The translations under genes and the position numbers were made by a program. 64,000 nucleotides of DNA from assembly GCF_900108295.1 (NCBI RefSeq), contig NZ_FNWK01000005.1, positions 124,001 to 188,000 on the forward strand, given 5' to 3'. This document shows positions 1 through 64,000 of the stretch, in pieces. The stretch is from Sphingopyxis sp. YR583 (GTDB taxonomy: Bacteria > Pseudomonadota > Alphaproteobacteria > Sphingomonadales > Sphingomonadaceae). The notes under the pieces are model-generated. The model saw only the letters and a program-made list of their open reading frames with translations, did no database searches and had not been told where the DNA came from. The stretch's first letter is position 1. Each line of letters opens with the position of its first letter.

Positions 1-31
1 TTGTTTCAGGCCGATCCGGATATCGGTCTCG

Positions 32-2515
32 TCATTTTGCCGCAGGCGGGCAAGGCAGATTTTCGCCGACCGCCTCGACATTCGTATTCAGCAGCGTCGC
101 GGCGAACCCCTTGTCGCTCGCGATTGAGGCGGCATAGTCGACCTGTCGCAGATTGGCGCCCGCGTCGGCGAAGCAGCGCAGCGGCACCTTGATCGTCGCA
201 ACCTGTCCCTTGGGCGCCGCCTTGACCAGCGCCGAGATGTCGAACGCCTTGCCGCCGAGCGCGAGGCTGACCGGCGCGCTGCCGATCGCATCGATCCGCC
301 AGTCGACGCGCAGCGCGAAACTGTTGTTGAGCTGGCGCGACAGGTCGGCATAGGGGCCGGTCAATTCGAGTGTCGCCGGGCCGCTCCAGATGAAGGACTT
401 GCCATCCTCCTGCGCGCGCACGTCGACCGAGCGCGCCGCGATCATGCCGCCGGGGCTCGCGATCGGCGCGGATTCGACCGGGCGTTTGCCGCCCGCGTCG
501 GTGATCGAAAGCACCCACGGCGCCCGCGCGCGGCCGCCCGAGAAGAAATTCTCGACGTTCAGCGCCGCCGCGATGTCGACGCCCAACTCCTCCGAAAGCT
601 GCGGAACCGTCGTGCTCGCACCATATTTCAGACCATATCCGACCGGGAACTGCGGCTTTTCGACCGGCGAGCGCGCATCCGACGGCCAGGCGAAGGGCAG
701 CGTTCCGGTGAAGGCGCGCGGCGTTTTGCCATCCTTGCCCGCGACGAGCACATCGGCGACGCCGACACCCTGCGATCCTGGCAGCCAGCCCGCGACGAAC
801 GCGTCGGCAGCGTTGATCTCCGGATTGGTGAACATCGGGCGCCCCGACAGGAACAGAGCGACCACCGGGATACCCGCGGCCTTCAGCTTCTTGAGCGTCG
901 CAAGGTCGGTCGCCTCGGTCGGCTGATAGTCGAGCGTCGCGACATCGCCCTGAAATTCGGCATAGGGTGCCTCGCCGAACACGACGATCGCGACGTCGGG
1001 TTTTTCCTTGTACACGCCGCCATCGGACAAGGTCGCGACACCGCCCGCATCGCGCACCGACTTGTTCAGCGCCTCCCAGATCGTCTGACCGTTCGGGAAA
1101 TCGTCGTGGGTGACATCGGTCCCCTGCCAACTGATCGTCCAGCCGCCCGACTGGATAGCCATGCTGTCGGCCGCGGGGCCGGTGACGAGGACGCGTGCGC
1201 CGGGCTTGATCGGCAGCACGCTGCCATTATTCTTGAGCAGGACGAGCGACTTCGCGACCGCTTCGCGCGCGACCGCAAGATGGTCCGGCGAGCCCACTGG
1301 CTTGACGATGCTGCGATCGACATGCCCCTCGGGGAACAGGCCGAGCTTGTACTTCACGCGCAGGATACGGCGCACCGCATCGTCGAGCCGCGCCGCCGAT
1401 ATGGTGCCGTCCTTCGCATGTTTCAGCGTGCTCTCGTACAGCCCCTTCCAGCTGTCGGGCGCCATGAACATATCCAGCCCGGCATTGATCGATTGCGCGC
1501 AATCGGTGACGCTGCATCCCGCAACCTGTCCGTGCCCGTTCCAGTCGCCGACAACAAAGCCCTCAAAGCCCATTTTCTGCTTGAGGGCGTCGGTCAGCAG
1601 CCCCTTGTTGCCGTGGTGCTTGATGCCCTGCCAGCTCGAAAAGCTGGCCATCACGGTCAGCGCGCCCGCATCGATCGCGGCGGGATAGCCCATCGCGTGT
1701 TTCGCAATCAGTTCCTTTTCGTCGATCCTGGCATCGCCCTGATCCTTGCCCTCGAACGTCCCGCCATCGGCAAGGAAATGCTTCGCCGTCGCAGCGACAT
1801 GCTGCGGACCAACGGTCTTGCCCGCGACCAGCCGCCCCTGCAGCCCGATCACCATCGCCTTGGCATATTCGGCGATCAGCTTGGGATCGGCGGCATAGCC
1901 TTCATAGCTGCGGCCCCAGCGCAGATCCTGCGGCACCGCCAGGGTCGGGGCAAAGGTCCATTCAATCCCGCTCCCGGCGATTTCGGCGGCCGTCACGGCG
2001 CCGATGCGCTGGATCAGCTCGGGATCGCGCGCGGCGCCAAGGCCGATATTGTGCGGGAACAGCGTCGCGCCGGGGATATTATTGTGGCCGTGGACGGCAT
2101 CGACGCCGAAGATGATCGGGATCGCGACGCCGTTCGCCTGCGGGCGCAGCGACACCGCGCGAAATTCGCCGACCAGCTTCGCCCAGTCCGCCGCGCTCGA
2201 TCGCTCGTTGCCGTTCGGGCCGCTGTTGCCGCCCGCAAGGATCGAACCGAGCGGATAGGTTTCCAGATCCTTGGGCGTAATCGTGCTGATATCGCCCTGA
2301 ACCAGCTGGCCGACCTTTTGCTCGATCGTCATCTTTTTGATCAAGGCATCGATCCGCGCCTCGGTCTTGGGATCGGAGATCGCAGCAGGGCTTTTGGCGG
2401 CCGGCCATAGCTCGGGATGAACCGCGGCGGCATCGGCTCCGGTGGTTTCGGGTGCCGCCATCGCGGTTCCCGCCAAAAGCAGCGCAGTCGCCATGACCAT
2501 TGCCTGTCGGCGCAT
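32..2515 (-). CDS. Glycoside hydrolase family 3 beta-glucosidase-type enzyme (exported)
   Basis: An 827-residue GH3 enzyme, likely releasing terminal glucose from beta-glucosides in the periplasm or outside the cell. I chose the ATG at 2515 over the ATG at 2560 because a GGGAGAG ribosome site sits just before it and the protein then opens with a signal peptide (MRRQAMVMATALLLAGTAMA). Family signatures include GVDAVHGHNN near residue 140, KHF near 246, and the nucleophile motif V-G-D-W with Asp at about 324. The acid/base and C-terminal beta-sandwich region extends to the end; length fits ExoP-like bacterial exo-beta-glucosidases. It is the last gene of the LacI/TonB locus but has its own promoter with the locus operator. 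Exact substrate is inferred, not shown. Confidence 0.92.
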   Translation of the reverse strand: MRRQAMVMATALLLAGTAMAAPETTGADAAAVHPELWPAAKSPAAISDPKTEARIDALIKKMTIEQKVGQLVQGDISTITPKDLETYPLGSILAGGNSGPNGNERSSAADWAKLVGEFRAVSLRPQANGVAIPIIFGVDAVHGHNNIPGATLFPHNIGLGAARDPELIQRIGAVTAAEIAGSGIEWTFAPTLAVPQDLRWGRSYEGYAADPKLIAEYAKAMVIGLQGRLVAGKTVGPQHVAATAKHFLADGGTFEGKDQGDARIDEKELIAKHAMGYPAAIDAGALTVMASFSSWQGIKHHGNKGLLTDALKQKMGFEGFVVGDWNGHGQVAGCSVTDCAQSINAGLDMFMAPDSWKGLYESTLKHAKDGTISAARLDDAVRRILRVKYKLGLFPEGHVDRSIVKPVGSPDHLAVAREAVAKSLVLLKNNGSVLPIKPGARVLVTGPAADSMAIQSGGWTISWQGTDVTHDDFPNGQTIWEALNKSVRDAGGVATLSDGGVYKEKPDVAIVVFGEAPYAEFQGDVATLDYQPTEATDLATLKKLKAAGIPVVALFLSGRPMFTNPEINAADAFVAGWLPGSQGVGVADVLVAGKDGKTPRAFTGTLPFAWPSDARSPVEKPQFPVGYGLKYGASTTVPQLSEELGVDIAAALNVENFFSGGRARAPWVLSITDAGGKRPVESAPIASPGGMIAARSVDVRAQEDGKSFIWSGPATLELTGPYADLSRQLNNSFALRVDWRIDAIGSAPVSLALGGKAFDISALVKAAPKGQVATIKVPLRCFADAGANLRQVDYAASIASDKGFAATLLNTNVEAVGENLPCPPAAK

Positions 2516-2560
2516 CGTCTCTCCCATCATCCTAATGTGCATCGCTCTAATGCGCAGCAC

Positions 2561-2578
2561 TTAATGTGAACGTTATCA
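2561..2578 (-). promoter_or_regulatory. LacI-type operator upstream of the GH3 gene
   Basis: The plus strand reads TTAATGTGAACGTTATCA; on the coding strand this is TGATAACGTTCACATTAA, an imperfect palindrome around a central CG as expected for LacI-family sites. Seventeen of these bases (2561-2577) recur exactly at 12939-12955, in front of the TonB receptor, and in both places the element starts 46 bp upstream of the start codon. A LacI-type gene lies between them. That it is the operator of that protein is inference. Confidence 0.7.
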
Positions 2579-2634
2579 AGATTCCGTTTCGCACAGCGAC
2601 CGAGTGAAATCAAGCGCGCTGTTTTCAGTTTATG

Positions 2635-3831
2635 TCAGCGCCGCCGCGGCATCGTCGCGAGCAACAGCACCGCGATGGCAGAGAGCGCGGCGAGTAACAG
2701 GAAAAGCGCGTCGAAACCAAAGCCTGGGACGAGCGAGATCGTCAGCCAGGGCATGATCAACGACGGCATCGTGTTGGTGAGGTTGAAGATGCCAAGGTCG
2801 CGCCCGCGCCGGTCGGACCGCGGCAGGATGCGGAGCGTCTGGCCGCTATGAAGCGACAGGAACACCGCCGACGCGATTCCAAAGACGAGGTAGCTCGCCT
2901 TGGCCGCGTCGAGCCCGCTCGCCAGCGCCATCCCGACCATCCCAAGGCTCGAGATCGCCGCCGCAGCAACCAGCGGCACAAAGGGCCGGTCGTTGCGGTC
3001 GGCCCAGCGGCCGCCCGCCAACGCGATCGGGATCGCGATCGTCAGCGCCATGCCGAACAATCGCGCCTTTTCATTGTCGTGCATCGTGGGATCGATCGAA
3101 CGGAACCAGAAATAGAGATAGGCGAACAGCGCCGCCTCGGCGATCTGGACGAGCAGGCGCGCAAACCACATCCGCACCGCCGGACCCGTTGGACGTCGCA
3201 GCCGATCGCCAGGTGCTTGCGCCGACGGCGGCGCGGTGAGTTCCGGGAAGGCGCGCGGACGGCCGAGCAACAACACAGGCAGAACCGCGCCCGCCACCAG
3301 CAGCGCGATGACCATCAGCCGCTGTTCCGCCGACACCAGCCCCGGCCAGGTTACAAGCCATCCCGACCAGCCGCCGAGTGCTGGCGAAAAGGCGAGCAGC
3401 CCGCCGAGCAGCCCTTTCTGTTCGTCGGGAACACAATCGCCCGCCCATGCCGCGAGCGGTCCGAGCATCATGTTGAGTGTGAGCTGCCAAGCGATGATGA
3501 TCGCAACCAGCGACCAGATATCATGCGCCAGCGGAACAACCAGCAGCAAGGCGATCGTCAGGACCAGCCCGGTCGATATCCATCCCCGCCGGTTGCCGGT
3601 GCGATCGCTGAACCAGCCGAAAATGATGCCGCCCGCGCTCGCCGCAATCGCGCCGAGAAAGGTGACATATCCAAGCATCTGTACGTCGGCCGCACCCGCC
3701 AGTTGGGTCATCCGCCCGGGCAGCCAGAGGGTCAGGAAGGGAACATAGGCGATCGCCCCGCCCGCCGATGCGAGCGCATAAAGCAGCAGAAAGGAAGAAG
3801 ATTGGCGGCGCGGACCTTCGGTGTCAGCCAT
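2635..3831 (-). CDS. MFS sugar-type transporter
   Basis: A 398-residue major facilitator with about 12 hydrophobic segments and the loop signature G-W-F-S-D-R-T-G-N-R-R after the second segment, the usual MFS cytoplasmic loop 2-3 motif. The ATG at 3831 is preferred over the one 42 bp upstream because it starts inside the LacI stop (ATGGCTGA, 8-bp overlap), which suggests translational coupling. Its place between the regulator and a beta-glucosidase points to uptake of the released sugar across the inner membrane. Substrate is inferred from context only. Confidence 0.85.
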   Translation of the reverse strand: MADTEGPRRQSSSFLLLYALASAGGAIAYVPFLTLWLPGRMTQLAGAADVQMLGYVTFLGAIAASAGGIIFGWFSDRTGNRRGWISTGLVLTIALLLVVPLAHDIWSLVAIIIAWQLTLNMMLGPLAAWAGDCVPDEQKGLLGGLLAFSPALGGWSGWLVTWPGLVSAEQRLMVIALLVAGAVLPVLLLGRPRAFPELTAPPSAQAPGDRLRRPTGPAVRMWFARLLVQIAEAALFAYLYFWFRSIDPTMHDNEKARLFGMALTIAIPIALAGGRWADRNDRPFVPLVAAAAISSLGMVGMALASGLDAAKASYLVFGIASAVFLSLHSGQTLRILPRSDRRGRDLGIFNLTNTMPSLIMPWLTISLVPGFGFDALFLLLAALSAIAVLLLATMPRRR

Positions 3832-4888
3832 GAACGGCGACAGGCGGCGCTGCGGTCGACCCGCGCGCGACAAGGCCGCCCTGTACGCGTGTCGGCTCGG
3901 TCGGGCGCGGGGCCCCGCGCTGCGCCGCGATGATCAGTTCGACCGCGCGCGACGCGGTCTCGGCGACCGGCTGGTCGACCGCGGTCAGCGCGGGCTGGGT
4001 AAAGCGGACGACCGGCGTGTTGTCGAAGCTGACGATCGACAATCGCCCCGGAACGTCGAGCCCCATGTCCCGCGCCACTTCAAGCGTCGCAAGCGCCATC
4101 TGGTCGCTGCTCGCGATGATTGCCGTCGGAGGATTGCCGCCGCGCAGCAACTTCTGCGCGGCAAGGGTTCCCGACGCGAAGGTGAAATCGCCCTCGACAA
4201 GCAATCCGTCGGTGGCAAGGCCTGCGGCCTCCATCTCGCCCTGCCAGCCGTCGATGCGCCAGCGGCTGAGGCTATATTCGGGCGATCCCGCGACGAAGCC
4301 GATGCGCTGGTGCCCCAGATCGATCAGGTGCCGGGTCGCGCGCCGCGCCGAGCCTTCATCATCCATCGTCAGCGCAATCCCCGCTGCGCCGCCGCGCGAT
4401 CCGATCCGCGCGAACGGAATCTTCTGCTGGTCGAGCAGGCCGACGATCAGCGGATTGTCCGAATGCGGCGGGGTCAGGATCACCCCGTCGGGCTGGAGCG
4501 CCGCGATCGCCGCGCGCAATTCGCGTTCGACATGGTCGTTGTGCGTGTCGACCAGTTCGAAGATCATTCGATAGCCATATTCGGCGCATTTCAGCATCCC
4601 GCCGAGCAGCATCTGGTCGACCCAGTCGACCCCCTGTCGTCCGCGCCAGTCGGCGATCGTGCGTTCGCGATCGTTGATCGCGAGGATCAGGTAGGATCGC
4701 GATCCGCTCATCCGCTGCGCCGCGATCGAAGGGACATAGCCAAGCTTGTCGATCGACGCCTGGACACGCTCCTTCATCTCGGGCCGGACATTGGGCTCGT
4801 TGTTGATGACGCGGCTCACCGTCTGCAGCGACACGCCCGCGTCGGCTGCAACATGCTTGATCGTAACCGACTGACGCCGACGCCCCAT
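3824..4888 (-). CDS. LacI family transcriptional regulator
   Basis: 354 residues. The N-terminus (VTIKHVAADAGVSLQTVSRV, then INNEPNVRPEMKERV) is a LacI-type helix-turn-helix plus hinge helix; the rest matches a periplasmic-binding-protein-like effector domain (for example TAIIASSDQMALATLEVARD and LSIVSFDN). Such proteins usually repress sugar genes until a sugar binds. It sits between the halogenase/receptor string and the MFS/GH3 genes, and matching candidate operators occur before the receptor and the GH3 gene. No copy of the operator was seen directly in front of this gene, so it may be expressed from read-through or a separate promoter in 4889-5000. Confidence 0.93.
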   Translation of the reverse strand: MGRRRQSVTIKHVAADAGVSLQTVSRVINNEPNVRPEMKERVQASIDKLGYVPSIAAQRMSGSRSYLILAINDRERTIADWRGRQGVDWVDQMLLGGMLKCAEYGYRMIFELVDTHNDHVERELRAAIAALQPDGVILTPPHSDNPLIVGLLDQQKIPFARIGSRGGAAGIALTMDDEGSARRATRHLIDLGHQRIGFVAGSPEYSLSRWRIDGWQGEMEAAGLATDGLLVEGDFTFASGTLAAQKLLRGGNPPTAIIASSDQMALATLEVARDMGLDVPGRLSIVSFDNTPVVRFTQPALTAVDQPVAETASRAVELIIAAQRGAPRPTEPTRVQGGLVARGSTAAPPVAVHG

Positions 4889-5000
4889 TATATTCCTTGG
4901 CCCCCTGTCTTTCCGCCATCGCTAATGACATCGCGGCGACATTGCCAGCCGCGAACCCGTTCCGCTTCCATAATTTGCCGATATTCCCGGCGCGCGATGA

Positions 5001-6500
5001 TCATGCCGCCTTCGGCTCCTCGGCACCGCAATAACGCGCGACATAGGCGTGATGCTCGGGCAGGGTCGCGACCGTCTGCGCGATATTGTCGCGGATCGAC
5101 TGGAACAGTCGTTCGACCTCATCGTCGCGCAGCTTGTCCGCGATGGGGTGATAGGATTGCGGTTCGATCCCCTGCCCCATCATCACCTGCACCCAGCTGT
5201 TCTCGGCAAATAATTCCTCATATTTCCGGAAAACGCGCCCGGTCTCCCGGAACAGCTCGATCTTCTGCTGCAGCGAGTCCGGAACCGGCATGTTCGCAAC
5301 ATGGCGCCAGAACGGGCTGTCGCGGCGGTTCGTGACCTTATAGTGCAAGACGACGAAGTCGCGGATCTGTTCGATATCGGTCCGCTGCTGGTCGTTGAAC
5401 TCCTGCGCATCGCGCTCGCTGACGCGGCCGTTCGGCATCAGGCGGATAAAACGCAGCACCGCGCGCTGGATCAGATGCACCGTCGTCGCCTCGAGCGGCT
5501 CGACAAAGCCGCCGGCCAGTCCGACGGCGACGCAGTTGCGGAACCATTGCTTGCGCCGAACCCCGCCCTTGAACTTGATGTCGAACGGCTCGATCAGCGG
5601 CTCGCCGACGCTGCCCATCAGCCGGTCATAGGCGGCGTCGCGCGACAGATAGCCGCTAGAATAGACGATGCCCGCGCCCATGCGGTGCTGGAGCGGAATG
5701 CGCCACTGCCACCCCGCATCATGCGCGATCGCCTGTGTATAGGGCTGCGGCGGCCCCAGATGCTTCGACTGCACCGCGATCGCGCTGTCGTTGGGCAGCC
5801 AGTGGCTCCAGTCCTCGAACCCCGCGTGCAGCGCGCCGTCGATCAGCAGGCCGCGAAAGCCGGTGCAGTCGACGAACATGTCGCCCTCGATACGGCGGTC
5901 GCCGTCGAGATGCAGCGCGGCGATATCGCCCGTCTCGCCATCAAGTTCGACGCGCGCGATCTTGCCCTCGACGCGCTTGCATCCGTCGGCCTCCGCCAGC
6001 TTGCGCAGATAGCGGCCATAGAGCGTCGCATCGACATGATAGGCGTAATTCATCCGCTCTTCGGGAAGATGCGCGAACTTTCCTTGCATCCCCGCGACCA
6101 GCTCGAGGCAATAGTCACTGTACGGCTGCTGATGCCCGCGCTCGCGTGCGTTGAGCCAGAAATGCTGGAAGCCCGCCGACCAGTGATCCTTGCCCGACAG
6201 GCCAAAGCTGTGGAAATAGCTGTCGCCGTCGTGTTTCCAGTTATCGAACAATATGCCGAGCTTGAAGGTCGCCTGCGTCGCGCGCATGAATTCGGGTTCG
6301 GGAATGCCGAGGATGCGGTTGAAATTGACGAGCGGCGGGATGGTCGACTCGCCGACGCCGATCGTGCCGATCTGTTCGGACTCGACCAGCGTCAGGTCGA
6401 CCGTCTTTCCCATCGTGCGCGCGATCGCCGACGCCATCATCCAGCCCGCGGTGCCGCCGCCCGCGATCACGATGCGCTGGACCGGTTTCTTGTCGCTCAT
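5001..6500 (-). CDS. Flavin-dependent tryptophan-halogenase family protein 1
   Basis: A 499-residue member of the PrnA-like family. The FAD site GGGTAGW is at residues 14-20, the conserved lysine that carries or positions the hypohalous intermediate is K80 (A-T-F-K), and W-x-W-x-I-P, the family signature that blocks monooxygenase chemistry, is at 264-269. F-V-E-P-L-E is also present. The start overlaps the JmjC-like stop by ATGA. All residues needed for halogenation appear present, but the substrate is unknown; related genes next to TonB receptors in Caulobacter-, Xanthomonas- and Sphingomonas-type bacteria are common, and some characterised members act on free indoles. A flavin reductase partner is not encoded in this window. 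Confidence 0.92.
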   Translation of the reverse strand: MSDKKPVQRIVIAGGGTAGWMMASAIARTMGKTVDLTLVESEQIGTIGVGESTIPPLVNFNRILGIPEPEFMRATQATFKLGILFDNWKHDGDSYFHSFGLSGKDHWSAGFQHFWLNARERGHQQPYSDYCLELVAGMQGKFAHLPEERMNYAYHVDATLYGRYLRKLAEADGCKRVEGKIARVELDGETGDIAALHLDGDRRIEGDMFVDCTGFRGLLIDGALHAGFEDWSHWLPNDSAIAVQSKHLGPPQPYTQAIAHDAGWQWRIPLQHRMGAGIVYSSGYLSRDAAYDRLMGSVGEPLIEPFDIKFKGGVRRKQWFRNCVAVGLAGGFVEPLEATTVHLIQRAVLRFIRLMPNGRVSERDAQEFNDQQRTDIEQIRDFVVLHYKVTNRRDSPFWRHVANMPVPDSLQQKIELFRETGRVFRKYEELFAENSWVQVMMGQGIEPQSYHPIADKLRDDEVERLFQSIRDNIAQTVATLPEHHAYVARYCGAEEPKAA

Positions 6501-7528
6501 TTACTCAAAGCCCTCAGCAAAAAGGCGCGCAGCCGTCCCGCCGTCTCGGATGTGAGCGGGGCCAGGATGCTGCGCGCGGTTTCGGGAATATGGTCGGTGA
6601 TACTGGCATCATTGTCGAAAACATAATGGTCGAACTGCTCGCGCCAGATCGCCTTGTCTTCGGGCGGCAGGTCGCGGATCGCAAGGATCGCGTGGTTGAG
6701 CGCCGCCTGCGGCTGGCCGAGCCACGCCGGCGTCCGGCGCCACCAGTAATTGACGAGGACGTTGAAAGCTTCGAGCCCCTCGACATGGTGCCACCACATC
6801 GACGGAATGAAGATCGCATCCCCGGGTTCGAGCAGGACCGTCCGCGCCTCGGCCATCGCATCGACGAAGCGCGGGTGCGCGGCAAGGTCGGGCGCGTCGA
6901 AATCGACCATGCTGACGACGCGGCCCGCGGGCGTGTTGTCGATCGGCCCCAGATAGAGGTTGCGAAACGCACTCGGCGGAAACAGCGTGAAGCGCCGCCG
7001 ACCGACCGCGCAGCAGGCGAGATTGTCAGGGAAATCATTGTGTGCCGCGATCTTGGTGCGCGTCCCGATCCAGATGCTTTTCATCGGATCGCGGTCACCG
7101 AGATCGACCCGGTTGGCCTCGTCGAGCCCGTCGAAATGCGAGGGAATGTCGATCGACGCGAGGTAGACGGTGCGGTTCTCGCCGCGTTCCTCGGCGGTAT
7201 CGATGCCGCTGAAGATGTCGGCGAGCTTGCCCGTACCGATCCGGAAATTCATTTCCATTTCGGCATCGTAGAACAGGCGTCCGTCATGCCCCGGTGGGCC
7301 GATCGACACCTTGAACGGCCGTTCGCGGGCATGATCGAGCAGGTATCGCCGCGCCGCGCGCGCCGAGCGCTTGCCGGCATCGACAAGCGGCCAGTCGGAA
7401 ACGAGGCCGCGCAGGACAAAGGGCTCGCGCGCGCCTTTCAGCAACGCGTCGAGCCCTGCCCCCTTATCCCATTCGCGCTCGGCCACGGGCGCGAGGCGAT
7501 CGTATATGCCGGGGTCGCGTTCAGCCAC
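6497..7528 (-). CDS. Cupin-like/JmjC domain protein (putative Fe(II)/2-oxoglutarate hydroxylase)
   Basis: A 343-residue protein of the FIH/JmjC-like cupin_8 type. A metal triad can be placed: H163-x-D165 in A-A-H-N-D-F and a distal His at 247 or 248 in M-W-W-H-H-V. A TTG further upstream (7555) is possible, but the GTG at 7528 overlaps the SapC stop as GTGGCTGA, the same 8-bp junction seen at other genes here. Family members hydroxylate protein or small-molecule substrates; the target is unknown. It is tightly packed between sapC and halogenase 1, so it very probably acts in the same process. Confidence 0.85.
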   Translation of the reverse strand: MAERDPGIYDRLAPVAEREWDKGAGLDALLKGAREPFVLRGLVSDWPLVDAGKRSARAARRYLLDHARERPFKVSIGPPGHDGRLFYDAEMEMNFRIGTGKLADIFSGIDTAEERGENRTVYLASIDIPSHFDGLDEANRVDLGDRDPMKSIWIGTRTKIAAHNDFPDNLACCAVGRRRFTLFPPSAFRNLYLGPIDNTPAGRVVSMVDFDAPDLAAHPRFVDAMAEARTVLLEPGDAIFIPSMWWHHVEGLEAFNVLVNYWWRRTPAWLGQPQAALNHAILAIRDLPPEDKAIWREQFDHYVFDNDASITDHIPETARSILAPLTSETAGRLRAFLLRALSK

Positions 7529-8240
7529 CGGCCAGCCTGCGGTTCTTCCGCGCAACGAGCACCGACAGTTGCGACAGCGAGGCGAGCGCCATGAACATCG
7601 GCATCAGATGCCCCGCTGCGTGCAGCGTGCCCAGCGCCTCGCCGTCCAGCGCGCGCAGTTTCGCCTCGTCGATGATGTGGAAACCGACCAGCGAATGAAG
7701 CGAGCCATCGTCGAGCGTCACCTCGAGGCTGAACGGTTCGAGCAGATCATAGGCGAGCAGTGCATCGTAGAAGGCCTTGCTCTCGCGATAGCCTTCGTCG
7801 AGGTCGCCGAGCCGTTCGGCGATGTCTTCCAGATAGGGTGTCATGGCGCCGTCGGCGTCGAACAGGCGCATCCCCTCGCCGCCTGCGGCGATACGCGGGT
7901 GGTCCATGTCGATATGGACCTGCCCCGGCCCCTCGCCGTTCGCGGCGCGACCGATCAGGAACGGCTGGATCGCCACCGACAGCGGACGATAGCGCGCGTC
8001 CCAGCGATCCCCGTCGAGGAACAGATTCTCGCGGTTCTGGAAACCGAACATCGCCAGCGCCGAAAAGTCGTCGTGTCCGGTTTCGCGGCGGAACAGGATC
8101 GGAAAATGCGCCTGCACGCGGCGGAACTCGCTCGGCACCGTTAGCGTCGCCATGATGTCGTCGCCCAGCTCCGCGCCCGCGTCGGTCCGGATGCGCAACT
8201 CGCGGTGGGTCTTGTTGTCGAGCACGGCGTGACGGGTCAT
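7521..8240 (-). CDS. SapC family protein
   Basis: A 239-residue protein matching the SapC family, named for an S-layer-associated protein of Campylobacter but with no clear biochemical role. Seen here are V-P-S-E-F-R near the N-terminus and [10 protein letters not shown] at the C-terminus. The ATG at 8240 overlaps the halogenase 2 stop by ATGA, so a longer upstream reading is rejected. No signal peptide or membrane span is evident, so it is likely cytoplasmic. Its fixed position next to tryptophan-halogenase and JmjC-like genes in TonB loci is known from related bacteria. Confidence 0.88.
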
Positions 8241-9802
8241 CGGGTTCCTTCTACTTGCCTGGCCGCGGCGAGGTCGGCCGCAAGCGCATCGAGATAAAGA
8301 CGGTTCGTTGGCAATCCGGCGGCGAGCGTGCGGGCACGCTGCCGCATCTCGGCGAGCGCTGCCTGCGCGCGCTCGCTGGCGGGCCAACCGGCGGGCGCCG
8401 GAAAGCCCATGCCATAGAGAATATATTGATGACTCTGCGCCGAGAAAATCTCGTCGACATAGGGAAAGTCCGACAGCGAGGGCGGCTGGTCGCGCCACAG
8501 TGTCAGCAGATCGGCCAGGTGTGGCGGGATATGCCCGGGGTCGCGATGCGCGCGCCAATAGGGTTCTTCGCGTCGGCTCAACACATAATGGAGCTTCAGA
8601 AATTCGATGATGCGATCCCAGCGGTAGCGGAACAGCTTGTTGAAGCGGCCGGAATGAATATCCATCGCGGCGCGATCAGCCGGGAAATTATCGGTCAGCG
8701 CGCGCAACGACAATTCGATCAGGACGATCGCCGAGGCTTCGAGCGGTTCGACGAAGCCGGCCGCAAGGCCTATCGAAATGCAATTCTTTTCCCAAAAACG
8801 CGCACGGTGGCCGGTGCGGAAGCTGATATGCTTGAACGGTGCCCCAAACGCACCTTCTTCGGGCACCGCCCCGGGCAATTCGCGCGCGATATAGTTGCGC
8901 AGGATCGCCTCCGCGCGCTCGGCGTCCATAAAGCGGCTCGAATAGACGCAGCCGATGCCGCGACGCGACGGCAAACCGATATCCCAGATCCAGCCCGCTT
9001 CATGTGCGGTGGCGATCGTCTGCGATGCGATGGGGCTGCCCGGGGGTACCGGAACCTGCGATGCGATTGCACGGTCGTTGAAGGCGTGGGCGCTCCGATC
9101 GATCCACTCGACGCCCAGTTCGCCATCGATCAGCAGGCCCTTGAAACCCGTGCAGTCGATGAAGAGGTCGCCCTCGACCTCGCGGCCGCTGCCCGTAGTC
9201 AGCGCGGCGATGTCGCCATTATCAGCCCGCCGGGCACCTGTGACATGATCGAGGATATGGGTGATACCCAGATTCTTCGTCGCGTGCGCCGACAGCAGCG
9301 CCGCGAATTTTTCCGCCGCAAAATGATAGGCATAATTGGCGGCACCCTGATAGCCGGGCATCGTCCGCTGCCGCGGCGCCAGATGAAGGTTGCAGACCGC
9401 GGCCTGCGCGCTCATCGCCGCCGCAAACGGCTGGTCGGGGGCCGACGCCTGCCAAGCCGCAAGCAGTTCACCCGTCGGAACCGCAGGCGGGGTGGTGAAG
9501 GGATGAAGGTAACTGTCGCCCGCCGAGCCGTCGACCCATCCATCGAAGCGCGAAGCCTGCTTGAACGCCCCGTCGCACGCGGCTAGGAAATCCGCTTCGT
9601 CCAGCCCGATCGTCGCCAGCGTCGTGCGCATCGTCGGCCAGGTCCCCTCGCCGACGCCGACGATGGGAACGTCGGGTGCCTCGACCAGCGTGATCGACAG
9701 CGGCGCGGCCTTCGCGCGGCGCGAACTCGCGATCAGCGACGCCGCCAGCCATCCGGCGGTGCCGCCGCCCACGATGACAACCCTCTCGACCTTGTTAGTC
9801 AT
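8237..9802 (-). CDS. Flavin-dependent tryptophan-halogenase family protein 2
   Basis: A 521-residue paralogue of halogenase 1, clearly diverged. The FAD motif GGGTAGW is at residues 12-18, the catalytic lysine is K81 (G-A-F-K), and F-V-E-P-L-E is present. The W-x-W-x-I-P signature is altered to W271-I-W273-D-I-G276: Pro is replaced by Gly, while a Pro follows two positions later. It is the first gene after the receptor, separated by a gap holding a stem-loop. Whether the altered signature still supports halogenation is unknown. It could have a different substrate or a non-halogenating role. Confidence 0.9.
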
Positions 9803-9841
9803 TGCCGTCGATCCTAGGCCAAGCTGGCGCCGTCGTCACGC

Positions 9842-9876
9842 AAAAGAGCCGCGCCCGGGAAAGACGCGACCCTTTT
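9842..9876 (-). terminator. Stem-loop between the TonB receptor and halogenase 2
   Basis: Two 12-nt arms (9842-9853 and 9865-9876) pair through G-C, A-T and two G-T wobbles around an 11-nt loop. Read on the minus strand the 3' arm ends in CTTTT, so the structure resembles a weak Rho-independent terminator. It would let the receptor be made in excess of the downstream enzymes or stabilise the receptor mRNA. Function is inferred. Confidence 0.5.
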
Positions 9877-9908
9877 GCCTGCGACCCGGCGGAAGTGGCT
9901 CATCCGCC

Positions 9909-12893
9909 TTAGAAGCTGAACCTGACCCCCGCCGCATAGCGCGCGAAGCCCGGCGACACGAAGGTCACATTATTGGGATGACGCAGATGCTTGCGCTGTC
10001 CTTCTCCGGTCAGGTTGATCGCCTCGACAAAGGCGGTCAGCCCAGGGATGAACTCATAGCTCGCGCTGGCGTCGATCTGCCAATAAGCCTCTGTGTAGGT
10101 GGGGTTGGGCCCCGTCCCCGACAGGAACTTGTCGCGCCAGTTCCACGCTACGCGCGCCTGAAGCGGTCCCTTGTCATAGAAGGCCACGGCGTTGGCCGTA
10201 TCGCTAAGCCCGACCAGTGCGAATTGCGCCACCGTCGACGGTAGTGCATTATCGTACGTCGCATCGCCATTGACGATCGTATAGTTCAGGATCACGCCGA
10301 AGCCCGTATCCCAGAAGCTATGCTGGAGCGCGAACTCCCAACCGTTGAGCGACGCGGTCTGGTCGCTGTTCACCGGCGTCGTGATCTCGAAATTGACCAG
10401 CGGATCGCCGGGCGCGGCGTTGATGATATTGCCCGTGACCGTGCCCGGGAAATTGGTGATGATATATTGGCGGATCTGCGCAACGGTCGCGTTCGGGCCG
10501 AGCGCCGCCACCGCAGCGTTCCAGCGCGGCCCTTCGACGGGCGTCGTCAGTCCGAACGCGCTGCTGTCGATGCGCGTCGAGGATATGAAGTTGCTCACAT
10601 CCTTATGGAAATAGCCCGCGGAAATATAGCTGTCGCGCGCGTAATACCATTCCGCCGACAGGTCGATATTCTTCGACTTGTACGGGATCAGGCCGGGATT
10701 CCCCTGTGCGCCCCCGCCCCCGCCGACGCGGAACAGCGTGTCGATCGTCCGTCCGCCCTGCATCAGGTCATAGCTCGGACGCGCAATCGTGTGGCTGTAC
10801 GACGCGCGCAGCTTCACATCCTGCATCGGCGAGATGTCGAAATCGATCGCGGGCAGCCAATTGTCGTAGGAGCCCTTGAAGCGCGTGAAATCGCTGTCGC
10901 CCGAAAAGACGACATTGAATTCATTGTCGCCCACCCAGGTCGTGGTGACGGGAACCGGCACCAGCGCCGACGAGGCGATGTCGGTCGTTTCATATCGGAT
11001 ACCCGCGACAAGATGCGCCGGATTCTCGAACAGGTCGAACACTGTCGCGACCTGCAGATAGGGCGCCAGCGTCTTTTCGGAGATGCGCCGGTCGGTATTG
11101 AAATTCGCAAGGCAGGTGCCGGGCTGCGCCGACCCCGTCGCCGGGTTGCTGCAAGTCTGGAAATTCTGTTCGACCAGATCCGCCATCCGCGCGAAATCGA
11201 AGCTGTAGAAGCTCTGGATCATGCCCGGCTGCGCAAGGCCCGGGAATTTGTCCGGCAGGGTGACCAGCGTGAAGATGTCGTCCGGAATGCTCGATGCCGG
11301 GCCCGCGCCGCTCCACGTATCGTCGTTCTGGATCGTACCGAACGCCGATCGCACCTTGCTGTCGACGAAGGACACACCGAAATCGATGCTGTCGAGGAAG
11401 CCGCCGTCATGGTCATATTGACCGCGCAGCTGCACCTGGTTGATCCGGTTCCGGAATATGGCGTTGCGGAAGGCGTTGCCGGTGGGGGTGATCAGCGCCG
11501 TGTTCAGCGGATCGATACCGGGGTACATTCCATAGGAAATGACCGGCATGTCGTTTTCGAAATTGATCGTCTGGTTCTGGACGCCGAATACGGCATTGCC
11601 CAGCGACATGCTCGACCCGAAGCGATTGACGGGATTCACCGCCGCCGTCGAGTGATGGCCGTCGAGTTCGAAAGTGACGCCGCCGGGCCCGTTCCATTCC
11701 AGATTGACGCCGAGCGATTTATTCTCTGCGCGGTTTTCGGTCAGCGCCCCGCTATAGGACAGATCCTTGCCGCCATAGAGCGCGTTCGGCCCGGGGACGC
11801 CGGTGGGCGCCGCGAAGCGTTCGGTGTAGAACAGCGGCCCGGCAACCGGGCCATCGGTCCATGCACTCGACGTATCTTCATGGTTGAACCACACGCCGAC
11901 GTTGCTGTTCCGCGTTTCGACGGTGTTGCGCGCATAGGTGTAATCGATCGTCGCGGTAAACGCGTCGCTCGGGCGGAATTGCAAAACCGCCTGCCCGTTG
12001 ATGCGCTCGCGATTGATGTCGTTGAGATCGTAGGACGCATTCTGCGGCACCTGATAGACGTCGGTCGGATCGGGCCGGTTGGTGATGTTCGCCGCGCGGG
12101 GCGTTCCCGGCTGCGCCAGCGAACCCCAATTGTTCTCGCTGCCCAGATAGCCGTCGCGCCAGCCGACATTGGCCGTGTTTTCGCTCGATTTGCGCTTCTG
12201 ATACGACCCGGTGATCAGGATACCGATCGTATCATTCGCAAAGGTCGTGCTCAGAATGCCCGACACTTCGGGCGTGATCGGATTGCCTTCGTTGCGCGAC
12301 GAGTCATAGACGCCCTTGACCGAAAGGCTGCCACGCAGCCCCGGCTTGTCGAGCGGACGCGGCGTGCGAAGGTTGATGACCGAACCGATGCCGCCCGATT
12401 CCATCGTGACGCGGCCGCTCTTATATACCTCGACCCCGGCGACGCCTTCCGACGCGATATTGTCGAAGTCGAACGAGCGCGATGACGGGGCATTGTCGCC
12501 GCCGCCGATGAGCGCGGTCGGCATCTGGCGACCGTTGAGCGTCACCAGGTTGAATTCGGGACCGAAGCCGCGGACGGTGACAAGCGAGCCTTCGCCATTC
12601 GAACGGTCGATCGACACGCCCGTGATGCGCTGCAGCGATTCGGCGAGGTTGGTGTCGGGGAATTTGCCGATGTCTTCGGCCGAGATCGCGTCGACGACAC
12701 CCTGCGCCTCGCGCTTGATATCGGCCGATGCGGCAAGGCTGGCGCGGATACCCGTCACGACGATCTCGTCGCCGCCCGCTTCGCCGTCTACCGGCGCCTC
12801 CTGCGCGACCGCAACCTGCGCCATGCCCATCATGGACAGCGCCGAAGTCCCGGCCAGAAATTTGGCAAGCCACTGCTTTTGAGACGCCCGCAT
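9909..12893 (-). CDS. TonB-dependent outer membrane receptor
   Basis: A 994-residue receptor with a signal peptide (cleavage likely after A-V-A near residue 30), a TonB box-like D-E-I-V-V-T-G, a plug domain (D-I-G-K-F-P-D-T-N-L-A-E-S-L-Q-R) and a long beta-barrel ending in the outer-membrane F-S-F terminus. GGGAGAAACGGGG precedes the ATG. It belongs to the large Caulobacter/Sphingomonas class of receptors linked to carbohydrate loci. It is the first gene of the minus-strand cluster and its promoter carries two candidate LacI sites. The likely cargo is a glucoside or oligosaccharide, judged only by the GH3 enzyme and MFS transporter. Confidence 0.95.
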   Translation of the reverse strand: MRASQKQWLAKFLAGTSALSMMGMAQVAVAQEAPVDGEAGGDEIVVTGIRASLAASADIKREAQGVVDAISAEDIGKFPDTNLAESLQRITGVSIDRSNGEGSLVTVRGFGPEFNLVTLNGRQMPTALIGGGDNAPSSRSFDFDNIASEGVAGVEVYKSGRVTMESGGIGSVINLRTPRPLDKPGLRGSLSVKGVYDSSRNEGNPITPEVSGILSTTFANDTIGILITGSYQKRKSSENTANVGWRDGYLGSENNWGSLAQPGTPRAANITNRPDPTDVYQVPQNASYDLNDINRERINGQAVLQFRPSDAFTATIDYTYARNTVETRNSNVGVWFNHEDTSSAWTDGPVAGPLFYTERFAAPTGVPGPNALYGGKDLSYSGALTENRAENKSLGVNLEWNGPGGVTFELDGHHSTAAVNPVNRFGSSMSLGNAVFGVQNQTINFENDMPVISYGMYPGIDPLNTALITPTGNAFRNAIFRNRINQVQLRGQYDHDGGFLDSIDFGVSFVDSKVRSAFGTIQNDDTWSGAGPASSIPDDIFTLVTLPDKFPGLAQPGMIQSFYSFDFARMADLVEQNFQTCSNPATGSAQPGTCLANFNTDRRISEKTLAPYLQVATVFDLFENPAHLVAGIRYETTDIASSALVPVPVTTTWVGDNEFNVVFSGDSDFTRFKGSYDNWLPAIDFDISPMQDVKLRASYSHTIARPSYDLMQGGRTIDTLFRVGGGGGAQGNPGLIPYKSKNIDLSAEWYYARDSYISAGYFHKDVSNFISSTRIDSSAFGLTTPVEGPRWNAAVAALGPNATVAQIRQYIITNFPGTVTGNIINAAPGDPLVNFEITTPVNSDQTASLNGWEFALQHSFWDTGFGVILNYTIVNGDATYDNALPSTVAQFALVGLSDTANAVAFYDKGPLQARVAWNWRDKFLSGTGPNPTYTEAYWQIDASASYEFIPGLTAFVEAINLTGEGQRKHLRHPNNVTFVSPGFARYAAGVRFSF

Positions 12894-12938
12894 CCCCGTT
12901 TCTCCCAGATCAACCGCTCTTTTACCGGCGGCATTCGC

Positions 12939-12980
12939 TTAATGTGAACGTTATCTAAATGGGAACGTTATCATTGTCAA
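12939..12980 (-). promoter_or_regulatory. Promoter with two LacI-type operators for the TonB receptor
   Basis: On the minus strand the bases read TTGACA (12980-12975), a 17-bp spacer, then TAGATA (12957-12952), a near-consensus housekeeping promoter. One GATAACGTTCCC site lies inside the spacer, and a second, GATAACGTTCACATTAA, runs from the -10 hexamer downstream. Bases 12939-12955 are identical to 2561-2577. Occupation of either site would block RNA polymerase, so repression by the local LacI protein is the natural reading. It starts 46 bp upstream of the receptor ATG. Confidence 0.75.
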
Positions 12981-13062
12981 CGCACCGACCGTGACATTTG
13001 GGTCACAATATTGCAGCATTTTGCGCAGCAAACGTATGCAGCGAACGTGCGAAGAAACGGGA

Positions 13063-13953
13063 TCAGCGGCTCCAGCGCGCAAAGATCGCTGTCGGGAGCA
13101 ACAATCCCCGCGCTTCTTCGCGCACCGCAAGCTCGCCGCATTCGACCGTGCCGGGCAAATCGGCGAAAAGCTGCGCGAGCAACTCGCCGATCGCAAGCGC
13201 CGACATGCGCACGGCGTAGACGGTCAGGAACAGCGCGCGGCTATCCGCATCGAGCAATTGCCGGCAGTCGGCAAGCAATGGCGCGAGGCCTTCCTCGATC
13301 TGCCAGCGCTCGCCGCCCGGTCCGCGTCCGAATTTCGGCGGATCGAGCAGGATCGCGTCATAGCGCTTCTCGCGCCGGACCTCGCGCGCGGTGAATTTGC
13401 CGGCATCGTCGAGAATCCAGCGGACCGGCTTGTCGGCCATGCCGGCAAGCGCCGCATTCTCGCGCGCCTGCCCTACCGACTTCTTCGACGCATCGACATG
13501 CGTTACCGATGCGCCCACCGCCGCAAGCGCCTGACTGCCGACGCCGGTATAGCCGAACAGGTTGAGGAAGGCAGGGTCGGCCTTGTCGGCGACCTGCGCG
13601 CGCAGCCAGTCCCAAACCGGCGCCATGTCGGGAAAGAAACCGAGATGACGAAAGGGCGTGCACTGGGCGGTGAACCGCGTTTCGCGCCAGCCAAGCGGCC
13701 AGCCCTCGGCAGGCACGGGCTTGTTATAATACCAGCGCCCGCCGCCATCGTCGTCCGAGGCCGGAATGAATTCGCCATCGGCGGCGTCCCATTCGCTTTG
13801 CGAAAGCGCGGGCGCCCACATCGCCTGCGGTTCGGGACGGATGAAGCGAAAGCGGCCATAGCGTTCGAGCTTGCGGCCATTGCCGCTGTCGACCAGCCCA
13901 TAATCGTCCCACGCCTCGCCGACGAGCGTGACGAGGGGCGCAAGCTCAGCCAC
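13063..13953 (-). CDS. Class I SAM-dependent methyltransferase (RlmI-like)
   Basis: 296 residues, with the SAM-binding motif N-L-F-G-Y-T-G-V-G-S, an acidic loop H-V-D-A-S and L-L-D-P-P-K-F-G, the motif shared with RlmI/RlmL-type rRNA methyltransferases. It lacks the N-terminal PUA domain of RlmI. The start is GTG at 13953, overlapping the thrC stop as GTGGCTGA. It is the last gene of the cox-thrC string. The likely substrate is rRNA, but this rests on family resemblance. Confidence 0.8.
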   Translation of the reverse strand: MAELAPLVTLVGEAWDDYGLVDSGNGRKLERYGRFRFIRPEPQAMWAPALSQSEWDAADGEFIPASDDDGGGRWYYNKPVPAEGWPLGWRETRFTAQCTPFRHLGFFPDMAPVWDWLRAQVADKADPAFLNLFGYTGVGSQALAAVGASVTHVDASKKSVGQARENAALAGMADKPVRWILDDAGKFTAREVRREKRYDAILLDPPKFGRGPGGERWQIEEGLAPLLADCRQLLDADSRALFLTVYAVRMSALAIGELLAQLFADLPGTVECGELAVREEARGLLLPTAIFARWSR

Positions 13954-15343
13954 GCGCGGCTTCCGCGAGGACGAAGGCCTTTACCGCATCATAGTCGCCG
14001 GGCAGGCGCGTATAGCGTTCCTCGCGGTCGAACAGATTGCCCAGCCGCGCGGGTAGCGGCGGGCGCACGCCGGTCGCGCGCTCGACGGCTTCGCGGAACT
14101 TCGCCGGATGCGCGGTCGCGAGCGTGACCACGGGAATGTCGGCATCGATCTCAAGCGTGCGCGCCGCTGCAAGGCCGACCGCGCTGTGCGGATCGATGAT
14201 CTGCCCGCCATGTTCCTGCGCCCAGCGCAACGCGAGCGCCATCGCATCGCCGTCGATGCTCGCACTCGAGAACAGCCCGCGTGCGCCGGCCAGCATATCG
14301 GCCGGGATCGACATCGCACGGTTCGTGTCGAACTCGCCCATCATGCCGGTGATCGCGGCGCCGTCGCGGCCCGCGAGGTCGAACAGCAGCCGCTCGAAAT
14401 TGCTGCTGACTTGAATGTCCATGCTGGGGGTTGCGGTGGCGGTCACCGTCCCGGCGCTATAGTCGCCGCGCGTCAGCGCACGATGCAGGATGTCGTTGAC
14501 GTTGGTCGCGACGACCAGCCTTGCGATCGGCAGCCCCATCTGCGCCGCGACATAGCCCGCGAACACGTCGCCGAAATTGCCCGTGGGGACGCTGAACGCC
14601 ACCGGACGATCGGGACCGCCAAGCCGGACGGCAGCGTAGAAATAATAGACGACCTGCGCCATCAGCCGCGCCCAGTTGATGCTATTCACCGCCGACAGCG
14701 TGACCTGGCTGCGCGCCTCTTCGTCGCCGAACAGCCGCTTCACCATCGCCTGCGCGTCGTCGAAGCTGCCGTCGATCGCGATGTTGTGGACGTTGGGCGC
14801 CAGCACCGTCGTCATCTGGCGGCGCTGGACGTCGCTGACGCGGCCTTCGGGGTGGAGCATGAAGATCTGGATATGTTCGCGCCCCGCGACCGCCTCGATC
14901 GCCGCCGATCCGGTGTCGCCCGACGTCGCGCCGACGATCGTGATATCCGTGTCGCCGCCGCTCAGGAATTTCTCGAAAAGCTGGCCGAGCAATTGCAGCG
15001 CGACATCCTTGAACGCGAGCGTCGGACCGTGGAACAGTTCGAGCAGCCAGTGGCGATGATCGAGCTGGACCAGCGGCGTCACGGCGTCGTGGCTGAAGCG
15101 GCCATAAGCGGCGCGGCACAGCTCGCGCAGTTCATCCTCGGTCAGCACGCCCTCGACGAAGGGGCGCATGATGCGCACCGCGGTTTCGGCATAGTCGAGA
15201 CCCGCGAGCGCGCGAATTTCATCGGCCGAAATCTGCGGCCATTTCGCCGGCACATAGAGGCCGCCATCGCTGGCAAGGCCGGCAAGCGTCGCGGCACGAA
15301 AGTCGAGGGTCGGCGCAGAGCCGCGGGTGCTGATATATTCCAT
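13946..15343 (-). CDS. thrC: Threonine synthase
   Basis: A 465-residue PLP enzyme converting O-phosphohomoserine to threonine. M-E-Y-I-S-T-R-G at the N-terminus is typical of the long proteobacterial type. The PLP lysine is K112 in H-G-P-T-L-A-F-K-D; G-A-T-S-G-D-T-G-S-A binds phosphate, and V-P-T-G-N-F-G-D is present. Length matches the family. It follows SURF1 at the end of the cytochrome oxidase cluster, a conserved alphaproteobacterial arrangement without a known functional reason, and is translationally coupled to the methyltransferase. Confidence 0.96.
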   Translation of the reverse strand: MEYISTRGSAPTLDFRAATLAGLASDGGLYVPAKWPQISADEIRALAGLDYAETAVRIMRPFVEGVLTEDELRELCRAAYGRFSHDAVTPLVQLDHRHWLLELFHGPTLAFKDVALQLLGQLFEKFLSGGDTDITIVGATSGDTGSAAIEAVAGREHIQIFMLHPEGRVSDVQRRQMTTVLAPNVHNIAIDGSFDDAQAMVKRLFGDEEARSQVTLSAVNSINWARLMAQVVYYFYAAVRLGGPDRPVAFSVPTGNFGDVFAGYVAAQMGLPIARLVVATNVNDILHRALTRGDYSAGTVTATATPSMDIQVSSNFERLLFDLAGRDGAAITGMMGEFDTNRAMSIPADMLAGARGLFSSASIDGDAMALALRWAQEHGGQIIDPHSAVGLAAARTLEIDADIPVVTLATAHPAKFREAVERATGVRPPLPARLGNLFDREERYTRLPGDYDAVKAFVLAEAARG

Positions 15344-15370
15344 GGCGGCCCAGCGCCTAGCGGGAGAGGC

Positions 15371-16015
15371 TCAAGGCCGCAAGCGGCGACGCACGGCCAA
15401 TATATAGATGACGAGCGCCGCGGCCGCGAACAGGAACCACTGCCCCGCATAAGCGAGATGATTGTTCGGCGTATCGTCGGCCGACGGCACCGCGCTCGCA
15501 CGCAGTCCCGCAACGGGCGCATCGGCGATCAGCATCGCGCGCGCAGGCATCGCCTTGCCCATCGCGCGTTCCATCACGGTCGGCTGCTCGGGCCCCGGGA
15601 CGATCGTCCCCTGCACCGTTCCACCGCTCCATTCGGGCGGCGCGAAATCGTCGCCGATCCCGACATCGACGAGCACGCCCGGCCCTTCGGCGCCGGTCCG
15701 GCAGTCGGCGATCATCCGGATTCCCGATTTGCCCGAGCGGTCGGTGCCGCTGCGCGGATCCCAGCGCACGGGTTCGAGGCACACGACACTGCTCTTGCGA
15801 TAGAGCATCGCATCGGGAACCGGCGGCAATTCGGGATAGGCGACGGTCGACGACATCGCCATATTCCGCTGGTAAAGCGCGATCAGCGCTTCCTTTTCGC
15901 TCTTGCGCTGAAGCTGCCACACACCAAGCGCGATCATCGCCGCAACCGCTGCGAGCACGAGGATCGTCGGGATTACCGGCCAGCGCCGCGCGGGCCGTGG
16001 GGCGGGTTCAGTCAT
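15371..16015 (-). CDS. SURF1 family cytochrome oxidase biogenesis protein
   Basis: A 214-residue protein with a transmembrane helix near each end (about residues 16-36 and 187-207) and a soluble middle domain, including A-L-G-V-W-Q-L-Q-R-K after the first helix, the usual SURF1 signature. These proteins assist haem a delivery or assembly of subunit I. The ATG at 16015 overlaps the DUF983 stop as ATGACTGA; an upstream ATG at 16096 lies inside that gene and is rejected. Located downstream of the oxidase genes, as usual. Confidence 0.9.
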   Translation of the reverse strand: MTEPAPRPARRWPVIPTILVLAAVAAMIALGVWQLQRKSEKEALIALYQRNMAMSSTVAYPELPPVPDAMLYRKSSVVCLEPVRWDPRSGTDRSGKSGIRMIADCRTGAEGPGVLVDVGIGDDFAPPEWSGGTVQGTIVPGPEQPTVMERAMGKAMPARAMLIADAPVAGLRASAVPSADDTPNNHLAYAGQWFLFAAAALVIYILAVRRRLRP

Positions 16016-16442
16016 TCTTGTCCACCTTGCGGCCTTCGGCGGCCTGGCGCTGATGTTCGCTCGCCAGCAGCGCGCCTTTGCCGACGCGCAGGCCATACAC
16101 CACCGCAGCCGCCGTCAGCGGAACCCACAGGATGACATGCACCCACAGGGGCGGCCGCACCACGGCATCGAGCGTCAACGCAATCGCGATCAGCAACGCA
16201 CCGATAATCAGCGTCAGAAAGGCCGCCGGGCCGTCACCGACATTATAGCGGCCATAATCGAGCCTGCAGTCCTTGCACGCCGCGTGAAACTTCACCGGCC
16301 CGTCGAACAGCGTCTTGCCGCCGCATTCGGGGCAGAGACCAAAAAGGGCAGCGCGCCAGACCGGCGGCTGCCCCTTTTGAATGTTGTCGCCAGCCGGCAA
16401 TTTAGTGCGCGGCGACAGGTGCGCCCCAGCCGCCCCAGACAT
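16008..16442 (-). CDS. DUF983 zinc-ribbon membrane protein of the cox operon
   Basis: 144 residues if started at ATG 16442, which overlaps ctaE by 41 bp; a TTG at 16400, just after the ctaE stop, would give 130 residues. Neither has a clear ribosome site. C-P-x-C-G near residue 38 and C-x-x-C further on form a zinc-ribbon-like knuckle, followed by two hydrophobic helices. DUF983 proteins regularly sit between ctaE and SURF1 in alphaproteobacteria; a role in oxidase assembly is inferred from this. Confidence 0.85.
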   Translation of the reverse strand: MSGAAGAHLSPRTKLPAGDNIQKGQPPVWRAALFGLCPECGGKTLFDGPVKFHAACKDCRLDYGRYNVGDGPAAFLTLIIGALLIAIALTLDAVVRPPLWVHVILWVPLTAAAVVYGLRVGKGALLASEHQRQAAEGRKVDKND

Positions 16443-17277
16443 AGACGATGATGAAGAGGAACAGCCACACGACGTCGACGAAGTGCCAGTACCATGCCGC
16501 CGCTTCGAAGCCGAAGTGCTGCGTCGGGGTGAAGTGACCCTTGTAGGTGCGGACGAGGCAGACGATCAGGAAGATCGTGCCGACGAGCACGTGGAACCCG
16601 TGGAAGCCGGTCGCCATGTAGAAAGCCGAGCTGTAGTTGCTCTGCCCGAAGCCCCACGGCGCGTGCATATATTCATAGGCCTGGATCATCGAGAAGACCG
16701 CGCCGAGGATGATCGTCAGCCACAGGCCCTTCTTCAGGCCTTCGCGGTCGCCATGGATCAGCGAATGATGTGCCCAGGTGATCGTCGTGCCCGAGCAGAG
16801 CAGGATCAGCGTGTTGAGCAGCGGCAGCGAGAAGGGATCGATGACTTCGATGCCCTTCGGCGGCCACATGGTGATGGCGGCAGCGCCGTCCTGACCGAAC
16901 AGCGAGGTCACCGCGCCTTCGGCATATTCGATCGGAACCGGGAAGAGCGAGAAATCGAACCAGGCCCAGAACCAGCCGACGAAGAACATGACTTCCGACG
17001 CGATGAACAGGATCATGCCATAGCGCAGGTGCAGCTGGACGACCGGCGTATGGTCGCCCGCATGCGCTTCGTTGATCACGTCCGACCACCAGCTGAAGAA
17101 GGTGGCGATGACGCCCATGAAGCCGAGGCCGAGAACCCATTTGCCGATGCCGCCGAAATGATCGGCGTGCATCGCCATCACCAGGCCAAAGAACATCACG
17201 CACGCAGCGACCGAGCCGATCAGCGGCCAGACGCTGGGATTTACGAGGTGGTAGTCATGATGTTTCGCACCGGACAT
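16402..17277 (-). CDS. ctaE: Cytochrome c oxidase subunit III
   Basis: A 291-residue, seven-helix subunit III of the aa3-type oxidase. M-S-G-A-K-H-H-D-Y-H-L-V begins the protein and matches the usual start; GGGAAA lies about 10 bases upstream of ATG 17277. In-frame starts at 17322 (ATG) and 17325 (GTG) are less likely. Motifs include F-H-G-F-H-V-L-V-G-T and W-Y-W-H-F-V-D-V-V-W near the C-terminus, typical of the family. Overlaps the DUF983 gene at its end. Confidence 0.95.
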   Translation of the reverse strand: MSGAKHHDYHLVNPSVWPLIGSVAACVMFFGLVMAMHADHFGGIGKWVLGLGFMGVIATFFSWWSDVINEAHAGDHTPVVQLHLRYGMILFIASEVMFFVGWFWAWFDFSLFPVPIEYAEGAVTSLFGQDGAAAITMWPPKGIEVIDPFSLPLLNTLILLCSGTTITWAHHSLIHGDREGLKKGLWLTIILGAVFSMIQAYEYMHAPWGFGQSNYSSAFYMATGFHGFHVLVGTIFLIVCLVRTYKGHFTPTQHFGFEAAAWYWHFVDVVWLFLFIIVYVWGGWGAPVAAH

Positions 17278-17357
17278 GGCGTGTTTCCCGTTTTTAGCAG
17301 CCCCAGCATGATGATTCCCCATCACCTGCCGGTCTTGTTAGACTCTTGTTCGCGGCC

Positions 17358-17927
17358 TTAGCTCGCCTTTTTACCCTCGTCTACTGGATCGGAGGGGTGG
17401 AAGGTGTAGCTGAGGGTGATTTCCTGCACGTCGCGCGCGTCGGGGTCGTCCATGATCTTCGGATCGACGAAGAACAACACCGGCATGCGCATCTGCTGCC
17501 CCGGCTCCAGCCGTTGCTGGGTGAAGCAGAAGCACTGGATCTTGGTAAAATATTTGCCCGCCTGATCGGGCGTGACGTTGAAACTGGCGGTCCCGACGAC
17601 GGGATGCGCCGAATTATTTTCGGCAATGAAGATCGCCATGTCGCGCGCACCGATGCTGACCGTATCGCGCGGATGCTCGGGATAGAATTTCCACGGCAGG
17701 TTCGGAGAGACATTGGCGTCGAAGCGGACCGAGATCGTGTGCGACAAGATCTGCGGTTCGGCCGCGGCAGCGACGGGATCATAGCGTTGCGTCGTCCCGC
17801 CAAAGCCGGTGACGCGGCAGAAAAGATCATAGAGCGGCACCGCTGCGAAGCCGAGGGCGGTCATCGCGAGCGCCATCAAGGCGGCAAGGCTTGCGGTCTT
17901 CGCGTTCGGGGACATGCGCCCGATCAT
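17358..17927 (-). CDS. ctaG: Cytochrome c oxidase assembly protein CtaG (Cox11)
   Basis: A 189-residue Cox11-type copper chaperone that inserts CuB into subunit I. One N-terminal membrane anchor (A-L-M-A-L-A-M-T-A-L-G-F-A-A-V-P-L-Y) is followed by a periplasmic beta domain with the copper ligands C-F-C-F in K-I-Q-C-F-C-F-T. The ATG at 17927 overlaps the preceding small gene by ATGA; an ATG at 17915 is also possible. The order ctaB, small orf, ctaG, ctaE is standard. Confidence 0.95.
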   Translation of the reverse strand: MIGRMSPNAKTASLAALMALAMTALGFAAVPLYDLFCRVTGFGGTTQRYDPVAAAAEPQILSHTISVRFDANVSPNLPWKFYPEHPRDTVSIGARDMAIFIAENNSAHPVVGTASFNVTPDQAGKYFTKIQCFCFTQQRLEPGQQMRMPVLFFVDPKIMDDPDARDVQEITLSYTFHPSDPVDEGKKAS

Positions 17928-18073
17928 GAGAAAATCTGCATCTTGGCGATCGTGATGAAGAAGAACAGGATCGCCAGTGCGCCGAGCATCCACGCCATCA
18001 TGTTCGCGCGACTGCGCTGGCGACGCCGATATTCGGCTTCATCGAAAGGTTCGAGATTCGGTTCGTCGGTCAT
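17924..18073 (-). CDS. Small single-span membrane protein of the cox operon
   Basis: A 49-residue protein, too short for many gene callers. It has a charged N-terminus ([15 protein letters not shown]) and one hydrophobic helix ([16 protein letters not shown]). ATGA overlaps at both ends (with ctaB upstream and ctaG downstream) make it almost certain to be translated. A small orf at this place (sometimes called coxF) is common in alphaproteobacterial oxidase operons; its role is not established. Confidence 0.88.
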
Positions 18074-18981
18074 AGCGGCCACCAATGGTCGGCGACGACT
18101 GCGCCGAACAATATGAAAAGATAGGCGATCGAATAAGCGAACAGGCGCTTTTCGGGTTGCATCAAATCGCCCTCGCCCGTCGAGCGCGTTCCGACCTGGA
18201 TCGAAAGCAGCACGAAGATCGCCGACAAGACGACCGCGGTCCAGCCATAGAGCGCACCGGTGTAGCCCAGCGGCCAGGGGGCAATCGCACCGATCGCCAT
18301 GATGATGGCATAAAAGAGAATCTGGCGCCGCGTCGACTTCTCGCCTGCGACGACGGGCATCATCGGAATGCCCGCGGCGGCATAGTCCGAACGCACGAAC
18401 AGCGCGAGCGCCCAGAAATGCGGCGGCGTCCAAAGGAAGATCAGCAGGAAGAGCAGCACCGGCAGCGGCGCGACCGAACCCGTCGCCGCGACCCAGCCGA
18501 TCAGTGGCGGAAAGGCACCGGCGGCGCCGCCGATGACGATATTCTGCGGCGTCCGCGGCTTCAGCCACATCGTGTAGACGAAGACATAGAAAAGGATCGA
18601 AGCAAGCAGCAGCAAGGTCGCCTGCCAGTTCGACGCGAACAGCATCAGGAACAGCGAAAAAGCGGCGAGACCGACGCCGAACTGCAACGCCGTCTGCGGA
18701 TCGAGGCGCCCGGCGGGAAGCGGCCGGCCCGCGGTCCGCTTCATCTTGGCGTCGATTCCGGCTTCATACCATTGGTTGAGCGCGCCCGAGGCCCCTGCCC
18801 CCAACGCGATCGCAAGGATCGACGAAAAGGCAAGAACAGGGGGAACGTATACTGGCGCGGCAAGCAGGCCGCACAGCGCGGTGAACACCACCAGCGACAT
18901 GACGCGCGGCTTGGTCAGCGCGAACAAGTCGCGCCAATCGGCGGGAAGCGCCGTTTCGCCATGGGTCAGGCTCTGCGCCAT
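18070..18981 (-). CDS. ctaB: Protohaem IX farnesyltransferase (haem O synthase)
   Basis: A 303-residue UbiA-family prenyltransferase that farnesylates haem b to haem o for the oxidase. Multi-helix membrane protein with the prenyl-diphosphate/Mg motif [15 protein letters not shown] and the second loop [10 protein letters not shown] followed by [11 protein letters not shown]. Lies between ctaD and the small orf; a strong stem-loop precedes it. Confidence 0.95.
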
Positions 18982-19005
18982 AATTACTCCGGCCGGAAAG
19001 GCTAA

Positions 19006-19032
19006 GCCCCCTGCTGAATGTCAGCAGGGGGC
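19006..19032 (-). terminator. Perfect 12-bp stem-loop between ctaD and ctaB
   Basis: GCCCCCTGCTGA and its exact complement flank a three-base loop. On the minus strand it is preceded by TTTT and followed by TTAGCCTTT, so there is no long U-run. It could act as a partial terminator or as an mRNA-stabilising structure that keeps ctaC-ctaD transcripts more abundant than the assembly genes. Confidence 0.65.
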
Positions 19033-19054
19033 AAAACCGATCAGGCGATAAAGC

Positions 19055-20728
19055 TTACGCGATCCGGGGCAGTTCGTTGAACTGGTGGAACGGCGGCGGG
19101 CTCGACAGCGTCCATTCGAGCGTCGTCGCGCCTTCGCCCCACGGATTGTCGGCGGCCTTCTTGCCGGCGAACAGCGAGTAAAGGACGTTCGCGAAGAAGA
19201 AGAGCATGCCGACGCCCATGATCACGTAACCGTAGGACGAGATCAGGTGCCAGTGCGCATAGGCTTCCGCATAGTCGGGATAACGGCGCGGCATGCCCTG
19301 CTGACCCAGGAAGTGCTGGGGGAAGAACATGACGTTCACGCCGATGAAGAAGATCCAGAAGTGCAGTTGACCCAGGGTTTCGCTGTACATCCGGCCCGAC
19401 ATCTTCGGGAACCAGTAATAGAAGCCGGCGAAGAGCGAGAATACCGCGCCCAGCGACAGCACATAGTGGAAGTGCGCGACGACATAATAGGTGTCGTGCA
19501 GGTTGGTGTCGACGCCGCCATTGGCGAGCACGACGCCGGTCACGCCGCCCACGGTGAACATGAAGATGAAGCCGAGCGACCAGACCATCGGGGTCTTGAA
19601 GCTCATCGAACCGCCCCACATGGTGGCGATCCAGCTGAAGATTTTGATGCCCGTCGGGACCGCGATCACCATCGTCGCCGCGGTGAAGTACATCTTCAGG
19701 TTCACGCTCATGCCGACCGTGAACATGTGGTGCGCCCACACGATGAAGCCGACGACACCGATCGCGACCATGGCGTAAGCCATGCCGAGATAGCCGAACA
19801 CCGGCTTGCGGCTGAAGGTCGAGATGATCTGGCTGACGATGCCGAAGCCCGGCAGGATCATGATATACACTTCGGGGTGGCCGAAGAACCAGAAGAGATG
19901 CTGGTAGAGGACGGGATCGCCGCCGCCGGCCGCATCATAGAAGGTGGTACCGAAGTTGCGGTCGGTCAGCAGCATCGTGATCGCCGCGGCGAGAACCGGC
20001 AGCGCGAGCAGCAGGAGGAAGGCGGTAACCAGCACCGACCATACGAACAGCGGCATCTTGTGCAGGGTCATACCCGGCGCGCGCATGTTGAAGATGGTGG
20101 TGATGAAGTTGATCGCGCCGAGGATCGACGCCGCACCGGCAAGGTGGAGCGAGAAGATCGCCATATCGACCGCGGGGCCGACCGAACCGCTGGTCGACAG
20201 CGGAGCGTAGACCGTCCAGCCGGTGCCCGCGCCATTGCCGCTGCCGCCGGGGACGAACAGCGACCCCATCAGCATGACGAACGCAACTGCGGTCAGCCAG
20301 AAAGAGATGTTGTTCATGCGCGGGAACGCCATGTCGGGCGCGCCGATCATCAGCGGAACGAACCAGTTGCCGAAACCGCCGATCATGGCGGGCATGACCA
20401 TGAAGAACACCATGATCAGGCCGTGCGCGGTGATCATCACGTTCCAGAAATGCTTGGCCGCGGTCAGATCCTGCGCGCCGCCGAGCGCCTGCGCCCAGCT
20501 GCCCAGATACTGGATGCCGGGATGCGCAAGCTCGAGACGCATCATGCCCGAAAGCGCGCCGCCAACGATGCCGGCGATGATCGCGAAGATCAGGTAGAGC
20601 GTACCGATGTCCTTGTGGTTCGTCGACATGAACCAGCGGACAAAGAAGCCGGGCGTGTCGTGATCATGGTCATGATCGTGCGCATGGTCGCGGCCGTGCG
20701 CGGGTGCAGTCGCTGCGATATCGGTCAT
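19055..20728 (-). CDS. ctaD: Cytochrome c oxidase subunit I
   Basis: A 557-residue, twelve-helix catalytic subunit of the aa3-type oxidase. [14 protein letters not shown] starts the core; [11 protein letters not shown] carries the His-Tyr cross-link pair, W-A-H-H-M-F-T-V-G the CuB histidines and V-A-H-F-H-Y-V-L-S the haem ligands. The first 25 residues include an unusual run of alternating His and Asp ([10 protein letters not shown]) not needed for the family. Follows ctaC by 15 bases. Confidence 0.98.
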
Positions 20729-20743
20729 CTGTCGGACCCCTTA

Positions 20744-21838
20744 TTAATTCTTGGCGGCCGGTGCGGCGGCGGGCGCCGCTGCCGGTGCAGCTTCGGTCGT
20801 GGCAGCAGCCGGCGTGGCTGCGGGAGCCGCGGCAGGTGCGGCCGGAGCAGCGGCGGGCGCAGCTTCGGCGGCGACCGGACCGGCCGGATTACCGCCCTTC
20901 GAGCGGACCCAGGCTTCCCACTTGTCGACCGGAAGCACTTCGACGGCGATCGGCATATAGCCGTGATCGACGCCGCAGAGTTCCGAGCACTGACCGTAAT
21001 AGACGCCGACCTTATTCGCGGTGAACGTCGTTTCGTTGGCACGGCCGGGGACCGCGTCCATCTTGGTCCAGAAGGCCGGAACCGCGAAGCTGTGGATCAC
21101 GTCGGCGCCGGTGATGATCAGCTTCACCTGACGACCGACGGGGACGACCATGCGATTGTCGACCGCGAGATGATAGGGCTCACCGCGTGCGACGGCGTCC
21201 TTCTCGGGCAGGATCTTCGACACATATTCGCCGATTCCCTGGTCGGGATAGGCATAACCCCAATACCATTGGTAACCCGTGACCTTGATCGTCAGCGCAT
21301 CCTTTTTCGGCGGCTCATATTGCTGGGCCAGCAGCCGGATCGAAGGCACCGCGATCACCGCGAGGATCAGCACCGGAATGGCGGTCCAGATGATTTCGAT
21401 GAAGGTGTTGTGCGTCGTCTTCGACGGAACCGGGTTCGCCTTGGCGCGGAAACGGAACACAACCCAGAGCAGCAGGCCGAGGACGATCAGCGTGATCACC
21501 GTGATGACCGGAAGCAGGATCACATGGTTGAACCAGTAAGCCTGCTCGCCGACCGGGCTCACCTGCGGCTGGAAATCGATGCCCGCGTCGACCGGCTGAC
21601 CGACCCCGGGGGTCGGCTTCATCGGGACATAAGTTGCATCGCCAGCCGGAGCCGCGGCGGTCGTCGTAGCCGGCGCCGCTGCCGGAGCAGCCGCTTCAGC
21701 GGCAGCCGGAGCCGGATTCGCCGGAGCCGTTGCGGCGGGTGCTTCGGCCGGAGCCGCAGCAGGTGCCTGCGCATGGCCGGCGCCCACCGCGCCGAGCGAC
21801 AAAGCCGCCGCAATTACAAGGGTTTTCAAGCTCTTCAT
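20744..21838 (-). CDS. ctaC: Cytochrome c oxidase subunit II
   Basis: A 364-residue subunit II with a signal peptide (cut near A-G-H-A-Q-A), two transmembrane helices and the CuA domain. CuA ligands are visible in G-Q-C-S-E-L-C-G-V-D-H-G-Y-M-P, and the aromatic electron entry patch is G-Y-Q-W-Y-W-G-Y. Unusual are the Ala/Pro-rich low-complexity stretches of about 40 residues after the signal peptide and about 45 at the C-terminus. First gene of the operon; its promoter must lie in the 233 bp shared with divergent pyrE. Confidence 0.97.
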   Translation of the reverse strand: MKSLKTLVIAAALSLGAVGAGHAQAPAAAPAEAPAATAPANPAPAAAEAAAPAAAPATTTAAAPAGDATYVPMKPTPGVGQPVDAGIDFQPQVSPVGEQAYWFNHVILLPVITVITLIVLGLLLWVVFRFRAKANPVPSKTTHNTFIEIIWTAIPVLILAVIAVPSIRLLAQQYEPPKKDALTIKVTGYQWYWGYAYPDQGIGEYVSKILPEKDAVARGEPYHLAVDNRMVVPVGRQVKLIITGADVIHSFAVPAFWTKMDAVPGRANETTFTANKVGVYYGQCSELCGVDHGYMPIAVEVLPVDKWEAWVRSKGGNPAGPVAAEAAPAAAPAAPAAAPAATPAAATTEAAPAAAPAAAPAAKN

Positions 21839-22071
21839 AAGGATAGTGCCGCCCGTTGCCTGTTGTTCTTATTGATGCCCCAGCCGGCCTTTCCCCACTG
21901 CTGGACACAGGTCCACGCAGCCATCGGACAGGCTGAATCTCGCGGGCGCTATAGACCCGCTTGCCGCTTGCCTCAAGCATCTCTAACACTATTTTGCGGC
22001 TGGATAATCTTCGCCGCTCAAACCCGCTCGCCCGCCGTGGGCGAAGCACAGGACAAAAGAATAATTCTCCC

Positions 22072-22662
22072 ATGACCGATGACGAAATTCTGGCCGAGTT
22101 CCGCGCCGCCGACGCCCTGCTCCAGGGACACTTCCTGCTCTCCTCCGGCCGGCACAGCGAATATTATCTGCAATGCGCGCGCGTGCTCATGGATACCGAG
22201 CGTGCCGGGCGCCTCGCTGTCGCGCTCGCCGCAAAGCTGCCGCGCGACCTTCGCCAGGCGATCGATATCGTCGTCTCGCCCGCCATGGGCGGCGTCATCA
22301 TCGGGCATGAAATGGGCCGCGCGCTAGGCAAGCCGGCGATTTTCGTCGAACGCCCGACCGGCACCTTCGAACTGCGCCGCGGCTTCGCGATCGAACCCGG
22401 CGCCAAGGTGCTGATGGTCGAAGATGTCGTGACCACCGGCCTCTCGTCGCGCGAAGCAATGGATGCCGTCCGCGCCGCAGGCGGCGAGATCGTCGCCGAA
22501 GCCGCACTCGTCGATCGCTCGGCGGGCAGCAATATCGACCTCGGCGTGCCCTTCTATCCGCTCGTCGCGATCAACTTCCCGACCTATGCCGCCGACGAAC
22601 TGCCGCCCGAACTCGCGGGCACCCCCGCGATCAAGCCGGGCAGCCGGAGCGTCGCGGCTTGA
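22072..22662 (+). CDS. pyrE: Orotate phosphoribosyltransferase
   Basis: A 196-residue type I phosphoribosyltransferase that makes orotidine monophosphate in pyrimidine synthesis. The PRPP-binding motif [14 protein letters not shown] lies near residue 115, and [12 protein letters not shown] near the N-terminus fits the bacterial PyrE family. The ATG at 22072 gives the normal start; an in-frame upstream ATG at 21961 would add 37 poorly fitting residues. First gene of pyrE-pdxJ-acpS-lepB. Confidence 0.96.
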
Positions 22663-23405
22663 ACGGCACGCCCCCTTCCCGCCTGCGGCTCGGCGTCAAC
22701 ATCGACCATGTCGCGACGATCCGCAACGCGCGTGGAGGCGAGCATCCCGATCCGGTGCGCGCGGCCGAAATCGTCGCGGCGGTCGGCGGCGACGGCATCA
22801 CCGCGCATCTGCGCGAAGACCGGCGCCATATCCGCGACGACGATCTTGCGCGCATCCAGGCGGCGACCGACCTGCCGCTCAACCTCGAAATGGCGGCGAC
22901 CGACGAGATGCTCGAGATCGCGCTGCGCCACAAACCGCACGCGGCGTGCATCGTCCCCGAAAAGCGCGAGGAGCGCACGACCGAGGGCGGGCTCGACGCC
23001 GCGGGCCAGCATAATCATCTCGCGCCGATCGTCGCCCGGCTGAACGATGCGGGTATCCGCGTCAGCCTGTTCATCGAACCCGATGCGCGCCAGATCGAGG
23101 CCGCGATGCGTCTCCGCGCGCCCGTCGTCGAATTCCACACCGGCCGCTACGCGCATGTCGAGGGCGAGGACCGCGCCGCCGAACTCCGCCGCCTTGCCGA
23201 CGCTGCCGCGCTCGCATGGAAAAACGGTATCGAACCGCATGCGGGGCACGGCCTCACCTATGAGAATGTCGTGCCCGTCGCCGCGATCCCGCAGCTCGCC
23301 GAACTCAACATCGGCCATTATCTTATCGGCGAGGCGATCTTCACCGGGCTCGAGGATGCGGTGCGCCGGATGCGGGCTTTGATGGACGAGGCGCGGGGCG
23401 CGTGA
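22659..23405 (+). CDS. pdxJ: Pyridoxine 5'-phosphate synthase
   Basis: A 248-residue TIM-barrel enzyme that condenses 1-deoxyxylulose 5-phosphate with 3-amino-2-oxopropyl phosphate to make pyridoxine phosphate. [17 protein letters not shown] near the start, [13 protein letters not shown] and [11 protein letters not shown] are family signatures. The start is TTG at 22659, overlapping the pyrE stop (TTGA), so it is translationally coupled; a rare start may keep its level low. Confidence 0.96.
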
Positions 23406-23803
23406 TCATCGGCCTCGGCTCCGACCTCTGCAATATCGAGCGTATCCAGAATTCGCTCGATCGGTTCGGCGAGCGATTCGAGAATCGCGTCTTCACCGAC
23501 GTCGAGCGCGCCAAGGCGGCGCGGCGCCCCTTCACCCGCGCCGGCACGTACGCCAAACGCTTCGCGGCCAAGGAGGCTTTCTCGAAGGCCGTCGGCACGG
23601 GGTTCAAACGCGGGGTGTTCATGAAGGACATCGGCGTCGTCAACGCCCCATCGGGCGCACCGACATTGGCGCTCACCGGCGGCGCCGCCGAACGGCTCGC
23701 GGCGATCATCCCGCCCGGCCATAGCGCGCATATCCACCTGACACTGACCGACGACCATCCGTGGGCGCAGGCTTTCGTCATCATCGAAGCAATCAAGGAC
23801 TGA
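23402..23803 (+). CDS. acpS: Holo-[acyl-carrier-protein] synthase
   Basis: A 133-residue 4'-phosphopantetheinyl transferase that activates acyl carrier protein. [14 protein letters not shown] holds the Mg-binding Asp and [10 protein letters not shown] the second conserved acidic site. GTG start overlapping the pdxJ stop (GTGA). The pdxJ-acpS-lepB order is standard in alphaproteobacteria. Confidence 0.96.
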
Positions 23804-23810
23804 ACGAATA

Positions 23811-24647
23811 ATGGCGAAAGACAGGACGAAGGATGACGGCGGCTGGGGCAAGCTGATCCGCGATGTGGTGGTGATATTGCTCCTCGTGCTCGGCATCCAC
23901 AGCTGCGTCGCCAAGCCTTTCTATATTCCGTCCGATTCGATGATGCCGGTGCTGCGCAATGGCGACCGGCTGATCGTCAGCAAATATCCCTATGGCTGGT
24001 CCTATTCGTCTGTCAGCTTCCACCTCGCGCCCAAGATCGCGGGCCGGCTGTTCGGCAAGCTGCCCGAACGCGGCGACATCGTCGTGCTCGAACATCCGGT
24101 AACGCGCATCGATTATATCAAGCGCGTGATCGGCCTGCCCGGCGACACCATCGAACTCCGCAATGGCGAACTCAGCATCAACAGCAAACCCGTGAAGCGC
24201 GAGATACAACCGATGCTGGCGCTTCCCGTCGACCCGAACCTGCCCAGCCCCGACAGCAGCCTGTTCCGTTTCGTGAACCGCGATGCGAAGGGCAAGGAAG
24301 TGCTCGAACTGGCGATCGTCCGCGAAACCCTCCCCGGCGGCGCGACATTCGACACGATCGACATGGGGCCCGGCTATGCGACCGACGATTATGGCCCGAT
24401 CACCGTGCCCGCCGACCATGTTTTCCTGATGGGCGACAATCGCGACGGCAGCGCCGACAGCCGCGTCGATACGAATCAGAAGGGTCTCGGCGGCCCCGTT
24501 CCCTTCGACGCGATTGCCGGACGCGCGGAGATCATCAGTTTTTCGACCGACGGAACTGCCGAGTGGTATAACCCATTGAGCTGGTTTAACGCCCTCAGAT
24601 CGGGGCGCGCGGGAACCGACCTGCGGCCCGAGCGTCAAGGCAGCTAA
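23811..24647 (+). CDS. lepB: Signal peptidase I
   Basis: A 278-residue inner-membrane serine protease that removes signal peptides. One N-terminal helix (about residues 19-32) is followed by the catalytic Ser43 in P-S-D-S-M-M-P-V and Lys104 in D-Y-I-K-R-V-I-G-L-P-G-D; box E, G-D-N-R-D-G-S-A-D-S-R, is present. Seven bases separate it from acpS. The normal downstream genes rnc and era are not here; an AI-2E type permease follows. Confidence 0.96.
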   Translation: MAKDRTKDDGGWGKLIRDVVVILLLVLGIHSCVAKPFYIPSDSMMPVLRNGDRLIVSKYPYGWSYSSVSFHLAPKIAGRLFGKLPERGDIVVLEHPVTRIDYIKRVIGLPGDTIELRNGELSINSKPVKREIQPMLALPVDPNLPSPDSSLFRFVNRDAKGKEVLELAIVRETLPGGATFDTIDMGPGYATDDYGPITVPADHVFLMGDNRDGSADSRVDTNQKGLGGPVPFDAIAGRAEIISFSTDGTAEWYNPLSWFNALRSGRAGTDLRPERQGS

Positions 24648-24667
24648 CACTACGGGGAACATACGGC

Positions 24668-25792
24668 ATGGCGGCGACACGAAAACCAGCAGCAACGCGC
24701 ACCGCTGCATCTGCCGCCGCCAAGGCCGAGGCGCACAGGGAAGCCCCCGGCCCCACCGAAATCCGCAGCCAGCTTGTCCGCACCGAGCTTTTGAAGGCCG
24801 GCGTCTGGATCGGCCTCGCGCTACTCATCGGTGTGTGCATCGTATTGATCCAGCCGATCCTGCTGATCTTTGCCGGCATCGTCATGGCATCGATGCTCGA
24901 CGGCGGGACGCGTCTGCTCGGCCGCGTGCTGCCGATCGCGCGCGGCTGGCGCCTCTTGATAGTCTGCCTGTCGCTGCTCGCCTTCCTGATCTGGACGGTG
25001 ATGTTCGCGGGTTCGCAGATCGCCGACCAGGCCGCGACCTTGCAAACCGTCGTTATGGGGCAGATCGAACGCATCGCGGCCTGGGCGGCCGATCATGGCA
25101 TGGGCAATTTCCAGCTCGACACCAAGACGATCACCGACAATCTCGCCGGCACGTTCGGGCGCGTCACCGCCGCGGTGGGAACGGTGCTCGGCGGGCTGAC
25201 CAGCGTCGTCATGATCCTCGTCCTCGGCATCTTCATCGCGATCGAACCGCGATTGTACGAGCGCGGCGTCGCGTGGATGCTGCCGATGAAAGCCCGAGAG
25301 AATTTCTACATCACCACCGCGCGCATGGGCTTCACGCTGCGCCGCCTGATGGCGGGCCGCCTGCTCGGCATGCTCGTCGAGGGGATCGGCACCTGGCTCG
25401 CCTGCCTCGCCGTCGGCATCCCGATGGCGGCGCTGATGGGCCTGCTCACGGGACTGCTCGCCTTCATCCCCAACATCGGCGCGATCGTGTCGGGCGTGCT
25501 GCTCGTCCTCGTCGGCTTTTCGGCGGGGACCGACACCGGCCTCTGGGCGATCGCGATCTATTTCATCGTCCAGACGGTCGACGGCTATCTGATCGTCCCG
25601 ATGGTCGCCAAAAAGACGGTCGACCTCGCCCCGGCCCTCGTCCTCGGCGCGCAGATCCTCTTCGGCGCGTTGCTCGGCCTGATGGGCCTGTTCCTTGCCG
25701 ACCCGATCGTCGCGATGATCAAGGTCGCGCTGGAACGCGAGGCCGAACGCAATGCCGGTGCCGCCGACAAGAAAACGGCGGCGGGCACTTGA
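24668..25792 (+). CDS. AI-2E family transporter (PerM/YdiK-like)
   Basis: A 374-residue polytopic membrane protein with the typical layout of the family: paired N-terminal helices, a soluble middle segment, then several helices containing G-L-L-T-G-L-L-A-F-I-P-N-I-G and Q-T-V-D-G-Y-L-I-V-P. The N-terminal 30 residues are Ala/Lys-rich and soluble. Members have been linked to autoinducer-2 export or to ion antiport; the actual substrate cannot be told from sequence. Twenty bases after lepB, so possibly in the same transcript. Confidence 0.88.
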   Translation: MAATRKPAATRTAASAAAKAEAHREAPGPTEIRSQLVRTELLKAGVWIGLALLIGVCIVLIQPILLIFAGIVMASMLDGGTRLLGRVLPIARGWRLLIVCLSLLAFLIWTVMFAGSQIADQAATLQTVVMGQIERIAAWAADHGMGNFQLDTKTITDNLAGTFGRVTAAVGTVLGGLTSVVMILVLGIFIAIEPRLYERGVAWMLPMKARENFYITTARMGFTLRRLMAGRLLGMLVEGIGTWLACLAVGIPMAALMGLLTGLLAFIPNIGAIVSGVLLVLVGFSAGTDTGLWAIAIYFIVQTVDGYLIVPMVAKKTVDLAPALVLGAQILFGALLGLMGLFLADPIVAMIKVALEREAERNAGAADKKTAAGT

Positions 25793-25828
25793 GCCCACCG
25801 CCGCTGCTGTTTCGTAAAGACCGGCCGC

Positions 25829-26365
25829 TTATTGCTGCGGCGCGCCGGGCGGCGGACCCGCCGGGCCACCGGGGCCGCCCTGCATCTGCTGTTGCTGCAT
25901 CATCTGTTGCTGCTGCATCTGCTGCTGCATCGCACGAACTTCGGCTTCCGAGCGGAAATCGAGCAAGGTCACGCTGAAATGCAGCGTGCTGTTCGCGGGG
26001 ATCGGACCGACCGCGCGGTCGCCATAGCCGAGCTGCGCGGGAATGGTGATCTTGTACTCGCCGCCCTTCTTCATGCGGGTCAGCGCTTCCGAAAAGCCGG
26101 GGACGACCTGCGCGACCTGCATCGGCGCCTGTTCGTTGGCGTCGAAGACGGTGCCGTCGTCGAGCTTGCCTTCATATTTCACCAGGACGACATCGGCCTT
26201 GGTCGGGCTTGTTCCCGTGCCTTCCTTGACGACCTCGAACCCGATGCGTGGGGTCATGTGCCAGGCAAAGGCCGCGCCCGCCACCAGCAGCGCGGCGAGG
26301 CCGAACCACATCAGCCAAAGGCCGCCCTTGCTCACCGGACGCAATGGAACCGTCGTTACGCTCAT
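25829..26365 (-). CDS. FKBP-type peptidyl-prolyl cis-trans isomerase, membrane-anchored
   Basis: 178 residues. An N-terminal uncleaved anchor (W-F-G-L-A-A-L-L-V-A-G-A-A-F-A-W) is followed by an FKBP domain with G-T-V-F-D-A-N and V-V-P-G-F-S-E-A-L-x-R-M and the C-terminal strand S-T-L-H-F-S-V-T-L-L-D-F. The last 35 residues form a Met/Gln-rich tract then a Gly/Pro-rich tail. A role in periplasmic folding is inferred. Convergent with the AI-2E type gene. Confidence 0.9.
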   Translation of the reverse strand: MSVTTVPLRPVSKGGLWLMWFGLAALLVAGAAFAWHMTPRIGFEVVKEGTGTSPTKADVVLVKYEGKLDDGTVFDANEQAPMQVAQVVPGFSEALTRMKKGGEYKITIPAQLGYGDRAVGPIPANSTLHFSVTLLDFRSEAEVRAMQQQMQQQQMMQQQQMQGGPGGPAGPPPGAPQQ

Positions 26366-26503
26366 CTTGGATGATCCTTCCGCTGCCCCGGCCGGGGCGA
26401 AATTGCTCGCGAGGCCTATAGGCGGAGCAGCGCGGAACGGTCCAGAGGCAATATGCGTGCGGTGCGCCAGTCCATCGACAGCGGCGGCTACTGCAGTCAG
26501 GCC

Positions 26504-27172
26504 CTAAAACACGCCCTTCAACAACGCCGCCGGATTGCGCCGCAGCGCCGCTTCCTCGCCCGCCATATAGTGGAATATGCCCTTCAGCGCCTGCTCGGTC
26601 ACCGACCGCGTCAGCCCGTCGCGCGTCAGCCCCGCCGATGCCATCAACTGGTTGCCCTTCGACAGTTGGTCGAGTTGGCGATAGGCGCCGACATTCTCCA
26701 GCGCCGATCCGACCAGTGGCGACACTTTGGTGAACAGCACATCGCCCGCACTCGTCTGCAAATAACGGGTCGCGCCGTCATTTTTCGACACCAGCGCGGG
26801 CGCGTCGGTCCAGCGCAGATTGTCGATCGCGGCGCGAAAGACCGGCTTCGCCTCGCCCGCCGCCCTGCCGCCGGCGTCGTTCAGGCTTTTGGTCAAATTG
26901 GTCGTCAGGCCAAGTTTGTCGCCCACGCCAAAAAGCTTCGAGGCCAGCTTGCCGTTCGCACCCGGCAACAGGATGCGCACCGCCGTGTCGCGATAAAAGG
27001 CGCCGGGCTCCGCCAGCTTGTCGAGCGCGCCATCCGATGCGCCCGCAATCAGCCCCTTCACCCCGCTCTTCGGCAGCTTCGCCATCGCCAACGGCGCATG
27101 GATCAACGCGAACATCGCGGCCGCGCCCGCCAGAAGCATGCGCCGTTCCATCATCGCTTCGTTCCTGTCCAT
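26504..27172 (-). CDS. DUF4197 exported protein
   Basis: A 222-residue protein with a signal sequence (M-L-L-A-G-A-A-A-M-F-A-L-I-H-A-P-L-A-M-A). The conserved DUF4197 body is visible: the two segments rich in A-L-D-K-L and F-x-D-x-A-V-R-I-L-L-P, and the C-terminal K-G-I-F-H-Y-M-A-G-E-E-A-x-L-R. The ATG at 27172 is chosen for its AAGGTGG ribosome site; an upstream ATG at 27238 is less likely. The family has no known function. Confidence 0.85.
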   Translation of the reverse strand: MDRNEAMMERRMLLAGAAAMFALIHAPLAMAKLPKSGVKGLIAGASDGALDKLAEPGAFYRDTAVRILLPGANGKLASKLFGVGDKLGLTTNLTKSLNDAGGRAAGEAKPVFRAAIDNLRWTDAPALVSKNDGATRYLQTSAGDVLFTKVSPLVGSALENVGAYRQLDQLSKGNQLMASAGLTRDGLTRSVTEQALKGIFHYMAGEEAALRRNPAALLKGVF

Positions 27173-27309
27173 GACGCCACCTTTCTGCCTGCTATCGGTG
27201 CGAAGCCTATCAGCAATGTCGGCGCGGCCAAAGCGCAACAGCCGCTTAGAGGTGGAGAGCGGACCCTCAAGCGCTTACGTAGTTGTCGCCTCAGCAATCT
27301 CTGGCCGGA

Positions 27310-27672
27310 TCAACAATTATCGGTCTGAGGTTCGTCTCGGACATTTATGCTATGAAGATAAAGGCCGAAATTATATCCGTCGCTAGACCTGTAACCTTTG
27401 ATGCAGGAGAAGCGGCATAGAAGGTTCGGTTCGAAGTCGGCATTGCCCAAGTGAATAAAACGACTTTCCTGGCATTGTTTCTTTATTGGATCGCACGATT
27501 GTCCATCGCTGGCCGGTTCATCCGCTACCATTCGATCAATAGTGCCTTTAGGTATGCGGCACGCTCTTTCAACTTCTTCTATGGCCGCCAGCCGTTTTGC
27601 GCGCGTGTCTGCCGCATCGCATGCGTTCAACGCTCCGGCGGCTACGATGAGCAATAGCGCCTTTTGCATCAT
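27310..27672 (-). CDS. Hypothetical Cys-rich lipoprotein
   Basis: A 120-residue protein (from ATG 27672) with a short signal sequence ending in a lipobox-like A-L-N-A-C, so Cys18 would be lipidated. The mature part has at least six further Cys (for example S-C-D-P-I-K-K-Q-C and L-L-C-R-F-S-C), suggesting disulfides in the periplasm. No family recognised. An ATG at 27699 is in frame but spoils the signal peptide. Base composition is more A/T-rich than the neighbours, hinting at acquired DNA. Confidence 0.65.
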   Translation of the reverse strand: MMQKALLLIVAAGALNACDAADTRAKRLAAIEEVERACRIPKGTIDRMVADEPASDGQSCDPIKKQCQESRFIHLGNADFEPNLLCRFSCIKGYRSSDGYNFGLYLHSINVRDEPQTDNC

Positions 27673-27735
27673 ATTTGGGTAATGAACGAGTTGACCCATG
27701 TCCGCAACCAGCCGTTTTCAGCCCTTCGACGCCCC

Positions 27736-28095
27736 CTAAGATCCTCCCCTGACAATGGCGACATTCGCAACAGCCAACACCCACGAGACGAATGAAGAAA
27801 GCACCAGCAGCACAACCATAATGCGGGCCTTGCGGCCTTTGACCGGGCGCTTGAGGCCAAATCGCAGCTCGCGCCGCCGCCAAGTGATGATAGCAAACGT
27901 CAAAAGCGGGATATTCATAAAGCCCCAGATGAAGGGAATTTGGACCGCCAATGACGTCGAGAAGAGCGTAACGATCGGCATACCCAGGAAAGCAGCTGCG
28001 ATAGCGACTCCGCCGGCCGTCTGAACGCGAAGCCGCAAATCATCCTCGGCCCATTGGGCTTCTAGGGCCTGCTCTTCGGTTTCCGGCACCTCCAC
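27736..28095 (-). CDS. Hypothetical membrane protein, possibly 5'-truncated
   Basis: 119 residues from GTG 28095, with three hydrophobic stretches (G-G-V-A-I-A-A-A-F-L-G-M-P-I, I-W-G-F-M-N-I-P-L-L-T-F-A-I-I-T-W and I-M-V-V-L-L-V-L-S-S-F-V-S-W). The reading frame stays open upstream for 61 more codons to the GGDEF stop, and the stretch F-D-E-L-L-K-A-R-Q-Q-L-A-D-G-G-F-E-E-W reads like real protein, but no ATG, GTG or TTG lies there. Either a rare start (CTG at 28164) is used or the 5' end was lost. Family not recognised. Confidence 0.55.
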   Translation of the reverse strand: MEVPETEEQALEAQWAEDDLRLRVQTAGGVAIAAAFLGMPIVTLFSTSLAVQIPFIWGFMNIPLLTFAIITWRRRELRFGLKRPVKGRKARIMVVLLVLSSFVSWVLAVANVAIVRGGS

Positions 28096-28281
28096 CTCGC
28101 CTTCGGCGCGGGCGTAAAGCCATTCTTCGAACCCGCCATCGGCAAGTTGCTGACGCGCTTTCAGAAGCTCGTCAAATGGCGCAGAACCTTTCCGAAAGTC
28201 CGGGGCCCCTCTCTGCGGAAAATAACTGGCAATTGACCGATGCTGCCCAATCCCGAATATTGCGTTATCGGCCGCCCGTCG

Positions 28282-30066
28282 TCACGCCGCCATGCGCAGC
28301 CGGTTTCGCCCTTCGCGCTTGGCAACATACAGCGCCTTGTCGGCCCGGTGCATCAGTTCCTCGACGTCGGCCTCGCCGTCATAGATCGCCAGCCCGACGC
28401 TGATCGTCGCATCGGGCAGGTCGTCCTCGACCGCGGTGCCGGCCTCAACCGCCTTGCGGACGCGTTCGGCGACGATCTCGGCGGCCTGCGCGCTCGATCG
28501 CTGGAGAATGCAGACGAACTCCTCGCCGCCGATGCGGCCGACCATATCCTCGTCGCGCAGCGCCGCCCGCGCGCGATGCGCGACGCGGCGGATCACCTGA
28601 TCGCCCGTCGCATGGCCGTGGGTGTCGTTGATCCGCTTGAAATGGTCGATATCGAAAATCGCGACGGCAAGCGGCGCGCCATGTTCGCGCGCACCCGCAA
28701 GCGCCCTTTCGAGGAAAGCCAGCGTGTGACGGCGATTGGGCAGGCCGGTCAGCATGTCGGTGTTGGCGACGCGCTCCGCCGCGCTGCGCGCCGCCTCGAG
28801 GATACGCGCATTCTCGACCGTCTCGGTCACGTCCTGCACGGTGCCGAAGATGCCGGTGGCCTTGCTGCCGCGCCCCATCTCGATCGACCCGTGCGATTTG
28901 ACGTACCGGATCTCGCCGTCGGTTCGCAATATGCGGCCCTGAAACTCGAACGGCTCGCCGGTCCGGACCGCCTCGGCCAGAATCTTGCGGACCGCCAGCC
29001 GGTCCTCCGCCACATATTGTTTGACGCTATATTCGACGTCGACCGGCGTCCCAGGTTCCAGCCCATGCACGCGATAGGTCTGGTCCGACCAGGTGATCGT
29101 CCAGCCGACCAGGTCGACGCGCCAATGCCCGACCAGCGCCGCCGCCTCGGCCTGCAGCAGCCAGCGGTTGCTCTGTTCGAGACGCTTTGCCAGCCGCTGA
29201 CGGCCGATCAGCAGCGACGCGAGCGGCAGCGTCGTGAACAACAGGATGAGCAGATAGAATTGCAGGAACAGCACGCGGGTCTTCTGCACGCCCTCGATCG
29301 CGGCGATCGGTCCATAGCCTTGCCCGGTCAGCAGCGACGCGATGATCGTCACGATCAGCATTCCCGCCGCGGCCCCGAAGGGCCCAAGCCGATAGGCGGC
29401 CGCGACGACCGCGATGCACGGCAGGAAAGTTACGGGAAATTGCGACTGTGAAAAGCATAATATGGTGACCAGCCCGGTAACGGTCAGGATCGCGGTCGCT
29501 TCGCCCTTCATCGCGATCGATGCGTTCGTCATCGCATTCGTGCCGACCAGACGGGTGAGCATTACGATCGGTGGGGTCACGATCAGCATGCCGAGCAATA
29601 CGGTGGTCAGCCAGGACAGGAGAAAGTCCGGCCCCTTGCCCGCCAAAGCCCATGCGAGGATCGCACTCACCACGCTGGCGCTGAACGCCGCGATACAAAA
29701 ACTGACGACCGATCGCGGCACCATGAACGACAGCTCGCCCGGCTCGCGGCGCCGCAGTATCCACAAGGCTACTGCGGCTTCGCAGCCGTTGGAGAATGTG
29801 AAAGCGAGGCACGAGGCCAGAGGGGCGCCGCCGTACAGATTGGCGCCAAGGCTCGCCACCCCCATCCCGGCAAAAGCCGCGATCCGGGCCGATGCCGGCA
29901 TCAGGATCAGCAGCGCGAGGAAATAGCCGCTCGGCGGCCATACCGCCGCGATATTGTCGGCGCCCTTTGTGGTGTGCAGCGACAGGCTCGCAAGCAGGAA
30001 ATATCCCGTTGCGGTCAGCAGGAACCAAAAGACCGCTTCGACTCTGGGGGTCAGCGACTGGGTCAT
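28282..30066 (-). CDS. MASE1-PAS-GGDEF diguanylate cyclase
   Basis: 594 residues. The first about 300 residues form an eight-helix MASE1 sensory domain with its W-P-P-S-G signature; a PAS domain follows (G-H-W-R-V-D-L to G-T-V-Q-D-V-T-E), then a GGDEF domain with N-T-D-M-L-T-G-L-P-N-R and an intact active site G-G-E-E-F at 513-517. The inhibitory I-site R-D-E-D lies five residues before it. It should make cyclic di-GMP in response to an unknown signal. The ATG at 30066 is chosen; upstream in-frame codons would run toward the tetR gene. Confidence 0.92.
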   Translation of the reverse strand: MTQSLTPRVEAVFWFLLTATGYFLLASLSLHTTKGADNIAAVWPPSGYFLALLILMPASARIAAFAGMGVASLGANLYGGAPLASCLAFTFSNGCEAAVALWILRRREPGELSFMVPRSVVSFCIAAFSASVVSAILAWALAGKGPDFLLSWLTTVLLGMLIVTPPIVMLTRLVGTNAMTNASIAMKGEATAILTVTGLVTILCFSQSQFPVTFLPCIAVVAAAYRLGPFGAAAGMLIVTIIASLLTGQGYGPIAAIEGVQKTRVLFLQFYLLILLFTTLPLASLLIGRQRLAKRLEQSNRWLLQAEAAALVGHWRVDLVGWTITWSDQTYRVHGLEPGTPVDVEYSVKQYVAEDRLAVRKILAEAVRTGEPFEFQGRILRTDGEIRYVKSHGSIEMGRGSKATGIFGTVQDVTETVENARILEAARSAAERVANTDMLTGLPNRRHTLAFLERALAGAREHGAPLAVAIFDIDHFKRINDTHGHATGDQVIRRVAHRARAALRDEDMVGRIGGEEFVCILQRSSAQAAEIVAERVRKAVEAGTAVEDDLPDATISVGLAIYDGEADVEELMHRADKALYVAKREGRNRLRMAA

Positions 30067-30133
30067 GCGATCAGTTAACCCAAAAGGGGAAAATAAACCG
30101 CTAATATTAATCGCGCGGACGCCGGGCCGCCCG

Positions 30134-30748
30134 TCAGCCGACGCCGCCAAAGGTCAGGCTGACAACTTCCGCCACCTTCGCCTCGTCCCATGCGATGCGC
30201 CGATCGAGGATCAGCATCGCAAGGCCGTGCACCAGCGCCCAGGCGTGCAACGCCGCGGTATCGGGATCGTCGACGCCGGGAAGCGCCTCGCCGACCCCGG
30301 CGCGGAGCAGATTATAGGCGACTTCGCCGCCATCGCTACTGCCGTCGGGACAGCGTTCGGGCCTCTGCCGCGTGAAGCTCAGCCGGAACAGCGCCGGCTC
30401 GTCATGCGCAAAGCGGACATAGGCGATGCCCGTCGCCTTGAAGCCGGCGACCGCGCCGCCCGCCTTGAGCCACGCCTGCGCCTGCAGCGCGCCCAGCCGC
30501 CGCAATCCTTCATCTGCCAGCGCGTCGAGCAGCGCCTCCTTGTCGGGAAAATGTCGATAAAGCGCAGTCGCGCTCACTCCGACATCGCGGGCCAGCGCGC
30601 GCAGGCCGAGTTCGGCGCCGTCCCCCTCGGCCAGTCGCTTGAGCCCCGCCGCGATCACCGCCGCGCGCAAGTCGCCATGATGATAGGCGCCAGCCACTTT
30701 CGGACCGTCGCTTTTTATGTTGACACTGTTATCTTTGCTTGCCATCAT
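30134..30748 (-). CDS. TetR family transcriptional regulator
   Basis: 204 residues. The DNA-binding part is clear: A-L-A-R-D-V-G-V-S-A-T-A-L-Y-R-H-F-P-D-K-E-A-L-L; the C-terminal ligand domain resembles the WHG/TetR_C type with H-A-W-A-L-V-H-G-L-A-M-L. Starts at ATG 30748 or 30745. Divergent from a carotenoid oxygenase-type gene 84 bp away, which it probably controls. Two repeat elements at 30717-30764 cover its own start and are candidate operators. Confidence 0.9.
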   Translation of the reverse strand: MMASKDNSVNIKSDGPKVAGAYHHGDLRAAVIAAGLKRLAEGDGAELGLRALARDVGVSATALYRHFPDKEALLDALADEGLRRLGALQAQAWLKAGGAVAGFKATGIAYVRFAHDEPALFRLSFTRQRPERCPDGSSDGGEVAYNLLRAGVGEALPGVDDPDTAALHAWALVHGLAMLILDRRIAWDEAKVAEVVSLTFGGVG

Positions 30749-30764
30749 GTTGCCACTGTAAACA
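30717..30764. promoter_or_regulatory. Paired 13-bp repeats, candidate TetR operators
   Basis: ATGTTGACACTGT (30717-30729) and ATGTTGCCACTGT (30747-30759) differ at one base and are exactly 30 bp apart, about three helical turns. The second extends to an imperfect palindrome, ATGTTgccactgtAAACAT. They lie across the tetR start and toward the divergent oxygenase promoter. Binding by the TetR protein is inferred. Confidence 0.55.
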
Positions 30765-30831
30765 TATCGAGTCGTCCGCACAAGCCCCACGCCACGCGGC
30801 ACTTTCGCCAACATCCGTAAGGAGCAACATC

Positions 30832-32274
30832 ATGGCAAGCAACGTCGAAACCCTGATTCGCGGCGCGGTCGTCAAAGGCATCGGCAAGGTCGCCGACTTC
30901 AACCGCAAGCGCCTCCCCCGCCCCACCGACGCCCACCCCTTCCTGACCGGCATCCACAAACCGATGACCGAGGAGTTCACGCTGGAGGAACTGCGCGTCG
31001 ACGGCGAAATCCCTGCTGCGCTGACCGGCCGCTACCTGCGCAACGGACCGAACCCCGCCGCCCAGCCCGACCCGGCGAGCTATCATTGGTTCACCGGCGT
31101 CGGCATGGTCCACGGCATCCGCATCGAGGGCGGCAAGGCCGACTGGTATCGCAACCGCTGGGTCCGCGGCAGCGAAGCCTGCGCCGTTCTCGGCGAGGAA
31201 TTGCCCCCGGGCCAGCGCGCGGACGGCAACGACGCCCCCAACACCAATGTCGTCGGCCTCGCCGGTCGCACCTTCGCGATCGTCGAAGCGGGCGGCAAGC
31301 CGGTCGAGCTCGGCTATGAATTGAACACGATCGCGCACAACCCTTTCGACGGCACGCTGGTCGGCAGCTACACCGCGCACCCGCATCACGACCCCTTCAC
31401 CGACGAGATGCATGCGATCACCTATCGCGGCGACGAGCCCAACAAGGTCTGGCACGTCGTCCTCGACAAGGACGCACATGTGATCCGCGAGGAAGCGATC
31501 GCGGTCAGCGATGGCCCCTCGATCCACGACTGCGCGATCACCGAAAACCATGTGCTGGTCTTCGACCTGCCCGTCACCTTCTCGATGAAGATGCTGCTCG
31601 GCGGTTATCGCTTTCCCTATGCGTGGAACGAAGCGCATCAGGCCCGCGTCGGCCTCCTCCCCAGGAAAGGCAGCGGCGACAGCATCGTCTGGGTGCCGGT
31701 CGAGCCCTGCTATGTCTTCCACCCCGCCAACGCCTATGAGACGGCGGACGGCAAGGTCATCGTCGACGTCGTGGCACATGAAACGATGTTCGCCGAATCG
31801 AAGCGCGGTCCGGACAGCCAGAAATCGCGCCTCGAACGCTGGACGATCGATCCGGTGGGGGGAACGACAACCCGCACTGTCATCCACGATCATGCGCAGG
31901 AATTTCCGCGCTATGACGAGCGGCTGACGACGCGGCCCTATCGTTATGCCTACAGCATCGCGATCCCCGACGGAGAATCCACCGAATGGGCGCTGGCCGA
32001 GACGCGGTTGTTCAAGCACGACCTCGAAGCGGGCACGACTGCCATCCACGATTTCGGCCCCGGCCGCCACCCCGGCGAATTCGTCTTTGTGCCGCGGAGC
32101 GCCGAGAGCGCGGAGGATGACGGCTGGCTCATCGGGCTGGTCGTCGACATGAACCATGAGACGACCGAGCTGGTCATCCTCAACGCCGATGACTTCAGCG
32201 GGTCACCGCAAGCTGTCGTTCACCTGCCGCACCGCGTTCCGCCGGGTTTCCACGGGAACTGGGTCGCGGATTAA
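30832..32274 (+). CDS. Carotenoid oxygenase (RPE65/lignostilbene dioxygenase) family protein
   Basis: A 480-residue non-haem iron dioxygenase that cleaves a double bond in an apocarotenoid, stilbene or similar compound. Family features: L-x-G-R-Y-L-R-N-G-P-N-P near the N-terminus, iron-ligand histidines in Y-T-A-H-P-H-H-D-P, S-I-H-D-C-A-I-T and Y-V-F-H-P-A-N-A-Y, and the terminal P-P-G-F-H-G-N-W. GGAG precedes ATG 30832. Its last 80 bases overlap the convergent nucleotidyltransferase gene. Substrate cannot be assigned. Confidence 0.93.
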   Translation: MASNVETLIRGAVVKGIGKVADFNRKRLPRPTDAHPFLTGIHKPMTEEFTLEELRVDGEIPAALTGRYLRNGPNPAAQPDPASYHWFTGVGMVHGIRIEGGKADWYRNRWVRGSEACAVLGEELPPGQRADGNDAPNTNVVGLAGRTFAIVEAGGKPVELGYELNTIAHNPFDGTLVGSYTAHPHHDPFTDEMHAITYRGDEPNKVWHVVLDKDAHVIREEAIAVSDGPSIHDCAITENHVLVFDLPVTFSMKMLLGGYRFPYAWNEAHQARVGLLPRKGSGDSIVWVPVEPCYVFHPANAYETADGKVIVDVVAHETMFAESKRGPDSQKSRLERWTIDPVGGTTTRTVIHDHAQEFPRYDERLTTRPYRYAYSIAIPDGESTEWALAETRLFKHDLEAGTTAIHDFGPGRHPGEFVFVPRSAESAEDDGWLIGLVVDMNHETTELVILNADDFSGSPQAVVHLPHRVPPGFHGNWVAD

Positions 32275-33055
32275 CGATATCGGGGCGCTTCATCAGCGCC
32301 TCGGTTACTCGCAGCGAACGCTCGTTATCGACGTCAATCGCAGTCGCCCCGTTGCTCACCAGGAACGGGGCGATTTCGACCTTCAGGTGTCGCGAAATCT
32401 GCCCGAAGATGTGATGGATCGGCCCCAAGCCGAACCGAAAGCGGAGCAGGTTGATCAGCCCGAACGCCTGCATGACGCGAAAGGGCTTCTTGACGAACTG
32501 GCCGCCGCCGCGAAACGCCTCTGCCGCGCGCAGCGCATTCGGATGCCCGATCCAATAGGCGTTGCAATTCGACACCGCGACATCCGAAAATTCGTAGAAG
32601 CGCCGCTGACCTTCGGGATGGACCGCCAGCACATCCTCGCGCCGCGCCAACGCCACGCCGGCATCGGCGCCTAGCCGTTCCGCCTCACCCTCGATCTCGG
32701 CGATCGTCGCGGGGGTGAGCAGGCAATTGTCAGCGGTCGTGATGAGCAGCGGAAAATTGGCGACGCCCGCGATCGCGAGCACCGAATCCGCGAGATTGTC
32801 GGCCGCAGCAACGACGATCAACCGATCGCGGAGCAGATCGACGACCGGATCCTTGAGATCGCCGAGCAGGTCGGCATGATGCGTTGACACAAAAACCTGC
32901 CTGACGCCGCTATCGGCCGCGCTTTCCAGCACATGCGCGATCATCGGCCGCCCGGCGACCGGCACAAGACATTTGTCGGCGACGCCATATGCCTCAGCGA
33001 GCGCGTCAACCGCGCCGTGGCGGCGGCCCGCGAGGATCAGGATCGAACCGCTCAT
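32195..33055 (-). CDS. MobA-like nucleotidyltransferase
   Basis: A 286-residue NTP transferase. L-I-L-A-G-R-R at the start, K-C-L-V-P-V-A-G-R-P-M-I-A-H-V-L and L-L-I-T-T-A-D-N-C-L are the nucleotide and Mg-binding motifs of the MobA/GlmU-like fold. It is coupled by ATGA to the ATP-grasp gene upstream, and the two probably make or activate one product. The C-terminal tail (about 27 residues) is encoded antisense to the end of the carotenoid oxygenase gene and may be dispensable. Nucleotide and acceptor unknown. Confidence 0.8.
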   Translation of the reverse strand: MSGSILILAGRRHGAVDALAEAYGVADKCLVPVAGRPMIAHVLESAADSGVRQVFVSTHHADLLGDLKDPVVDLLRDRLIVVAAADNLADSVLAIAGVANFPLLITTADNCLLTPATIAEIEGEAERLGADAGVALARREDVLAVHPEGQRRFYEFSDVAVSNCNAYWIGHPNALRAAEAFRGGGQFVKKPFRVMQAFGLINLLRFRFGLGPIHHIFGQISRHLKVEIAPFLVSNGATAIDVDNERSLRVTEALMKRPDIVNPRPSSRGNPAERGAAGERQLAVTR

Positions 33056-34077
33056 GCGGCGTTCCGCTGCGCCGCGGGCGCGATCTGGCGGATCATGCTT
33101 TCGGCGACGATCGTCTCGATCAGGCTCGCGTGCGTGAAGCCGGCGGCGACCGCCGAGCGCGAGAAGAGCTTTTCGGACCAGAGGTTGCAGTTGAGATTGA
33201 CCTCGAGCAACCGGACATCGCCCGTCGCGTGATCGACGCGAAATTCGAAGCGGCCATAGTCGAACGGACGAAAGATGTCCGCCATGCGCTTTGTGTAATC
33301 AGCGATCTGTTCGCCGATCGCGGGATCGTCGAAGCGCTTGATGCAATATCCGACGTTGCCGACGAGATCGCGCTTTTCCTGATAGGTGCGCAGTTGGGTC
33401 GGGTCTTCCTGTTCGAAGATCATCATCGGCAGCATCGCCGGCTCGCCGTCCAAGGTAATCACCGGCACCTCGATATCGCTGCCGTCGATAAAGGGTTCGA
33501 CGAGCGCGTCATGATCGAGCGCGTGGATTTCGGCAACCGCCTGCGCAAGTTGAACCCGGTCGTGCGCATCGCGGACGCCCCAAGAGGCCGAGCTGTTGTT
33601 CGGCTTGATCACCCAGCGTCGCGCCGGCGGGCAGCGCGACACGTCGACCGGGGCGCCGCGGCGGAACAAGGCCCACGGCGCGGTCGGCACCCCGCGCGCC
33701 GCAGCCTCGAGCTTGGTCAGATGCTTGTCGTCCGAGAGGCCGCGCACGATCGGCGACGCGCCAAGATAGGGCAGGCCGTGCTGGTTACAGAGCAACGGCA
33801 GCAGCATTTCCGAATTGAAGAAGCCGCCACGGTTGAGCAGCGGGAAGACGAAATCAGCGGCGGGCCGGTCGAACAGCGCGGCATAGCTGTCGGCGATCAG
33901 CAATTCGATACCGAGCCCCTCGAGCGTCTCGCGCATCTCGCGGTGATACAGCGCATGATTGCCGTCGTCGGCATGCAGCCCGCCGGTCCAGCGCGCATGC
34001 TTGGCGATGAAGAGAAGCCGCTGCGTGTCGCGCAGGCGGTTCGGCAGCCGGGTCGGCGCAAGGTCGGTCGTTTTCAT
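33052..34077 (-). CDS. ATP-grasp ligase (D-alanine-D-alanine ligase-like)
   Basis: A 341-residue protein with an ATP-grasp fold: R-W-V-I-K-P-N-N-S-S-A-S-W-G-V (ATP-clasping Lys), V-E-P-F-I-D-G-S-D-I-E-V-P-V and the metal-binding R-F-E-F-R-V-D ... L-L-E-V-N-L-N-C-N-L-W, as in D-Ala-D-Ala ligase relatives. ATG 34077 is chosen; the very long upstream reading runs antisense through another gene. Coupled to the nucleotidyltransferase gene. It likely joins a carboxylate to an amine; substrates unknown. The 288-bp region upstream to 34365 shows no gene. Confidence 0.85.
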   Translation of the reverse strand: MKTTDLAPTRLPNRLRDTQRLLFIAKHARWTGGLHADDGNHALYHREMRETLEGLGIELLIADSYAALFDRPAADFVFPLLNRGGFFNSEMLLPLLCNQHGLPYLGASPIVRGLSDDKHLTKLEAAARGVPTAPWALFRRGAPVDVSRCPPARRWVIKPNNSSASWGVRDAHDRVQLAQAVAEIHALDHDALVEPFIDGSDIEVPVITLDGEPAMLPMMIFEQEDPTQLRTYQEKRDLVGNVGYCIKRFDDPAIGEQIADYTKRMADIFRPFDYGRFEFRVDHATGDVRLLEVNLNCNLWSEKLFSRSAVAAGFTHASLIETIVAESMIRQIAPAAQRNAA

Positions 34078-34365
34078 GGCGCGGCGTTGATCACGCCCAG
34101 GGTTGCGCCGGGATGACGAATTGGTGACTGGCGTGCCACAAAAGCGGAAGATCCGTGTCATAAAATTTCGTTCCGCCACGGAAATGTGGGCTTTCAAACA
34201 AGCTTTTTCCGGGATTACGGCCTTCCTCGCCTGACCGCAAAAATGGTCACCCGCCACGGTCAGTGACATCGAAATCTTCGCCGCGCCGTTCGACGAACAC
34301 GGCTCATCGCGGAATTGGCGCTTTCCGGGCAGCACTTTCGTCTGCCGGTTCGTTCGTTCTTCACT

Positions 34366-35421
34366 ATGACAAAGAATATCGCCCTCTCCCGCCCCGCCAT
34401 GAGCGCGATTGCCGCGTTCCTGGTCCTGTCCACCCCCAGCGCTTTTGCACAGGAAACTCCGACGGTTACGATGACACCGCCGGTCGCGGCGCCGACGCCG
34501 CAAACCCCGCCGACGGTGGCCGAGCCGAGCACGCCCGCGCCGGTCGCGCCGGTTGCTGCACCTCAAGCGGCCCAGCCCCCGGCATCGACCCCTGTCATCC
34601 GCGTACCGCTCGACATCGCCCCCGAACCAACCGCTCCGGCACCGAAGGCTGCCGAAAGCGCCGCCGCCCCTGCCCCGCGCGCCGAGCGCCCGGCGCAACG
34701 CGCACGGCCCGCAGCCGCAGCGCCGGCAACCACGGCGCCGGCCGCCGCAACGCCTGCCGCTACGCCGGCAACCGACGCCCCGCTGCTCGACGAGGCGGCG
34801 CCGATCGCCGCGCCGGTGACGACTGCTGTGGAACCGATCGCCGAGCCGGCTCCGGTGCCGGTCGAACGGACCAGTGCGACGGGGAACGAGTTTCCGTGGG
34901 AGCTCGCCGGCGGCGCAGCAGCGCTGCTCATCGCAGGGGGTCTCGGCCTCGCCTTTGCCCGTCGTCGCCGCACTACGGAAGAGGCCTATGAGGAGACGCC
35001 GACCTATGAATATGCGCGCACGCCCGCTGCCGATCCGGCGGGAGCCGAAGCGCCGCAGTGGGTCACGCCTGCTTATGCCCCGCGCGAGGAAGTGGCTCCG
35101 CGAACCGTTCCCGCCTTCGCCGCGGCGCCGAGCGGAAGCATGGGCCGTCACGAAGCGATGGCGCTCGCCGGTCCGACCGACGACAATCCCTTCGCAACGC
35201 TCAGCAAGCGCCTGAAGCGCGCGCGCTTCCTCGATCGTCAGGAACGCACCGCCTATGAGGAAACGCTGGCTGGTCAGAAGGATGTAACCCGCAAGCCGGT
35301 CAGCGCCTGGGAAATCGCCCAACGCCCCGCCCCGGCGATGCAGGAACAGGAAGTCCGTCGCCCCGAACCCGGCCGCGTTCGGACCTCGACCAGCTTCCGT
35401 CCGGGTTATTCCAAGAATTAG
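34366..35421 (+). CDS. Pro/Ala-rich single-span membrane protein
   Basis: 351 residues, no known family. A signal peptide (cut after S-A-F-A near 28) precedes about 145 residues of low-complexity Pro/Ala sequence, then one transmembrane helix (about 179-198, W-E-L-A-G-G-A-A-A-L-L-I-A-G-G-L-G-L-A-F) followed by R-R-R-R and a roughly 150-residue cytoplasmic part with charged K-R-L-K-R-A-R-F-L-D-R-Q-E-R-T-A. Topology suggests a periplasm-spanning rod tied to a cytoplasmic domain. An upstream in-frame ATG at 34315 is rejected. A terminator follows. Confidence 0.75.
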   Translation: MTKNIALSRPAMSAIAAFLVLSTPSAFAQETPTVTMTPPVAAPTPQTPPTVAEPSTPAPVAPVAAPQAAQPPASTPVIRVPLDIAPEPTAPAPKAAESAAAPAPRAERPAQRARPAAAAPATTAPAAATPAATPATDAPLLDEAAPIAAPVTTAVEPIAEPAPVPVERTSATGNEFPWELAGGAAALLIAGGLGLAFARRRRTTEEAYEETPTYEYARTPAADPAGAEAPQWVTPAYAPREEVAPRTVPAFAAAPSGSMGRHEAMALAGPTDDNPFATLSKRLKRARFLDRQERTAYEETLAGQKDVTRKPVSAWEIAQRPAPAMQEQEVRRPEPGRVRTSTSFRPGYSKN

Positions 35422-35460
35422 GCCGGACACTCCGCGGTGGTCCCCTCACCGCATATAAAG

Positions 35461-35489
35461 AGGGCGGTGCCTCGCGGCACCGCCCTTTT
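35461..35489. terminator. Rho-independent terminator between convergent genes
   Basis: An 11-bp perfect stem, AGGGCGGTGCC with TCGC loop and GGCACCGCCCT, followed by TTT on the plus strand. It ends the transcript of the Pro/Ala-rich gene. On the minus strand it lies 53 bp beyond the rplL stop and is followed by CTTTATAT, so it may serve both sides. Confidence 0.85.
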
Positions 35490-35541
35490 CTATTTCGCTG
35501 GAGTCCAGCCGGTCGAACCGGCCGGCCCCCTCGCCAACTGA

Positions 35542-35919
35542 TTACTTCAGTTCGACGGTCGCGCCGGCGGCGATCAGCTTCGCCTTCAGCTCTTCAGCTT
35601 CAGCCTTGCTGGCGCCTTCCTTGACGGCCTTCGGTGCGCCTTCGACGAGCGCCTTGGCTTCGCCGAGACCCAGACCGGTGATCGCACGGACTTCCTTAAT
35701 CACGTTGATCTTGTTGCCGCCGTCACCCGTCAGGATGACGTCGAATTCGGTCTGCTCTTCAGCAGCCGGGCCAGCAGCGGCAGCAGCCGGAGCGGCAGCA
35801 ACAGCAGCGGCAGCCGAAACGCCCCACTTTTCTTCGAGCAGCTTCGAAAGTTCAGCAGCTTCCAGAACGGTCAGCGCCGACAGGTCTTCAACGATCTTTG
35901 CGAGATCAGCCATGTTCAT
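35542..35919 (-). CDS. rplL: 50S ribosomal protein L7/L12
   Basis: 125 residues, the acidic stalk protein. An N-terminal dimerisation part ([20 protein letters not shown]), an Ala-rich hinge and the C-terminal factor-binding domain with [16 protein letters not shown] are present in order. Lies 52 bp downstream of rplJ. rpoB, which often follows in proteobacteria, is absent; a terminator and a convergent gene follow instead. Confidence 0.98.
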
Positions 35920-35971
35920 TCTCCATCAGAACCGGGATATCCCGGCAGTAAGTTTCAAGGTTAGTTCGAAA

Positions 35972-36487
35972 TCACGCTGCTTCTTTGGCGGCATATGCGC
36001 CAAAAACCCGCGCCAGCTGACCCGCCGGGGCTGCAGCAATCTGTGCAACCTTGGTGGCCGGAGCCTGCACCAGACCGATGATCTTGGCGCGGAGCTCGTC
36101 GAGCGAGGGAAGCGAAGCCAGCGCCTTCACGCCATCCACGTCGAGGACCACGTCGCCCATGCCGCCGCCAACGATTTCAAGCTTGTCGTTGGTCTTGGCA
36201 AATTCCACGGCGATCTTTGCAGCCGAGACCGGGTCGGTCGAGGTTGCAAGGGCCGTGGGACCGGTCAGCAGTTCGCCGATACCGGTGTAGGACGTGCCAT
36301 CGAGCGCGATTTTGGCAAGACGGTTCTTCGTGACGCGAAAGTCGGCCCCTGCGTCGCGCATCTGCTGGCGCAGCACCGTCGACTGAGCGACGGTCATGCC
36401 GAGGTTGCGGACGACCACAACCGAGGCAGCTGATGCCAGCGTAGCGTTCAGCGAGGATACGGCTTCGGCCTTTTCCGTACGATCCAT
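35972..36487 (-). CDS. rplJ: 50S ribosomal protein L10
   Basis: 171 residues, the base of the ribosomal stalk. [13 protein letters not shown] start, [21 protein letters not shown] and the T-G-P-T-A-L segment match L10; the C-terminus binds L7/L12 dimers. An in-frame ATG at 36622 is upstream but would add 45 foreign residues. A long leader and candidate promoter lie upstream, and rplK/rplA are not adjacent. Confidence 0.97.
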
Positions 36488-36759
36488 GCCTATACTCCAC
36501 TCATCTGCCCGGATGCGCTGGCGCCGAAACGCACGCGCCGCCGGGCGGCTAACACACGCAAAGACAGACGCGAGCCAAGGCTCACCAGCATTTGCGCAAC
36601 GATGTCCGATGGGGTCGGTCAAGACGCGTCGCCTGAATACAGGCGGGCGACCGAAAAAGACTGTTCCCCGTCTCGGCTGGAAATTAAGAAGGGCAAATCC
36701 CCTTCACCAACTGTCTCGGACGGAATTGCCAGAGCCGGAGCCCGGACAACACGGGGGCG
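36488..36759 (-). promoter_or_regulatory. Long untranslated leader of rplJ-rplL (candidate L10-binding leader)
   Basis: This stretch of about 270 bases between the candidate promoter and rplJ has no convincing gene. It includes a short hairpin, GAAGGG/CCCTTC (about 36687-36704), near its 5' end on the minus strand. L10 commonly represses its own operon by binding such a leader; the length fits, but I cannot verify the fold by eye. Confidence 0.35.
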
Positions 36760-36787
36760 CTAATAGCGTCGATGGCCGGAGAGTCAA
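36760..36787 (-). promoter_or_regulatory. Candidate promoter of rplJ-rplL
   Basis: On the minus strand TTGACT (36787-36782) is followed after 16 bases by TATTAG (36765-36760), close to the alphaproteobacterial housekeeping consensus. No other gene on this strand lies upstream within the window, so the stalk operon needs its own promoter here. Confidence 0.5.
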
Positions 36788-36854
36788 GGCCGATAGCGGA
36801 TTTCCAGTCATTTCCGGCTTGGCGCAAATGCCCGCGACAACTAAAGGTCCGGCG

Positions 36855-37298
36855 ATGGTCCATATCCGACAATCGACGCCCGCCGATGGCGAACGCGCCG
36901 TCCAGATCTGGTGCGACGCCGTCGATGCGACGCACGACTTTCTGAGCGCCGACGATCGCGTGGCGATCGAAGCCGAAGTCCGCTCCTTCCTGCCCGCCGC
37001 CCCGTTCTGGCTTGCGGTCGATTCGACCGACCGGCCGGTCGGCTTCATGCTGCTCGACGGATCGAGCATGGAAGCCTTGTTCATTGATCCCGCCCATCAC
37101 GGAGCAGGAGTTGGGCGCGCGCTTGTCGCACATGCACTGGAACGCCATCCGGTGCTCACGACCGAAGTGAACGAGCAGAATGAACAGGCTGTCGGCTTTT
37201 ACGAGCGATTGGGCTTCGTCGCCGTCGGCCGGTCGGAGTTCGACGGGCAAGGCCGCGCCTATCCCCTGATTCATCTGCGCTTCGGTTCGCAAATCTGA
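36855..37298 (+). CDS. GNAT family N-acetyltransferase
   Basis: 147 residues, a single GNAT domain: I-R-Q-S-T-P-A-D-G-E-R-A at the N-terminus, M-E-A-L-F-I-D-P-A-H-H-G-A-G-V-G-R-A-L (acetyl-CoA pyrophosphate loop) and N-E-Q-N-E-Q-A-V-G-F-Y-E-R-L-G-F near the C-terminus. Resembles small YjaB-type acetyltransferases. AAAGG lies upstream of ATG 36855. Substrate unknown. Confidence 0.87.
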   Translation: MVHIRQSTPADGERAVQIWCDAVDATHDFLSADDRVAIEAEVRSFLPAAPFWLAVDSTDRPVGFMLLDGSSMEALFIDPAHHGAGVGRALVAHALERHPVLTTEVNEQNEQAVGFYERLGFVAVGRSEFDGQGRAYPLIHLRFGSQI

Positions 37299-37363
37299 CC
37301 TGAACGGCGGAAGTTGGCGAAAGTGTCGCGCAGCGCGACATCGGCCCCTTGCAAAGTTCGTAT

Positions 37364-37377
37364 TAAGATATATCTTA
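37364..37377 (+). promoter_or_regulatory. Perfect 14-bp palindrome upstream of padR
   Basis: TAAGATATATCTTA is a perfect palindrome 33 bp ahead of the PadR-type ATG. AT-rich palindromes of this kind are typical PadR-family operators, so autoregulation is likely. No second copy was noticed in the window. Confidence 0.6.
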
Positions 37378-37409
37378 GACGCATCTAGAATCACTCTAAG
37401 GAATATGTG

Positions 37410-38018
37410 ATGATTTTTTATGCGAAAATGGAAGGTCGCGGCTGCGGCGGGCGGCATGCGATGCACCGCGGCGGCGGACGCGGTTTCGGGCACGGATTCG
37501 GACATGGCTTCGGCGGCGGCCGGCGCGGTGGCGGCGGACGGGGCGAGCGCGGCGAACGCCGCCGGATGTTCGATGGCGGCGAGCTGCGGCTCGTGCTTTT
37601 GAAGCTGATCGCCGACGAGCCGCGCCACGGCTATGACCTCATCCGCCATATCGAGGAACTCACCGGCGGTAGCTATGCGCCGAGCCCCGGCGTGATCTAT
37701 CCGACGCTGACAATGCTCGACGACATGGGCCTGATCGAAGCACAGCAAAGCGACGGCGCAAAGAAGCTGTTCGCGATCACCGACACCGGCCGCGCCGAAC
37801 TCGAAACCAACAGCGAGATCGTGGAAGTTGCCATCGCCCGGCTGAGCGCGGTCGGCGAAGAGACGCAGCGCACCGACTCGGCCTCGGTCCGCCGCGCCAT
37901 GGGCAACCTGCGACAGGTTCTGATGAACCGGCTCGGCGACCGCGATCTGGGCGCCGACAAGTTGCACGATATCGTCGCGCTGATTGACGAGGCTGCACAG
38001 AAGATCGAGCGCCTGTGA
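37410..38018 (+). CDS. PadR family regulator with Gly/His-rich N-terminus (YqjI-like)
   Basis: 202 residues. Residues about 10-50 are Gly/Arg/His-rich (G-R-G-F-G-H-G-F-G-H-G-F-G-G), then a PadR winged helix: L-R-L-V-L-L-K-L-I-A-D-E-P-R-H-G-Y-D-L-I and P-S-P-G-V-I-Y-P-T-L-T-M-L-D-D-M-G-L-I. A His-rich head followed by PadR is the plan of E. coli YqjI, a nickel/iron-responsive repressor, so metal sensing is likely. AAGGA precedes ATG 37410. Its stop overlaps the DUF2218 start (TGATG). Confidence 0.88.
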   Translation: MIFYAKMEGRGCGGRHAMHRGGGRGFGHGFGHGFGGGRRGGGGRGERGERRRMFDGGELRLVLLKLIADEPRHGYDLIRHIEELTGGSYAPSPGVIYPTLTMLDDMGLIEAQQSDGAKKLFAITDTGRAELETNSEIVEVAIARLSAVGEETQRTDSASVRRAMGNLRQVLMNRLGDRDLGADKLHDIVALIDEAAQKIERL

Positions 38019-38335
38019 TGACGAGTGCGATCGCCAACACCCCCACCGCGCACGCGAGCAAATATCTCCAGCAACTCTGCAAGCACTGGCAGCATAACCT
38101 CGCGGTCGAATTCACCCCCGAGCATGGCACCGTGACCTTTCCCAAGGATGCGCGCGGCGCCACCTGGGCGGGCGACGCGCTCGTGACCTTCGATGCGGGC
38201 GCCGACGCATTGTCGGTCCGCATCGATGCGAGCAGCGACGAGCATGTCGAAGCGATGAAGGGCGTCGTCGCACGGCACCTCGACCGCTTCGCGTTTCGCG
38301 AGGCGCCTTTGCGCTTCGATTGGCAGGCCGTGTAG
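38018..38335 (+). CDS. DUF2218 protein
   Basis: 105 residues. The family body is recognisable: A-S-K-Y-L-Q-Q-L-C-K-H-W-Q-H near the start, a G-x-x-x-F-P segment, and R-H-L-D-R-F-A-F-R-E at the C-terminus. DUF2218 genes commonly neighbour siderophore-interacting proteins, and here it follows a YqjI-like regulator, so a role in iron or other metal handling is inferred. The enzyme activity, if any, is unknown. Confidence 0.82.
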   Translation: MTSAIANTPTAHASKYLQQLCKHWQHNLAVEFTPEHGTVTFPKDARGATWAGDALVTFDAGADALSVRIDASSDEHVEAMKGVVARHLDRFAFREAPLRFDWQAV

Positions 38336-38344
38336 CCCTCCTCG

Positions 38345-39745
38345 TCAGCCGACGACGGCGTGCCGGCGGGCGTAGAGGAAATAGACGCCTAGTCCGCCGA
38401 CATTCCAGACAAGGAACCAGAGCTGGGTCTGCGCAGGCAGGCTGAAGAAGAGGTAGATGCAGCCGAGCACCGCGATGCCGCCGACGACCCACGGCAGCGG
38501 CGTGCGGAAGGTGCGCGGAGCATCGGGCGCGCGGCGGCGCATGATCAGCATGCAGATCGAGACCGCGGTGAACGCCGCCAGCGTGCCGGCATTGGCGAGC
38601 GCCGCCAGCTCGCCGAGCGGGATGAAGCCCGCGAGCACCGCGACGACGAGCGCGGTAAAGATGGTGATCCGCACCGGCGTCCCGCGTGACGACAGCTTGG
38701 CGAGGCTCGCGGGCAGCAATCCGTCGCGCGCCATCGTGAAGAAGATGCGGCTCTGACCATAGAAGAAGGCGAGGATCACCGTCAGCAGCGCGATGATCGC
38801 CGATACCGCAAGATATTGCGCCGCGAGCGGACTGCCGAGTTCGCGCAGGATCAGCGCCAGCGGCTCGGGGCTGTTGGCGAAGCGGGTGTAGGCGATCGCG
38901 CCCACGGCGGCGACCGCGACGCCGACATAGATGACGACGCAGGCGAACATCGATCCGACGATCCCGATCTTGAGGTCGCGATCGGGGTTTTTCGCTTCCT
39001 CGGCCGCGGTCGCGATCGCATCGAATCCGTAAAAGGCGAAGAAGATGATCGCCGCCGCAGCCATCACGCCGCGTTCGACGCCGTCGGGCCCGATATGTTT
39101 GGGAAAGCCATAGGGGCTGAAGGGTTCGAGATTGGCGGCGTTGAAGGCGGGAAGCGCGACCGCGACGAACACGACGAGCGCAACGACCTTCACCAGCACG
39201 AGGATCGCGTTGAGCGTTGCGCTTTCGCGCGTGCCGACGAGCAGCAGCCCCGCGACGACCGCAATGATCGCGATCGCCGGCAGGTTGACGATGCCGCCGA
39301 GTTCGGGGCCCTGCATCAGCGCCATCGGAAAGCCCGCCCAAGCTTCCAGCAAGGGAGCGGCATAGCCCGACCAGCCGACGGCGACCGCGCTGACCACGAG
39401 CGAATATTCGAGGATCAGGCTCCACCCGACGATCCACGCGAGCAGCTCGCCGATCACGACGTAGGAGTAGGTATAGGCGCTGCCAGAGGCGGGGATCATC
39501 GTCGCCATTTCGGCATAGGCGAGCGCAGCGCAGGCGCAGATCAGCCCCGCGATACCGAAGGACAGGATGACCGCCGGGCCCGCCTTGTCGGCGCCGACGC
39601 CGATCAGCGTCAGAATTCCCGTGCCGACGATCGCCCCGACACCGAGCGCAATCAGATGCGGCCACCCGAGGGTCCGCGCCAACGTCTGCTCGCCCTCCCG
39701 CCGTTCCGGAACAATCGGTTTGCGGCGGAACAGGCTGTCGGTCAT
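38345..39745 (-). CDS. APC family amino acid permease
   Basis: A 466-residue permease with 12 or more predicted helices. The family signature G-V-G-A-I-V-G-T-G-I-L-T-L lies in helix 1, and A-E-M-A-T-M-I-P-A-S-G-S-A-Y-T-Y-S-Y-V follows, as in cationic amino acid transporters (YfnA/CAT type). AGGGAG precedes ATG 39745; an upstream ATG at 39769 is less likely. Isolated gene, convergent with DUF2218. Confidence 0.92.
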   Translation of the reverse strand: MTDSLFRRKPIVPERREGEQTLARTLGWPHLIALGVGAIVGTGILTLIGVGADKAGPAVILSFGIAGLICACAALAYAEMATMIPASGSAYTYSYVVIGELLAWIVGWSLILEYSLVVSAVAVGWSGYAAPLLEAWAGFPMALMQGPELGGIVNLPAIAIIAVVAGLLLVGTRESATLNAILVLVKVVALVVFVAVALPAFNAANLEPFSPYGFPKHIGPDGVERGVMAAAAIIFFAFYGFDAIATAAEEAKNPDRDLKIGIVGSMFACVVIYVGVAVAAVGAIAYTRFANSPEPLALILRELGSPLAAQYLAVSAIIALLTVILAFFYGQSRIFFTMARDGLLPASLAKLSSRGTPVRITIFTALVVAVLAGFIPLGELAALANAGTLAAFTAVSICMLIMRRRAPDAPRTFRTPLPWVVGGIAVLGCIYLFFSLPAQTQLWFLVWNVGGLGVYFLYARRHAVVG

Positions 39746-39873
39746 GCGGTAGGCTCCCTGGGGCGTCATACTGTGGTTTGCGCCGCTTGTAAGGGTGTCG
39801 GGCGGCAGCGCAAGGCACGTACGATCAAGATCGACGGGAAAGGCCGTTTTGGGGTGGGGAGCGGACTGAGGTG

Positions 39874-40146
39874 TTATGCAGCGGGATCTTCGAAGCAGAT
39901 TTCGACGCCCAGCAGCTTTCCGGTCTCGCGCGAAACTCTGGCGGCCGTGAGCACAACAGCATCAGCAGGAGTGGCACCTGCCAAATAAAGCTGGAAAGTC
40001 GCGACGTCGTCCTCGACGATCGTGCCTAGAGTGAGGTTTGGGTCGTTCTGAAATAGGTCGAAGCTCTTCTGCACGCCTTCAAGAGCCTTGCGAGTTGCCT
40101 CGCGCGCGACGGGCTCCAACTCGTTGATGGTAAATCTTTTCGCCAC
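39874..40146 (-). CDS. Small hypothetical protein
   Basis: About 90 residues from GTG 40146, or 101 from GTG 40179; neither start has a good ribosome site. The body (T-I-N-E-L-E-P-V-A-R-E-A-T-R-K-A-L-E-G-V-Q) is mixed helix, then acidic, and reads as real protein. No family recognised. It lies 58 bp downstream of phhB on the same strand, so it may share its transcript. Confidence 0.55.
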   Translation of the reverse strand: MAKRFTINELEPVAREATRKALEGVQKSFDLFQNDPNLTLGTIVEDDVATFQLYLAGATPADAVVLTAARVSRETGKLLGVEICFEDPAA

Positions 40147-40204
40147 AGCACAGCGATAGCGCTTGATCGGCCGCTCCACAATGTCCGCAATCGGTCGTAA
40201 GCTG

Positions 40205-40492
40205 TCAGAGCAGCGCTTCGATCGCTTCGGCAAGTTTCGCGTCACGCTCCGACAATCCGTCGGCGTCGTGCGTCGTGAGCAGGATATCGACGCTATTATA
40301 GACGTTCGACCATTCGGGATGATGGTCCATCTTTTCGGCGATGATGGCGACGCTCGCCATGAACCCGAATGCCTGAGCGAAATCTTCGAACCGGAATTGC
40401 CGCGTGATCGCGTCGCGTTTCGGCTCGTGGCCCCATTCGGGAAAGCGGGCGAGAAGGGCGGTGCGCGCCGCATCGTCTAGTTTCTGGACCAT
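40205..40492 (-). CDS. phhB: 4a-hydroxytetrahydrobiopterin dehydratase
   Basis: A 95-residue pterin-4a-carbinolamine dehydratase, which recycles the pterin cofactor of aromatic amino acid hydroxylases. The family pattern is visible in [13 protein letters not shown] and [23 protein letters not shown] precedes the ATG at 40492. No phenylalanine hydroxylase is encoded nearby; the protein may also serve molybdopterin or general pterin repair. Confidence 0.93.
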
Positions 40493-40543
40493 CTTCTTTC
40501 TCCCGCTGGTCAATATCGTGCGGCCGCCATAAGGAAGGGCGCG

Positions 40544-40984
40544 ATGAGCGACAAGAGTGCCCTGCCCGATTTGACCCCCGAACTTCCCGGCGGATGGACC
40601 GGCGGCGCGCCCGACACCGATGCGCTGTTCGCGATGGCCGAGGCGGCGTTGGCGACGATGCCCGCGGTCTTTCTGCCGCATATCGAGGGGGTCGTCGTCT
40701 CGATCGAGGAATTTGCCGACGACGAGATTCTCGCGTCGCTGGATATCGAACACCCCTATGACCTCACCGGCCTCTACGAAGGCCGCCCGCTGACCGAGCG
40801 GAGCATCGGCGAGAGCGGAGGGATGCCCGATCGCGTCACCCTCTATCGCATTCCGATCCTCGTCGAATGGATCGAGACGGGCGAACGGCTCGACACACTG
40901 GTCCGCCATGTGCTGATCCACGAAATCGGGCACCATTTCGGCTTTTCCGACGACGATATGCACGCGCTCGAGGCGATGACGTGA
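40544..40984 (+). CDS. Zincin-like metallopeptidase family protein
   Basis: 146 residues with [13 protein letters not shown] near the C-terminus, a full H-E-x-x-H-x-x-G-x-x-D zinc motif of the Possibl_zincin type. Cytoplasmic, no signal peptide. Upstream of ccmA and overlapping it by GTGA, so it is co-expressed with a cytochrome c maturation ABC transporter. Function of the family is not established. Confidence 0.85.
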
Positions 40985-41034
40985 GCGCGCCTTCGCGCGC
41001 GGGGGACGTGAGCGCGCCTCCGCGCGCGGGGGGC
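40981..41034 (+). repeat. 27-bp tandem duplication creating extra ccmA starts
   Basis: Two 27-bp units beginning GTGAGCGCGCC (40981-41007 and 41008-41034) differ at three or four bases, and a third GTGA follows at 41035. Each copy encodes nine residues (V-S-A-P-S-R-A-G-D, then V-S-A-P-P-R-A-G-G). The result is three equally spaced in-frame GTG codons. Confidence 0.9.
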
Positions 41035-41619
41035 GTGACCGAACTGCTGCGGCTCGACAGCGTGGCGTGCATTCGCGGCGACCGGCTGCTCTTCGAGAAT
41101 CTGTCGCTGGTGTTGAAGCGCGGCGACGCTCTGTGGCTGCGCGGCCCCAATGGTGCCGGCAAATCGAGCCTGATCCGTCTTGCCGCCGGACTGCTGCGCC
41201 CCGAGGCGGGGACCGTCCAGCGCCACGAACGTGTCGCCCTGATCGACGAGGCGGCGGCGCTCGACACCGAACTGCCGCTGCGCCGCGCGCTCGATTTCTG
41301 GGCGCGGGTCGATACTGTCGATGGACACATGGTCGACCGCGCGATGGACGAGATGGCGTTGGCGCCGCTTGCCGAGGTTCCGGTGGCGATGCTTTCGACC
41401 GGTCAGCGCAAGCGTGCGGCGATGGTGCGCGTGATCGCCAGCGGTGCGCCGATCTGGCTGCTCGACGAGCCCGCGAACGGCATGGACGATGCGGCGCAGG
41501 CGCGGCTGGTCGCGGCGATTGCAAAGCATCGCGCGAATGGCGGCGCGGTGCTGCTGGCCTCGCACTTCGCGCTCGGAATAGCCGATCTTGGCGAACTCGA
41601 TATGGGCGCACGCGCTTGA
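40981..41619 (+). CDS. ccmA: Haem exporter ABC ATP-binding protein CcmA
   Basis: An ABC ATPase of the cytochrome c maturation system, which powers release of holo-CcmE. Walker [10 protein letters not shown], a signature-like L-S-T-G-Q-R-K-R-A and Walker [10 protein letters not shown] are present. Length is 212 residues from GTG 40981, or 194 from GTG 41035, where the conserved T-E-L-L-R-L-D-S-V begins; the last start fits the family best, while the first matches the GTGA overlap with the zincin stop. Followed by ccmB with TTGA overlap. Confidence 0.9.
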
Positions 41620-42263
41620 CTGCGCTCATCGCTCTTTTCTGGCGCGACCTGCGGCGGGCATGGGGCAGCGGCGCACTGTGGCTACCCGTGCTTTTCTTCC
41701 TGCTCGTCGCGACCGCCTTTCCCTTTGCCGTTGGCCCCGACGCGCCGCTGCTGCGCCGCGCGGGTGGCGGGATGCTGTGGGTCGCCGCCCTGCTCGCGGC
41801 GCTGCTCCCGATCGACCGGCTGGTAAAGCCCGACAAGGATGCCGGAGTGCTCGACCAACTCGCCGTGCGGGGCTTCGCCGACGAAGTTATCGCGGCGGTC
41901 AAGATCGCCGCGCATGCCATCGGTTTCGGGCTGCCGCTGATGATCGCCCTTTTCCCGGCATCGGCGTTGCTGGCACAGGATGCGGCACGGACCGGACTGC
42001 TCGCGACGGGCATCGCCGTTGCCGTTCCGGCGCTTGCGTCGCTCGCCGTTCTGAGCGCGGCGCTGACCGCAAATCACAAGGGCGGCAGCGCGATCGGCGG
42101 CCTGCTGATCCTCCCGCTCGCAGTACCGATGCTGATCTTCGGTGCCGGAATGCTCGATCCATCGGGACGCGGGGCGATCAAGCTGCTGGCGGCGACCAGC
42201 CTGCTCCTCACCGTGATCGGGCCATTCGCGGCGGGCGCGGCGCTCCGCGGGCTGCGCGAATGA
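41616..42263 (+). CDS. ccmB: Haem exporter membrane protein CcmB
   Basis: 215 residues with six hydrophobic helices, including [15 protein letters not shown] and [23 protein letters not shown] near the start and V-L-D-Q-L-A are typical of CcmB. Start is TTG 41616, overlapping the ccmA stop (TTGA). ccmC and the rest of the maturation genes are not next door; nitronate monooxygenase follows. Confidence 0.92.
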
Positions 42264-42345
42264 CGCCCGCCCACGACTGAGCATCTTGCGCTACCTTCCG
42301 TTTACGTTAAGGTCAGTTTCAAACAGCAACCGGAGAGACTGATTC

Positions 42346-43317
42346 ATGGCCCTTCCCCCGATTTTCGACCGCCTGCGCTTGCCCGTCATCGGTTCGCCGC
42401 TGTTCATCGTATCAGGGCCCGAACTCGTCATTGCGCAGTGCAAGGCCGGTGTCGTCGGCAGCTTCCCCGCGCTCAACGCGCGCCCGCAATCGCTGCTCGA
42501 CGAATGGCTGCACCAGATTACCGAAGAGCTTGCGGCCTGGGACCGCGACAATCCCGACCGGCTCTCCGCCCCCTATGCGGTCAACCAGATCGTCCATAAA
42601 TCGAACGACCGGCTGGAGCAGGACATTGCGACCTGCGCCAAGTGGAAGGTGCCGATCACGATCACGTCGCTCGGCGCGCGCGAGGAACTCAACCAGGCCG
42701 TGCATGGCTGGGGCGGCATTACGCTGCACGATGTCATCGACGACCGTTTCGCACGCAAGGCAGTAGAAAAGGGCGCGGACGGCCTGATCCCCGTCGCCGC
42801 GGGTGCCGGGGGCCATGCCGGCCGCCAGTCGCCCTTTGCGCTGGTGCAGGAAATTCGCGAATGGTTCGACGGCCCCGTCGCGCTGTCGGGCGCGATCGGC
42901 CACGGCCGCTCGATCCTCGCCGCGCAGGCGTGCGGCGCCGACCTCGCCTATATCGGCAGCGCCTTCATCGCGACCGCAGAAGCCAATGCCGACGAAGGTT
43001 ACAAGAGCGGCATCGTCGAAGGGCGCGCCGCGGACATCGTCTATTCGAACCTTTTCACCGGCGTGCATGGAAACTATCTGCGCCAGTCGATCGTCTCGGC
43101 CGGGATGGACCCCGACAATCTGCCCGAAGGCGACCTCAAGACGATGAACTTCGGATCGGGCGGCAATACCAAGGCCAAGGCGTGGAAGGACATCTGGGGT
43201 TCGGGCCAGGGCATCGGCCCCGTCACCGCCGTTCGCCCGGTCGCCGAGTTCGTCGGCGAACTGGAGGCGCAATATCTCGCCGCGCGCCGCGAACTCGAAG
43301 CCAAGGTTCGGCTGTAA
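42346..43317 (+). CDS. Nitronate monooxygenase family protein
   Basis: A 323-residue FMN-dependent TIM-barrel protein of the 2-nitropropane dioxygenase/nitronate monooxygenase type. Phosphate-binding motif A-G-G-H-A-G is present in A-A-G-A-G-G-H-A-G-R-Q-S-P-F, and A-C-G-A-D-L-A-Y-I-G-S-A-F gives the C-terminal FMN loop. It would detoxify nitronates or serve as an enoyl reductase-like flavoenzyme. GGAGAG upstream of the ATG at 42346. Confidence 0.92.
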   Translation: MALPPIFDRLRLPVIGSPLFIVSGPELVIAQCKAGVVGSFPALNARPQSLLDEWLHQITEELAAWDRDNPDRLSAPYAVNQIVHKSNDRLEQDIATCAKWKVPITITSLGAREELNQAVHGWGGITLHDVIDDRFARKAVEKGADGLIPVAAGAGGHAGRQSPFALVQEIREWFDGPVALSGAIGHGRSILAAQACGADLAYIGSAFIATAEANADEGYKSGIVEGRAADIVYSNLFTGVHGNYLRQSIVSAGMDPDNLPEGDLKTMNFGSGGNTKAKAWKDIWGSGQGIGPVTAVRPVAEFVGELEAQYLAARRELEAKVRL

Positions 43318-43331
43318 ACCGCACGCCCATG

Positions 43332-43353
43332 TCGCCGACCCAACGGTCGGCGA
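43332..43353. terminator. 9-bp stem-loop after the nitronate monooxygenase gene
   Basis: TCGCCGACC and its perfect complement GGTCGGCGA are separated by CAAC, 14 bases after the stop codon. There is no U-run, so it may be a mRNA-end structure rather than a classic terminator. A second short inverted repeat (CCCCTC ... GAGGGG, about 43385-43408) follows. Confidence 0.5.
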
Positions 43354-43447
43354 TCCCGGCCCGACAGAATGAGCTTTCAATCCCCCCTCTCATCCGCGGG
43401 AGGGGAGAAGGAAGGCGGTTCCCCGCAGTTTCCGACCCGCTGTAACG

Positions 43448-43482
43448 AAAAAAGGCGCCGCGATTGCTCGCAGCGCCTTTTT
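43448..43482. terminator. Bidirectional Rho-independent terminator beyond rpsU
   Basis: GGCGC-c-GCGA/TCGC-a-GCGCC forms a stem with a single C-A mismatch and TTGC loop, flanked by six A on the left and five T on the right of the plus strand. It can terminate rpsU on the minus strand and the nitronate monooxygenase transcript on the plus strand. Confidence 0.88.
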
Positions 43483-43513
43483 CACGAACTGGATCCCGAA
43501 CGGGAAACGGGTC

Positions 43514-43720
43514 TTACTTGATCCCGTCGCGCTCCATCCGCTTGCGCTCCATCTTGCGGGCGCGGCGGACGGCGGCAGCATGCTCACGCGCACGCTTTTC
43601 GCTGGGCTTCTCGTAATGACGGCGCAGCTTCATTTCGCGATACACGCCCTCACGCTGCAGCTTCTTCTTGAGCGCGCGAAGGGCCTGGTCGACATTATTG
43701 TCGCGAACGATGATCTGCAT
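43514..43720 (-). CDS. rpsU: 30S ribosomal protein S21
   Basis: 68 residues, basic: [25 protein letters not shown] then [14 protein letters not shown]. Matches bacterial S21 in length and sequence; longer upstream readings in the same frame are rejected. Acts in translation initiation on the small subunit. Stands alone with its own terminator. Confidence 0.97.
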
Positions 43721-43998
43721 ACGCCGTGTCGTCTCCTGTTCGTCAAAACGATCGAGGCACCGGGAAACCGGTTTGCCGTAAATCGCCGATATTCGGGCAA
43801 TAAAAAGAGCGCCGCGATCACGCGACGTTCCGATGCTGCGCCAACTAGAGAGATTCGCGTCGAAATGCAAGCCCCAACGCGGCAAACCGCACCCGCCGTG
43901 CCGCGAGACCGCCCTGCCCGCTCGCGGGATTGTGCCGCGCCCCATCCTTATGGCATAGGTAGCAGGACGAAACTAACATCATAATGAGGGACAGGCAG

Positions 43999-44763
43999 AT
44001 GGCGACCCAGCTCAAGCGCAACAGCAAATATAGCGAAGCCGAATGGACGGCGCGGCAGGAGCTTGCCGCCTGCTACCGCATCTTCGCGATGATGGGCTGG
44101 GACGAGATGATCTTCAACCATATCACGGTGAAGGTGCCCGACGAGGAGGGCAGCTACCTCATCAACCCCTATGGCATGCATTTCAGCGAAGTGACCGCCT
44201 CGACGCTGATCAAGATCGACATCGACGGCAACAAGGTCGACGAGGACAATCCCTGGCATGTCAACAAGGCGGGCTTCGTCCAGCACAGCCTGTTCCACCG
44301 CGTCCTGCCCGACGCGCATGCGATCATCCACACGCACACGACCGCGACGGTCGCGGTCTGCGCGCTCGAAGGCGGACTGCAGCCGGTCAATTTCTACGCC
44401 TGCAACTTCGCCGGCCAGCTCGCCTATCATGATTTCGAAGGCGTCACTGTGCGCGAGGAAGAAGGCGAGCGGCTGGTCCAGAATCTCGGCGACAAGCGCA
44501 TCCTGATGCTCAAGAACCACGGCCCCGTCGTGATGGGCAAGACGCTGACCGAAGCCTTCATCAAATATTGGGCGCTCCAGCGCGCGTGCGAGATCCAGAT
44601 GGCGACGATGAGCATGGGCAAGCCGATCACCGTCCCGCAAGAGGTGATCGCGGTCCACCAGCGCGACCTGTTCATGGCCTCCATCCCCGGACAGGCGGGC
44701 AAGGCCGAGTTCGACGCGATGGTGCGCAAGGTCGACAAGATCGACACGAGCTGGCGTGACTAA
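43999..44763 (+). CDS. Class II aldolase/adducin family protein
   Basis: 254 residues. Zinc-site histidines are visible in H-A-I-I-H-T-H-T-T-A-T-V and, near 175, L-K-N-H-G-P-V-V-M-G. F-N-H-I-T-V-K-V-P-D near the N-terminus is typical. ATG 43999 is chosen for AGGGACAGG upstream. Such proteins include fuculose-phosphate aldolase and many of unknown substrate. The orphan 2Fe-2S gene starts 27 bp downstream. Confidence 0.9.
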   Translation: MATQLKRNSKYSEAEWTARQELAACYRIFAMMGWDEMIFNHITVKVPDEEGSYLINPYGMHFSEVTASTLIKIDIDGNKVDEDNPWHVNKAGFVQHSLFHRVLPDAHAIIHTHTTATVAVCALEGGLQPVNFYACNFAGQLAYHDFEGVTVREEEGERLVQNLGDKRILMLKNHGPVVMGKTLTEAFIKYWALQRACEIQMATMSMGKPITVPQEVIAVHQRDLFMASIPGQAGKAEFDAMVRKVDKIDTSWRD

Positions 44764-44790
44764 TCCCGCTGCTGCGCTAACAGGGGCGGC

Positions 44791-45336
44791 ATGACACGAT
44801 TCTCGGTCAACGACCGCCCGGTCGAATATCGCATGGAACCCGAAACGCCCCTGCTGTGGGCGCTGCGCGACGCGTCGAACCTGACGGGGACCAAATATGG
44901 CTGCGGCACCGGCGAATGCGGCGCGTGCACCGTCGACATCGATGGCGAGGCGATTCGCAGCTGCATGGTCACCATTGCCGAGTGCGAGGGCCGTTTCGTC
45001 ACGACGATCGAAGGGCTCGCGCGCGACCGCAGCCACCCGGTGCAGCAGGCGTGGGTCGCCGAGCAGGTCCCGCAATGCGGCTTTTGCCAGTCGGGAATGA
45101 TCATGGCGGCCGCGTCGCTGCTCCGGTCGAACAGCAATCCGAGCGACGCCGAAATCGACGCGGCGATGACCAATATCTGCCGTTGCGGCACCTATCCGCG
45201 CATCCGCACCGCCATCCGCCTTGCGGGCCGCGTAATCCGTGGCGAGGAGCGCATTGCCGCCGCGCCGCCGCCCGGCATCCGTCCCGAAGATGCGGCGCAG
45301 GCGGTCCCGGCGCTCCGCCTGCCGCCCGGCCGCTGA
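44791..45336 (+). CDS. (2Fe-2S)-binding subunit of an aldehyde/isoquinoline oxidoreductase
   Basis: A 181-residue small subunit of the xanthine oxidase family (IorA/CoxS-like). The plant-type ferredoxin cluster site is Y-G-C-G-T-G-E-C-G-A-C-T ... S-C, and the second, four-Cys cluster C-G-F-C ... C-R-C is complete. Such subunits pass electrons from a molybdopterin subunit, but no large subunit gene follows here, so the partner must be elsewhere. The last 30 residues are Pro/Ala-rich. Confidence 0.9.
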   Translation: MTRFSVNDRPVEYRMEPETPLLWALRDASNLTGTKYGCGTGECGACTVDIDGEAIRSCMVTIAECEGRFVTTIEGLARDRSHPVQQAWVAEQVPQCGFCQSGMIMAAASLLRSNSNPSDAEIDAAMTNICRCGTYPRIRTAIRLAGRVIRGEERIAAAPPPGIRPEDAAQAVPALRLPPGR

Positions 45337-45469
45337 ACGGCACTGTTCATCTAGCTGAACCGCAGGCAACAACGCGGTCAGCAGCCGATCATCTTGCGGA
45401 GCGTAAGAATCGATTCATCATCCCGGCTGGCGTCTCCAGCAAACGGGACATGAGTTGGAGAATGGCGAG

Positions 45470-46468
45470 ATGAAGAAGATGTTCGGAGGGTTGCTGATCG
45501 CTGCAACGATCCTGACCCCGATCGCGCCCGCCGCCGCACAGGCGTCGGGCGAACGGGTGCAGATCGCACAGCGCGGCGACCGTGGGGATCGCGGACCACG
45601 CGGCCCCGAAGCACGCCGCGGTGGCGGAAACTGGAGCGGTCAGGCCCGGCCCGAGCGCCAGCAAAGCCAGCCGCAGCAAGCCCCGCGCCAGCAGCAGCGC
45701 GGCGAAATGCGCCAGCAGCAATGGCAGCAACGCGGCAATGACCAGCAGCGGCAAGCCCAGCGTCAGCAGTGGCAACAGCAGCGTGGAGACGACGCGCAGC
45801 GACAGGCCCAACGCCAGCAATGGCAGCAGCAGCGCGGGAACGAAGCCCAGCGCCAGCAATGGCAGCAGCGGCAGGCCGAACAGCGCCAGCGCGGCGGCGC
45901 TTATGACCGCAACCGCGACGGTCGCACCGACCGGCAGTGGGACCGCAATCGCGACGGCCAGGTCGATCGTCAGTGGGATCGCAACCGCAATGGTCAGGTT
46001 GACCGGCGTTACGATCGCAACCGGAATGGCGACCTCGATCGCCGCTGGGACCGCAACGACAATAATCGCGTCGACCGGCGGTACGACCGCAACCGCAACG
46101 GTTATGTCGACCGCCGCTATCGCGACGGGCGCAACGACCGCTGGGATCGCAACAATAGCCGCTGGAATCGCGACTGGCGCAGCGATCGTCGCTACGACTG
46201 GCGGAGCTATCGCGACCGGAACCGCAACTATTATCGCCTTCCCCGCTATTACAACCCGTATCGCGGCTATGGCTACACGCGCTTCAGCATCGGTTTCAGC
46301 CTGAATTCGCTTTTCTATAGCTCGCGCTACTGGATCAACGATCCCAGCTATTACCGCCTGCCGCCCGCCTATGGTGGCACGCGCTGGATCCGCTATTATA
46401 ACGACGCGCTTCTGGTCGACACCTATTCGGGCGAAGTGATCGACGTAGTCTATGATTTCTTCTGGTAA
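45470..46468 (+). CDS. Secreted Gln-rich protein with calcium-loop-like repeats and RcnB-like C-terminus
   Basis: 332 residues. A signal peptide (about 1-25, A-P-A-A-A-Q-A) precedes a Gln/Arg-rich region (about 59-142), six tandem 12-residue repeats (145-216; for example Y-D-R-N-R-D-G-R-T-D-R-Q) and a C-terminal domain ending R-Y-Y-N-D-A-L-L-V-D-T-Y-S-G-E-V-I-D-V-V-Y, which matches the RcnB family of periplasmic metal-homeostasis proteins. D-x-N-x-D-G-x-x-D resembles EF-hand or thrombospondin type 3 calcium loops. ATG 45470 has GGAG upstream. Monocistronic with a strong terminator. Ligand not known. Confidence 0.75.
   Translation: MKKMFGGLLIAATILTPIAPAAAQASGERVQIAQRGDRGDRGPRGPEARRGGGNWSGQARPERQQSQPQQAPRQQQRGEMRQQQWQQRGNDQQRQAQRQQWQQQRGDDAQRQAQRQQWQQQRGNEAQRQQWQQRQAEQRQRGGAYDRNRDGRTDRQWDRNRDGQVDRQWDRNRNGQVDRRYDRNRNGDLDRRWDRNDNNRVDRRYDRNRNGYVDRRYRDGRNDRWDRNNSRWNRDWRSDRRYDWRSYRDRNRNYYRLPRYYNPYRGYGYTRFSIGFSLNSLFYSSRYWINDPSYYRLPPAYGGTRWIRYYNDALLVDTYSGEVIDVVYDFFW
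45902..46117 (+). repeat. Six tandem 36-bp repeats (D-R-N-x-(D/N)-G units)
   Basis: Six direct in-frame copies of a 12-codon unit, each beginning with Tyr or Trp followed by D-R-N. Copies 1-4 and 6 keep the Gly of the loop; copy 5 reads W-D-R-N-D-N-N-R-V-D-R-R. The DNA repeats are diverged enough to exclude very recent slippage. Confidence 0.9.
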
Positions 46469-46499
46469 TATTCCTTTCGGTTATCAGATGACAAACTGA

Positions 46500-46527
46500 G
46501 GGGCCGGCTCGACCGGCCCCTTTTTTT
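46500..46527 (+). terminator. Rho-independent terminator of the repeat-protein gene
   Basis: Perfect 8-bp stem GGGGCCGG/CCGGCCCC with CTCGA loop followed by seven T. Lies 31 bp after the stop codon. Confidence 0.95.
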
Positions 46528-46617
46528 GAACGCGGCCGGTTCGCCGATCCCTCTTTTATGCGCTTGCCCTGCCCCGTTCGCCGCGCCACGGTGGCGCAAT
46601 CAAACAGGGGAGACTTC

Positions 46618-47889
46618 ATGCGTAAACTGGGAATGGTCGCAGCCGCGACGCTCGCGTTGCTCGGCACTACGGCCTATGCGAAAACGACCGTCATCTATGC
46701 GGGCCGCGTCATCACCGACGCCAGCAAGCCCGCGCAGGGCCCCTCGACCGTCACGATTACCGACGACCGTATCACCTCGATCGCTCCCGGCCGGACCGAA
46801 GCGCCCGCAGGCGCCGAAGTCGTCGACCTCGGCGACAAGACCCTTCTCCCCGGCCTCATCGACCTTCACGTCCACCTGACCGGCGACCCCGGCGACGATT
46901 ATCGCGCAGCGACGGTCGACCCCGATGAATGGGGGGTCGTCGTCGGCGCCAAAAATGCCTCGATCACGCTGCGCGCCGGCTTCACGACGGTGCGCGAGGC
47001 AGGGTCGGCGCAATATACGGCCTTCTCGCTCCGCCGCGGCACGGCGAACGGCTTTATCGAAGGTCCGCGTATCGTCGCTGCGGGGCCCGCGCTGTCGATC
47101 ATCGGCGGGCATGGCGACGTGACGGGCTTTCGCGAGGATATCCATGCCGTTCTCGATGAAGGCTATACCTGCACCGGCGCGGTCGAGTGCGCTGAAAAGG
47201 TACGCAAGGCATCGCGCGCCGGCGCCGACGTCATCAAGATCACCGCAACCGGCGGCGTTCTGTCGCAGCAGGCCCGCGGGCTCGAAGGCCATTTCACCAG
47301 CCCCGAACTGCAGAGCATCGCCGACACCGCCCACTCACTGGGCCTGAAGGTCATGGCGCATGCGCATGGCGCAGGCGGGATCACCTCGTCCGCCGCCGCC
47401 GGCATCGACAGCATCGAGCACGGCACCTTCGCCGACGATGCGACGCTTCAGGTTATGAAGGCCAAGGGTACATATCTCGTTCCGACGCTGATGGCATTCG
47501 AGGGCATCCGCGAAAGGCTCGGCAAGGGCATCTATACGCCGACGGTCGAGAACAAGGTGCGCATGACCCTGAACGACGTCGGCAAGGCCGTGACCCGCGC
47601 CAAAGCGCTGGGCGTGCCGATTGCGTTCGGCACCGACGCCGGTGTCTTCGAACATGGCCGCAACGGCGGCGAATTTGCGCTGCTGGTCAAATATGGGCTG
47701 ACACCGCGCGAGGCACTGGCGAGCGCAACGACGGTTGCAGCAACGCTCTTGTCGCTCGAAAGCGAAATCGGCCGGATCGCGCCCGGCATGTCGGCCGACA
47801 TGATCGCGGTCAGCGGCGATCCGCTGAGCGACGTGACGGTGCTGGAAAAGGTCGACTGGGTGATGGCGCGCGGCCGCATCGCCAACTGA
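46618..47889 (+). CDS. Secreted amidohydrolase family protein (imidazolonepropionase/prolidase-like)
   Basis: A 423-residue metal-dependent hydrolase with a signal peptide (residues 1-21). Binuclear metal site residues are visible: H84-x-H86 in D-L-H-V-H, K207 (carboxylated lysine) in V-I-K-I-T-A-T-G-G, H248 or H250, H268 in S-I-E-H-G-T and D340 in F-G-T-D-A-G. Resembles periplasmic Xaa-Pro dipeptidase-like amidohydrolases of Caulobacter. GGGGAG precedes the ATG at 46618. Substrate unconfirmed. Confidence 0.9.
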   Translation: MRKLGMVAAATLALLGTTAYAKTTVIYAGRVITDASKPAQGPSTVTITDDRITSIAPGRTEAPAGAEVVDLGDKTLLPGLIDLHVHLTGDPGDDYRAATVDPDEWGVVVGAKNASITLRAGFTTVREAGSAQYTAFSLRRGTANGFIEGPRIVAAGPALSIIGGHGDVTGFREDIHAVLDEGYTCTGAVECAEKVRKASRAGADVIKITATGGVLSQQARGLEGHFTSPELQSIADTAHSLGLKVMAHAHGAGGITSSAAAGIDSIEHGTFADDATLQVMKAKGTYLVPTLMAFEGIRERLGKGIYTPTVENKVRMTLNDVGKAVTRAKALGVPIAFGTDAGVFEHGRNGGEFALLVKYGLTPREALASATTVAATLLSLESEIGRIAPGMSADMIAVSGDPLSDVTVLEKVDWVMARGRIAN

Positions 47890-47896
47890 TGTATCG

Positions 47897-50494
47897 TCAC
47901 GCGGCGCGGCGGATCCGTCCCCGCGCCGGCGTGGTGGCCTTCGAGCCGATCAGCGCGTCGAACTCGATCGCTTCGGAGAATTTGACCCCGACGCGGTTGC
48001 CCGCCGACCAGCGAGCTTCCGCATCGACGGTCTGGTCGGGACCGAATTCGAGCGTCAGCGGCGTCCCCGGCGGGACGTTCCATAGCCCCTCGATCAGCGC
48101 TCCGCGCGACGATATGTTGCGGACGATCCCCTCATATCGATGCCCGCCGCTGCCGACCTGGATCGTGCGAAAGATGGTAAGCCGCGACTCGCGCGCGCTC
48201 TTATACCCCTTCGCCTCGACGCGCCCGCCGCCGTCGCGAAGCAGCGCCAGCACCTCGACCAGATCCATCGGTTTGCCATAGATATAGCCCTGTACATGAC
48301 TGCACCCGAGCCCGCGGATCAGCGCGAGGTCGTCGTGCGTTTCGACACCCTCGGCGGTCGTTTCCATGTTGAGCGCCGTGGCGAGCCCGACGATCGACGA
48401 GATGATTGCCGCATTCATGCTGCTGGGATCGGCAGCGCCAAGGACGAAGCTCTGGTCGATCTTGATCTTGTCGAACGGCGCCTTTTTGAGATAGCCGAGC
48501 GCCGAATAGCCGGTGCCGAAATCGTCGAGCGCAAGCCGGACGCCGGTCCGCTTCAGCTTCTGGAACATGGCGAGATTTTCGGGGCTCTCGTCGAGGAAAA
48601 CACCCTCTGTAATTTCGAGCTCTAGCTGTTCGGGGCGGATACCTGCCGCCGACACGGCGCTCATGATCGTCGTGGGCAGTTTTTCATTGGCGAACTGGCG
48701 CGGCGAAACGTTGACCGCGACGCGGTAGCCGGGGCCAAGATGCGCGATCGCGGCGCAGGCCGACCGGATGATCCATTCGCCGATCGGCACGATGAGGTTC
48801 GATTCCTCGGCAATCGGAATGAATTTCGACGGGCTGATCAGGCCATCGGTCGCGTGGTGCCAGCGGATCAACGCTTCGAATCCGGTGATCCGTTCGCTCC
48901 CGACATCGACGATCGGCTGGTAAAGCAGCCTCAGCTCGTCTTTGGCGAGCGCATCGCGCAAGGCATCCTCGATCGCTTTCCGTTCGCTCGCCTGATTGTG
49001 CATCGCGTCGGCATAGAAACGATAGACGCCGCGCCCCGCGTCCTTCGCCGCATAAAGCGCGAGGTCGGCGTTGCGCACCAGAGCCGATCCGGTCGCGCCC
49101 TGCCCGTCCGATACCGCAATGCCGATCGACGAGCCGATGCGGACCTGTTCGCCCTCGATCGCGAACGGCTTGGCGAGGCTCAGGATGATCGCATTGGCGA
49201 TGCCCGCCAGCTTTTCGGGCTGGCTCATCTGCGGGACGACGATCTGGAACTCGTCGCCGCCGAGCCGGCCGACCTGTCCCTTGTCGCCGACGATCTGCGT
49301 CAGCCGGCCGGCAACCTGCTGCAACAACTGATCGCCAACCGGATGGCCGAGCGTATCGTTGACCGCCTTAAACCGGTCGAGGTCCATCAACAGCAGCGCG
49401 CACGGCTGCGGCTGGCCGCTATGGCTTTTGAGCGCGCGTTCGAGCAGATCGGTGATGTGACGCCGGTTCGCCAGCCCGGTGAGCGTGTCGTAGCGGGCAA
49501 GCTGGTTGATTTCGCGCTCCGACCTTTTCTTGTCGGTGAGGTCGGTGCCGCTGCCGCGGAACCCCTGAAAATTGCCGAGTTCATTGCTGATCGGGTGACC
49601 CGATATCGACCACCAGCGTTCCTCGCCGACAACCGCGGCCTGTACCGTCAACTCCTTGAACGGCGTGCGCGACGACAGGCTGAAGCCCAACGTCCGCTCT
49701 TCGCTTTCATCGTTGCCGATCCGTTTGCGGATGATGTCGGTGAACGGATGGCCGATCAGGCCCGAGAGAGGGCGTTCGAGCCGCGCCGCGACCGTCGGCG
49801 AGATATAGACGAGATGACCGTCGCGATCGGTTTCCCAGAACCAGCCGCGCCCCGCGCGTTCGAAATCGCGCATCAGGTTCAGCGCGCGCTGCTGCTCACT
49901 CACGCTCAGGCGCGCCGCGCGCGTGGCGCGGCGCTGATGCCGTACATCCTCGCGCATCATCACGATCAGCAGGCCGAGGAAGACTAGGCCGGCAACCGCG
50001 AACGGCCAGGATGCCACGCCGATCGCGCCGCCCAGCGCCGTTGCGCCGGCGAAAGCGAAAAAGGCGGGACGGACGACCGCGCACGCCGACGCCGCGACGA
50101 GGAGGGAGCCGATGTGGATCGCCGTGAAGGCATCGAAATGGAGGCTGCCGTCGGGGATCGAGATCGCATCGAACATCGCCGCCGCGTTGAGCAAGGTGCC
50201 GATCGCGATCAGCGCCATGCACAGCATCGCCATCAGACGCACCCGACTGTGCGCGATCGGACGCGATGTCCGCATCGCCTGGCCGATCACCGTCAGCGCA
50301 ACGTCGCATGGCAACCCCGCCGCCATGACGAGCCAGTGCGATGGATGGTCGAGGAAACCGGCGATGCCCGGGAGGAAAGCGAAGGTCAGAAAAGCAAGGA
50401 CCCGGCCGATCAGCACATAATGCCACAGCTTTGCCACGCGCATCAGGTGCGTCACAAATTCCGGCGAATCGAACAGCGAGTCGCCCGATGGCAA
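47897..50494 (-). CDS. Membrane PAS-GGDEF-EAL-PilZ cyclic di-GMP protein
   Basis: 865 residues from TTG 50494, chosen because GGGAGGAAGCGAT lies just upstream. Five or six N-terminal helices (about 20-180), a PAS-like region, a GGDEF domain (G-G-D-E-F at 412-416), an EAL domain (E-A-L at 540-542, D-D-F-G-T-G-Y-S near 657) and a C-terminal PilZ domain with N-I-S-S-R-G-A-L-I-E-G (about 760-855). It can in principle make, break and sense cyclic di-GMP; which activity dominates is unknown. Divergent from a fatty acid desaturase. Confidence 0.9.
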   Translation of the reverse strand: MPSGDSLFDSPEFVTHLMRVAKLWHYVLIGRVLAFLTFAFLPGIAGFLDHPSHWLVMAAGLPCDVALTVIGQAMRTSRPIAHSRVRLMAMLCMALIAIGTLLNAAAMFDAISIPDGSLHFDAFTAIHIGSLLVAASACAVVRPAFFAFAGATALGGAIGVASWPFAVAGLVFLGLLIVMMREDVRHQRRATRAARLSVSEQQRALNLMRDFERAGRGWFWETDRDGHLVYISPTVAARLERPLSGLIGHPFTDIIRKRIGNDESEERTLGFSLSSRTPFKELTVQAAVVGEERWWSISGHPISNELGNFQGFRGSGTDLTDKKRSEREINQLARYDTLTGLANRRHITDLLERALKSHSGQPQPCALLLMDLDRFKAVNDTLGHPVGDQLLQQVAGRLTQIVGDKGQVGRLGGDEFQIVVPQMSQPEKLAGIANAIILSLAKPFAIEGEQVRIGSSIGIAVSDGQGATGSALVRNADLALYAAKDAGRGVYRFYADAMHNQASERKAIEDALRDALAKDELRLLYQPIVDVGSERITGFEALIRWHHATDGLISPSKFIPIAEESNLIVPIGEWIIRSACAAIAHLGPGYRVAVNVSPRQFANEKLPTTIMSAVSAAGIRPEQLELEITEGVFLDESPENLAMFQKLKRTGVRLALDDFGTGYSALGYLKKAPFDKIKIDQSFVLGAADPSSMNAAIISSIVGLATALNMETTAEGVETHDDLALIRGLGCSHVQGYIYGKPMDLVEVLALLRDGGGRVEAKGYKSARESRLTIFRTIQVGSGGHRYEGIVRNISSRGALIEGLWNVPPGTPLTLEFGPDQTVDAEARWSAGNRVGVKFSEAIEFDALIGSKATTPARGRIRRAA

Positions 50495-50684
50495 ATCGCT
50501 TCCTCCCGCCCGGATGATGTTACGCCGAACCCCCAATTTCCTGATATTCCCCGCTTGTCTGATCGCGGCAAATCTCTGGCCGGGAGGGGTTTCCAAATCC
50601 TTACCAAATCGCCTTCAATGTCCCCGTTACTGTGCCAAAACGGAAGGGGTTTGGTTTCGGTTCGCAACTTGTTATAGCCGGGTC

Positions 50685-51716
50685 ATGCCCGCCGTCCGCC
50701 TGTTTCCGCCCGACCGCTTCTTCGACCGTGCCGAATGGTCGGCGATTACGCGCGCTTCGTCCTGGCAAGGGATCTGGCTGGTCGCGCATGCCTGGATCGT
50801 CAGCATCGCGCTCGTCGGCCTCGCGGCCTGGTCGCAGAACCCTGTCGCTTGGCTGCTCGCGATCATCGTTGTCGGTGGACGCCAGCTCGGCCTCGCGATC
50901 CTGATGCACGATGCCGCCCACGGCGCGCTCCATCCCAACAGGAAAATCAACAATTTCCTGGGCCAATGGTTGACCGGCGCCGCGGTCGGATCGGACCTGA
51001 TCGCCTATCGCACCTATCATCTGCAGCATCACAAGTTCACCCAGCAGCCCGAAGACCCCGATCTGTCGCTGTCCAAGCCCTTCCCTACGACGCGCGCCAG
51101 CCTTTGGCGCAAAGTGCTGCGCGACATGACCGGGCAGACCTTCTTCAAGCAGCGCATGGCGCAATTCGGCTTCGCTTTCGTTGGATTGAAGGCAATGCTG
51201 CGCGGCGAGCAGGGCCAGAAAAGCGGCGCGAGTACGAAGGCCGGAACGCCGTTCAACAAGCAGTCCGACGACGGCATGACGTCACCGACGATCGACATTG
51301 CAGGGGCGACGGCGGTGGCGCGCGCGGTCGGACGTTTTCTGGTGGTGCAGGCGGTGCTGCTCGGCCTGTCGCTGGCATTCTATGGCTGGACGCCTTACCT
51401 GCTCTGGCTCGCGGGGCTCGCGACGACTTTCCAGCTTTACCTGCGTATCCGCAACATTGCCGAGCATGCGTGTACGACGACGGGTAGCGACGATCCCTTT
51501 ACCCATGCGCGGACCACCCATGCTGGCTGGCTGGCGCGCGCGACGGTTGCTCCATATTGGGTGAATTATCACGCCGAACATCATCTGTTCATGGGGGTGC
51601 CCTGCTATCGGCTGCCGCAGGTTCATGCCGCGCTTGGCCGCGCGGGCAAGCATGATGCGATGACGATCGCGCCGGGCTATGCCGCTGTGCTGCGGCAGGT
51701 GACCGCGAAAGGCTGA
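50685..51716 (+). CDS. Fatty acid desaturase family protein
   Basis: A 343-residue membrane di-iron desaturase with the three histidine boxes: H-D-A-A-H at 75-79, H-L-Q-H-H at 112-116 and H-A-E-H-H at 296-300. ATG 50685 is chosen; an in-frame upstream ATG at 50514 would run into the divergent gene. It modifies acyl chains of membrane lipids or a related substrate. Its TGA is immediately followed by the stop of the convergent asparaginase gene, with no spacer base. Confidence 0.93.
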   Translation: MPAVRLFPPDRFFDRAEWSAITRASSWQGIWLVAHAWIVSIALVGLAAWSQNPVAWLLAIIVVGGRQLGLAILMHDAAHGALHPNRKINNFLGQWLTGAAVGSDLIAYRTYHLQHHKFTQQPEDPDLSLSKPFPTTRASLWRKVLRDMTGQTFFKQRMAQFGFAFVGLKAMLRGEQGQKSGASTKAGTPFNKQSDDGMTSPTIDIAGATAVARAVGRFLVVQAVLLGLSLAFYGWTPYLLWLAGLATTFQLYLRIRNIAEHACTTTGSDDPFTHARTTHAGWLARATVAPYWVNYHAEHHLFMGVPCYRLPQVHAALGRAGKHDAMTIAPGYAAVLRQVTAKG

Positions 51717-52208
51717 TCAGCCCTCCTGAACGAAACGCGCGCCGGCGCGGTCCTTGACCGTCTTTTCGGGGTCGAAGATCATCCCGTTCATCGCGACATA
51801 GACGCCCGGCGGCAAGGTCTGCGCCGCCGCCAGCGCGAAGCCGACGTTGAATTCGGCATCGCTCGCACGCACCGACGCGGGCTGCATCGCCCCCGTCATC
51901 ACGATCGTCTTGCCGGCAATCCCGGCCAATACGCGGCCGGTGACGACCATCGTGTCGGTGCCGTGGGTGACGAGGATGCGTGACGCATCGCTCGCGGCGA
52001 CCGCGGCACGGATCGCCTCGCGGTCGGCATCGTCCAGTTCGAGGCTGTCCTTGCGCATCAACTGGGTGACGCGGTGCGGGACGTGGACATTATTCTCGCG
52101 CAGCATGTCGGGGATGGCTGCGGGGCCGATCTGGAATTCCGAAAGCGCGTCGAAATAGACTTTGTCGATCGTCCCGCCGGTGGTGAAGATGTCGATGACG
52201 TCGCTCAT
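51717..52208 (-). CDS. Short asparaginase-domain protein
   Basis: A 163-residue protein with the N-terminal asparaginase motifs T-T-G-G-T-I-D (near residue 9) and V-T-H-G-T-D-T-M (near 80), including both catalytic threonines. It is about half the length of normal L-asparaginases (about 330) and lacks the C-terminal domain. It overlaps lysS by ATGA. Short versions occur in related bacteria, so this need not be a broken gene. Activity unproven. Confidence 0.85.
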   Translation of the reverse strand: MSDVIDIFTTGGTIDKVYFDALSEFQIGPAAIPDMLRENNVHVPHRVTQLMRKDSLELDDADREAIRAAVAASDASRILVTHGTDTMVVTGRVLAGIAGKTIVMTGAMQPASVRASDAEFNVGFALAAAQTLPPGVYVAMNGMIFDPEKTVKDRAGARFVQEG

Positions 52209-53806
52209 GCCAGCGCCTCGGCGATCAGGCGCCGGCTGTTGTCGATCCCGAACAGCGCGATGAAGCTGCCCATGCGCGGCCCCGCGCTCGATCCGAGCAA
52301 AGTTTCGTAGAGCGCCTTGAACCAGTCGCGCAGATTTTCGAACCCATAGGCCTCGTTCTTGCCGATCTCATACACGATATTCTGGATATCGTCGGCCGAG
52401 GCGTCGGCTGGCAAGTCCGCGAGCTTGTCGTCGAGTTCCTTCAGCGCCGCCCCCTCGCCGCCCTGCGGCTTGCGGCGGTTCAGCGTCGGCGCGACATAGT
52501 CGCGGTTATACGCCATCGCATTGTCGATCAGCCCGTCGAGTTCGGGATAGGTCGCCGCGTCCGCGCCGTCGACATATTGGCCGAGGTAACGCCAGATCTG
52601 CTCCTTCGACGCGTCCGCGCCCATCACCCCGACGAGGTTGAGCAGCAACCCGAAGGTCACCGGCAGCTGCGTCGCGGGCACATCCTGCCCGCGCGCGACA
52701 TGGACATGATGCACGGGATTGCCGAGCTTCTTGTCGCCTTCCTGCGCGGGATAATTGCCACGCATCTGCAGATATTCGTCAACCGCCTTGGGCACCACGC
52801 CGATGTGCAACTGCTTCGCGGCCTTCGGTTCGCGGAAAGCGAAAAAGGCCAGGCTTTCCTCGCTGCCATAGCGCAGCCATTCCTCGATCGAGAGGCCATT
52901 GCCCTTCGACTTGGAAATCTTCTCGCCCTTTTCGTCGAGGAACATTTCGTAGATCAGCCCCTCGGGCTTGCGCCCGCCGAGCGCCTTGGCGATCTTGCCC
53001 GACTGGACGCCGCTGTCGGTCAGATCCTTGCCGTACATTTCATAGTCGACGCCAAGCGCGACCCAGCGCATCGCCCAGTCGACCTTCCATTGCAGCTTCG
53101 CACCGCCGCCGAGGATGCTGTGCGTGATCGTCTCGCCCTCGTCCTCGAACGACACCAGCCCCGCGTCGGCATCGACCACCGTTACCGGCACCTGCAGCAC
53201 GATGCCCGACTTCGGGCTGACCGGCAGGATCGGCGAATAGGTCGCGGCGCGCTCGGCGCGCAGCGTCGGCAGCATGATGTCGAGGATGTCCTGATTGTGG
53301 CGCAGGACATTCTTGAGCGCGTCGTCGAACGCGCCCGCCTTGTAACGCTCGGTCGAGCTGACGAACTCATATTCGAAGCCGAACCGATCTAGAAACTCGC
53401 GCAACATCGCATTGTTATGATGCGCAAAACTCTCATACTTGCCGAACGGATCGGGAATGTCGGTCAGCGGCTTGCCCAGATATTCGCGAAGCATGTCGCC
53501 GTTCGGCACATTGTCGGGCACCTTGCGGAGACCGTCCATATCGTCGCTGAACGCGACGAGGCGCGTCGGCGCGCCGCCGGTCAGCGCCTCATAGGCGCGG
53601 CGGACCATCGTGGTGCGGAGCACTTCGTTGAAGGTGCCGATATGCGGCAGTCCAGAGGGACCATAGCCCGTCTCGAAAATCACCGCCTCGCCGCCGGGCT
53701 TGCCGTCGGGATAGCGTTTGACCAGCTTGCGCGCTTCCTCGAACGGCCAGGCCTTGGACGTTTGCGCGGGTTCGCGCAGCGAAGGATGAAGATGCAAGTC
53801 AGTCAT
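52205..53806 (-). CDS. lysS: Class I lysyl-tRNA synthetase
   Basis: A 533-residue class I enzyme charging tRNA-Lys; an archaeal-type form kept by many alphaproteobacteria in place of class II. P-S-G-L-P-H-I-G-T at 50-58 is the HIGH motif and K-I-S-K-S at 296-300 the KMSKS motif. F-E-T-G-Y-G-P-S-G precedes HIGH. Upstream of the short asparaginase gene and coupled to it. Confidence 0.96.
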   Translation of the reverse strand: MTDLHLHPSLREPAQTSKAWPFEEARKLVKRYPDGKPGGEAVIFETGYGPSGLPHIGTFNEVLRTTMVRRAYEALTGGAPTRLVAFSDDMDGLRKVPDNVPNGDMLREYLGKPLTDIPDPFGKYESFAHHNNAMLREFLDRFGFEYEFVSSTERYKAGAFDDALKNVLRHNQDILDIMLPTLRAERAATYSPILPVSPKSGIVLQVPVTVVDADAGLVSFEDEGETITHSILGGGAKLQWKVDWAMRWVALGVDYEMYGKDLTDSGVQSGKIAKALGGRKPEGLIYEMFLDEKGEKISKSKGNGLSIEEWLRYGSEESLAFFAFREPKAAKQLHIGVVPKAVDEYLQMRGNYPAQEGDKKLGNPVHHVHVARGQDVPATQLPVTFGLLLNLVGVMGADASKEQIWRYLGQYVDGADAATYPELDGLIDNAMAYNRDYVAPTLNRRKPQGGEGAALKELDDKLADLPADASADDIQNIVYEIGKNEAYGFENLRDWFKALYETLLGSSAGPRMGSFIALFGIDNSRRLIAEALA

Positions 53807-53867
53807 GCCGCGCCCATAGCGGCAAGAAGCGGGAATGGGAAGGAGACGGGCCTTTTTCCCGTCGATC

Positions 53868-54404
53868 TCACCCGCGCGGCGGCATCGCTGGCATGAAGCT
53901 GCTCCGGCGCAGCAATGCGGCCGACACGAGCGAGACCAGCAGCGCGACAGGGAATATCTCGGTCAGCGTCAGCGCCATGCGGAAGAGCGGGTTTTTATAT
54001 TGCTCGGCCATCACGTTCATCTCGGCAGAGAATTTTGCGATCTCGGCGGCCGGTTTGCCGGCGGCGCGCATATCCTCAACGCTCTGCGCGATATAGTCGG
54101 CCATGAAGGTACCGCCGGTCTGCCACATGTAAACTTCCCAGCCGAGAATGTAGAAGAGCGACGCGACGAGCCCGATACCAAGGCCGACGCCCACCGCTTT
54201 CCAGAAGGTGATGACGCCACCCAGATTGATATCGCGATACCGCTTCACGCCGATGAATATGAAGATCAGCGCAACCAGCATCGACAGATAGCCGGCGACC
54301 ATGCCCATTGCGCCATGGTCGGCGACGAAGGTGATGCTGATGAACATACCGATGATGACAATGACGCCCGCGATGGCGCCGTAGACTGCAATGATCCTGC
54401 CCAT
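53868..54404 (-). CDS. DUF4199 membrane protein
   Basis: A 178-residue protein with four hydrophobic helices (for example V-Y-G-A-I-A-G-V-I-V-I-I-G-M-F-I and A-L-L-V-S-L-V-S-A-A-L-L). G-V-K-R-Y-R-D and W-K-A-V-G-V-G-L-G-I-G-L match DUF4199. GGGGAG lies upstream of ATG 54404. It follows a membrane LuxR-type gene by 98 bp; such pairs recur in Sphingomonads. Function unknown. Confidence 0.85.
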   Translation of the reverse strand: MGRIIAVYGAIAGVIVIIGMFISITFVADHGAMGMVAGYLSMLVALIFIFIGVKRYRDINLGGVITFWKAVGVGLGIGLVASLFYILGWEVYMWQTGGTFMADYIAQSVEDMRAAGKPAAEIAKFSAEMNVMAEQYKNPLFRMALTLTEIFPVALLVSLVSAALLRRSSFMPAMPPRG

Positions 54405-54502
54405 ATTCTGTCTCCCCGAATGGTGAATGCCACGGAGGATGGATCGGAACAACGGATGGAATCTATCGCCCAAACGGGTGATTTGACGCGATTAGTCCGA
54501 TT

Positions 54503-54913
54503 TTACGGCAGGATGTTCAGCGTCCGCGCCTTCTGCACGGCCTGTGTCCGGCTGGCGACTGCCAGCTTTTCATAAACGCGCGCGACATGCGTCTTCACCG
54601 TGTTCGGGGAGATATCGAGCTGCCGCGCGATCACCTTATTGGCGTGCCCCGCCGCCAGCATTTCCAGCACCTCGCATTCGCGTGCGCTAAGCCCCAGCGC
54701 GGCGATTGCGGGATCGTTGCGCACAAAGGCCTGGCGCGGCCGCGAGGTCAGCCGGTTGCCGGCCCATATGCCCAGCGCAACGCAGACCAATGCGATACAG
54801 ACGACGTAGAATTCGCCCGACCAGCGATGCACCGTATGTTTATAATTCAGCCACTCGAGCAGAAGGGCCGCAGCCGCAAGCGCGATGCCGTAAAGGAAGA
54901 TCGAGCGGGCCAT
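54503..54913 (-). CDS. Membrane-anchored LuxR-type HTH protein
   Basis: 136 residues. Two N-terminal helices (about 4-20 and 36-54) are followed by a GerE/LuxR helix-turn-helix: L-S-A-R-E-C-E-V-L-E-M-L-A-A-G-H-A-N-K-V-I-A and D-I-S-P-N-T-V-K-T-H-V-A-R-V-Y-E-K-L. There is no receiver or autoinducer domain, so the membrane part probably senses or localises. Upstream of DUF4199 in the same direction, which may be its target or partner. Confidence 0.88.
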   Translation of the reverse strand: MARSIFLYGIALAAAALLLEWLNYKHTVHRWSGEFYVVCIALVCVALGIWAGNRLTSRPRQAFVRNDPAIAALGLSARECEVLEMLAAGHANKVIARQLDISPNTVKTHVARVYEKLAVASRTQAVQKARTLNILP

Positions 54914-55013
54914 GGTCCCGATAGATCATTATCGGCCATCGCTTGCAACATCGCGCCGCCCCGCACCACTATCGTTACCGGAAAATTTACCATGCGGGCG
55001 TAGCGTCCCGTTC

Positions 55014-55382
55014 ATGGATAACTTTCGCACCCCCACTGCTCGCGGCCACAAGCGCACGCCGGTTTCGATCGACGTCACCGTCAACGGCGTCCTCAACTTC
55101 ATCGAGGGCCGGATCACCGACCTGTCGGAAGGCGGCGCGCGGATCGACGGAGCGAGCATGCCCGCGCGCTCGCGCTGCGAAATCCATTATTGCGGAGAGG
55201 TAACCTATGCCGTCGTCATGTGGTCGGAGTTCGACCGCATGGGCGTCCGCTTTCCCTATGAACTGACGCACGGCCCGCTCTACAACGCGCTGAAGCTCGC
55301 GCGAAACGCGTCGATGGTCGAGCCTGCGCAGATTTTCCAAGCCGCGCGTCCGATCAGTTTCGGCCGGCGCGGGCTTAACTGA
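55014..55382 (+). CDS. PilZ domain protein
   Basis: 122 residues, a lone PilZ domain: R-G-H-K-R-T-P-V-S and I-T-D-L-S-E-G-G-A-R-I form the cyclic di-GMP site, as in R-x-x-x-R ... D-x-S-x-x-G, with the first Arg pattern somewhat altered. ATG 55014 is chosen over an earlier in-frame start. It could be an effector for the cyclases in this window. Confidence 0.82.
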   Translation: MDNFRTPTARGHKRTPVSIDVTVNGVLNFIEGRITDLSEGGARIDGASMPARSRCEIHYCGEVTYAVVMWSEFDRMGVRFPYELTHGPLYNALKLARNASMVEPAQIFQAARPISFGRRGLN

Positions 55383-55388
55383 GCGGGA

Positions 55389-55823
55389 TCAAAAGGGCGC
55401 GATAGCCACACCGTCGCGCTCATTATCCCAGATCATCGCCATGATCCGCCAGCCACGGTCGGGGTCATTGAACAACTGGATCGAGTTCACGCCGCGCCGC
55501 TCCGGCACGGTGTCGTCGGGCGACGCGCGCGCTTCATAGGCGCTCCAGACATGCGCGATATTTCCCAATATATCGATCCGCCGCCCGGTCTCGATCTCGA
55601 AAAAGTCGTTCCCGGCAAAGAAGGGCGTCGTGTCGCGCGCATAATCGGCGAGACCCATGCTGCGAAACGTCGCGCGTCCGTCTTCGCCTATCCATGTGCG
55701 TATCTGCCGCGCGTCGGGATGAAAACAATTGGCCTGCCGCGACCAGTCGCGCGGCCCCTTGGGGCCGGAGATCATCGCATACATTTCATCGACCACCGCA
55801 CCGATCGCCGCCGCTTCGCTCAT
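55389..55823 (-). CDS. NTF2-like (SnoaL/DUF4440-type) protein
   Basis: 144 residues with a cone-shaped NTF2-like pattern: I-G-A-V-V-D-E-M-Y-A-M-I-S at the N-terminus, F-F-E-I-E-T-G-R-R-I-D-I-L-G-N-I-A-H-V-W-S-A-Y-E and the terminal R-G-W-R-I-M-A-M-I-W-D-N-E. Likely a small-molecule-binding or enzyme protein; nothing more can be said. Convergent with the PilZ gene. Confidence 0.75.
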   Translation of the reverse strand: MSEAAAIGAVVDEMYAMISGPKGPRDWSRQANCFHPDARQIRTWIGEDGRATFRSMGLADYARDTTPFFAGNDFFEIETGRRIDILGNIAHVWSAYEARASPDDTVPERRGVNSIQLFNDPDRGWRIMAMIWDNERDGVAIAPF

Positions 55824-55865
55824 ATTGATCGTCCTTTCTCGTTGCGGAGGAGAGGAATTCCCTCC

Positions 55866-55900
55866 TCCGTTCGCCCTGAGCTTGTCGAAGGGCTGTTCTT
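55866..55900 (+). repeat. REP-like element, copy A
   Basis: A 35-bp element with core CCTGAGCTTGTCGAAGG. It matches the inverted complement of 56192-56226 at 31 of 35 positions. This core is widespread as an interspersed repeat in Sphingomonads and other proteobacteria. Confidence 0.8.
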
Positions 55901-55918
55901 TCTTGTAACCAAGCCGCC

Positions 55919-56236
55919 ATGGGGTTCTGGGCCTATATTCTGCACTGCCGCGGCGGTGCTTTCTACACGGGCCACACGGATAATCTTCCTCACCGCATAG
56001 GGCAGCATGAATCTGGCACTATGGCCGGCTTCACCGCCGACAAATTGCCCGTCGTTCTTGTTTGGAGCCAGGAATTCTCCACGCGCATTGAAGCATTAGA
56101 AGCAGAACGCCAAATCAAGGGCTGGAGCCGTGCCAAAAAGATGGCTCTCATCCGGGGCGACTGGGCCAGGATTTCTGCTTTGGCAAAAGGCAAGAACGGT
56201 CCTTCGACAAGCTCAGGACGGACGGATGAATTGTAA
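55919..56236 (+). CDS. GIY-YIG nuclease family protein
   Basis: 105 residues: W-A-Y-I-L-H-C in place of G-I-Y, Y-T-G-H-T-D-N-L-P-H-R-I-G-Q-H, then the catalytic-region E-A-L-E-A-E-R-Q-I-K-G-W-S-R. UvrC/Slx-like small nuclease of the YhbQ type. The last 13 residues (N-G-P-S-T-S-S-G-R-T-D-E-L) are encoded by a REP-like element, so the gene was extended into the repeat or lost its own end. An inverted copy lies 18 bp upstream of the start. Confidence 0.87.
   Translation: MGFWAYILHCRGGAFYTGHTDNLPHRIGQHESGTMAGFTADKLPVVLVWSQEFSTRIEALEAERQIKGWSRAKKMALIRGDWARISALAKGKNGPSTSSGRTDEL
56192..56226 (-). repeat. REP-like element, copy B (inverted)
   Basis: Inverted partner of 55866-55900; core CCTTCGACAAGCTCAGG on the plus strand. 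It overlaps the 3' end of the GIY-YIG gene and supplies its last codons. The pair encloses the gene as arms of a long inverted repeat. Confidence 0.8.
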
Positions 56237-56291
56237 TCAGGAGGCAGTCGTCCACCTTGCCGCGTTCGCCTTTTGTCCCTAGCGTCGTGCG

Positions 56292-59027
56292 ATGGCCCCC
56301 GACCCGCTTTCCCTGCCCGCAATCCATGCGAGTCATATCGGCATCTGGATTGCCGACACGCACGGCCGCGTGCAGCGCGTCGGGCGCGGCGAAGCCATTG
56401 CGGCGGTCGCGGCGACGCCGCACTTGCTGCTCAACGCGACGCTGACTGGCGACCGGCTCGGCTATCCCGAACTGTCGGGGCTCGATCTGCTCGAACTGTT
56501 CGCTTTCCTTTATCCCGCACGGTTCGCGGTGCCGACCCCGGCGGGAATCGCAGGCGCGGTTGGCCTTAATCCACCGAAAAGCGAAGAGGATATTGCCGCC
56601 TTTCTGCCCAAGGCCGCGGCGGCGATGCTCGCCAGCCTTGCCGACCCGAAGTGGCCCGAACGCGAAGGCGCCTGGCACGGGGTCCAGGCCTTGTCGCGCC
56701 AGCGCTGGTCATGGTCGCCGCTCGTCCAGCCGCGGCTGTCGCAACCCGATGCCGATGAACGCTGGCTGTTCGCACGGCTGCCCGAGTGGGAAGAACAGCC
56801 GCCGCGCGGCGCGCCGCGACAGGTCAATATCAACGAAGAGGACGTGGCGGCGCGGCTCGACCGGCTGACCGGCGACGGAGCCGAACGGCGACCGGGGCAG
56901 CAGGATTATGCGCGCGCGACCGCCGCGATCTTCGCGCCGCGCGATCGCAAGGATAGCCCGCAAATGCTTGTTGCCGAAGCCGGTACGGGCATCGGCAAGA
57001 CATTGGGCTATCTTGCCCCGGCCAAGCAGTGGATCGACCAGTCCGCGGGCGCGATCTGCATCTCGACCTACACCAAGGCGCTGCAACGCCAATTGTCGCG
57101 CGAGACCGAAAAGCTTTATCCCGACGCCGCGACGCACCGCGAAAAGGTCGTCGTGCGCAAGGGCCGCGAAAATTACCTCTGCCTGCTCAACCTGGAAGAT
57201 GCGCTGCAGGGCGGTTTTTCGGGTCGTGCCGCAATCCTCGCGCAACTGGTCGCGCGCTGGGCCGCCTATACGCGCGATGGTGACATGATCGGTGGCGACC
57301 TGCCCGGCTGGCTTCCGGCGCTGTTTCGCCGCAACGGCACGACGGCGCTGACCGACCGGCGCGGCGAGTGCATCTATGCCGGTTGCCCGCATTTCCGGAA
57401 ATGCTTCATCGAGCATTCCGCGCGCGCGGCAACGCAGGCCGATATCGTCATCGCCAACCATGCGCTGACGATGGTGCAGGCGGCGCGTCCGCGCGATAGC
57501 GGCGCGCCCGCGACGCGGCTGATCTTCGACGAGGGCCATCATCTGTGGGATGCCGCCGACAGCATGTTCGCGGCGGCGCTGACGGGTCAGGAAGCGGTCG
57601 AGATTCGCCGCTGGGTGCTGGGGCCCGAGGGCAAATCGCGCGGACGGCGGCGCGGGCTCGCCGCGCGGCTTGCCGATGTTGCCAGCTATGACGAGGCGGG
57701 CGACCGTGCGATCCAGGCGGCGATCGCGGCCGCCGCCGAATTGCCCGGCGATGGCTGGCTCGGCCGCTTGTCGGAAAACGACCCGTGGGGCGCGATCGAA
57801 CGGTTGCTCGTCGCCGTGCGCGCCATGGTCTATGCGCGCAGCATCGACACGCGCACCGCCGACGCGGGCTATGGGCTCGAAACCGAACTCGCCGACCCCG
57901 AGCCCGAACTGGTCACGGCGGCAGCGGGCGCGAGCGACGCAATCGAAGCACTGCTGCGTCCGCTGATGGCACTTGGGAAACGGCTCGAGGCGCTGATCGA
58001 GGATCCGCCCGACTGGCTGGACGGACAGGCCCGCGCGCGCGTCGATGGCGCTCGGCACAGCCTTGGCACGAGGATCGACACGCTCGGCGGCTGGCTTTCG
58101 CTGCTCGGGCGCGTCGGCGGCCCGGCCGACCCCGATTTCGTCGACTGGCTTGCGGTCGACCGTTACGACGGCCGCGAGTTCGATACCGGCTTGCATCGCC
58201 ACTGGCTCGACCCCGCCCGGCCGATCGCCGACGTCGTTTATCGCCCGGCACAGGGCGTGCTCGTCACCTCTGCGACGCTGCGCGGCAGCGGGCGGAGCGG
58301 CAGCGGATGGGCCGACGCCGACATCCGCACCGGCGCGCGGCATATGGAGGGCGGCGTCCAGCATTTCGCGGTGCCGAGTCCCTTCAATTATGCGCGCCAG
58401 TCGGAAGTGCTGATCGTCACCGACATCGCGCGCGGCGATCTCCCTGCCCTTGCCGGCGCCTATAGCCGGCTGATCGAGGCGTCGGGCGGCGGGGCGCTGG
58501 GGTTGTTCAGCGCGATCCGGCGGCTTCGCATCGTCCATTCGCGGATCGCCGACCGGCTGGCGCGCGCGGGGCTGCCGCTGTTCGCCCAGCATGTCGATCC
58601 GCTCGATACCGGGACGCTCGTCGACATTTTCCGCGCCGATCCGCACGCGTCGCTGCTCGGCACCGATGCGCTGCGCGACGGGGTCGACGTTCCCGGCGAT
58701 TCGCTGCGACTGGTGGTGATGGAGGGTGTGCCCTGGCCGCGCCCGACGATCCTGCACGCCGCGCGGCGCGCCGCGCAGGGCGGCAGCGCCTATGACGACA
58801 TGGTCATCCGCGGCCGCATCGCGCAGGCATTTGGCCGCCTGATCCGCCGCGCCGACGATTTCGGCCAGTTCGTGATGCTCTCGCCGAGTTTTCCTTCGCG
58901 CCTGCTCAGCGCCTTCCCCGAAGGCACCCCGATCCGCCGCCTGCCGCTCGACGAGGCGGTCAATCATGTCGCCGCGGCGAATGTCGAACGTAGAAAAACC
59001 GCCTTTCCAGCCTTTTCACCGTCATAA
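56292..59027 (+). CDS. DinG-type ATP-dependent DNA helicase
   Basis: A 911-residue XPD/DinG-like superfamily 2 helicase. Walker A A-E-A-G-T-G-I-G-K-T lies near 228-237, the D-E-G-H box at 413-416, and four cysteines that can hold the 4Fe-4S cluster are C297, C360, C365 and C371. Motif V/VI is seen in G-T-D-A-L-R-D-G-V-D-V-P-G. The first about 200 residues are an extension found in alphaproteobacterial homologues. A role in unwinding structured DNA during repair is inferred. Confidence 0.93.
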   Translation: MAPDPLSLPAIHASHIGIWIADTHGRVQRVGRGEAIAAVAATPHLLLNATLTGDRLGYPELSGLDLLELFAFLYPARFAVPTPAGIAGAVGLNPPKSEEDIAAFLPKAAAAMLASLADPKWPEREGAWHGVQALSRQRWSWSPLVQPRLSQPDADERWLFARLPEWEEQPPRGAPRQVNINEEDVAARLDRLTGDGAERRPGQQDYARATAAIFAPRDRKDSPQMLVAEAGTGIGKTLGYLAPAKQWIDQSAGAICISTYTKALQRQLSRETEKLYPDAATHREKVVVRKGRENYLCLLNLEDALQGGFSGRAAILAQLVARWAAYTRDGDMIGGDLPGWLPALFRRNGTTALTDRRGECIYAGCPHFRKCFIEHSARAATQADIVIANHALTMVQAARPRDSGAPATRLIFDEGHHLWDAADSMFAAALTGQEAVEIRRWVLGPEGKSRGRRRGLAARLADVASYDEAGDRAIQAAIAAAAELPGDGWLGRLSENDPWGAIERLLVAVRAMVYARSIDTRTADAGYGLETELADPEPELVTAAAGASDAIEALLRPLMALGKRLEALIEDPPDWLDGQARARVDGARHSLGTRIDTLGGWLSLLGRVGGPADPDFVDWLAVDRYDGREFDTGLHRHWLDPARPIADVVYRPAQGVLVTSATLRGSGRSGSGWADADIRTGARHMEGGVQHFAVPSPFNYARQSEVLIVTDIARGDLPALAGAYSRLIEASGGGALGLFSAIRRLRIVHSRIADRLARAGLPLFAQHVDPLDTGTLVDIFRADPHASLLGTDALRDGVDVPGDSLRLVVMEGVPWPRPTILHAARRAAQGGSAYDDMVIRGRIAQAFGRLIRRADDFGQFVMLSPSFPSRLLSAFPEGTPIRRLPLDEAVNHVAAANVERRKTAFPAFSPS

Positions 59028-59084
59028 GTTTCCGGCACAAGGCCTGCGAGTTGAGGGATAGCGCAGCGGCGCGGGGAGCGATTT

Positions 59085-59636
59085 TTGAAGACTTTGACCA
59101 TCCTGCGCCACGCCAAATCGGGTTGGGACGTCCAGGTCGAACGCGACTTCGACCGCCCGATCAACAAGCGCGGCGCGCGGGGCGCCGAACTGATCGGCCA
59201 GTGGCTGAAGCGGCAGAAGCTGCCCGTCGACCGCATCATCGCCTCGCCTGCGGTGCGCGTGACCGAGACGCTCGACATCTTCCAGCCCGCCGCCGACCTC
59301 GACACGATCGAGCCACACTGGGACCGGCGCATCTACCTCGCCTCTGCGGCGACGCTGATCGACGTGATCCGCGACACCGGGAAGGATGCCGAACATCTGC
59401 TGATTTCGGGGCATAATCCGGGGCTCGAGGATTTGATCCTGATGCTCGTTCCCGATGTGGCGGACGATGAATTGCGCGCGAAAGTCGAGGAAAAACTGCC
59501 AACGTCGGCGCTCGCACGGCTCGAGCTCGACATTGCCGACTGGCACGATCTCGATACGAACAGCGCGCGCTTCACGGGCTTCATCCGCCCGCGCGACCTC
59601 GATCCGGCGCTCGCGCCGGCGATGGATAATGATTGA
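59085..59636 (+). CDS. SixA-like phosphohistidine phosphatase
   Basis: A 183-residue histidine phosphatase. The R-H-G type motif is L-R-H-A-K-S-G at 7-13, with the second histidine in I-S-G-H-N-P-G-L-E-D. Resembles SixA, which removes phosphate from phosphohistidine of signalling proteins. TTG start at 59085 with GGGGAG upstream. 57 bp after the helicase gene. Confidence 0.9.
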   Translation: MKTLTILRHAKSGWDVQVERDFDRPINKRGARGAELIGQWLKRQKLPVDRIIASPAVRVTETLDIFQPAADLDTIEPHWDRRIYLASAATLIDVIRDTGKDAEHLLISGHNPGLEDLILMLVPDVADDELRAKVEEKLPTSALARLELDIADWHDLDTNSARFTGFIRPRDLDPALAPAMDND

Positions 59637-59651
59637 GACCTTAGCTCTGTT

Positions 59652-60050
59652 TTAACCGAGCGCGGCGGCGAGCCGCTCTCGAAGCGCAACAAGCCGCTCG
59701 ACCGGAATGCCGGTCTTTCGCACCGGAGTACCGCTGTCGAGCACCTCGCGCGCTAGCGGTGCTCGCGTCGTCGCCACGGCCGCGCCCGGCTCTGACAACG
59801 CCTTGCGCGCGCCCTCGACGGTGAAGCCCTGCACATGCAGCAAATGATGGATACGCTCGGCGAGCGCCACATCCTCCGCGCGGTAATAGCGGCGGCGCCC
59901 TGAACGCTGGAGCGGCTTCAGCTGCGGGAAACGGGTTTCCCAATAACGCAGGACATGCGTCGGAACGCCGATGCGCACCGCGAGTTCGCCGATGGCGAGC
60001 ATGGCGCCGGACGCCTTGCCGCCATCGTCGGTCATGTCAGAACCCGGCAT
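59652..60050 (-). CDS. MerR family transcriptional regulator
   Basis: 132 residues with one MerR winged helix: I-G-E-L-A-V-R-I-G-V-P-T-H-V-L-R-Y-W-E-T-R-F and Y-Y-R-A-E-D-V-A-L-A-E-R-I. Conserved downstream of ihfA in alphaproteobacteria. A second in-frame ATG at 60035 is possible. No Cys metal site in the short C-terminus, so the signal is unclear. Confidence 0.92.
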   Translation of the reverse strand: MPGSDMTDDGGKASGAMLAIGELAVRIGVPTHVLRYWETRFPQLKPLQRSGRRRYYRAEDVALAERIHHLLHVQGFTVEGARKALSEPGAAVATTRAPLAREVLDSGTPVRKTGIPVERLVALRERLAAALG

Positions 60051-60069
60051 GGGTCAGATCCGGCCCGGT

Positions 60070-60363
60070 TTATTTGCCGGCAACGCGGGCTCGCATCGTC
60101 TGGCTGGCGCGAAAGGTCATCACGCGCCGCGGCAGGATCGGCACTTCGATGCCGGTTTTGGGATTGCGGCCGATCCGCTGCGCCTTGTCGCGCAGCACAA
60201 AGGTGCCGAAGCCCGAGATTTTCACATTCTGCCCGACCGCCAGCGCGTCGGACATATGATCGAGAATCGATTCGACGATCGCGGCGGATTCATTGCGCGA
60301 CAGGCCGATCTGCTGATTGATCCGTGTCGCAATGTCTGCCCGGGTGAGCGTCCCTGCTGCCAT
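60070..60363 (-). CDS. ihfA: Integration host factor subunit alpha
   Basis: 97 residues, HU/IHF fold: [22 protein letters not shown] and [11 protein letters not shown], in which the DNA-intercalating Pro is present. Forms a heterodimer with IHF beta and bends DNA. Downstream of fabH as usual. Confidence 0.95.
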
Positions 60364-60515
60364 GATGATCCCTTCCCCCTCACTGAAGCGAATATAGCGA
60401 TTGAGTCCGCGACAGCCCCCACCGTCACGAGTCCCGTCCGCATATGTAACAAATGCGAATTAATCCGCCAAACTGAAACGGATGGAGCGAGAAGTTGATG
60501 CGCCGGAACGAAACG

Positions 60516-61481
60516 TCAGACGCGGAGGACAGCAGCGCCCCAGGTAAAGCCGCCGCCCATCGCCTCGAGCACGACAAGGTCGCCGCGCTTGATCCGCCCA
60601 TCGCGCACCGCAAGGTCGAGTGCGAGCGGCACCGAAGCCGCCGACGTGTTGGCGTGCCGATCGACCGTCAGCACGACGCGTTCAGCCGGTAAGCCCAGCT
60701 TTTTGGCGGTCGCGTCGATGATCCGCTTGTTCGCCTGATGCGGCACGACCCAGTCGATCTGATCTGCCGACAAGCCGACCTCGGCCATCACTTCGCCCAG
60801 TACCGACGCGAGGTTGGTGACGGCGTGGCGGAAGACTTCGCGGCCCTGCATGCGAACGTGGCCGACGGTGCCCGTCGTCGACGGTCCGCCGTCGACATAG
60901 AGCATATCTGTGTATTTTCCCTCGGCATGGAGGCGCGTCGCGAGGATGCCGCGGTCGTCGGCGACCTCTTCGGCCGACAGGACGATCGCGCCGGCGCCAT
61001 CGCCGAACAGAACACAGGTCGTGCGGTCCTCCCAGTCGAGGATGCGGCTGAAGGTTTCCGAACCGATCACCAGCGCATGCTTGGCAGCGCCGGTGCGGAG
61101 CATCGAGTCGGCGACCGATACGGCGTAGAGAAAGCCCGAACAGACCGCGGCGACGTCGAAGGCGATGCAATCGGGCGTGCCGAGCAATGCCTGCACCTTG
61201 GTGGCGCTGGCCGGGAATGTATTGTCGGGGGTTGCGGTGGCGACGATGATCAGACCGATGTCAGACGGTTCGAGCCCCGCGGCCGCGAGCGCCTGCTTCG
61301 CGGCATCGGCGCCCAGCGTCGCGGTCGTCTCGTCGGCCTCGGCGATATGGCGAAAACGGATGCCGGTGCGTTCGACGATCCACTCATCGCTGGTATCGAC
61401 ACGTTCCGCCAGTTCGGCGTTCGAAACGCGCGTGCGCGGCAGGGCCGAGCCGGTACCGGCCAATATGGCGCGCAACGTCAT
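60516..61481 (-). CDS. fabH: 3-oxoacyl-[acyl-carrier-protein] synthase III
   Basis: A 321-residue initiating condensing enzyme of fatty acid synthesis. The catalytic triad is C114 in A-A-V-C-S-G-F, H248 in V-P-H-Q-A-N-K-R-I and N278 in D-R-H-A-N-T-S. Length matches. The start overlaps plsX by ATGA, the usual plsX-fabH coupling. Confidence 0.97.
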
Positions 61482-62512
61482 GCCGCGGCGCCGCTACGGA
61501 AGTTCGCGAGATCTTCGGTCACCTGACGCGTGATATCCTTCTCGATCAGCTCGGCGCAAAGATGGACGCAGTTTGCGACCCCCTTCGCATCGGCGCTACC
61601 ATGGCTTTTGAGCACCACGCCGTTGAGGCCCAGGAACACTGCGCCATTGTGGTTGTTGGGGTCGAGGTGATGTTTGAGCAATTCGGTCGCGGGGCGCGAA
61701 ATCAGGAAGCCGATCTTCGAGCGGACCGACGACGTAAAGGCGCGGCGCAAGAGATCGGTGACGAAACGCGCCGTCCCCTCGATCGTCTTCAGCGCGATAT
61801 TGCCCGAAAAACCGTCGTGGACGATCACGTCGACATCGCCGCGCGACAGTTTGTCGCCCTCGATGAAACCGGTGAATTCCATCGGCAGCCCCTGCGCGCC
61901 GCGGAGCAGCGCCGCAGCGTCGCGGATCTCGTCGGTGCCCTTCAGTTCCTCGGTACCAATGTTGAGCAGCGCGACTCGGGGTTTTTCCAGCCCCATCGCG
62001 GTGCGCGCATAAGCCGCGCCCATCACCGCGAACTGGACGAGATTGTTGGCGTCGCAATCGGTATTGGCGCCAAGGTCGAGCATCACGACGTCATTGTCGC
62101 CGAGCGACGGCAACAGTGCCGCAAGCGCCGGGCGATCGATGCCCGGCATCGTGCGCAGCGCGAGCTTGGCCATCGCCATCAGTGCGCCGGTGTTGCCTGC
62201 GGACACGGCGCCGCCGGCATCGCCGCGTTTTACCGCATCGATCGCCAGCCCCATCGAGGTGCTTTTCGCCTTGCGCAGCGCCTGGCTCGGCTTGTCCTCG
62301 CCCGAGACAACGCCGTCGGTGTGGAGGATATCCGACGCCGCGCGCAGGTTCGGGTGATTTTCGAGCGCAGCCTTGATCTGCACCTCGTCGCCGACGAGGA
62401 TGAAGCGGAGGCCATCATGCTTATGGCGCGCCATTGCGGCGCCGGCGAGCATCATGCGCACGCCGACGTCACCGCCCATCGCATCGATTGCGATTCGCGG
62501 TGTCAGTACCAT
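61478..62512 (-). CDS. plsX: Phosphate acyltransferase PlsX
   Basis: 344 residues; makes acyl-phosphate from acyl-ACP for phospholipid synthesis. I-A-I-D-A-M-G-G-D at 8-16, [12 protein letters not shown] and [11 protein letters not shown] are family signatures. Downstream of rpmF by 22 bp and coupled to fabH. Confidence 0.97.
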
Positions 62513-62534
62513 TTAATGCCCTCCGGCTTGATTA

Positions 62535-62714
62535 TTATGCGCCGACCGACACCACTTCACGGCCATTATAATGGCCGCAGGCGTTGCAGAGATTGTGCGG
62601 GCGCTTCAGCTCGCCGCAGTTCGGGCATTCCTGAAAGGCTTCAACCTTCAGGCTGTCGTGGCTGCGACGCATGCCGCGCTTCGAGGGCGAGGTTTTTCGC
62701 TTGGGAACGGCCAT
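62535..62714 (-). CDS. rpmF: 50S ribosomal protein L32
   Basis: A 59-residue protein: [19 protein letters not shown] at the start, then C-P-N-C and C-N-A-C, which bind zinc. Position before plsX is conserved across bacteria. It ends G-R-E-V-V-S-V-G-A then TAA at 62537-62535. Too short for a 60-residue cutoff, so easily missed. Confidence 0.96.
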
Positions 62715-63030
62715 GATATTTCCTGCATTCTAAATAAAGTGTCACGAATCGGCTACCCGGATTTGTCACTTCCGTTGCCGGAAATAACTGGCCCGCCCGC
62801 CAAGCCGAAGGCTGTTCCCGGCCAAAAAGGTCAGGAAAATCTTCCGCCGGAGGGTGCCTCAACGCCAGATGGTGTCGGGTGCCGGATCGGGCGCGGCTAT
62901 AGCGTTTTTGCCCGCAAAGGCAAGCCCATTGCGTCCATCATCTCGAAGGCTTGCCGCCTTGGTTCGGGGATGTCACAGCTGTGTTGCTCGATCACGACAA
63001 TGTGGCAGCTGACAATGTGGGGGAAGCAAC
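62715..63030. other. 316-bp intergenic region without a recognised gene
   Basis: It should hold the rpmF promoter on the minus strand and the MAPEG promoter on the plus strand. The DUF177 (YceD) gene that often precedes rpmF is not here. A short direct repeat, ACAATGTGG, lies at about 62997-63005 and 63012-63020, just before the MAPEG start. No convincing promoter hexamers, hairpins or RNA genes were found. Confidence 0.6.
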
Positions 63031-63468
63031 ATGATAATATTGCCGATCAGCCTGACGATCGCCGCGGGGGCGGCGCTGCTGAACCTGTGGCTCTCGATCC
63101 GGGTCGGCCGCGTCCGCACAAAGGAAAAGGTCTTTATCGGCGACGGTGGCAACGACCTGCTGACGCGGCGCATGCGCGCGCACAGCAACTTCGTCGAAAA
63201 TACCGCGTTCGTGCTGATCCTGCTCGCCTTGGCCGAACTCGGCCTCGGCTCGTCGATGTGGCTGTGGGGCGTCGGCGCACTCTATCTGATCGGGCGCATC
63301 CTGCACGCGATGGGAATGGACGGGATGATGTGGGGCCGGATGGTCGGCACGATCATCACCATGCTAACGCAGCTCGGCCTCGCGATCGGCGCGCTTGCGA
63401 TCGTCTATCTGACGCCGACGAGCATCACCACCGACATCGTCGAAACCGAAGCCGCAGCGCCGAAATAA
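63031..63468 (+). CDS. MAPEG family membrane protein
   Basis: A 145-residue four-helix protein of the MAPEG family (microsomal glutathione transferase-like). R-M-R-A-H-S-N-F-V-E-N is the conserved loop. GGGGGAAGC precedes the ATG. Often linked to glutathione conjugation or detoxification; activity unproven. Convergent with the metallo-hydrolase gene by 5 bp. Confidence 0.88.
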   Translation: MIILPISLTIAAGAALLNLWLSIRVGRVRTKEKVFIGDGGNDLLTRRMRAHSNFVENTAFVLILLALAELGLGSSMWLWGVGALYLIGRILHAMGMDGMMWGRMVGTIITMLTQLGLAIGALAIVYLTPTSITTDIVETEAAAPK

Positions 63469-63473
63469 CCAGC

Positions 63474-64000
63474 CTAATTGCCGAGGGCCATATCGCTCAC
63501 GAACGGATTGGTACGCCGTTCGTGAGCGAAATTGCTGTGCGCACCGTGCCCCGGCAGAAAGGTCGTATCACCGCCGAGCGGCCACAATTTCTGTGTGATG
63601 GAATCGAGCAATTGCTGGTGATTGCCGCGCGGAAAGTCGGTGCGCCCGATCGATCCCTGAAAGATCACGTCGCCGACGATCGCCAGTTTCGACGGTGCAT
63701 GATGGAAGACGACATGCCCCGGCGTGTGCCCCGGGCAGTGGATGACGTCGATGGTGAGGTTGCCGACGGTCACCGTGTCGCCGTCGACGAGCCAGCGATC
63801 GGGCTCGAACGCTTCGCCCACCATGCCGAACCGCGCGCCATCCTCGGCAAAGGCCTCGATCCAGAAACGGTCGTCCTCGTGCGGCCCCTCGATCGGCACG
63901 CCGAGTTCCTTCGCGAGCATTCCCGCCTGCCCGCAATGGTCCATATGGCCATGGGTCACGAGGATCTTCTCGACCTCGACGCCGGTCTGCTTCACCGCTT
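63474..64000 (-). CDS. Metallo-beta-lactamase-fold hydrolase (partial, 5' end beyond the window)
   Basis: The C-terminal 174 or so residues are present; the frame is open to the window edge. Zinc motif T-H-G-H-M-D-H-C-G, a further His in C-P-G-H-T-P-G-H, Asp in I-V-G-D-V-I-F and a last His in L-P-G-H-G-A-H are all visible, as in glyoxalase II-like hydrolases. The true start lies beyond base 64000. Confidence 0.92.
   Translation of the reverse strand, partial: AVKQTGVEVEKILVTHGHMDHCGQAGMLAKELGVPIEGPHEDDRFWIEAFAEDGARFGMVGEAFEPDRWLVDGDTVTVGNLTIDVIHCPGHTPGHVVFHHAPSKLAIVGDVIFQGSIGRTDFPRGNHQQLLDSITQKLWPLGGDTTFLPGHGAHSNFAHERRTNPFVSDMALGN

Follow-up and report, generated by a model that had tools for sequence, protein, structure and literature searches.

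CUT loci of Xanthomonas and Caulobacter bring together a TonB receptor, a regulator, an inner-membrane transporter and a glycosidase. Separately, two bacterial flavin-dependent halogenases, Xcc4156 and BrvH, correspond to structures 6y1w and 6frl respectively (PMC7336383). BrvH brominates free indole, albeit weakly, and prefers bromide (PMC5945002); what BrvH and the Xanthomonas halogenases act on in nature is reported as unknown (PMC5945002, PMC7336383). A third system is QhpG, a flavoprotein with a structure like that of FAD-dependent halogenases; it dihydroxylates a tryptophan within a polypeptide that is still cytoplasmic and is exported afterwards (PMC7876137).

The locus described here lies in a 64-kb stretch of DNA, referred to as the window, and its features are listed in the table. 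The eight same-strand genes of the preliminary description were confirmed from open reading frames, the sequence, Pfam and NCBIfam, as were, from the sequence, its four short overlaps: 4 bp for TH1/SapC, 8 bp for SapC/cupin, 4 bp for cupin/TH2 and 8 bp for LacI/MFS. The span originally given, 2515 to 12980, is correct at its upper end but not at its lower, since the GH3 gene extends to position 32. By eye, both the receptor N-terminus and the start of the GH3 protein resemble export signals, and no signal peptide is visible in TH1.

Features of the receptor/GH3 locus, with positions in the window
Feature	Position	Strand	Details
TonB-dependent receptor, Xanth-Caul type	9909..12893	-	994 aa; TIGR01782, 617.9 bits
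TH1, flavin-dependent halogenase-like	8237..9802	-	521 aa; PF04820, 386 bits
SapC family protein	7521..8240	-	239 aa; PF07277, 213 bits, profile 1-219 of 220 (full length)
Cupin, FIH/JmjC-like	6497..7528	-	343 aa; PF13621 Cupin_8, 220 bits; HxD...H iron site kept
TH2, flavin-dependent halogenase-like, Xcc4156/BrvH type	5001..6500	-	499 aa; PF04820, 605 bits
LacI-family regulator	3824..4888	-	Pfam, NCBIfam
MFS transporter	2635..3831	-	Pfam
GH3 glucosidase, Exop_C domain	32..2515	-	ATG at 2515; Pfam, NCBIfam
Two LacI-family operator-like sites 5' of receptor, GATAACGTTCCCATT and GATAACGTTCACATTAAG	12938..12980	-	
LacI-family operator-like site 5' of GH3	2560..2577	-	
RNA hairpin, intercistronic, receptor/TH1 gap	9815..9911	-	Strong; -54.1 kcal/mol

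Operators shared by the two ends of the locus had been proposed, and matching sites do precede both the receptor and GH3. The window contains two copies of GATAACGTTCACATTAAG, at 12938-12955 and 2560-2577, each on the minus strand. Allowing one mismatch at most, a scan of the 4.31-Mb genome gave 4 sites for GATAACGTTCNCATT and 0 for its reversed control; 3 of the 4 sit in the receptor/GH3 locus and the fourth ends 22 bp 5' of the ATG that opens the gene of a GH5 enzyme, whose N-terminus is signal-like. Since this sole further site precedes a GH5 glucanase, the regulon looks like one for beta-glucan or glucoside use, and the operator and GH5 sites thus support the earlier suggestion of LacI-type control in a glucoside context. 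From this pattern of sites, we infer that a LacI-family repressor would govern a beta-glucan/glucoside uptake regulon made up of the receptor operon, GH3 and the unlinked GH5. AACGTT-centred sites also precede the receptor in four relatives (L072, L075, L077 and L078); most of the remaining module loci that were scanned for them had none at that position. A simple promoter scan gave 2 hits where 2.4 were expected.

The preliminary description had taken the halogenases, SapC and the hydroxylase to act as one unit beside the receptor, and their co-occurrence proved to be strong and broad. Named genomes were scanned on the basis of TH2, which gave 73 untruncated loci from alpha-, beta- and gammaproteobacteria. 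The receptor lies upstream in the same run of genes in 67/73, within 400 bp in 61 of those 67, so that in most relatives the enzymes are not separate from it; the FIH-like hydroxylase accompanies TH2 in 66/73, and the order receptor-TH1-SapC-cupin-TH2 is kept in 48/73. TH2 stands without module or receptor at five of the 73 (L247, L272, L284, L285 and L288). Since beta- and gammaproteobacteria have the gene order of the window too, a chance arrangement is excluded. A complementary sample was built from SapC in the order of the host, 61 loci in all (60 fetched plus the window), for which halogenase-adjacent entries were fetched first; SapC shares a run with a halogenase in 33/61, a share biased by this sampling, and a receptor is directly upstream in 32 of those 33 runs. 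Outside the host order, 9/40 SapC loci are such modules, all nine with a receptor upstream.

Within the module the genes are closely bound to one another. Among 41 SapC modules, with TH2 called by score, TH2 and the cupin are both present in 30 and both absent from 11, and none has only one of them. Exceptions to this pairing in the wider set are L261 and L270, which have TH2 and no cupin, and the second module of L273, where the cupin stands with a weaker halogenase. The gaps between enzyme genes have a median of 11 bp (256/297 are 40 bp or less). Furthermore, over 30 modules the distances between receptors correlate with those of SapC (0.88), the cupin (0.80) and TH2 (0.91). The sugar genes around the module are variable: a GH3 match lies near 16/32 host-order modules, and the neighbours of others include GH20/nag-type genes, GH67, GH9 or a nucleoside symporter. 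It is clear that the coupling of module to receptor is independent of sugar type. A search of the literature, in which few subscription papers were within reach, found no description of the halogenase/SapC/cupin/TonB combination.

Both TH1 and TH2 contain GGGTAGW, which corresponds to the FAD motif GxGxxG, together with the lysine and the glutamate of the PLE motif that mark flavin-dependent (variant A) halogenases; by pattern, the catalytic lysine is present in 58/59 module halogenases and PLE[AS] in 59/59. At the WxWxIP position TH2 reads WQWRIP and TH1 WIWDIG, with W.W.I in 55/59. Xcc4156 is the closest solved relative of TH2, and the nearest solved structures to TH1 are 9ltb and 2pyx. On these motifs, TH1 and TH2 are flavin-dependent halogenase-like enzymes for which halide incorporation is predicted. 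By sequence, the solved proteins nearest to the cupin are FIH and JmjC proteins, JMJD5 among them, and the HxD..H iron triad was found by pattern in 30/30 module cupins; it is probably an FIH-like 2OG hydroxylase, with protein hydroxylation as its putative reaction.

SapC takes its name from the Campylobacter S-layer, and we know of no established function for the family (PF07277). The AF2 model of the protein is confident, and a search for a solved structural relative of its fold found none; a protein-database search had only close SapC homologues among the matches listed. In a phylum panel of SapC outside modules, 11/31 loci lie beside an exoprotein, an export gene or another TonB receptor, the neighbours being RTX/two-partner-secretion proteins, SecA-like proteins, efflux/type-I-like export genes and a TonB receptor. 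An FAD-linked oxidase, recognised by similarity to that of L089, adjoins SapC in 13 loci of the host order in each of two scans, and SapC is also found beside AcrB/FGGY, GGDEF and other genes without a link to export.

The receptor gave a predicted structure with a pLDDT of 85.2, and in a receptor tree 31 module receptors fall within one 34-leaf clade (support 0.69). The host genome encodes 14 receptors of this type above the cut-off, 13 of them without the module, and only two halogenases. Among 10 proteins scanned as neighbours of module-free receptors there was no halogenase and no SapC; they were GH43, phytase, phosphatase, ROK kinases, a GntR regulator, an LtrA protein and similar. No residue cleanly separates module from non-module receptors as a target; the best is Trp335 (window receptor numbering), present in 104/107 module receptors, 1/19 receptors without the module and 2/20 with halogenases only. 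Its position is probably the outer tip of a barrel strand, and module receptors that lack it keep Y/F at the site. Because module receptors cluster in one clade, and L144, which lies inside that clade and is module-free, nevertheless has the tryptophan, Trp335 may be a marker of the clade rather than the target residue. When receptors that have TH1 were set against those that lack it, over 9 residue types, no column differed by more than 0.55. Tryptophan is enriched among the receptors (14.2 and 13.6 versus 9.5 per 1000), but this is confounded, since sugar-type receptors without the module, namely the GH43-linked L147 with its tree neighbours and the ROK-linked L162, reach 11-14 per 1000. The hairpin between receptor and TH1 has a folding energy of -54.1 kcal/mol, with a z of -4.55 relative to dinucleotide shuffles, and a hairpin with z below -2 occupies the receptor-enzyme gap in 91/96 of a set consisting of module receptors only, as would be expected for an abundant receptor and scarce catalysts.

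The explanation that we tentatively consider the best is a LacI-run glucan regulon that carries a receptor-linked oxidative tailoring module, acting on the receptor precursor. The module would consist of TH1 and TH2 as flavin-dependent halogenase-like enzymes, the cupin as an FIH-like 2-oxoglutarate hydroxylase, and SapC. SapC would bind the precursor in the cytoplasm as its handler; TH1, and also TH2 acting with the cupin, would then halogenate or hydroxylate one or a few receptor side chains before Sec export, with tryptophan as the natural first candidate and Asn/Asp for the cupin, and the modified receptor would be inserted into the outer membrane. The modification could adjust how the receptor binds its ligand, how stable it is, or how far phages and bacteriocins that use it are resisted. 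Cytoplasmic modification of the precursor is the most likely mechanism that we infer from the genomic evidence. It is possible, though we hold this with more doubt, that the system is widespread in proteobacteria, with sugar-receptor precursors halogenated and hydroxylated by their operon partners and SapC as the client-binding protein.

Alternatively, the enzymes could act on a small molecule that the receptor imports, either an aromatic aglycone or an indole freed from a glycoside, in a detoxifying or catabolic step of glycoside use. The operon does include GH3, MFS and LacI genes, and BrvH and the Xanthomonas enzymes are reported to use free indoles and not free tryptophan (PMC5945002, PMC7336383). 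However, the module keeps its place behind the receptor as the sugar genes around it change, and this weakens the case for an aglycone substrate: chitin and xylan have no aglycone in common, and the plant glycoside aglycone originally suggested is not supported as a common substrate for a module that follows receptors beside GH20/nag-type, GH67, GH9 and nucleoside-symporter genes. SapC and the close cupin-TH2 pairing would also be left unexplained, and the authors of the BrvH study judge its indole activity too low for a natural substrate (PMC5945002). This alternative seems unlikely. We consider it distinctly unlikely that the module instead makes a halogenated signal, a siderophore-like ligand or a peptide-derived product recognised or imported by the receptor; although two halogenases and a hydroxylase resemble tailoring enzymes and receptor adjacency would fit, no scaffold-forming gene is seen inside the module, and the gaps between its enzyme genes are so tight that a gene for a precursor peptide would hardly fit.

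It is less probable still that the flavin and 2OG proteins do no halogenation and serve instead as oxygenases, or as sensors of redox state or oxygen through which expression or folding of the receptor is adjusted. In favour of this, the WxWxIP motif reads WIWDIG in TH1, and both halogenases match the QhpG-type monooxygenase family NF049967 weakly (37.5 and 34.3 bits, below the equivalog cut-off of 240); against this, the halogenase lysine and PLE motif are nearly invariant, and BrvH and the Xanthomonas enzymes are reported to halogenate indoles in vitro (PMC5945002, PMC7336383). Least probable of all is passive co-inheritance, in which functionally separate enzymes travel with mobile receptor operons: such receptors are numerous, and 13/14 in the host genome manage without the module, but the five-gene order in 48/73 loci with its overlaps or tight gaps, the constant place of the hairpin and the close TH2-cupin pairing argue otherwise. 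Modification of the receptor precursor has points against it too, in that Sec export allows little time in the cytoplasm, TH2 occurs without a receptor (5/73), SapC lies beside genes with no export link and BrvH acts on indole. Between the receptor and free indole as substrate, the genomic evidence leans towards the receptor.

Since the natural substrates of these halogenases are reported as unknown, linkage to a receptor gives a directly testable candidate. If the proposal is true, outer-membrane proteins would undergo a novel type of modification, the BrvH/Xcc4156-type halogenases would have an identified natural substrate and the SapC family would gain a role; bacteria would halogenate a major class of surface protein, which bears on nutrient uptake, phage and bacteriocin entry, and protein-labelling enzymes.

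Compared with known systems, the alignment of the cupin to FIH takes in both iron-ligand motifs (AHND/AHYD and WWHH; E 1e-16), but covers only about 110 residues, and the cupin is bacterial and receptor-linked. The FIH lysine that we take to bind 2OG aligns with an arginine in the module cupin. TH2 aligns end to end with Xcc4156 (6y1w, E 2e-183) and BrvH (6frl, E 3e-136) and, like them, keeps GxGxxG, Lys80, WxWxIP and the Glu motif; those two were studied as free enzymes on indoles, and the accessible parts of the reports mention no partnership with a receptor, SapC and a cupin of the kind that the gene order suggests for TH2. QhpG/QhpC, from cysteine tryptophylquinone biogenesis, provide a precedent for a halogenase-like flavoprotein oxidising protein tryptophan before export (PMC7876137), although their target is a single small subunit that is crosslinked and leaves by ABC export, while that proposed for the module is the receptor, with Sec export; neither SapC nor a cupin figures in the accessible text on them. 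At 34-38 bits against a cut-off of 240, this is an analogy in how the systems would work. Finally, the window locus likewise joins receptor, regulator, transporter and glycosidase with shared operator sites, and so by gene content and operators it would be a carbohydrate TonB-receptor (CUT) locus with putative sugar induction; unlike the CUT loci, it has a four-gene halogenase/SapC/cupin module between receptor and regulator.

On the minus strand of the window, the gene for a TonB receptor (994 aa) is followed in order by those for TH1, SapC, a Cupin_8 protein (hereafter the cupin), TH2, LacI, an MFS transporter and a GH3 enzyme. The same-strand run of eight genes with four overlaps of 4 or 8 bp, as the preliminary description had it, was borne out by the ORFs, by the profile matches and by the sequence, from which the overlaps were read. 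No PF04820 matches other than the halogenase-like TH1 and TH2 occur in the 4.31 Mb genome, and the module is present at just one of its 14 TIGR01782-type receptors above cut-off. The closest named relative of TH2, at 95% identity, is that of Sphingopyxis sp. Root154 (locus L209).

The expected recurrence of the enzyme genes beside TonB receptors was then counted and is clear. SapC was found in 56 of 99 Sphingomonadales genomes and PF04820 above cut-off in 68 of 99. Sixty SapC loci of the order were fetched, halogenase-neighboured rows first; shares among them are therefore biased, and with the window SapC lay in a run with a halogenase in 33 of 61. A receptor stood immediately upstream on the same strand in 32 of these 33 runs (the exception is L120); of the 40 SapC loci fetched from outside the order, 9 were modules, and each of the 9 had the receptor upstream. 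In the four genomes in which both families were looked for, we counted 22 out of 23 halogenase matches as lying in a run next to a receptor of the TIGR01782 type, whichever its strand; the remaining match, in genome G047, was not located. When named genomes were scanned with a TH2 alignment, the best 80 of 591 relatives were retained, which biases this set to close relatives of TH2. Among the 73 of these 80 loci uncut by a contig end, the receptor is in the run of TH2 in 67 (gaps of at most 1300 bp) and within 400 bp in 61, the cupin is present in 66 and SapC in 63, TH2 is solitary in five, and the five-gene order of the window is kept in 48, for example in Sphingopyxis, Sphingomonas, Massilia, Duganella, Rubrivivax, Alteromonas, Shewanella, Colwellia and Pseudoxanthomonas. 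At L287 the strand opposite to TH2 carries the genes for receptor, SapC and cupin; in two draft genomes (L212, L218) the receptor match is split across two frames.

Several architectures occur: receptor-SapC-cupin-TH2, receptor-TH1-SapC-cupin-TH2, receptor-SapC-TH2-TH1-cupin, receptor-SapC-TH1 with a third halogenase kind but lacking the cupin, and halogenases next to a receptor where SapC is missing; of the fetched loci of this last type, 17 of 19 showed a receptor. Across 41 SapC modules, related sequences each counted separately, cupin and TH2 occur together in 30, neither in 11 and one alone in none, when the second halogenase of seven cupin-less loci, weakly TH2-like (242-265 bits vs at least 515 for TH2), is counted as the third kind. 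In the wider set, TH2 occurs without a cupin in L261 and L270, and a cupin is paired with a weaker halogenase in the second of the L273 modules; the case for receptor tailoring made below never rested on strict pairing. L273 (Teredinibacter waterburyi) carries tandem modules, receptor-TH-SapC-cupin-TH then receptor-SapC-cupin-TH. In the order panel, at least 32 of 37 Cupin_8 matches of at least 197 bits are no more than 3 kb from a listed halogenase, as a comparison of the lists by eye showed. SapC also occurs without halogenases beside RTX, two-partner-secretion or YDG-repeat giant proteins (L174, L178, L195, L198, L200, L202, L119), and another type of SapC locus, next to an FAD-linked oxidase, recurs in the family (L087-L097, L118), the window's genome included.

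Location of features in the window and in fetched loci
Feature	Location	Strand	Remarks
Hairpin	window 9815-9911	minus	intercistronic, after the receptor gene; very stable
Fourth GATAACGTTCNCATT-type site	G000 (window's genome):C2:536390; L205:1501-1515		ends 22 bp before GH5 ATG at 1538
TPR-sulfotransferase	L063:306-1871	same as receptor	upstream of receptor; similar gene in L064
SapC beside FAD-linked oxidase	L090 (G000:C2:376510-395166)

Both ends of the operon carry matching operators, as had been proposed: GATAACGTTCACATTAAG precedes the receptor and GH3 genes alike, and a third, similar site adjoins the one before the receptor. With at most one mismatch, GATAACGTTCNCATT has four sites genome-wide, three of them in the window locus, and its reversed control none. 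The fourth lies before a gene for a glucanase-type GH5 whose protein start is signal-like, so the LacI regulon would reach beyond the window. AACGTT-centred sites before the receptor are kept in the related loci L072, L075, L077 and L078 and are mostly absent from the more distant modules tested alongside. The sites before the receptor, GH3 and GH5 genes point to a LacI-controlled beta-glucan/glucoside regulon that would be inducible. Strong folding marks the gap that follows the receptor gene (z < -2 against mononucleotide shuffles in 91 of 96 module loci; -4.55, -6.31 and -3.39 against dinucleotide shuffles in the window, L075 and L063), and the hairpin recurs at the corresponding place in most module loci tested; a terminator scan did not list it. 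The enzyme genes themselves are closely spaced, with a median of 11 bp over 297 gaps. This arrangement, for which gaps of module receptors alone were folded, fits much receptor and little enzyme.

Trp335 of the window receptor is found in 104 of 107 module receptors (the other three have Y, F and Y), in 1 of 19 receptors without a module and in 2 of 20 with halogenases and no SapC. In the model of the receptor (pLDDT 85.2) this Trp is the last residue of strand 312-335; the strand begins at a two-residue turn, and judged from loop lengths the Trp is therefore probably at the outer face. In the receptor tree a single clade (34 leaves, support 0.69) contains 31 module receptors as well as L144, where the Trp is present and the module absent. 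The Trp content of halogenase-linked receptors is 14.2 and 13.6 vs 9.5 per 1000, with p of 0.06 and 0.02 for the difference once the set is thinned to 40% identity; values of 11-14 are also reached by several sugar-type receptors that have no halogenases. As signs of a target, this conservation and enrichment are suggestive only.

That the module tailors the receptor is a tentative reading, to which we give somewhat less than an even chance. The receptor, if it is the substrate, would have to be modified before export, since by eye it has a signal sequence and TH1, SapC, the cupin and TH2 have none. The preliminary description had also offered an aglycone or an indole as substrate, a reading that ranks second, well behind tailoring of the receptor. 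A GH3 match is present in the fetched stretch of 16 of 32 modules of the order (three partial); others have GH20 with glucokinase and an amidohydrolase whose context suggests a NagA-like protein, GH67 together with an enzyme of mandelate-racemase type, GH9, or a nucleoside symporter, as judged from one scanned representative of each gene group. Over 30 modules the pairwise distances of the receptor correlate with those of SapC (0.88), the cupin (0.80) and TH2 (0.91), with a permutation p of 0.0005 in each case; shared ancestry contributes to these correlations. One aglycone would have to serve glucan, chitin and glucuronoxylan loci, so this substrate is unlikely. The TPR-sulfotransferase of L063 may be another modifying enzyme in such loci.

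Less probable again is that the module makes a small ligand of the cell's own, and a non-halogenating role for its enzymes ranks below that. By pattern match the catalytic Lys is kept in 58 of 59 module halogenases, PLE[AS] in 59/59 and HxD..H in 30/30 module cupins, and on these motifs the enzymes look active. Passive linkage of enzymes and receptor is the least probable reading.

The closest solved relatives are 9ltb and 2pyx for TH1 and Xcc4156 (6y1w), 9luq and BrvH (6frl) for TH2. According to PMC5945002, BrvH has no activity on free Trp and weak brominating activity on indole, and its authors doubt indole as the natural substrate and see room for larger ones; the native substrates of BrvH and three Xanthomonas enzymes are stated to be unknown in PMC7336383. 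In the open-licence literature nothing was found tying SapC to halogenase, cupin or TonB, and broader searches there brought up nothing pertinent either, which is not proof of novelty; PMC4911050 was set aside as a SapC paper, 'SapCa' in its available text being a clay. For tailoring of the receptor there is a precedent in QhpG: PMC7876137 describes it as a flavoprotein that resembles FAD-dependent halogenases and acts, in the cytoplasm and prior to translocation, on a Trp within a polypeptide.
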